In this document: positions 1 to 25,423 of the stretch, piece by piece
How the letters are laid out: each line of letters starts with the position of its first letter
How positions within the stretch are numbered: position 1 is the stretch's first letter
IMG/VR virus record: IMGVR_UViG_3300021185_000977
Span: 1-25,423 of that record
Source: a virus
Direction: 5' to 3' (one strand)
Length of the DNA stretch: 25,423 bases
Made by a program: the position numbers and the translations under genes
Notes under the pieces: generated by a model
Databases searched by the model: none
What the model was told of the DNA's origin: nothing
What the model saw: only the letters and a program-made list of their open reading frames with translations

Positions 1-86
1 TTAGAAATTGAATCTTTATTTTCTTTCTCTCGGCAAGCTCTTGCTTTTGCGGAATAGTCTGTTGCTTTATATTGTTCACAGCCCAT
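1..86 (-). CDS. Truncated small hypothetical protein (5' part only)
   Basis: An ATG at 84-86 opens a frame that stays open for 28 codons to the left edge, so the C-terminus lies outside the window. It begins MGCEQYKATDYSAKAR and is Lys/Glu rich with two cysteines. The start lies 9 bases after the stop of the upstream 365-residue gene, and the gap is A/T-only like other leaders here, which supports a real gene. The MGC start could suggest a lipid-modified cysteine, but no hydrophobic segment precedes it, so I do not call a lipoprotein. Function is unknown. Confidence 0.5.
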   Translation of the reverse strand, partial: MGCEQYKATDYSAKARACREKENKDSIS

Positions 87-95
87 AAATTATAT

Positions 96-1193
96 TTAAG
101 ATTGAATTTGTTCTTCTACTTGTACTTTTTCTTGACCATCAGGCATTTGCTCCTCAGCAACTTCCTCTGAAACTTCAGGTGTTTTTAACCTTGGTTCTCC
201 AGATGGAAACTCTTTACCTATTTCTTTTTCTAAATACCATTTTTGATAATCTTTTTGAAACTTATCTTTTTGATTTTCTTTTAATGCGATACCTGGTCTT
301 AAATAAAAATCAGTTACTTCCGCTAAAACATTATTGTTAAAAGCTATTACTTGATCTGAACTTTGGTATGCACCAAGCAATCCAGCTGATATTTTATCCA
401 TAGTTAAAGTAAACGCTAAACTCTTACCTATTGTTTCCCTGTCTATTTCATAAAAATCTTGAACCATATTACCAGATAGATCTTTTGCAGTAAGTTTTAC
501 TTGACCGTCTTTATCTTTAACCCTGTATGTTTCTGTAACTCCACCTGTTAATACACCGGGATCTGAAGGATTTTTCGTAGGTTTTTGCTCAAATATTTCA
601 GGATTAGTTTGTTTAAACTCTTGATTTTCTTTTGTTGTATCCGGTATTGTAATAAACATGTCTTGAGTTTCTGACAATGTATTAATTTTATTAACTAAAA
701 GTCTTTCTACAAAAATACCATTTTCATCATATATAAGCCAAGCTAAATTATTTATATTTCCATCTACAGCTTCAAGATCTATCTTACCTTTTAAGTCATC
801 GTTTAATATGCTAAGCGCTATAAACCTACTTACTGGTGTGCCCATCATATCTAAACCACCCATTATTCCAGATATTTGAACCATATTATTCCAAACCTCT
901 GTGTTAGAAGCAATATTTTCCATACTTTGTTGTATAGTATTAACACTTTGTAAAATATCTTCAGTCATTTTTCTATCTCTAAGAGGACTTTCAGATGAGC
1001 CATTGTCAAGCTTTAGTTTTAAATCTGAATACAACTTTATATATGGATCAAAAAAACTACTCCAATCAACATCTTGTGATGGAGTATCATTTTCACCTAA
1101 CCTATAAGATAATGAAGACTGGTACTCAGAGATATAAAATTTAACCTCTTCGTTATCTTCTTTGTTTTTCACTAATTGTTCTTTTAGTCCCAT
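96..1193 (-). CDS. Hypothetical virion-associated protein, 365 aa
   Basis: I do not recognise the family. The protein is soluble, with an acidic N-terminal third (many Glu and Asp), a helical middle (about residues 75-125) and a Glu/Gln-rich tail of about 25 residues ending EEQIQS. There is no signal peptide or membrane segment. It follows the Ala/Gln-rich 274-residue protein by 12 bases and is the second-to-last gene visible downstream of the tail genes. In podovirus-like phages this place often holds proteins carried in the capsid or ejected with the DNA, so an internal virion or cargo role is plausible from position alone. The start has the usual leader (TTAAAATATG) and no Shine-Dalgarno motif. 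Confidence 0.75.
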   Translation of the reverse strand: MGLKEQLVKNKEDNEEVKFYISEYQSSLSYRLGENDTPSQDVDWSSFFDPYIKLYSDLKLKLDNGSSESPLRDRKMTEDILQSVNTIQQSMENIASNTEVWNNMVQISGIMGGLDMMGTPVSRFIALSILNDDLKGKIDLEAVDGNINNLAWLIYDENGIFVERLLVNKINTLSETQDMFITIPDTTKENQEFKQTNPEIFEQKPTKNPSDPGVLTGGVTETYRVKDKDGQVKLTAKDLSGNMVQDFYEIDRETIGKSLAFTLTMDKISAGLLGAYQSSDQVIAFNNNVLAEVTDFYLRPGIALKENQKDKFQKDYQKWYLEKEIGKEFPSGEPRLKTPEVSEEVAEEQMPDGQEKVQVEEQIQS

Positions 1194-1205
1194 ATTTTAA
1201 TTTTA

Positions 1206-2030
1206 TTAAGGCGTTGAAGCTGGAGCTGGTGTTCCGTTAATATTTATGTTTATTGGATTACCACCACCACCACCACTAGAAGGCGATTGAAATTTATTAG
1301 CAAATTTTCCTACATTGCCAAGCATACCTCCGGCCGCTGCAGAATCCACTAAACCACCAACACTACTAGCTATATCACCTATTGCGTTTGCTTTTTGCAT
1401 AGACATATTATACTCACCAGCTTTAGCTGCTTTATAATTTCCTCGTAAATAATTCATTTTACTAACATCTCTTCTTTCCTGTGCATTAAACTTAAATGTT
1501 CTACCTTGAGCATCTGCCGTTTGCATTCTTCTACCTTCTTGTATGTTTACGTTTTGTACTCTAACTTGTTCTCTAGTTTGTGCAGCTTGTAATCTTTCTT
1601 CACCTCCAGCTCTCATTTTTTCATTAGCAACTTCTTGTTGTTCTATACTAGCTGAAACACCTTTTTTACTTTGTAATGCAGCTTGTGCTAAAGCAGTTGC
1701 ACCACCAGCACCCGCGCCTGTAGCTCTTAATGTATCTAAAGTATTTGCTAAAGCAATATCTGCTTCTTCTATCTGCATTTCAGCAGCAGCAGTAGAAACG
1801 CTTAAGCTAGCATATGGGTTGCTTAAGTTACCGCTAAGATCTTTAGCCATAGAACTTAAGTTAGCAAAGTTATCATAAGGATTAATTACCTTTTGTCTTC
1901 CTTTTTCAAGACTAGCCATTTCAGCTGTAGCCTTTTTTCTATCAGCAGCATATCTTCTCTGATTTCGTTTAGCAGCTGCTTTTTTAGCAAAACCACCAAC
2001 TATACCGCCAATTGCTTTAAATAATCCCAT
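1206..2030 (-). CDS. Putative internal virion / DNA-ejection protein, 274 aa
   Basis: The protein starts MGLFKAIGGIVGGFAKKAAA, a glycine/alanine-rich stretch that could form an amphipathic helix and then turns strongly basic (KRNQRRYAADRKK, residues 21-33). Residues 80-210 are Ala, Gln, Glu and Arg rich with little Pro, typical of long helices; residues 215-240 form another Gly/Ala-rich hydrophobic patch. The C-terminus is a flexible Ser/Gly/Asn tail. This composition resembles ejected internal virion proteins such as T7 gp14 or P22 ejection proteins, which cross or line the cell envelope during DNA entry. The match is by composition and position just after the tail genes, not by motif. Leader: ATATAAATTATG. 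Confidence 0.7.
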   Translation of the reverse strand: MGLFKAIGGIVGGFAKKAAAKRNQRRYAADRKKATAEMASLEKGRQKVINPYDNFANLSSMAKDLSGNLSNPYASLSVSTAAAEMQIEEADIALANTLDTLRATGAGAGGATALAQAALQSKKGVSASIEQQEVANEKMRAGGEERLQAAQTREQVRVQNVNIQEGRRMQTADAQGRTFKFNAQERRDVSKMNYLRGNYKAAKAGEYNMSMQKANAIGDIASSVGGLVDSAAAGGMLGNVGKFANKFQSPSSGGGGGNPINININGTPAPASTP

Positions 2031-2041
2031 AATTTATATTG

Positions 2042-3427
2042 TTAATATGATGATTCAACTATGTTGCTAGACACAGCGAATAGCTCATTTTTTACATTGT
2101 TATCTTGTGTGTTGTTAATGGTCATAATAACTGTAGACCAAAAACCTTTTATACCTGAAACATCAGAGCCCCAAATTACTTCACCTTGTTCAGGTGTTAA
2201 AGCTTGAGAATACTGTTGTTGTAAGTTTGCGAAAAATTTATTTTCTTTTTTCTTAAAATTTAAACTAAATAATTGTTGCTCTAATTGAGCCATAGAAGTA
2301 GCCGCGGCGTATGCACCAATAGGTAATGTTGAGTCTGATGAGCTAGCAATCATTGATTGTAGTGACCAACCTGGCGAACCCTCGTAGTTTATAGTTTTAA
2401 AGTTTTTTACTACAGATGGATTTGAATTTAATACAACAGTAACGTTTGAAGGTTGAACAGTAAACTCTGCCCCTGCACCAACATAAAAACTACCATAGTT
2501 ACCAGAGTGATGTTTCCATAATAAACCTTTTTTAAATGTGTATAAATTTGTTTTTAAACTATTTATATAATCAGGTTTATAAGTAAAAAAGCTAGTCCAA
2601 CCTTGAACATCTTCATCATAACTAACAGTGTTATAATCTCCACCACTAGGAGTAGTATTTTGTATTGACAATACATAGTTCTTGTTATGTAGATCAAAAC
2701 CGCCTCTTATTTTATCAACTATAGAATTACCTTGACCATCAACAGCTGAAAGCTTATCTCTAAAAAAATCATGCATACCGTATCCTGATATTTCTACAAT
2801 TTCACCACCAGTAGACAATCTAAGCACTGCATTTCTTTTTCTATCAGTAAAATATTTTCTATAACCATATACAGCAAAACTTTCTGGATCTTGAGAAATA
2901 CCATATTCACCTTTAAAAGCTACAATTTGTCCAATAACTAATCTTCCAGATGTAGTTAAAGCTGCTCCTTCTGCAGAATAAATAGCATCTTTATCTATTA
3001 AAGCTCTACTAATTTTATCTTCTTGAAATATAATAAGGTTTGTATCTTCAGCATATAACTTTTGTATAGAACCATTAGCTGGATCTACAGATCTAGTTAT
3101 GTCTTCTGCTACAGAAAATTGATTAGTATTGTTAATACCTGTTCTAGAATTGTATATACCTGAATATATTAAAGTGTTTATTCTGTTTTGTTGACCTGGA
3201 TGTGTTTCTACTATATAAGCTTTAACTCCAAAATCAACAGAAGTATTATTATAACCACCTCTAATTCTAGATTCTTCTATATACCAGTCAGTTGCCGGCG
3301 TAGATGTATAATCAGCTGGCACATTTTCATATGGGGCTACAGGTGTAGAAGGAGAATTACCAACTACATTTGTCATCTTTTTAACCCAAAACGTGTTAAA
3401 GTAATTTAATTCTAGCTTCTTAGACAT
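2042..3427 (-). CDS. Tail muzzle/nozzle-type protein, C-terminal half, 461 aa
   Basis: This looks like a beta-rich tail protein. Residues 51-62 contain EESRIRGGYNN, followed by short Tyr/Phe/Gly-rich strand-turn units: NSRTGINNTNQFSV, SIQKLYAEDTNLIIFQED, RALIDKDAIYSAEG, AVYGYRKYFTD and RNAVLRLS. Such repeated strands fit a beta-propeller as in short-tail nozzle, stabilisation or muzzle proteins (P22 gp10, T7 gp12, crAss-like muzzle). From memory, similar segments occur in large tail proteins of marine and crAss-like phages, there joined to a partner like the 1213-residue protein just upstream. Only 33 bases separate the two genes, so this may be the second half of one ancestral protein. The fold is inferred, not computed. 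Confidence 0.7.
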   Translation of the reverse strand: MSKKLELNYFNTFWVKKMTNVVGNSPSTPVAPYENVPADYTSTPATDWYIEESRIRGGYNNTSVDFGVKAYIVETHPGQQNRINTLIYSGIYNSRTGINNTNQFSVAEDITRSVDPANGSIQKLYAEDTNLIIFQEDKISRALIDKDAIYSAEGAALTTSGRLVIGQIVAFKGEYGISQDPESFAVYGYRKYFTDRKRNAVLRLSTGGEIVEISGYGMHDFFRDKLSAVDGQGNSIVDKIRGGFDLHNKNYVLSIQNTTPSGGDYNTVSYDEDVQGWTSFFTYKPDYINSLKTNLYTFKKGLLWKHHSGNYGSFYVGAGAEFTVQPSNVTVVLNSNPSVVKNFKTINYEGSPGWSLQSMIASSSDSTLPIGAYAAATSMAQLEQQLFSLNFKKKENKFFANLQQQYSQALTPEQGEVIWGSDVSGIKGFWSTVIMTINNTQDNNVKNELFAVSSNIVESSY

Positions 3428-3460
3428 AATTTATTATCACTTATTTTTTAGCAACATTAC

Positions 3461-6400
3461 TTAAAAATCAATACCACAATAACCTACTTTTATAACAACT
3501 CCGCTACTATTTACTTGAAATAATCTTCTACTAGTTCCTGTATTAGGATTATTAACAGGACCACAGTCGAAAGAATAAAATCCTTGTTGTGCTAAAGGAG
3601 AGGTGTTCCCAGTTGGTCCTTGCCTTATAACATCATTAACCTGTGGCGTACCACTGTTTGTTGTGTTGTTATAATATAAATTTGATCCACAACTTGTAAC
3701 TTGTTGATTATTAGCGGGACAAGCAGTTGGTATGTTACCTATCATAGGAGAGGCATTAAAAGGGAATCCAATTACGGCATTTTGAACAATTACATTTTGA
3801 GTTACTTCATCAAAAGCAGCACCAACACCATTGTTTGCATCTGTTAACCTTATAACTATAGCGTAAGTACCTGGGTTTGCTAAATTCTGACCCAAAACTC
3901 CAGCAGAAGTTATTGTAAACGCTGATGAAGAAGGTGTAACACTTGTTATAGAAAATTGTAATTGACTTTGATTATTTATAATAGAGCCGTTAACACCCGC
4001 AAATGTTCTTATATTAGAATTTACAGTTGAATTATTGTTTGTTATAGTACTAGGTGATTGGTTTGTTATAGTTGGATCAACGTTTTGTAATGATCCTGTT
4101 ATTTGCAGTGTTCCTGAAGATATACCAGTGCTAGTAGTAATAGTAAAAGACAAAGTAAAAACGTCGTTTACAGCACTGCTATCGTTATAAGTAAACCCTG
4201 AATCTATATAAAAATTAAATCCGTTTGTAGTACCATCAGCTGCAACGGGAAATCCAGAGTTTTGATTTTTTACTTTTATCCTACTGTCACTGCTGACAAA
4301 GTTGTTAAGTGTTGTTCCGGTTAAAACTTGACCAGTTTTATCAGTAGGAACTAAATCAGCCGAAAGCACGTAGGCAGTAAGGCCTGGTGATAAAGCTTCG
4401 TTTTGTGACCAAGTGTACGGTTGAAAACCTGTAGCACCATTAAAATCAGTTAATATGTCCGCATTTAAATCTGCTATTAAACCTACAGTCGAAGTTTCCC
4501 AATAAATATCTAATAAAGAATCTACAGGTTCAGTTTCATATATAGCTAAATGAGGAACCATAGCGCTTGCAGGAGTAGAGTCTACACCTATATCTTTAGA
4601 TGTAGAAATTCTAGCTATAAGAGGGTTTGTATCTATTTGATAAACACTATTTAAACCGACTACACTTAAACTAGAATAAAGCTCAATAGTGTTATTAGCG
4701 GGCACAATCTCTAAAGACATGTTAGAGTCATTAGCTACTGAAATACTAATTGCTGTATCTGTTAGCGGTATTGTTCCAGTGTTTGTAGAAAAAGGATAAA
4801 ACTGTGTGTTGTCTGTTAAAGTGTTTTCAACTCTACCGTATAATTGCACAGAACTTCGATACTGTTTTTGATCAGGACCTACTTCTGTAAGATCTCTAGG
4901 TATCTTATTAATATTATCATTTAATAAAACTATATTAGATGTGTTTGCATCATTTGGAAAAAGAGTAACTGGTGTGACACCTGTTTGATCAGGGTATCCT
5001 TTTATAATACCTGGAAGATAAACATTATAATAATCTTGTTCATTTTGTTTAACTACAATTTTATATGAATACCAACCGTTTGGATTTATAATATAAGTAA
5101 ACTTAATACCAGTGCTTCCATAAATACTTGAATTTATAGGTTCTCTAGTATATACCTCATAAACTTGACCAGCTAAACTTACTACTTTTATAACTTCTTC
5201 AAAATCTATATATTCTCCACGTAAATAATCACCTACTTGAGGAACGTTAGCAACACTTCCTGTAACTGTAAATTTGTAAAGAAAACCAGCACCACCTAAT
5301 ACAGGCACTGATGCTGTCACTAAATTTATATTAGTAATTGTACTTGCATCAAATCCGTCTATTGTTGTAGATCTAGCTGTTGCATACATACCTGAATGTC
5401 CTGATGCTAAAGGCTCTGGATCTAATATTTCATTCTCTACAATAATACTTAAAGCGTCACCAAACCAATCCCTAACGCTTGGTGAAGTTTGTGATGCATT
5501 ATTATATGGACTATATACAGTTGAACCACCATATTTAACACCATTAAGTGTAATAGTGTTTTCTATATCTTCACTAGCTAATATAACAGATGATTGTCTG
5601 CCAAATTTATCAGCAAGAATAAAACCTACTTGATAGTTTCTATTTTGTTTAACTGAATGATTAGGAAATTCTGCCCAGTTTTGAAAATCTGGACTTGTAT
5701 CTTTTGGTCCTACACCAACTTTATAATTTATAGAGCTTGGTGGTGTATATTTATCTTTAAAATTACCATATATTATTCTATTACCAGCTGTTTCTTGGCT
5801 ATATGCAGTTACAGGAACTTTATCAAAAACTCTAGTTGTCTGGTTTTCAGGTAGTGTTCTAAATGGTTTACTTGATTGATATTGGTAAGTTAGTATATTG
5901 TTAGAAGATCTAGCTATCATACTGTTTAAAGGAATAGTATCAACTACTTTTACAGCTCTACTTTCAGCTTCTTTATATAAAATATCTAAACCTATTATTT
6001 TATACGAACTATTCGCTAGAGTACTTAAGTTTTCAATAGCATCAGGGAGCTCAATAGCTAATTCAACATTTTGAACACCGTTTTCCATTAACTCAAGAAC
6101 AGTACTCTTATATACCTCATCTTCATTTCCAGCTAAAATATACCCTTTTTGTTTAGGTATAAAAGCTATAGGACTAAAAGGTGCCATTATAGAATATTCA
6201 CCATCATCAAACTGATACCTATAGCTAAACCTTGCATATCTTGATTCTAAAAAATCAGGATCACCTGGCCAAGTAGCAGCACTTCCATTATTAAAATCAT
6301 ATGTTATTTCTTCACCTGTCATTTTAGTTGAAAGAAAATATAAAGTATAACCACTTGTTATAGCAGCAGGTAAAACTTCATTCATTGTAACCGTAGTTCC

Positions 6401-7102
6401 AGAAACACTTTCTACGTATAAATAAGCTTCAGCGCCCAAAAGAGCCACTGCACTATTACCGTTATAAACAGCTAAAGACATTCCTTTTTTTACACCAGCA
6501 GAAGCTGGTATAGTTAATGCATTTGTTATAGGATTAGGTGTTGTAATTCCAGTTACTGTTATTTTATTTAATAAACTTATAGGTTTATACGGGCTATATT
6601 TAGCTACAGATATTTGATAATCATTTGTATAATAATTGTCAAATTGAGAGGACAATTTAATGTTAATTTTTCTAGGAGGATTAACATTGTCAGTAAAAAA
6701 TAATAAGTCTTCTATTAAACTAGTTGCTGTTATAGGGTTTGAAGTATTAAAATTTAAAAAATCACCTTGAACTAAAGTAACATAGTTATCTGGCTCTGTG
6801 TATTCATATATAACACTATCAGTATTGTTTGTTCCAAATATAAATATACGAGAATTGTTTTTATCCACATGTGTTCCTATTATTTCTAAACCAGTTAGCA
6901 GTGGTGTAAAATTTGATGGATTACTACTTGAACTAGGAACTAATTCGTTACCTCTAACAGTTTCTAAAGCACCTATATCATCATCTTCTGATTTACCTAC
7001 AGATATATTCTGTGCATCTCTATATTCACCATTAGGTATTAATCTATCGTCCAGATCTTTATTCATCTTGGACTTTAGAAAACTATTCTTTATTTCCGCC
7101 AT
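3461..7102 (-). CDS. Large tail protein: muzzle/nozzle-type propeller with C-terminal Ig/cadherin-like domain, 1213 aa
   Basis: This is the largest gene in the window. The N-terminus (residues 8-53) has a characteristic arrangement: FLKSKMNKDLDDRLIPNGEY, then RDAQNISVGKSEDDDIGALE and GNELV. T7 gp12 and P22 gp10-type nozzle proteins open with comparable logic before their propellers. Residues 187-257 look like an inserted beta module (KKGMSLAVYNG to SGYTLYFLS). Around 840-870 a linker (YETEPVDSLLDIYWET) precedes an Ig/cadherin-like region at about 890-1105 rich in Ser, Thr, Asn and short strands. The last 100 residues have four cysteines (in CPANNQQVTSC, YSFDCG and VGYCGIDF) and may bind a receptor. 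It probably forms the distal tail and meets the host surface. It starts four bases before the previous stop, in another frame. Confidence 0.8.
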   Translation of the reverse strand: MAEIKNSFLKSKMNKDLDDRLIPNGEYRDAQNISVGKSEDDDIGALETVRGNELVPSSSSNPSNFTPLLTGLEIIGTHVDKNNSRIFIFGTNNTDSVIYEYTEPDNYVTLVQGDFLNFNTSNPITATSLIEDLLFFTDNVNPPRKINIKLSSQFDNYYTNDYQISVAKYSPYKPISLLNKITVTGITTPNPITNALTIPASAGVKKGMSLAVYNGNSAVALLGAEAYLYVESVSGTTVTMNEVLPAAITSGYTLYFLSTKMTGEEITYDFNNGSAATWPGDPDFLESRYARFSYRYQFDDGEYSIMAPFSPIAFIPKQKGYILAGNEDEVYKSTVLELMENGVQNVELAIELPDAIENLSTLANSSYKIIGLDILYKEAESRAVKVVDTIPLNSMIARSSNNILTYQYQSSKPFRTLPENQTTRVFDKVPVTAYSQETAGNRIIYGNFKDKYTPPSSINYKVGVGPKDTSPDFQNWAEFPNHSVKQNRNYQVGFILADKFGRQSSVILASEDIENTITLNGVKYGGSTVYSPYNNASQTSPSVRDWFGDALSIIVENEILDPEPLASGHSGMYATARSTTIDGFDASTITNINLVTASVPVLGGAGFLYKFTVTGSVANVPQVGDYLRGEYIDFEEVIKVVSLAGQVYEVYTREPINSSIYGSTGIKFTYIINPNGWYSYKIVVKQNEQDYYNVYLPGIIKGYPDQTGVTPVTLFPNDANTSNIVLLNDNINKIPRDLTEVGPDQKQYRSSVQLYGRVENTLTDNTQFYPFSTNTGTIPLTDTAISISVANDSNMSLEIVPANNTIELYSSLSVVGLNSVYQIDTNPLIARISTSKDIGVDSTPASAMVPHLAIYETEPVDSLLDIYWETSTVGLIADLNADILTDFNGATGFQPYTWSQNEALSPGLTAYVLSADLVPTDKTGQVLTGTTLNNFVSSDSRIKVKNQNSGFPVAADGTTNGFNFYIDSGFTYNDSSAVNDVFTLSFTITTSTGISSGTLQITGSLQNVDPTITNQSPSTITNNNSTVNSNIRTFAGVNGSIINNQSQLQFSITSVTPSSSAFTITSAGVLGQNLANPGTYAIVIRLTDANNGVGAAFDEVTQNVIVQNAVIGFPFNASPMIGNIPTACPANNQQVTSCGSNLYYNNTTNSGTPQVNDVIRQGPTGNTSPLAQQGFYSFDCGPVNNPNTGTSRRLFQVNSSGVVIKVGYCGIDF

Positions 7103-7105
7103 GTA

Positions 7106-8527
7106 TTAAAATTTAAGCCATTTAGACTTGTTTCTCATAACTTGAACTATTTCATCAAGCTTGATATTAGATATTCTTATCTTAGCATTTCTAAGTTTAG
7201 CACTTCTTTCTCTCTTAAACCTTTGCACTACATATTCTTGTACACCTACTCTAGTAGATAGTATTGAATATATAATATGTGCATATAAAGCTTCTTCAGC
7301 AAGTTTAGGTATTTTTATATCTTCATCATACGCATTACCATCAGATATATATTCTAATATTATTAATTTTTCTTTTAAATCACTAGAAAAACCAAATTGA
7401 CCTTTTCTATCATCAACTATAAACCATCCATTTCTTTGACTAGTAACAGGATTTAAACCATATCTTTGACCTAAAGCATTGTTGTAATAGTTTTGCCAAT
7501 ACAAATCAGCTACATTATAATCATTTAAAAAAGCACCACTTAATTTTCTAGGATTATTAACATCCCAAGCCTCTGTTATCTTTGACGTTAACTCTGTATT
7601 GCTATTATTACTGTCTTGAACTATAGAACCATCATCAGCTTGTGTAGGTGTTGCGTATGGTCTTAATGTTAATTCATTAGCTGGATATATAGTATGTTGA
7701 ACACCCATTTGATCTACCCATGAAAGCCTTGTGTAATTCACATAGTCTTGAGGCATTGTTAATGTTAAACTTAAAGGAACTGTAAGTTCTTGAGACCTTA
7801 TACTTTTTAAAGTGTCATAACTAAATTCTTGTAAACCACGTTTAGCATGAAACATAACGTCAGTTCTTTCTACACTTGGTATTAATTTACCATGCCCAAC
7901 GTATGCAACTAAAAAGTTATTAATTATATCATCTAATCTAGTGTAAGAGTAACTTCCATTATTATCCCAAACAGTATCTTCGTTTAATTGTATTTTAATA
8001 AACGAACTAGCTGGTAATTTTGCGTTTATAGTTACTACATTATTTGACTCAGAAAAAGGTTGAACAAGTTTAAACGTTAAAACATCTAGGTTTGCTACAG
8101 CTACGGCTAAGTTGTTTACACATGTAAACGTTTGATTACCTGCCGCAACACTTGCTATAACACCTACAAAACTACCATCAGCTTTTAAAATAGTCATACC
8201 TACCAACACGTTTGTATTAGCAGCTGCAACAGTAACATTTTTTTGATTAACTGCGGAAACTGTATTACTTGTTCCCGTGGTTGAAGCTATAGCGCTAGAA
8301 GGTGTTAACTCAGTCCACGTTAATGCGTTTGGACTAGTAAATATTTTAAAATTATTTAAATTATAACCATTAGATGCAATATCAGAACTGCCAAAAACTA
8401 AATTAGTATCAAAAGTAGATGTAAAAGTTTGCCCAACACTTGATGTTGAAGATGTTTGCTCCTGCTGCGCTCCAGCGTAATATTGTCTGTTAGTTTCGGT
8501 TATCAAACCACCATTAGGTATAGGCAT
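7106..8527 (-). CDS. Neck/ring (head-tail connector) protein, elaborated paralog, 473 aa
   Basis: Residues 199-245 (DDIINNFLVAYVGHGKLIP, then FHAKRGLQEFSYDTLKS) and 405-426 (KIPKLAEEALYAHIIYSIL) match residues 14-58 and 142-161 of the 194-residue protein two genes upstream. The core is therefore the same ring-protein fold, interrupted by about 160 extra residues and preceded by about 195 more. The N-terminal part has a beta-rich unit (residues 25-85 and 155-185), itself split by a small beta module at about 88-152 containing GMTILKADGSFVGVIASV. Basic C-terminus (RFKRERSAKLRNAKIR). It likely stacks below the portal as part of the neck, by analogy with the ring proteins of crAss-like virions. 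Its stop codon precedes the muzzle gene by three bases. Confidence 0.75.
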   Translation of the reverse strand: MPIPNGGLITETNRQYYAGAQQEQTSSTSSVGQTFTSTFDTNLVFGSSDIASNGYNLNNFKIFTSPNALTWTELTPSSAIASTTGTSNTVSAVNQKNVTVAAANTNVLVGMTILKADGSFVGVIASVAAGNQTFTCVNNLAVAVANLDVLTFKLVQPFSESNNVVTINAKLPASSFIKIQLNEDTVWDNNGSYSYTRLDDIINNFLVAYVGHGKLIPSVERTDVMFHAKRGLQEFSYDTLKSIRSQELTVPLSLTLTMPQDYVNYTRLSWVDQMGVQHTIYPANELTLRPYATPTQADDGSIVQDSNNSNTELTSKITEAWDVNNPRKLSGAFLNDYNVADLYWQNYYNNALGQRYGLNPVTSQRNGWFIVDDRKGQFGFSSDLKEKLIILEYISDGNAYDEDIKIPKLAEEALYAHIIYSILSTRVGVQEYVVQRFKRERSAKLRNAKIRISNIKLDEIVQVMRNKSKWLKF

Positions 8528-8533
8528 ATCTTA

Positions 8534-9487
8534 TTAACTTTTTTGATTTGTATTTTCTTGTTGTATTTGAGCCGCTGCAACTTGTATTATTTCTTGACTT
8601 TGTATTACAACTCCAGCATATAAAAGTATTCTTGTAATAAGCTCTGTTTGCTCTGATTGATTTAATTCAAAATTAAATGATTTAGAACTAGAATAACTAT
8701 ACGCAGCGTTTGTCCCTCCATCAAAACCCCATATTGGAGCTATAGGTTTTCTTATATAAGCTACTTGAATACCAGCTTGAATAGTTTGAGGATATACAGA
8801 TAGTTGATTTTTTTCGTACAAACAAATAGGGTTTGTAGTTGTAGGCATTGTTAAGTCAGATGTTATTAAATGATATAACTCACCTCTTTCAACTCTTTGT
8901 ATTTCTTCAATAGGAACAACTCCACCAGCATTATATAAAACTTGACCTAATTTGTAAAATTGTTTAGAATAAACATTTGCAATAAGCTTGTCACCACTAG
9001 CGGGTGTCGCTACAAGAGTTATAACGCCACTAGCTATAGAATAAGCATTAGAGGCTAATTGAACACCGTTTAGAAATAATTCAATTTCAGAAGGTTGATT
9101 AGCTAAAGCAAAAGCATTGTTCGTTAAAGTGTATGTAGTTGGTGTATTATTAGGTACTGTAAACTCTTGTGTGGAAAAAGTAAGACCTGGAGTAGAAGTG
9201 TAAATTCCTGGTAAGCCAAAAAAATTACCAGCAGATATAAACGTTGCATTATCAAACTCTTTAAATATAGATATTTTTTCATCTATGCTTACAACTCTAT
9301 CTGAATAATCTGCATTTGTTTGTGGTACACGTATTTGTTGATTTAAACTATCAAAATACGTTTCAAATATTTCTAATTGAGCTTGGCCTGCTGTTTTATT
9401 AAATTCTAAAGGAGTCATATAACCCCTTTGCTCTTTGTTCAATATTAATAAAACGGTTTGATATACGGTGTTTACGTTTATTGCCAT
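8534..9487 (-). CDS. Neck/ring protein, elaborated paralog of the 244-aa protein, 317 aa
   Basis: The first 50 residues (MAINVNTVYQTVLLIL, RGYMTPLEFNK, YFDSLNQ) match the 244-residue protein at 10093-10827 in about 30 of 50 positions, and the C-terminal half matches too (GQVLYNAGG, EIQRVERGELY, PIWGFD). Residues about 100-176 are absent from the shorter paralog. They look like a beta module found in many phage fibres: TQEFTVPN, then IELFLNGVQLASNAYS, then GVITLVATPASGDKLIA. The core is mostly helical at the N-terminus. By context between MCP and muzzle it is a head-tail connector. It probably came from a tandem duplication of the upstream gene pair, followed by insertion of the module. Leader CATAAATAAAAAATG lacks a Shine-Dalgarno site. 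Confidence 0.75.
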   Translation of the reverse strand: MAINVNTVYQTVLLILNKEQRGYMTPLEFNKTAGQAQLEIFETYFDSLNQQIRVPQTNADYSDRVVSIDEKISIFKEFDNATFISAGNFFGLPGIYTSTPGLTFSTQEFTVPNNTPTTYTLTNNAFALANQPSEIELFLNGVQLASNAYSIASGVITLVATPASGDKLIANVYSKQFYKLGQVLYNAGGVVPIEEIQRVERGELYHLITSDLTMPTTTNPICLYEKNQLSVYPQTIQAGIQVAYIRKPIAPIWGFDGGTNAAYSYSSSKSFNFELNQSEQTELITRILLYAGVVIQSQEIIQVAAAQIQQENTNQKS

Positions 9488-9501
9488 TTTTTATTTATGT
9501 A

Positions 9502-10086
9502 TTAAGAAAAATTAGTAAACACTAGTCTTGATTTAGCTCTTTCTAATTTATCTGTTTTTTCTATTAATAATCTTTGTAGCGTATTAAGATCTGTATTTCC
9601 TCTATTAGCAAGTATTGCATATACCATACAAGCATACATTGCTTCTTCTGCTAGCTTTGGAATAGCGGCTGATTCATCTGTAGTAAGTGCATTTGATAAA
9701 TATGTTAATATTGCACCATTAGGATTTGTGCCAGCGGTACCATATTGTATAGTTTTAGCTACAAAATCTATATAAAATTTTCCAGCAGCTGGAGGTGTGG
9801 TTGTTGATTCCGTTTGTTCAGCACCTCCTACTGTAACCTTTATTACAGCAACAAAATCAGATGGTAAAAGATAAGTTTGATTAGTTACTACAGTTGTAGG
9901 TCCTTGTATAAATTGACTTTTTATAGTTTCATAAGCAAACTCTTGCAAACAACGCCTAGCGTGAAATATTACTTCTGTTCTTTTGCTATCAGGTATTATT
10001 TTACCTGCTCCAGTATATGATATTATAAAGTTATTTACAATATCATTTACAGATATAAAAGCGTTACTTATAGGTGTATTTGCCAT
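9502..10086 (-). CDS. Neck/ring (head-tail connector) protein, compact form, 194 aa
   Basis: A compact protein with an N-terminal helical part (VNDIVNNFIISYTGAGKIIP, residues 13-32; FHARRCLQEFAYETIKS, 41-57), a central beta part (62-130) and C-terminal helices (AAIPKLAEEAMYACMVYAIL, 140-159). Helix-strand-helix adaptors of this size sit under the portal in podovirus-like phages, and the location downstream of MCP agrees. It is the minimal form of the core in the 473-residue gene product. It starts 14 bases after the upstream-copy... that is, it lies seven bases after the stop of the 244-residue gene and 14 bases before the 317-residue gene. An adaptor or ring role is inferred from position and architecture. 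Confidence 0.75.
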   Translation of the reverse strand: MANTPISNAFISVNDIVNNFIISYTGAGKIIPDSKRTEVIFHARRCLQEFAYETIKSQFIQGPTTVVTNQTYLLPSDFVAVIKVTVGGAEQTESTTTPPAAGKFYIDFVAKTIQYGTAGTNPNGAILTYLSNALTTDESAAIPKLAEEAMYACMVYAILANRGNTDLNTLQRLLIEKTDKLERAKSRLVFTNFS

Positions 10087-10092
10087 GATTTT

Positions 10093-10827
10093 TTATTTTT
10101 GATTGTCTACGTTTATTTGTTGCTCTTTTTGTGCGGCTAATGATAAAGCTAATTGATCTTTAGTCATGACACCTGCGTATCCTAGTATTTTATCAACTAA
10201 TAAAGGTTGATCAGATTGATGTATTTGAAAGTTTGTTGAGTTTTGAGCGTTATAAATATAATTACCTAAGTTAGGTTGTATATCAAAGCCCCAAATAGGA
10301 TCGACAGGATATGACAAGTAGTTTACTCTTATAGAGTTTGTTCCTGCGCCTGTAGGAGTTAACGTAGAAGGGTAAAACGTTAACACATTGTTTTCATAAG
10401 TATATACCGGATAAAAAGCTGTTGGTGCTGTTAAAGGAGATTCATTAACGGTATAAACATCTTGCTGCTCTATTCTTTGAACCTCTCTACCTGGTGCTGT
10501 GCCTCCTGCTAAATAAATAACAGAACCTAGTTCGTTTACATTAGACAGAGCTGTTGTTAAAACTCCATTAGCTAATACTGTATCTTTTAATTCGTTTCTT
10601 TTAAATATTTGGATTTTTTCATCTAACAAAGCTAATCTATCTGCGTAAGCTACAGAGGTCTGTGGCATTCTTAATACTTGATTTAACTCGTCAAAATATG
10701 AAGTGTATATTTCTTGTTGGGATTGTGCAGCTATTTTGTTGAATTCAACAGGTGTAAGCACACCTCTTTTTTCTTGTTGTAAAACAACTAACACTGCTTT
10801 GTAAACTGAGTTTATATTTATTGCCAT
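10093..10827 (-). CDS. Neck/ring (head-tail connector) protein, compact form, 244 aa
   Basis: First gene of the connector block. The N-terminal 75 residues are helical (MAININSVYKAVLVVLQQEK, VEFNKIAAQSQQEIYTSYFD), then a mixed beta part contains LGSVIYLAGG (residues 98-107), EVQRIEQQDVYTV and PIWGFDIQ, and the C-terminus is a Gln-rich helix. The same landmarks occur in the 317-residue protein, which adds a beta module in the middle. Together with the 194-residue gene it forms a two-gene unit that was apparently duplicated downstream. The product likely forms a ring in the neck. A large hairpin ends 16 bases before its start codon and may control the block. Confidence 0.75.
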   Translation of the reverse strand: MAININSVYKAVLVVLQQEKRGVLTPVEFNKIAAQSQQEIYTSYFDELNQVLRMPQTSVAYADRLALLDEKIQIFKRNELKDTVLANGVLTTALSNVNELGSVIYLAGGTAPGREVQRIEQQDVYTVNESPLTAPTAFYPVYTYENNVLTFYPSTLTPTGAGTNSIRVNYLSYPVDPIWGFDIQPNLGNYIYNAQNSTNFQIHQSDQPLLVDKILGYAGVMTKDQLALSLAAQKEQQINVDNQK

Positions 10828-10843
10828 TTTAATATTTTAGTTA

Positions 10844-10879
10844 ATAGTGATTAGGGCCACCAAAGTGACCCTTCACTAT
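10844..10879 (-). promoter_or_regulatory. Large intergenic hairpin upstream of ring-protein genes
   Basis: On the minus strand the sequence reads ATAGTGA AGGGTCAC TTTG GTGGCCCT AA TCACTAT. It can fold into 15 base pairs (one G-U) with a UUUG loop and a two-base bulge. No U-run follows, so it is not a classical terminator. It could be a processing site, a transcript-end protector or part of an attenuator, since overlapping alternative stems lie just upstream (10875-10888 and 10887-10904). It separates the 254-residue gene from the connector block. Confidence 0.6.
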
Positions 10880-10894
10880 AATTATAGTTACATA

Positions 10895-11659
10895 TTATTG
10901 TAACTTTTTATTGATTGTTTTAAAAACTTCTACGCCTTCATCAGTTTTAAACCAAGCAGCTAATGCTGAATAAGGTTGTTCATCAAAAGGTATAGTCATT
11001 AATTTTCTATCATTAGTTCCCCAATGGAATGTTCTTTGGTCTTGAGATAACTTAACGATACCTTGCTCTACAGCTTTAATACCTACGTTTCTTAATCCAA
11101 CATTTTCATCATTAGCAATAGCTAAGAATCCAGCAGGATTTTTCTTTGCCATTAAAAGTAGATCTCTTTTTATTTCTTTAGAGCTCATTGTACTCACGGC
11201 GGATCCTTTTTCAACTCTTAAAACAGACTCAGCTTCATCAATCTCCATTTGCTTAGCAGCAAGTAAAGCATCTATTTCAAAGTTTATTTCATCTATTTCA
11301 TCCGTTGCTATTACTTCAGGCTTAAATTCTTCATAAACATGACCTTTTCTTGGGTGATATAGCGATAGTAGTTTTTGTAAGTTTTGTTTTTGTTTAGGTA
11401 CAAACAACATTCCTTCTTCAAAAATAACGTGGCCTAGTGTAACTTCTCCTTTTTGTTCATCTACAAACGGTGAGTTCATATTTGTTGCATAACGTAATTC
11501 TCTTTGCTCTCCATTTTTTTCATCAAAATGTAATAATGGATAACGTCTTGAATGTCTTGTTCCTAATGTATATGTTAAAGGTGATACTTGATTTGTTAAA
11601 AAATAAGTTCTATCCTTGATCTCCCATTCAGGGGTTGAAATTTGTTTTGTCTTTGACAT
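10895..11659 (-). CDS. Hypothetical structural-region protein, 254 aa
   Basis: I do not recognise the family. The N-terminal half (residues 1-105) is mixed and charged, with LTYTLGTRHSRRYPLLHFDE and YHPRKGHVYEEF. Residues 115-150 are a likely acidic helix (IDEINFEIDALLAAKQMEID), residues 158-205 are helical (SSKEIKRDLLLMAKKNPAGF), and the end contains TFHWGTNDRKLMTIPFDEQP. There are no cysteines or membrane segments. It lies alone between the MCP terminator and the hairpin before the ring genes. In related genomes such a position holds head-completion or virion proteins, but this is context only. The start follows a run of ATATT-like repeats. Confidence 0.75.
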   Translation of the reverse strand: MSKTKQISTPEWEIKDRTYFLTNQVSPLTYTLGTRHSRRYPLLHFDEKNGEQRELRYATNMNSPFVDEQKGEVTLGHVIFEEGMLFVPKQKQNLQKLLSLYHPRKGHVYEEFKPEVIATDEIDEINFEIDALLAAKQMEIDEAESVLRVEKGSAVSTMSSKEIKRDLLLMAKKNPAGFLAIANDENVGLRNVGIKAVEQGIVKLSQDQRTFHWGTNDRKLMTIPFDEQPYSALAAWFKTDEGVEVFKTINKKLQ

Positions 11660-11684
11660 GATATAATATAATATAATTAATAAA

Positions 11685-11722
11685 AAAATAAAGGGCTAGG
11701 CGCCGAAGCGCCTAACTCTTTA
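11685..11722 (-). terminator. Strong Rho-independent terminator after the major capsid gene
   Basis: The minus strand reads AAAGAGTTAGGCGC TTCG GCGCCTAGCCCTTT followed by ATTTTTTT. The stem has a perfect GC-rich inner part closed by the very stable C(UUCG)G tetraloop and an outer part with one mismatch and one G-U pair. It begins 9 bases after the MCP stop codon. It is by far the clearest terminator in the window. The downstream structural genes then need readthrough or their own promoter; no clear promoter is visible in the short AT-only gap after it. Confidence 0.9.
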
Positions 11723-11730
11723 AAGTAATT

Positions 11731-13209
11731 CTAGCTTTGGAATAACACGAAGTTATTAGCAGCTTGAGTAACTAAACATCTCTCTGATAACCAGTTTACG
11801 ATCATCGAGTCAATTTCAGAAGTGTAAGCACCACCAGCAGTACCAGTGATCCAGTTTTTGTATCTTCTGTCATCTCCTTGAGAAGCTCTATATCTTACGT
11901 GTAAGAATGGTCTTCTAATGTTTGTACCTAAAATTTGGTCATAAACTGTAGAAGTTCCCGCAGGAATTAATACACCATCGATATTATTTACAGCTACTGC
12001 ACCTCTTGTTGAAGCGTCATTTAAGTATTTCCAGCTTGTTTTGTAGAAGTCATAAGAACCTCTTCTGAAACCAGAGAAACCTAAATTTAAAGCCATATCC
12101 TCAGAATTTTCAAATAAACCGTAAGCAGTTCCTCCAGATTGTCCTGCAGAAATTTGACTTAGCATATCATCGAATTCTAAATCTGTATCTCTATTTAAGA
12201 ATAACATGTTTTCTTCAATAGCACCTTGCGTGTCAAGGTTTTTAAGTATTTGATCGAAATCAGAAATACCTGTAGCACCTTGGAATCCACTCATGATATT
12301 ACCTCTATTAGTAATAGCTTGGAAAAGACCTTCAGTACCGTGAGCATTAATAGTAGCTGAGAATCCAGGTACATTAGCAGCTTGAGCAGTAAAACCACTA
12401 CCAGCATCAGCTAATTCACCTTCAACCATTGCCATTTCTAAGTAATCGTCAAAACGTAATCTTGTTTCAGACTCAGACTTTAAATACCATAAGTATCCTG
12501 ATGTTCCATCTTCTGTAGCAACTTCTACCCATCCAATCTGTGCCATATCAGAACCATTGATTTCAAATCTATCTTTGATTATAATTGGTTGATTAGAGTA
12601 TTGAGTAAATTGTGGCTGTACTGAAAAGTTTCCACTTCCAGTTCCTTTAGCAAATAAAGAACCGTAAACGAATATCTTTAATCCAGAAGCACCTGCAGCA
12701 GCAGCAATACCTAAAGTATCCCAGTTAGCAGTTGTAAATGGATAAGCAGTAACGTTTGTTAAAGCACCATTTGCAGCTACAGCACCAACAATACCTTTTA
12801 ATGTAACACCAGTAGTTGGGTTCATTACAACGATAGTATCGTTAGGAGCAATTGCATTTTTAACAGAAGTTGCACCAACAGCAGCATTAGTAGGTACACT
12901 GAAAACAAATGTTCCAGCACCAGGTCCTGTTAAAGTACATCCTGTGTAAGAGATGTGTAATCTATTTTGTTCTGACCAGATAACTTGATCAGATGTCATT
13001 GGCATTTCAGCGCCAACCATTTTTAAGAAACCACCTAAAGTTCTGTTTCCATATCTTTCTACTTCAGCTTCATAAACTTCTGGTAGATACTGTTGTGCAA
13101 AATCATTTGCACCTGCAGCAGCAGTGTTAAATGCTAGGTAATTGTTAGCTAGCGGTAATTGCGTTTGAGAAGGTACGATACTTCCAAACACTGGAGCAAT
13201 TTGTCCCAT
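11731..13209 (-). CDS. Major capsid protein (HK97-fold type), 492 aa
   Basis: Likely forms the capsid shell. The N-terminal region contains YLPEVYEAEVERYGNRTLGG (41-60) and MTSDQVIWSEQNRLHISY (71-88), which I associate with MCPs of crAss-like and marine Bacteroidota phages. Residues about 95-195 are a Gly/Ala/Thr/Val-rich beta region that looks like an inserted surface domain. Later blocks include DRFEINGSDMAQIGWVEV, ENMLFLNRDTDLEFDDML and a final GTNIRRPFLHVRYRASQGDD. Length and place (after portal and scaffold) fit. Its codons look more regular and less AT-extreme than its neighbours, consistent with high expression. It is the only gene here ending in TAG, and a strong terminator follows. 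Confidence 0.9.
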   Translation of the reverse strand: MGQIAPVFGSIVPSQTQLPLANNYLAFNTAAAGANDFAQQYLPEVYEAEVERYGNRTLGGFLKMVGAEMPMTSDQVIWSEQNRLHISYTGCTLTGPGAGTFVFSVPTNAAVGATSVKNAIAPNDTIVVMNPTTGVTLKGIVGAVAANGALTNVTAYPFTTANWDTLGIAAAAGASGLKIFVYGSLFAKGTGSGNFSVQPQFTQYSNQPIIIKDRFEINGSDMAQIGWVEVATEDGTSGYLWYLKSESETRLRFDDYLEMAMVEGELADAGSGFTAQAANVPGFSATINAHGTEGLFQAITNRGNIMSGFQGATGISDFDQILKNLDTQGAIEENMLFLNRDTDLEFDDMLSQISAGQSGGTAYGLFENSEDMALNLGFSGFRRGSYDFYKTSWKYLNDASTRGAVAVNNIDGVLIPAGTSTVYDQILGTNIRRPFLHVRYRASQGDDRRYKNWITGTAGGAYTSEIDSMIVNWLSERCLVTQAANNFVLFQS

Positions 13210-13227
13210 AATTAATAATTTTTAGTT

Positions 13228-14412
13228 TTAGTTAAATTTTCTTGCTTTGATTTTTAATTTTGAAGAGTCAAGACCACTTATACTTTTAACTTTAAATCCA
13301 CCAACAAATACGTCACTTGGAGCACTTGCTCTAGCTTCGTTACTAATGTTGTTTGATTTTGCAGCGACATTTCTAACGGCATCAGCTTTACCTTGCTCAT
13401 AAAAATGTTGTGCAATAGTGTCTGCATGTTGTGCGGCATACATAGCTTTATGATAACCTTTTACATCCGTTACATCACCTTTATCATTTAAGAACTTCTT
13501 AACTATATTGTTGATGTTTGATTGATTATCTGCAACTTCACTAGGATTTTTAACACCGTATCTAAATTTTTTATCTCCTACATTAAAATCAAAACCTTTG
13601 AATTCTTTTGTAAAATAATCTTTAGTGGTGTTTATAAACACTTCATGTTGCTGCTCTGCTACGCCTTGCTCTTCGTTGTAGCGATTGAAAAAATCCATAG
13701 CTTTTTTTTGTTCTTGAGTTACTCCGGGTCTCAACTTGATTTCGTCGTAATATTGACTCTTTAAACCATCTAAATGCTTACGGGCTTTTGCAACCTCTTC
13801 TTTATATGCAAGTTTCTTCTTTCGAATATCTCTTGCTTCATCTAACTCTTCATCAAATTGAAAATTGTCTTCTAATAAAAAACTAATTTCCTCTGAATCT
13901 AAGTGAGATTTAGTCTGTTTGTAATACTCTCTAAGTAAAGTATCACTATCTACATTAGAATAGTCAGCATTTAATCTAACGTAATCTTCTAATGTTCCAC
14001 CTGTTTCTTTCATAAAGTCTACGACTTTTTCGATGTTTTCAGGTAAGTTAATATCTTGTTTAACAGTTTGTGGTTCCTCTGCTGTAATTTCAGCTTGTGG
14101 TTCCATTTTTTCACCTATTGAAATAACCTCTTCTTCTTCAGGTTTTTCATCAATTATTTCTTCAATAACCGGTTTTACTTCTTCGGTGGGCCGTATTTCT
14201 TCAACCACTTCTTTGCTGTCGACACTGTTTTTTGACTCTTCGACAATAGCATTGCTATCATTTGTCTCTTGTGTTTGAATGGCATCTTGTTCTTCTGTTT
14301 TAGGTTTTGATAAATCTACTTTTATAGGTTCATCACTGTTTGATAGATTTTTAGGTTTAAGAATTTTAGCTTTTACCTTAAGCTTTCCAGCTTTTTCTTT
14401 TGTTTCTGACAT
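13228..14412 (-). CDS. Capsid scaffolding protein, 394 aa
   Basis: Residues 30-125 are low-complexity and very acidic (many Glu, Ile, Val, Pro), for example VVEEIRPTEEVKPVIEEIID. Residues 135-270 are helical and charged: DYVRLNADYSNVDSDTLLRE, then ARDIRKKKLAYKEEVAKA and QEQKKAMDFFNRYNEEQ. The C-terminus is basic and ends KLKIKARKFN. Scaffolds often combine an acidic disordered N-terminus, a coiled-coil centre and a small basic C-terminus that binds capsid protein, and lie between portal and MCP as here. It would template procapsid assembly and then leave or be degraded. No protease motif is visible in it. Confidence rests on position and composition. Confidence 0.8.
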   Translation of the reverse strand: MSETKEKAGKLKVKAKILKPKNLSNSDEPIKVDLSKPKTEEQDAIQTQETNDSNAIVEESKNSVDSKEVVEEIRPTEEVKPVIEEIIDEKPEEEEVISIGEKMEPQAEITAEEPQTVKQDINLPENIEKVVDFMKETGGTLEDYVRLNADYSNVDSDTLLREYYKQTKSHLDSEEISFLLEDNFQFDEELDEARDIRKKKLAYKEEVAKARKHLDGLKSQYYDEIKLRPGVTQEQKKAMDFFNRYNEEQGVAEQQHEVFINTTKDYFTKEFKGFDFNVGDKKFRYGVKNPSEVADNQSNINNIVKKFLNDKGDVTDVKGYHKAMYAAQHADTIAQHFYEQGKADAVRNVAAKSNNISNEARASAPSDVFVGGFKVKSISGLDSSKLKIKARKFN

Positions 14413-14440
14413 AATAAAATAATATAAAAATTAATAAAAA

Positions 14441-16840
14441 TTACTGAGGTGGGTCAAAATTTTGCATATCAAAATTATCATCACTCTGAGTTTGCTCAAA
14501 ATCAGTTGGTGCTCCACCTGTTTCACGTTGAGCTATCATTTGAGATTGTTGCGAAGCTTGTATTTTAGTTCGTTTATCTTTACGATCTTCTATTTGAGCT
14601 TCTTTTGCTGTGTTTGTATCTACATCCATTTGTTTAAGCTTCATGTTATACTCAAATTCTTGAGCCATTAATTGTAACTTAAGCTGATTCTCTGTTTGCA
14701 TTCTTTGTATTTCAAACTGAGATTTGGATTGTTCTATTTGTGTTTCTGTTTGAGCTAAAGCTTCAGCTTTTTGAACATCATTCATAGCAGCTTGCTCAGA
14801 AGCTTTACTGTTTGATTCTGCTTGAGCTTCTATATTAGCCATTTGAGCTTGTTGATCAGCTTGTTGCTTTTTAACTCTTTTGTATTTTAAAACTTGATTG
14901 GCTAATGTTAAATTTCTTATTTCTCTAATATCAATAGCATCTTCAAGAAATATTTGATTTTGTTGTAAAGCCATTTGAATGTTTTGTTCTAACATTGCTT
15001 TTTCTTCCTCTTCAGGTTCTAAGTCCATGTATATACCAAAATCATATAAATGTAAGTTATCTATTTCATGTAACGTAGCAACATTAAATTTACCTATACT
15101 TGCTTTTAAAGCGTTATTGGTTAAATCAAAATCTAGCATATCAGAAACTCTAAGCGATATGTTTTCACAAGTTCTTAATGTTAAATACAAGCTACTATTT
15201 AATATATGTTTAGTAGCTATGTTTGAAGCATTGGCAGCCATTTTTTGCAAGCCGACCAACGCGTCTTTGTCTGGTAAACTGCCATCTCTTGCTTCATTCA
15301 ATCCTGTTACGTCTCTTATCATTTGTAAATAATACTGATAAGTGTTGATCAACGATTGTATTTTTCCGTTAGCACTAGATGTTTGTAATTCTTGTATAGG
15401 TACTTTACCTCTATTAGGATCACCGTCCTGTGTTAAACTTCTACCAACTATACTACCAGTTTGAAAATACATATTTAATGCTTCCTGTGGATTATAATTA
15501 GTACCATTACCTAAATCAACTTCTGCTAAACCATCTACATCAACAAAGACACCATCTGGAACCATTCTAGCAATCACCTGTTGTAATTTAAGTGATGTAA
15601 GTTGTATCATATCAGCAAAACCTGTTATACGTCCTACAAGTGAATCTATACGACCTTGATACATATGAGGTGCTACAATATTGTAGTTCATATTAACCTT
15701 AGTTAAATCACTTTTAGGTCTTGTCATATTTTCTGACATTTCCCACTTAAGCATTTGCTCTACACCCATAACCTTAGCACCAGTAAACAATACTTCTATT
15801 GTTCTAGACACTCTATCAAAGTTATCACTTTCTGGTGGATTAAACGTGTCAGGTTTTTCTAATACTTTTTCTAAACCACTATCAGTGTTTTTAACTTTAA
15901 AAACTTGATCTACGTAAGATTTATATTCAAAGTATATAACCTGTATTAAATCATTGTCATTATTACGGTTACGCATATAACCTTCTCTACCAGGATATTT
16001 TTGTATTGTTCTAAGTTCTTCGTTAGTTAAATTAGGAAATTCTTTTTTTAACTCAGGTAATGTTATTGATTTTATTTCACCTACGTAATATAAATCTTGA
16101 AAATTAGGATCGTTAGTATATGAATAAACTAAATTAGAAGGGTTTACATAATCTATTGTAACACCTTCAGCTTTATTAAAACTAGTTTTTACAGATCCAA
16201 TACCAACTGTAACTATATCTTCTATAACTCTTTTGTTAATTAATTCGTATTTATTAAAATCTAATACATTATTAATAACTTCTTCTTCAGCAATTTCTAC
16301 AGATTGTTTATAGTTTAATTGCATATGCACTTCAAGCTCTTCTTTTGATTCAGGTAAATTAGCTGGATCAACTACATTATAAACATCGACACCTAAACTT
16401 TGTTGTATATTATCTAATAAAGGTTTAGATAACATATCTCTTAATATTGAAGAAGCGTAGTTAGTTCTTTCTTTTTGTGAAAATGGATCTTGAGCGTATG
16501 CTTTTATATCATATTTTTTAGAAGATATACCGTTAACAACTATATCTACAAACTTAGGTATAATAGGTACTGGTTTCCAGTCTAAATTTAAATAAGACAA
16601 ATCACCATTAATAGATAATTCATCTTTATATTTTTGCACAGGTTGTTCACCTCTTGCATATAATCTTAACCTATTAAAGTTTTGAAATCCTTTTTGCCAT
16701 CTTGTTCCGTTGACTCTACCACCTCTAAACCATTCATATTCAATAGCTTGCCCTACCTGCAAACCATACTCTAAACTAAGCTTTTCCGCGAGAGGTACCA
16801 CCTGACTCGGAAAGGAACTATTAGTACTTGTATTAATCAT
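14441..16840 (-). CDS. Portal protein, 799 aa
   Basis: The portal forms the dodecameric DNA channel at one capsid vertex. It starts four-base-overlapped... that is, its ATG shares a base with the terminase stop (TAATG). Landmarks are NRLRLYARGEQPVQKYKDEL (56-75), WKPVPIIPKFVDIVVNGISS (88-107), a helical wing with EIAEEEVINNVLDFNKYELI, and IDYVNPSNLVYSYTNDPNF. Around the middle, DVTGLNEARDGSLPDKDALV marks the region before the stem. Residues about 615-770 are an extended Gln/Ala/Glu/Lys coiled coil (LAQTETQIEQSKSQFEIQRM), likely the barrel inside the capsid. Size, gene order and remembered similarity to crAss-like portals support the call. Confidence 0.88.
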   Translation of the reverse strand: MINTSTNSSFPSQVVPLAEKLSLEYGLQVGQAIEYEWFRGGRVNGTRWQKGFQNFNRLRLYARGEQPVQKYKDELSINGDLSYLNLDWKPVPIIPKFVDIVVNGISSKKYDIKAYAQDPFSQKERTNYASSILRDMLSKPLLDNIQQSLGVDVYNVVDPANLPESKEELEVHMQLNYKQSVEIAEEEVINNVLDFNKYELINKRVIEDIVTVGIGSVKTSFNKAEGVTIDYVNPSNLVYSYTNDPNFQDLYYVGEIKSITLPELKKEFPNLTNEELRTIQKYPGREGYMRNRNNDNDLIQVIYFEYKSYVDQVFKVKNTDSGLEKVLEKPDTFNPPESDNFDRVSRTIEVLFTGAKVMGVEQMLKWEMSENMTRPKSDLTKVNMNYNIVAPHMYQGRIDSLVGRITGFADMIQLTSLKLQQVIARMVPDGVFVDVDGLAEVDLGNGTNYNPQEALNMYFQTGSIVGRSLTQDGDPNRGKVPIQELQTSSANGKIQSLINTYQYYLQMIRDVTGLNEARDGSLPDKDALVGLQKMAANASNIATKHILNSSLYLTLRTCENISLRVSDMLDFDLTNNALKASIGKFNVATLHEIDNLHLYDFGIYMDLEPEEEEKAMLEQNIQMALQQNQIFLEDAIDIREIRNLTLANQVLKYKRVKKQQADQQAQMANIEAQAESNSKASEQAAMNDVQKAEALAQTETQIEQSKSQFEIQRMQTENQLKLQLMAQEFEYNMKLKQMDVDTNTAKEAQIEDRKDKRTKIQASQQSQMIAQRETGGAPTDFEQTQSDDNFDMQNFDPPQ

Positions 16841-19044
16841 TAATTAATTATTTTTGATTTTGAACCTTTGTTGTCATATTTAGAAAAATTTAAACTTACT
16901 TTTTCTTTTATATGTTCAGGTATAGGTCTATATTTATTTTTATTGCAAGCCATGATAGCTAAGCCAGAGCTTATTGATGCATCATGTTTTGTTCTTTTAT
17001 TTATATCAAACGCAGCCCAGTCTTCTAATGTTCTTTGAAAATACATAGTACCGTACTGTTCGTTGTTATATCCTACAAACATTTCAATATAAGATTCGAT
17101 AGCTGCGGCATGAGCTTGTTTAACGTCTTCACTTGAATTAGGTATACCACCTATTTCTTTTTCTGTTACAGATAATTTATATGCTGTTTTATCTGGTCTG
17201 TTCATAGAATAACCTCTATAACCTCTTCTTTTTAAATGATATAATAATCTAGGTTTATTATTCTCTGCTAATATAGGCATACCATAAAAATGCAAAGCCA
17301 TAAGTACATCTTCAAAAAATGTTTCAGCAGTTTGTGGTCTAGCTATATATTCTAAAAAAAATAAATTAGGTGGACAAGTATCCATAGTAAACTTAGTTAA
17401 ACCATGTAACGCACCTTTAGAGCCTCTACCATCTACAGTTCCTGATATGTCATAACTATCACAACCAAAAGCACCCATATGCTCATTAGCTGGATATTTC
17501 ATGCCATTTTTAATAATAAATCTATTTTGTTGCTGAACATCTGGAACCCAAGATACTATAAATCTACCTTGTTTACTTGGAACAAATTGAACGCTTGTAT
17601 CTTTAATCCCACCTTCCCACATAAAATTACCCTGTGTAACAACATTAGAATTTCTTAAATCTTCATTATAATCTATTTGTTCATAGATTTTTGTAAGATT
17701 AAATAATGATTGTTTTGTTTCATCTCTGAAAGCATGTTTCTCTGTACGTGGAAATTGTCTATATAATTCATTAAGTGCATCAGGATCGTCCTTAAGTCCA
17801 TCTACTTCATTTTCCCAGTGTTCGATAACACCGATTTCAATGGGGAAACCATCTGGCCCTTTTTTAGGTTTTTCCGGTGTCTCAAAGACAGGTAATCCAT
17901 AAGAATCAATGTATCCTTCGTAATTCCACTCCATAGGAATGAACAAGCTATATAATCCCGAGCTAGTCTGCCCGTTGCGGTTTCTTCTGGTAACGTCTGA
18001 GTCATCATACAATTTTTTATAATTTCTACCTCCTTTATCTAAAGCATTTGACGTTGAACCCATCATACACTTACCTATAATTCTAGAACCTAATCGTAAA
18101 CAAGTTTTTGTAACCCTCCAGTTGTTTAATATATTGTCAGGTTTTTCCCACTTACCAGATTCATCATGTACAAGTAGTTTTAATTTTTCACCATCATAAC
18201 TGTTATCTCCTGTATTCTTCCAGTCAATAGTTGTATCTAACCCTTCTAGTTCTTCTAACTGTTCGTTGCTATCTAGTTTACGTCTTGTAAATCTGCTAGC
18301 AGGAACTCTGTATGCAAGTTCTGTTTTTGGCCTATCCATACCGTCTTGTATAGGCTTGAAGAAAAACGGGTAGTTGACGGAAATGGGTACAATTTTATCG
18401 GTAAACATTTTCTTTGCATCAGCCCCAGACTTTGATAAGACACCGTATCTAGCATCACTAGAGATAGTGGCAAGGTTGACTGTTTCGCCAGATGCCATGA
18501 ATGAAAAACCAGACCGTCTGTTTTTGAGGTAACACATTCCGTAGCAACGTGTATCTGCTTTGCAAGCTTCCCAGAATATATAGAATAATCTGTTTGCTTC
18601 CCTAAAATCTGCTTGCCCAACATCAATCTTGGACCACTGCAAGTACATGTAATGAGTACCAGTAATATAAGTAGCTTTACCCTTGTTATTAAACCAATAA
18701 CCTTCGTGGCGCCTGGCAAATTCTCTATCAATATATGCATACCATTTTTCTTTAAAATCATCTGGATATTGTTTCCAGTCAAATATTGTTTTAATCTTTT
18801 TTAAAGCTTTAGGGTATTCGTGGGTTTGCCACTTGTCAGCTTCAGTAAATACATCTTTTTCTTTTGGTAATGCTATTTTTAAGTTTTGTATTTCGTATAC
18901 TTCACCTACTTGACCAGTTTTAGATATAACAATAACATCATGTTCTTTATTATAACCATAATCCCACTTCTTAGATTTATTTAATCTTTTTATTACATGT
19001 GGTTTTATGTGATCAATTACTTTATATAACGTTTGTTTATACAT
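16840..19044 (-). CDS. terL: Terminase large subunit, 734 aa
   Basis: The packaging motor ATPase and headful or site nuclease. The P-loop region is KNRRSGFSFMAS (174-185), a deviant Walker A without the usual Gly-Lys-Ser; lambda gpA has a comparable deviant form. Walker B is KLLVHDES (289-296, D294 and E295). The coupling motif is CMMGSTSN (326-333). The C-terminal RNase H-like nuclease shows an acidic triad in CDSYDISG (D529), ILAENNKP (E594) and TKHDASIS (D688). Length is typical of T4/crAss-type large subunits with an extra N-terminal part. It shares its start base with the stop of the candidate small subunit and overlaps the portal start, indicating tight translational coupling. Confidence 0.93.
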   Translation of the reverse strand: MYKQTLYKVIDHIKPHVIKRLNKSKKWDYGYNKEHDVIVISKTGQVGEVYEIQNLKIALPKEKDVFTEADKWQTHEYPKALKKIKTIFDWKQYPDDFKEKWYAYIDREFARRHEGYWFNNKGKATYITGTHYMYLQWSKIDVGQADFREANRLFYIFWEACKADTRCYGMCYLKNRRSGFSFMASGETVNLATISSDARYGVLSKSGADAKKMFTDKIVPISVNYPFFFKPIQDGMDRPKTELAYRVPASRFTRRKLDSNEQLEELEGLDTTIDWKNTGDNSYDGEKLKLLVHDESGKWEKPDNILNNWRVTKTCLRLGSRIIGKCMMGSTSNALDKGGRNYKKLYDDSDVTRRNRNGQTSSGLYSLFIPMEWNYEGYIDSYGLPVFETPEKPKKGPDGFPIEIGVIEHWENEVDGLKDDPDALNELYRQFPRTEKHAFRDETKQSLFNLTKIYEQIDYNEDLRNSNVVTQGNFMWEGGIKDTSVQFVPSKQGRFIVSWVPDVQQQNRFIIKNGMKYPANEHMGAFGCDSYDISGTVDGRGSKGALHGLTKFTMDTCPPNLFFLEYIARPQTAETFFEDVLMALHFYGMPILAENNKPRLLYHLKRRGYRGYSMNRPDKTAYKLSVTEKEIGGIPNSSEDVKQAHAAAIESYIEMFVGYNNEQYGTMYFQRTLEDWAAFDINKRTKHDASISSGLAIMACNKNKYRPIPEHIKEKVSLNFSKYDNKGSKSKIIN

Positions 19045-19319
19045 TACTTAGATCTTCTTTCTGCAAAACCTCCAAAAGCTTCAGTTTTCTTTTCTTCTTT
19101 TGGTTTATCGTTTAACATATCCTCTTCTTCTTTAATACGATTTAGTATTTCAAAAGCATCAAATATAGCTAACTTTTTAGTTGCAGCAGCGTTTTTTAAT
19201 CTATCAGCTGATATATCATCATCAGAATCAACTATAGCCTCTTTTGCTACTTTAATAAGTTCCTCAACCGCTTTGTGCCCAGCTAGGATTATATTCTGTT
19301 TCGTTTCCTTGACGTTCAT
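19044..19319 (-). CDS. Putative terminase small subunit, 91 aa
   Basis: A mostly helical protein: QNIILAGHKAVEELIKVAKE (8-27), an acidic turn DSDDDISADRLKNAAATKK (32-50) and a second helix AIFDAFEILNRIKEEED (52-68), ending in a basic disordered tail. Small terminases are helical oligomers that recognise phage DNA and are normally encoded just before the large subunit, as here. No helix-turn-helix is clear, so the assignment is mainly positional. Its first 56 bases overlap the end of the GroES-like gene in another frame, and its stop overlaps the terL start (TAATG). It could instead be an unrelated head protein. Confidence 0.6.
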   Translation of the reverse strand: MNVKETKQNIILAGHKAVEELIKVAKEAIVDSDDDISADRLKNAAATKKLAIFDAFEILNRIKEEEDMLNDKPKEEKKTEAFGGFAERRSK

Positions 19320-19869
19320 ACTTAATTACAATATCATTTGATTTCATACAATAAAGACGCTTGCCATCAACTACAAAATCAAACTCACCAAACGGTGAAT
19401 AACCTACAAGGTCTCCCTCGTTGATTTTTAACGCTTCTAACGAACTATTGCCATATTTTAATATACCAACAAGGCGTTCTTCTAAATTAGCGTCTATATC
19501 ATCATTGTTATGAATTGGACTTATAAAGCATCTATCGCCAAAAGCTTGCCATCTGTCTTTAGATTTGTATAAATATACTTGATTTAATTGAACAAAATAT
19601 AAACCATCTTTAAAATATGATCTACTATTTTTTTCTTCACCTCTTATATTGTAAAACCTTCTAAACACATTATGATGTATCATAATTAAATCACCTTTTT
19701 TAATTGGTGTTTTAAATGCTTTTGGTGTCGCTATAACTCTAGCTATATTATTTACTGATTTAAAACTTTCTGACTGAGTGTTAATTATAAGGCTTTTGTC
19801 ACCTACTTTAACTTCATTATTATATCGCTGGCCGTAAGGCTCAACGATAAAGTCAAATATACTTTTCAT
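19264..19869 (-). CDS. GroES-like co-chaperonin with two tandem domains, 201 aa
   Basis: The sequence appears to contain two GroES-like beta-barrels. Copy 1 (about 5-100) has DFIVEPYGQRY, a loop with KSLIINTQS, NIARVIATPK, KKGDLIMIHH and LNQVYLYK. Copy 2 (about 109-187) has GDRCFISPIH, RLVGILKYGN, INEGDLVGYSPFG, VVDGKRLYC and SNDIVIKYE, matching the GroES order of strand, loop, GxVxxxG, GDxVxF, DG and DI(L/V)A. Phage GroES analogues (T4 gp31) pair with host GroEL to fold the capsid protein. Two fused domains are known in chloroplast Cpn20. Copy 1 keeps a hydrophobic tripeptide (IIN) in the mobile-loop position; copy 2 has an acidic loop instead. The gene begins ATGA-overlapped with the previous one. 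Confidence 0.75.
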   Translation of the reverse strand: MKSIFDFIVEPYGQRYNNEVKVGDKSLIINTQSESFKSVNNIARVIATPKAFKTPIKKGDLIMIHHNVFRRFYNIRGEEKNSRSYFKDGLYFVQLNQVYLYKSKDRWQAFGDRCFISPIHNNDDIDANLEERLVGILKYGNSSLEALKINEGDLVGYSPFGEFDFVVDGKRLYCMKSNDIVIKYERQGNETEYNPSWAQSG

Positions 19870-20096
19870 TTATATTCTAAATCATACTCAACGGATATAG
19901 CCATGTTAGAATTAAATTTCTTCCACGGCAATACCTCATTGTTCTTTTTAATGTAAATGTTATAAGAATTATCTTCTGCATCAAAGAGTATATGAGAAAT
20001 AGTGTGACCTCCATATACTGACTGAGTCAAAGAATAATGCATCGCATCGGTTTTGTAATCAGAACCAATACTGATCTTTCTAATAACAGATGACAT
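19866..20096 (-). CDS. Conserved-looking hypothetical protein, 76 aa
   Basis: A small beta-rich protein with SVIRKISIGSDYKTDAMHYS at the N-terminus, then VYGGHTISHILFDAEDNSYN and a last part with LPWKKFN. It ends in TGA that overlaps the GroES-like start (ATGA), and its own start overlaps the stop of the coiled-coil gene (TAATG). I remember similar short proteins next to packaging genes in marine phage contigs, without a known role. No cysteines or membrane segment. The tight coupling with the chaperone-like gene suggests joint translation, and any functional link is inference. Confidence 0.7.
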   Translation of the reverse strand: MSSVIRKISIGSDYKTDAMHYSLTQSVYGGHTISHILFDAEDNSYNIYIKKNNEVLPWKKFNSNMAISVEYDLEYK

Positions 20097-20338
20097 TACT
20101 CCTTCTTGTCTTCTTCTTTTTCGATAAGAGTGTAAGTACCGTCTTCAAGATTAATGTTAATCGATCCGTACTCTTCTTCAAGTTCTTTTTTAAAGTCTTC
20201 AGTTTCCTTGTTAACTTCGTGAAACTTAGATAATACCGCGGTTTTTTGGGCTTCTAAAAATCCAGTTTCATTTAACAATTTGTTTAATTCTTTTTGAAAT
20301 CCTTGGATTTTTTCTAATTGGTCTTTTTTAATTTCCAT
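20096..20338 (-). CDS. Small coiled-coil protein, 80 aa
   Basis: Residues 4-58 form a predicted long coiled coil (QLEKIQGFQKELNKLL, EAQKTAVLSKFHEVNKETED), followed by a short beta segment EEYGSININLEDGTYTLIE. The layout of two helices joined by a short turn, then EYG(S/D)xNxNLxxG, is common in small proteins of marine T4-like and Bacteroidota phages as I recall, with no settled function. The pattern is superficially prefoldin-like. It is the first gene after the 58-base AT-only gap at 20339-20397 and sits upstream of the GroES-like gene. It may be a structural or assembly helper. Confidence 0.7.
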   Translation of the reverse strand: MEIKKDQLEKIQGFQKELNKLLNETGFLEAQKTAVLSKFHEVNKETEDFKKELEEEYGSININLEDGTYTLIEKEEDKKE

Positions 20339-20397
20339 TTTTAATTTAATTTAATTTAACTTAGTTATTTATGTATTAATATAGTTACAGGTTTTAT
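20339..20397. other. AT-only intergenic gap with short tandem TTAAT repeats
   Basis: The gap contains nearly four copies of TTAAT at 20341-20359, then TTAACTTAGTTATTTATGTATTAATATAGTTACAGG. I see no hairpin with a U-run and no clear Bacteroidota promoter (TTTG with TAnnTTTG) on the minus strand. It is one of the longer gaps, so a promoter or leader of the chaperone-terminase genes is possible but unsupported. Confidence 0.35.
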
Positions 20398-20859
20398 TTA
20401 TTTTTTAAATATACTTGTAACCTTTTCACTACTTCGTCCGCCAAAATACGCAAGAACAACTGCCATCATCACTTTTTCAAATGTATCGTTCCATGTGGCT
20501 CCTATATGAAATGGTATAGATTCAACACTATCTAATATTCCAGCTAGTGAGAATATAACAATACACCAAACTAAAACTAGTGGGCGTACATTTTTCGAAA
20601 GCCATGAATCACTCATTTGATCCGCTTGCCACCTTGAAGTGACAGCTTCCATTTCTTTATTTTGTTGTTCAAATATAAGTTGCTGTAATTTTATTTTTTC
20701 TTCACTGCTTACATCAGATTTACCTATAGCAGCAATAGCTTCAGCTGGTGTTGAAACACCACTAAGTAAATTACCTAATGTTGGATTAACTAATGAAGCC
20801 GCTCCAAACAATAGTTTACCTACTGTAGTATCTTTAAATTTTTTCTTAGGATTTGGCAT
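20398..20859 (-). CDS. Holin, GTA-type three-transmembrane family, 153 aa
   Basis: Forms the inner-membrane lesion that lets the endolysin reach the wall. Residues 14-34 are a moderately hydrophobic segment (KLLFGAASLVNPTLGNLL), 51-83 a charged amphipathic helix ending TSRWQADQMSDSWLSKNVRP, 92-110 a clear membrane segment (PLVLVWCIVIFSLAGILD), and 126-142 a second (EKVMMAVVLAYFGG). The WQAD-S-WLSKNVRP block directly before the membrane segment is the signature I associate with the GTA_holin_3TM family. I chose the ATG at 20857-20859 rather than the one at 20952, because the upstream start would overlap the HExxH gene by about 100 bases, whereas this start overlaps by 14. Confidence 0.82.
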   Translation of the reverse strand: MPNPKKKFKDTTVGKLLFGAASLVNPTLGNLLSGVSTPAEAIAAIGKSDVSSEEKIKLQQLIFEQQNKEMEAVTSRWQADQMSDSWLSKNVRPLVLVWCIVIFSLAGILDSVESIPFHIGATWNDTFEKVMMAVVLAYFGGRSSEKVTSIFKK

Positions 20860-21154
20860 ATGCTTCTTTTTCCCAAGGAAGATTTTTAGCACCTTCCTCC
20901 ATGTTTGCTCGTGAATAACGTTTACCTCTCCAGTAAACTGCACTATCGTCATAATCCAAATCTCCTCTTTTCATTTGATCAATATGAACTTTTTCATGAT
21001 TGATAACATCTTGAATTTGTTTTGGATCTTTAATATCTTGATTTATTAAAATACTTCCATTTCTGTCTGCTTTCCCTAACACACCCTCTTCTAAACCTAC
21101 ATTGTATATTGGAGTGTTGTCGATAATATATGGTGGGTTAATTTTAAAAGCCAT
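20846..21154 (-). CDS. Small putative zinc metallopeptidase with HExxH, 102 aa
   Basis: Residues 50-61 read VINHEKVHIDQM, giving a HExxHxxQ signature (H53, E54, H57, Q60), followed by an acidic DLDYDD and YWRGKRYSR. A Glu in PWEKEAYA (E95 or E97) could be the third zinc ligand, as in gluzincins where HExxH is followed by a distant Glu beside Ala. DUF4157-type peptidases have the same HExxHxxQ form. The N-terminal half includes NGSILINQDIKDPKQIQD. The protein is tiny for a peptidase, about 100 residues, without a signal peptide. It lies just before the holin, so a role in lysis or head maturation is possible. Activity is unproven. Confidence 0.65.
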   Translation of the reverse strand: MAFKINPPYIIDNTPIYNVGLEEGVLGKADRNGSILINQDIKDPKQIQDVINHEKVHIDQMKRGDLDYDDSAVYWRGKRYSRANMEEGAKNLPWEKEAYAKS

Positions 21155-21306
21155 TACTTTCCAGGAAATAATTTATTAAGTTTTTCTTTACGCTGTTGAC
21201 AGCCACAGGGTATGTTTAAACCCTGTGACACTGAATCAACAACTTTTTTAATTCCAGTTGCCTTAGTGAAATCTTCTATTCTATCACCTAAGCCTTTTGG
21301 TTTCAT
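21154..21306 (-). CDS. Small Cys-Gly-Cys protein, 50 aa
   Basis: A complete 50-codon frame whose ATG (21304-21306) shares a base with the stop of the 95-residue gene and whose TAA shares a base with the next ATG. This double TAATG junction strongly supports a real gene. The sequence includes KGLGDRIEDFTKATGIKKVV, then NIPCGCQQRKEKLNKLFPGK with C34 and C36. The C-terminal CGC plus RKEKLNKLFP pattern resembles short proteins in many phages that I recall without known function. Two cysteines alone do not make a classic zinc site unless it dimerises. Confidence 0.75.
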   Translation of the reverse strand: MKPKGLGDRIEDFTKATGIKKVVDSVSQGLNIPCGCQQRKEKLNKLFPGK

Positions 21307-21593
21307 TAAGCGAATACTACTCCTGAAACTTCTATTCCAGAAGGAAGTTTAACTTTAGCTTTTACGCCTCCAGGATTAGCTGTTAATGCGTAATTAACTG
21401 CATCTCTTACTGAAGGTGTACTAACTGTACCGTGAGTAATTGTACATACATCTCCACCAGCACCTCCTGCTAAATAGATAACTACAGTAGTAGAACTTGC
21501 TTGAACTACTCCTGTTATTAAGTCTGCACCTACTAAGATGTCACCACCTGCGATTCCCGAACCGCTTGATGGAATTGAAATAAATTTTGCCAT
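21306..21593 (-). CDS. Small beta-rich virion-type protein, 95 aa
   Basis: The sequence has regular short strands: MAKFISIPSS, DILVGADLITGVVQASSTTV, VIYLAGGAGGDVCTITHG, VRDAVNYALTANPGG and VKAKVKLPSGIEVSGVVFA. There are no lysine-rich tails, in contrast to its neighbours, and codons are regular like those of MCP. From memory, similar short proteins occur in marine phages near head genes, so a head decoration or other abundant virion protein is plausible. It has a 56-base leader that is G-free on the mRNA strand over almost its whole length, unusual among neighbours. The function remains inferred. Confidence 0.7.
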   Translation of the reverse strand: MAKFISIPSSGSGIAGGDILVGADLITGVVQASSTTVVIYLAGGAGGDVCTITHGTVSTPSVRDAVNYALTANPGGVKAKVKLPSGIEVSGVVFA

Positions 21594-21649
21594 AATAATT
21601 GTTTTTGTTTTTTGTTAATTGTTTGTTGTTTATTGATTGTTGTTATTTA
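21594..21649 (-). promoter_or_regulatory. G-less A/C-rich mRNA leader
   Basis: Read on the minus strand, the gap before the 95-residue gene consists of A, T and C in units such as AACAACAATCAATAAACAAC and AACAAAAAACAAAAACAATT, with no G before the start codon region. Such a leader would be unstructured. It could favour initiation on Bacteroidota ribosomes, which rely little on Shine-Dalgarno pairing. No promoter motif is evident. Confidence 0.45.
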
Positions 21650-22339
21650 TTATTCTACTTTTTTTCTAGGTAGTTTACTCATTTTTTTAGTCATGGTAGT
21701 TTTTAGTTTACCTTCTTTTTTTGTTTTCATTTTAGCTTCTTCTTTTTTAGAAGGGTAACAACCTTTTCTTTCATCGTCCCAAGCCTTTCCTTCAGGACAT
21801 GTATTTTGGTTTAAAGGAGTTGTAAAACTATATGGACTTGATCCATATTTTTTGCTATATCTTTTTTCTTTTCTTTCAAGTTTGTTTTCTACTCTTCCTA
21901 GCTTGCCTTCATCTACCTCTTGACCTTGGTCATAAGCACTAAATAGTTTTTTATGTTTATCTGAAAGTTTATTTATTTTATTTTTTAATTTGCTTTTAGG
22001 ATCTCCTAGTTTTTTATATGGAGTGTTTGAACCACTACCGCTTGTGCAACCTTTTTTATAGGTTGGTGAAGATGAATGACCTTTCATCTTTAACATAGAT
22101 TTTGCTTTGTCATAATCACCTCCAGCTTTTTGCATAGCGTGACCAAAAGCATTACCTTCTAATGGCGTTGCAGAACTATATCTTTGCTGTGCAACACTAC
22201 CATTGTATTTATACAAGGGTTGATTAGAATCACCCATAGCGTTATAACCTCCAGACATATCTTTAAATAGATCTTTTCTTTCTTGGCCTCCGCTTACTGA
22301 GATGTTTCTACCTTTTCCTTCGTGTTTATATTTTCCCAT
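21650..22339 (-). CDS. Basic low-complexity hypothetical protein, 229 aa
   Basis: Strongly basic and rich in Lys, Ser and Gly, with little hydrophobic core, so largely disordered. Visible parts: GGYNAMGDSNQPLYKYNG, a segment TPLEGNAFGHAMQKAGGDYD (59-78), a helix KSKLKNKINKLSDKHKKLF, a second charged helix VENKLERKEKRYSKKYG, and a Cys pair in CPEGKAWDDERKGCYPSKKE near the end. The last 25 residues are almost all Lys, Thr, Met and Arg. It could bind nucleic acid or be packaged, by analogy with basic internal phage proteins, but nothing in it proves this. The CPEG-W-KGC unit may be a small disulfide or metal motif. Confidence 0.65.
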   Translation of the reverse strand: MGKYKHEGKGRNISVSGGQERKDLFKDMSGGYNAMGDSNQPLYKYNGSVAQQRYSSATPLEGNAFGHAMQKAGGDYDKAKSMLKMKGHSSSPTYKKGCTSGSGSNTPYKKLGDPKSKLKNKINKLSDKHKKLFSAYDQGQEVDEGKLGRVENKLERKEKRYSKKYGSSPYSFTTPLNQNTCPEGKAWDDERKGCYPSKKEEAKMKTKKEGKLKTTMTKKMSKLPRKKVE

Positions 22340-22341
22340 AA

Positions 22342-22497
22342 TTAAGACATGTGTTTAGAAATCCAAGAGCCATGCTTTGAATCTGATTTAGAACCTGCTT
22401 GTGCATTTTCTGCATAATGTTTTCTTGCACTTTTAGAAAGTGACTGATTGCTTGCTTCTTTTACGTCGTAAGCTGTTTTTTTACTAATGTTCGGCAT
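22342..22497 (-). CDS. Small hypothetical protein, 51 aa
   Basis: A 51-codon frame from ATG (22495-22497) to TAA (22342-22344), two bases before the next gene's start. It fills the only gap between two larger genes and is the only open frame there. The product (MPNISKKTAYDVKEASNQSL, SARKHYAENAQAG, HGSWISKHMS) is polar and basic, with a short helix and a histidine-containing tail. No known motif. The leader is A/T-only (AATATT upstream), as for other genes in this window. Confidence 0.65.
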   Translation of the reverse strand: MPNISKKTAYDVKEASNQSLSKSARKHYAENAQAGSKSDSKHGSWISKHMS

Positions 22498-22519
22498 AAT
22501 ATTGTTTTTTATATTTATT

Positions 22520-23038
22520 TTAACTTAAGGCTATTAGATCTGAAATACCACCACCTGTACCTGTAGCATAAACCATAACTACACTAACTGGTAATACAAA
22601 ACCTTCAGCAGGCTTTACAAATGTTAATACTTCGTCATTAACAGTGTGAACTTTTATAGACGCTTCTATATCATAACTATATGTAAGAGTTGAATCAGCA
22701 GCTATACTTGAAGCTGTAGCTAAAACATAATTACTTGCATTTGTTATAGATGCTATTAAAACACCAGCTGCAGGTAATGTGCCACCCGTTACTCTCATAC
22801 CAGCTTTGATTTCTGCGTTAGGTGAAGCTAAACCTACGTTAGCTGAGTTTGAAACCACAGTATTATCGCTAGTTGTTGTAACTGGTAATATTGATGGTGA
22901 ATTACCAACATATAAATTATATTGTTTCCACGAGCTTTGTGGTGTTGTTGATTTTGTTCTGCCATCTAATAATAGTGTATCACTTGGTGTTACGGCTAAT
23001 CCAGACTTATAAGAGTCGGTGTAATAATTTCTAATCAT
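22520..23038 (-). CDS. Small beta-rich structural protein with inserted module, 172 aa
   Basis: A core formed by residues 1-53 (including GNSPSILPV) and 125-172 (IEASIKVHTVNDEVLTFVKP, GFVLPVSVVMVYATGTGG, ISDLIALS) resembles a small protein common in marine phages, from memory of contigs lacking the central part. Residues about 54-124 look like an inserted beta module: NAEIKAGMRVTGGTLPAAG, VLIASITNASNY, SSIAADSTLTYSY. Similar modules appear in the 473- and 1213-residue tail proteins. The protein is probably on the virion, perhaps a decoration or fibre-base protein. Its leader is almost pure A on the mRNA strand (ATAAAAAAAAATG). Confidence 0.7.
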   Translation of the reverse strand: MIRNYYTDSYKSGLAVTPSDTLLLDGRTKSTTPQSSWKQYNLYVGNSPSILPVTTTSDNTVVSNSANVGLASPNAEIKAGMRVTGGTLPAAGVLIASITNASNYVLATASSIAADSTLTYSYDIEASIKVHTVNDEVLTFVKPAEGFVLPVSVVMVYATGTGGGISDLIALS

Positions 23039-23059
23039 TTTTTTTTTATTTTTTTTTAT

Positions 23060-23335
23060 TTAACATTTCCACCTTCTTCTAGCAGCTTTACCTCTTTCAC
23101 CGGTCCAGCCCTTTGATCTAGCGCAGAATGATTTTCTTCTTTTAGCAGCTTTACTTCCTGGTTTAACTTTACCAGTAACTGCAGTTTTTAATTTACTTCC
23201 AGGGTTTTCTCTTCTATATTGCTTAACACCTGTTTCAGTCATACCAGCTCCTTCTTCAGCTTTTCTAAAAGTTCTACCTTTTCCTTTAGTAGTCTTTCGC
23301 ATGTTTAAAGGACCGTTTGGTAAATTAAAAGCCAT
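23060..23335 (-). CDS. DUF6321-like basic protein, 91 aa
   Basis: The C-terminal part MTETGVKQYRRENPGSKLKT, GSKAAKRRKSFCARSKGW and RGKAARRRWKC matches my memory of DUF6321 proteins, short basic proteins with a (K/R)RRKSFCAR core found in marine phages and bacteria. The function of this family is not known to me. The high Lys/Arg content suggests nucleic-acid binding. The two cysteines (FCAR and the last residue) could pair or bind metal. It overlaps the preceding 42-residue gene by one base (TAATG) and is followed by a 21-base A/T gap. Confidence 0.7.
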   Translation of the reverse strand: MAFNLPNGPLNMRKTTKGKGRTFRKAEEGAGMTETGVKQYRRENPGSKLKTAVTGKVKPGSKAAKRRKSFCARSKGWTGERGKAARRRWKC

Positions 23336-23463
23336 TACTTTTTCTTTTTCTTTTTAGGAACACAATTAGGTACTTTTCTACCGTTCTTAGTTTTCATACC
23401 GTAAGCTTCATAACCTTTCCAGCATGGGTTTTTCATCATTTTTTTAAAAAAAGGTGAATTCAT
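23335..23463 (-). CDS. Small basic protein with two cysteines, 42 aa
   Basis: A 42-codon frame between the M15 peptidase and DUF6321-like genes. Its ATG overlaps the peptidase stop (ATGA) and its TAA overlaps the next ATG. The sequence NPCWKGYEAYGMKTKNGRKV then PNCVPKKKKKK has the CWxGYE-x3-M-K...VPNCVP arrangement I recall from short proteins of marine T4-like phages and cyanophages. C14 and C34 frame the core. Function unknown; a virion or regulatory role is equally possible. Confidence 0.78.
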   Translation of the reverse strand: MNSPFFKKMMKNPCWKGYEAYGMKTKNGRKVPNCVPKKKKKK

Positions 23464-23924
23464 ATTATTTTGTATTTAGTTTTACCGTTTTCTTTATAAG
23501 CTTGTAAACATCTTCTCCTGTTAGCATCTTCTGAAACATAACTTACATGCACCCAGTCTGGGTTATCTTCTGTTCCAAACTCCCAAATAATCTGATCATA
23601 ATCTAAGTTATTCTTAATATAATCATACATCTCTGCATTTGTCTTATAACCGTAGTTATCGTCTATGTCAAGTGCACAACCAATACAATGTTGTGAGGTT
23701 GTACTTCCGCCAATAGCAGAATTTAATTTGGGCGAGCGATAGAAACTATTAATAGCGATTGGACCACCCACCCATTTACGTAGAGGTTCAAACACTTGTT
23801 CTGCAATAGTTTTCATGTTAATTAAATCTAATTCCCTAGGTATATTGTCAATATTTAACCTAGTAGCCGTGTGAGATTTAATACCTTCTTTAAGTGAGAT
23901 GTGTTCACTTATTCTATCACTCAT
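23460..23924 (-). CDS. Peptidase M15-family endolysin (D-Ala-D-Ala carboxypeptidase-like), 154 aa
   Basis: Likely cleaves peptidoglycan peptides during lysis. The M15 zinc signature is visible: SFYRSPKLNSAIGG (60-73), SQHCIGCALDID (77-88) with H79 and D86 as zinc ligands, and WVHVSY (124-129) with H126 as the third. E115 in IIWEFG is a possible catalytic acid. The length fits the short Peptidase_M15_3 type without a wall-binding domain. There is no signal peptide, so the holin at 20398-20859 probably releases it. The product could alternatively be a virion-associated lysin that helps DNA entry. It ends in TGA, overlapping the next start. Confidence 0.9.
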   Translation of the reverse strand: MSDRISEHISLKEGIKSHTATRLNIDNIPRELDLINMKTIAEQVFEPLRKWVGGPIAINSFYRSPKLNSAIGGSTTSQHCIGCALDIDDNYGYKTNAEMYDYIKNNLDYDQIIWEFGTEDNPDWVHVSYVSEDANRRRCLQAYKENGKTKYKII

Positions 23925-23936
23925 TTTATTGAGTTT

Positions 23937-24146
23937 TTACTGTATTGGTTTTATACCTAAGTCTACTCCACTACTAATTCTGTTTTTGTAACTTTTAGTA
24001 GTTATAGGTCCAGGCTTATATGGTGTATCAGCTTTTAAAACCTGTATTGGATCCATACCATATCTTGGATTACCTTTTTTTAAGTTTGATGGTGTATGAG
24101 GAGCGCCCCATACTGCATCGCTTCCGTATTGTCCTTTTTTGCTCAT
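23937..24146 (-). CDS. Small hypothetical protein, 69 aa
   Basis: A short Pro/Gly/Lys-rich protein: MSKKGQYGSDAVWGAP, HTPSNLKKGNPRYGMDPIQV, ADTPYKPGPITTKSYKNRIS. I prefer the ATG at 24144-24146, with leader AAAAATTATG, rather than the one nine codons upstream, which would lie inside the preceding gene. No family recognised. It is probably extended and could be a small virion peptide or a linker. The gap to the M15 start is 12 bases. Confidence 0.6.
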   Translation of the reverse strand: MSKKGQYGSDAVWGAPHTPSNLKKGNPRYGMDPIQVLKADTPYKPGPITTKSYKNRISSGVDLGIKPIQ

Positions 24147-24154
24147 AATTTTTA

Positions 24155-25237
24155 TTATTTTCTTTTTTTCCAAGTAGATATAAATTTTTTACCTTGACTA
24201 GGTCTTAATGTATCTCTATCTACTGTTCTACCCACAAAGTTTCTGTGTGTTGAAGATGTAGGTCTTTTTTCATCACCATAAAATTCACCATCTTGAGAAC
24301 TCAGTGATGTCATATATTGACCTTTTTTGTCTTCTTGAATGTCACTATAATCGTCAGTGCTTATATCTGGAAATGATACAGAACCTTTTGATCTTGAACT
24401 ATTAAAACTAGAATCCTCAAAATCAGTTTCATCCATTAAGTCACCTTTTTTGTAAGTGTATTTAGGATCTTTTTTAACAATGTATTGAGGGTTATCAAAA
24501 TTTAAAGCACTGTTAAATTCTTTTTTATTATTTACATAACCACTAATACCAAAACTAGCATCGCTTCCACTTGGTGGATTTTTTTTAGAATATCTAGGTG
24601 TTTTGCCATATTCTATATCATCACCTTTTTTATCATACCTGCCTTTTTCATAACCATCATAGCTATAATTTTCTTGGCCTTGTTCTTTCACACCTTTAGC
24701 TCTTTCTTTTCTAGCTTGACGTAAACCTTTATTAGCCATTCTTATATTTTTTCTCTCCTGTCTTCTAGCTTCTCTACTATCTTTATTCATGATAGGATTC
24801 ATATCACCATAAGGTGATTGAGGTGCACTACCAGGAGGTGGTAAAGGTTGGTCTAATCTTTTGCTTGCCATTTGCTGAGCAAACTGGTCACCTTCAAAAA
24901 GATTTTGACCCATTTCTTGCATTTTATAGTTTGCAAATTTATTAGGATTCATCATGTTATTATTATTTAAACTTGTAAAATTATCAGCTCTTTCTTCAGC
25001 GTCCATAACGCCATCACCACCAATTGGTCCAAAATTACCTGAATTAGAATTGGAGTCAGATGAATGCTTATGATCTGTAGCAACAGGCATTTGAGTATCT
25101 AAACCCATACCATTATTAGCATTAAGACTAGGATCTTTTAAATAATCCTTCATTTTTACAACTCTTGGAAGATTTAATTGTTTGGCAATTTTTCTTGCCA
25201 TTGCCCCTTTGATTTTAGGTCTACCAAATAGTCCCAT
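24155..25237 (-). CDS. Low-complexity hypothetical protein, 360 aa
   Basis: Strongly biased to Asp, Ser, Asn, Lys, Gly and Tyr, with few hydrophobic residues, so largely disordered. The N-terminus MGLFGRPKIKGAMARKIAKQ is basic and possibly helical. Residues about 90-145 contain NPNKFANYKMQEMGQNLF and QPLPPPGSAPQSPYGDMNP, and 150-175 an Arg-rich helix (RRQERKNIRMANKGLRQARK). Later parts repeat KKGD- and Y-containing units (YDKKGDDIEYG, YTYKKGDLMD). I recognise no family. The charge pattern suits an internal packaged protein or scaffold. It shares the first base with the stop of the 34-residue gene. Confidence 0.7.
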   Translation of the reverse strand: MGLFGRPKIKGAMARKIAKQLNLPRVVKMKDYLKDPSLNANNGMGLDTQMPVATDHKHSSDSNSNSGNFGPIGGDGVMDAEERADNFTSLNNNNMMNPNKFANYKMQEMGQNLFEGDQFAQQMASKRLDQPLPPPGSAPQSPYGDMNPIMNKDSREARRQERKNIRMANKGLRQARKERAKGVKEQGQENYSYDGYEKGRYDKKGDDIEYGKTPRYSKKNPPSGSDASFGISGYVNNKKEFNSALNFDNPQYIVKKDPKYTYKKGDLMDETDFEDSSFNSSRSKGSVSFPDISTDDYSDIQEDKKGQYMTSLSSQDGEFYGDEKRPTSSTHRNFVGRTVDRDTLRPSQGKKFISTWKKRK

Positions 25238-25341
25238 TATTTTTTGCTTTCTAATTTCTTAATAACCTCTTTTAGTTTAGCAATTTTTTTGTCAATAGGA
25301 GATAATTCTTTTACCTCTACTTTTTTTTCTTTTTTTCCCAT
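25237..25341 (-). CDS. Small helical protein, 34 aa
   Basis: A complete 34-codon frame whose TAA overlaps the ATG of the 360-residue gene. The product is almost one charged helix: MGKKEKKVEVKELSPIDKK then IAKLKEVIKKLESKK, with hydrophobic residues spaced for a short coiled coil. The one-base TAATG overlap and the same type of junction elsewhere in the window support it. Function unknown. Confidence 0.6.
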   Translation of the reverse strand: MGKKEKKVEVKELSPIDKKIAKLKEVIKKLESKK

Positions 25342-25343
25342 GA

Positions 25344-25418
25344 TTATCGGTTTTTATCTTTGTTAACATTATTAATGGATGTAATCATAACTTTATCCAT
25401 ATAGGTTTTACCCTTCAT
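25344..25418 (-). CDS. Possible very small or truncated protein, 24 aa
   Basis: A frame ending in TAA at 25344-25346 is open to the right edge; an ATG at 25416-25418 would give 24 residues (MKGKTYMDKVMITSINNVNK and four more). It could equally be the C-terminus of a longer gene beginning outside the window. The two-base gap to the following gene fits the packing here. Confidence 0.4.
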   Translation of the reverse strand: MKGKTYMDKVMITSINNVNKDKNR

Positions 25419-25423
25419 TATTT

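Follow-up and report, generated by a model that had tools for sequence, protein, structure and literature searches.

The window, a 25,423-nucleotide stretch of viral DNA (IMG/VR record IMGVR_UViG_3300021185_000977, positions 1 to 25,423), encodes on its minus strand four complete, ATG-started open reading frames arranged head to tail, whose products fall into two types of putative ring proteins in the order 1-2-1'-2'. The upstream short copies are here termed t1A and t2A, and the downstream long copies t1B and t2B. A crAss-like muzzle gene directly follows them, and the features of this region are:

10093-10827, minus strand: t1A, upstream short type-1 ring protein, 244 aa, with which the accessory cassette opens (assigned by BLASTP, PHROGs and tree)
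9502-10086, minus strand: t2A, upstream short type-2 ring protein, 194 aa, with neither the large beta-domain loop nor a C-terminal tail of adaptor type
8534-9487, minus strand: t1B, downstream type-1 ring protein, 317 aa, with the fold closest to crAss001 tail-barrel rings
8954-9256, minus strand: t1B stretch (residues ~78-178) holding a beta insert of ~80 residues relative to t1A
7106-8527, minus strand: t2B, type-2 ring protein of the downstream pair, 473 aa, resembling adaptors and bearing an N-terminal beta domain
7958-8527, minus strand: N-terminal all-beta extension of t2B, residues 1-190 (pLDDT ~90), present in most single-pair relatives too
7430-7714, minus strand: residues 272-366 of t2B, a beta-domain loop that t2A has lost
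7109-7159, minus strand: C-terminal tail of t2B, residues 457-473
9488-10827, minus strand: accessory cassette, 1340 nt, beginning with the t1A start codon and ending immediately before that of t1B
10828-10894, minus strand: intergenic leader ahead of the first ring gene, containing a stable hairpin; single-pair relatives have a near-identical one
3461-7102, minus strand: muzzle/nozzle-like tail protein, N-terminal part, 1213 aa
2042-3427, minus strand: C-terminal part of the muzzle as a separate ORF, 461 aa
10895-11659, minus strand: homologue of crAss001 gp33 (p254), 254 aa, next to the ring genes on their upstream side
11731-13209, minus strand: candidate major capsid protein (MCP), 492 aa, phrog_13704, whose homologue in Cellulophaga phage Calle_1 carries an MCP annotation
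14441-16840, minus strand: portal protein, 799 aa

The initial annotation of this DNA described the four genes as a duplicated gene pair, and the 244/317 and 194/473 couples are indeed true paralogues. In BLASTP comparisons the 244- and 317-residue proteins are 57% identical across residues 1-77 and 43% identical across the C-terminal 146 residues (E=5e-30), while the 194- and 473-residue proteins align in stretches of 79 residues with 43% identity and 63 residues with 44% (E=3e-20); the former two belong to phrog_14543 and the latter two to phrog_13977. The 1-2-1'-2' order is present in dozens of independent IMG/VR contigs and is therefore not a product of chance. Among the insertions ascribed to the long copies, that of about 77 residues in the 317-residue protein corresponds to ~80 extra residues (its residues ~78-178 against ~78-98 of the 244-residue protein), and the first of those in the 473-residue protein, put at about 195 residues, to an N-terminal excess of ~188. 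The second, put at 160, is however a loop of just ~80-95 residues (~272-366), and the 473-residue protein additionally bears a C-terminal tail of 16-17 residues that had gone unmentioned.

A relationship of these proteins to the ring proteins of crAss-like tails had likewise been proposed, and it is recovered by fold and gene order, and weakly by profile. Pfam and PDB sequence searches with the ring proteins returned nothing relevant. The structural model of t1B (pLDDT 91) retrieved crAss001 tail-barrel chains (7qoj E, F and D) as its top three PDB matches (E=7e-6 to 1e-4), and that of t2B matched podophage adaptors (GP4, VP1, SU10) together with crAss001 chains (E about 5e-5 to 4e-4, probability 1.0), the TM-scores of these structure matches being moderate (about 0.5). 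Both models display the ring fold, with three conserved helices and a beta-sandwich. The A proteins are predicted to adopt the same fold, given their homology to the B forms and a 195-residue BFVD model that aligns to the t2B model. In profile comparisons type 1 matched R3/R4 of crAss001 (E=2.5e-4 over 166 collinear columns, with a probability of only 43%) and type 2A weakly matched R1 (E=0.0095), with no match between type 2B and R1; the neighbouring genes of the window matched the muzzle and gp33 of crAss001, with their order conserved.

The tail barrel of crAss001 (Crassvirales) comprises R1 (gp43), R2 (gp40), R3 (gp35), R4/R5 (gp34) and the muzzle (gp44), with each ring homomeric and the paralogues making separate rings (PMC10172136). 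It resembles the system described here in its several paralogous ring proteins with the ring fold, in having recent ring paralogues (R3/R4), and in the gene order capsid - gp33 - R4/R3 ... R1 - muzzle. However, single genes were duplicated in crAss001, whereas here the duplicated unit is a gene pair. In profile comparisons neither R2 nor the tail-hub protein gp38 had a relative here, and with the duplication confined to the window's own lineage, the proposal that the origin of the crAssphage ring proteins is visible here does not hold. The core fold of type 2B is also that of podophage adaptors (T7 gp11, SU10 gp11, GP4 and VP1, the last three among its best structural matches), with helices, a beta domain and a C-terminal tail. 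T7 and SU10 have one adaptor ring, in contrast to the two or four ring genes of the window's group. In T7 the C-terminal embracing helix of the adaptor grips the portal (PMC6702177).

The source virus is an uncultured, distant relative of the gut crAss phages. Its portal is distantly related to crAss001 gp20 (probability 93%, E=2.8e-7, 552 columns), and profile probabilities reach 97% for the N-terminal part of the muzzle against the crAss001 muzzle and 99.5% for the 461-aa family against the C-terminus of gp44; the terminase, compared against one sequence, gave a probability of 9% (E=0.0036) with gp19, and the capsid protein lacks detectable affinity to gp32 (hhalign probability 1%). The structural operon shows detectable homology to that of Pervagoviridae and Elemovirus relatives. 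Pervagoviridae (phi38:1, Calle_1), Elemovirus, Maribacter phage Panino and ctfjg026, known as isolates or records, share the order terminase, portal, capsid, p254-like, type 1, type 2 and muzzle; they possess one ring-gene pair without the short accessory pair, and their type-2 proteins, unlike t2B, lack the long N-terminal beta domain. The hosts are probably Bacteroidota bacteria. A genome collection searched for hosts gave a single match, a 6.5-kb contig of a Bacteroidetes MAG.

It is the long downstream pair that represents the ancestral type, and about 80 relatives have it alone. A gain of domains by the second copy through duplication, as initially envisaged, is not supported, the same long forms being present in single-pair relatives: the 317-type inserts and the 473-type N-terminal domain vary among these genomes too, and the decorations are therefore not a consequence of duplication. 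A few upstream copies carry an insert of their own (L103, L107, L124). The type-2 proteins of the outgroups (Elemovirus, Panino, phi38:1 and ctfjg026) have both the mid-loop and the C-terminal tail, and the absence of these from the short copy therefore points to loss: the 194-type member has shed a beta-domain loop of ~95 residues along with the portal-type C-terminal tail, both kept by single-pair relatives and outgroups. This tail is found in 121 of 121 type-2B or single-pair proteins and is missing from all 43 type-2A proteins. The short pair forms one clade in the type-1 and type-2 trees alike, indicating a single, old origin. The trees suggest that this clade is nested among the B and single-pair proteins, though AU tests do not reject a position as sister to all of them (p-AU 0.48 and 0.88).

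Beyond what had been recognized earlier, the short pair is an accessory cassette whose two genes are gained, lost and exchanged together. The genomes bearing it are all metagenomic contigs, in which t1A and t2A always occur as a pair and always upstream of the B genes, and the A copies are under purifying selection (dN/dS 0.12-0.24). Presence of the cassette changes 17 times on the MCP+p254 tree, with 13 of these changes forced by well-supported branches. A relative with a capsid protein 99% identical to that of the window (L011; 93% nucleotide identity over 9.2 kb) lacks the cassette exactly from start codon to start codon: the leader is identical in the two up to ATGGCAATAAA of t1A, beyond which L011 continues as t1B. 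The exact 1340-nt unit is absent also from L016 and L013, and further pairs with and without a cassette are L031/L039 and L031/L037. Exchange is apparent in L090, which tracks L114 (mostly 70-99% identity) apart from a segment that begins within t1A and ends with t2A, over which it tracks the window (88-98%). A cassette of 91-94% identity is carried by a phage whose capsid protein is only ~55% identical. Pairwise identities of the A copies track those of the capsid protein weakly (Spearman 0.38, 0.30), as against 0.73 and 0.82 for the B copies. Long direct repeats were considered as a recombination signal; the identity around the start codons extends over 11-14 nt in the window and L031/L093 and about 5 nt in most genomes, which is no longer than between genomes, and hence no special recombination site is claimed.

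Taken together, the four genes probably specify two ring-protein types of a short crAss-like tail barrel, to which the accessory pair adds two plain rings. Type 2 would resemble adaptors and be related to R1, the ring on the portal side, and type 1 would be related to R3/R4. The downstream 317- and 473-aa proteins are the core pair, found in every relative, whereas the upstream 244- and 194-aa proteins are an accessory copy that arose once. Phages swap this copy as a single cassette running from start codon to start codon, as would fit recombination between type-1 genes, whose 5' ends are similar. The cassette would most likely place two plain rings, presumably dodecamers, between a portal-bound type-2B ring and a muzzle-bound type-1B ring, giving the stack portal, 2B, 1A, 2A, 1B, muzzle. 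Each ring-ring contact would then still join a type-1 to a type-2 ring, which would account for the two genes being gained and lost only together, and the barrel would be longer with both its ends unchanged. Tests for coevolution gave no distinctive signal for type 1 with the muzzle or for type 2 with the portal (partial correlations 0.23 and 0.39, against 0.45 for type 1 with the portal).

More tentatively, tail length might be a modular, switchable trait, with a horizontally exchanged cassette adding a pair of spacer rings and only alternating type-1 and type-2 rings being able to stack; phages with almost the same capsid could then have short or long tails. Ring-gene number differs among crAss clades, as tail length reportedly does (PMC10136315; PMC10172136), and has been proposed to set the latter, perhaps for crossing the host capsule. 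Whereas in crAss-like phages this number varies between clades, here it varies, with gene-exact junctions, between phages with 97-99% identical capsid proteins. Near-matched pairs thus exist for testing two extra rings, making their effect on tail length, capsule penetration and host range testable. This would also be a structural tail module, apparently not receptor-binding, that is exchanged as a unit.

Rather unlikely, in our estimate, is that the A proteins co-assemble with or replace some B subunits, giving mixed or alternative, less decorated rings at unchanged tail length. Homology over the whole core makes common ring interfaces plausible and the decorations lie mostly on the B forms, but the A and B cores are strongly diverged (2.75 changes per site on the t2A stem) while each is well conserved, and the rings of crAss001 are homomeric. 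Less probable again is an attachment for a host-specific fibre or receptor-binding part, with turnover reflecting host range and not tail length. Frequent exchange is typical of host-range genes, and the adaptors of T7 and SU10 carry fibre docks (PMC6702177, PMC9509320). Against this, the A proteins bear the fewest decorations of the four and show the highest pairwise conservation (median identities 70 and 68% versus 50 and 55% for B), unlike host-facing parts, and most of the loop from which a dock would be formed has been lost in 2A.

There is little to commend the initial view of the short pair as an ancestral simple state from which the second copies departed by gaining domains after duplication. 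It comes first in the operon and its type-1 member has the length of outgroup type-1 proteins (230-256 aa), but outgroup type-2 proteins (283-307 aa) possess the loop and tail wanting in 2A, for which this view is already contradicted; long forms exist in single-pair genomes, and the t1A linker is short as in the main group of B and single-pair proteins, unlike that of the outgroups. Collapsed or chimeric metagenome assembly is scarcely credible as the source of the presence/absence pattern, for though every cassette-bearing genome is an assembled contig, and in one (L116) a truncated t1A lies beside unrelated genes, independent samples show it repeatedly, with junctions that are exact to the gene, and L090 would require two chimeric joins at gene boundaries with a cassette only 88-98% identical to that of the window.

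Two types of putative ring protein, t1 and t2, are encoded by four genes in the window, A denoting the upstream short pair, B the downstream long pair and S the sole pair of a single-pair genome.

Ring-protein genes and associated features of the window
10093-10827, minus strand: t1A, 244 residues
9502-10086, minus strand: t2A, 194 residues
8534-9487, minus strand: t1B, 317 residues
7106-8527, minus strand: t2B, 473 residues
3461-7102 and 2042-3427: adjacent putative muzzle ORFs (1213 and 461 aa) matching phrog_14478
19264-19869: gene for a GroES-like co-chaperonin, lying upstream of the terminase gene; several relatives share it

Paralogy links the 244-residue protein to the 317-residue one (E=5e-30) and the 194-residue protein to the 473-residue one (E=3e-20), bearing out the gene-pair duplication proposed in the initial annotation. 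With duplicates removed, a scan of IMG/VR with three queries recovered a single pair at 88 loci and, at 44, the full 1-2-1'-2' order for which a search of related genomes had been suggested. Contigs with a full capsid gene (n=136) comprised 79 single and 57 double genomes; these counts are not prevalences, because the queries shaped them. In the surveyed contigs the A pair always has both genes and always lies upstream of B, apart from contigs that are truncated, genes broken up into two ORFs, and contig L116, where t1A is cut and lies beside unrelated genes. GroEL-like ORFs seem to adjoin the ring genes of L116.

The initial annotation had also supposed that duplication brought domain gain in the second copies, a view that the relatives do not support. 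In 71/79 single-pair genomes and 36/42 B copies the N-terminal part of t2 is longer than 90 residues, and the t1 insert is likewise variable, with three A copies carrying one; hence the decorations did not arise with the duplication. The single-pair relative L043 has a different t1 insert (gene 8930-9994) in another loop, near the C-terminus, implying that t1 decorations arose more than once. The C-terminal tail is missing in 43/43 t2A proteins (1-3 residues versus 16-17 in 121/121 B/S copies) and the mid-loop is short in 42/43 (median 15 versus ~93). Since outgroup t2 proteins have both elements, t2A has lost the two of them.

The A pair makes up an accessory cassette. The A copies (among them, re-labelled, those of L146, whose contig stops behind its A pair) form one clade in both the t1 and t2 trees, built with a quick search, their position relative to B/S being unrooted; the t1A linker is short, as in the main B/S group. 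On a tree of the capsid and 254-residue proteins, likewise from a quick search, the presence of A needs 17 changes, at least 13 of these on well-supported branches. The window and L011, which lacks the A pair, have 99% of the capsid protein in common, and over the 9.2 kb that end at the t1 start their nucleotide sequences are 93% identical. Their leaders are identical through ATGGCAATAAA, beyond which L011 reads as t1B, and the piece absent from L011 is 1340 nt, running from one start codon to the next. The pairs L031/L039 and L031/L037 differ in the same way. L090 is window-like (88-98%) only between a point within t1A and the t2A end; its genome is otherwise L114-like, and its capsid protein is only ~55% identical to that of the window. 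Across all double genomes, identity correlates weakly with that of the capsid protein for A (0.38, 0.30) and strongly for B (0.73, 0.82). The A pair is under purifying selection (dN/dS 0.12-0.24).

The ring genes are preceded by genes for terminase, portal, capsid protein and the 254-residue protein, and followed by that for the 1213-residue protein. Profile comparisons relate the latter to the N-terminus of the muzzle gp44 of Bacteroides phage crAss001 (probability 97%, E=2e-10); the counterpart of the 254-residue protein is gp33 (93%, E=4e-7). As the crAss001 order is capsid, gp33, R4, R3 ... R1, muzzle (PMC10172136), the ring genes of the window occupy the position of the crAss001 ring genes. 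The t1B model is of high confidence (pLDDT 91, pTM 0.84), and its top three PDB matches are crAss001 tail-barrel chains; the t2B model, with an N-terminal all-beta domain (~20-181) and a ring core (~198-452), best matches podophage adaptors and crAss001 chains. TM-scores of ~0.5 support kinship of fold with phage ring and adaptor proteins rather than of detail. The suspected crAss-like ring relationship is favored by the 317- and 473-residue models, but E-values between t2 and crAss ring proteins are weak. A 195-residue viral model aligning to the 473-residue model (TM-score 0.75 by the length of the former) is probably a t2A-type protein. Further weak structural matches of the 473-residue model, to endosialidase and tail-fibre domains, are probably due to the predicted N-terminal beta domain (7958-8527), which may serve to dock a fibre or to bind sugars.

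By a capsid-protein test the window, a 25.4-kb virus fragment, does not belong to Crassvirales; Pervagoviridae and Pachyviridae were earlier proposed as relatives of that order (PMC9855967). Known relatives with a single pair are Elemovirus, Maribacter phage Panino, Pervagoviridae (phi38:1, Calle_1) and ctfjg026, whose hosts, together with one Bacteroidetes MAG contig, suggest a probable Bacteroidota host.

Adaptors of T7 and SU10 hold the portal by an embracing helix (C-terminal in T7) or loop (PMC6702177, PMC9509320), and by analogy the t2B tail might play this gripping part. If so, t2B would be the portal ring, and t2A no substitute for it. In the relatives t2 and t1 suffice between portal and muzzle; if a single further protein of each type were inserted between t2B and t1B, all contacts would remain of the 1/2 kind. 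This would explain the gain and loss of pairs only, the plainness and conservation of A, and its working in foreign genomes. The number of ring genes differs among Crassvirales clades and has been linked to tail length (PMC10136315); we infer, from genes of metagenomic contigs, that the A cassette would add two rings and lengthen the barrel.

The muzzle seems to be split across the two adjoining ORFs (3461-7102 and 2042-3427): the 1213-aa protein matches the start of phrog_14478 (1474 positions) and the 461-aa protein positions 920-1280, and L192 has a single 1556-aa ORF in their place. A stable RNA hairpin (z-score -4.2) lies at 10828-10894, between the 254-residue gene and the first ring gene, and this leader is nearly alike in single-pair and double-pair relatives.
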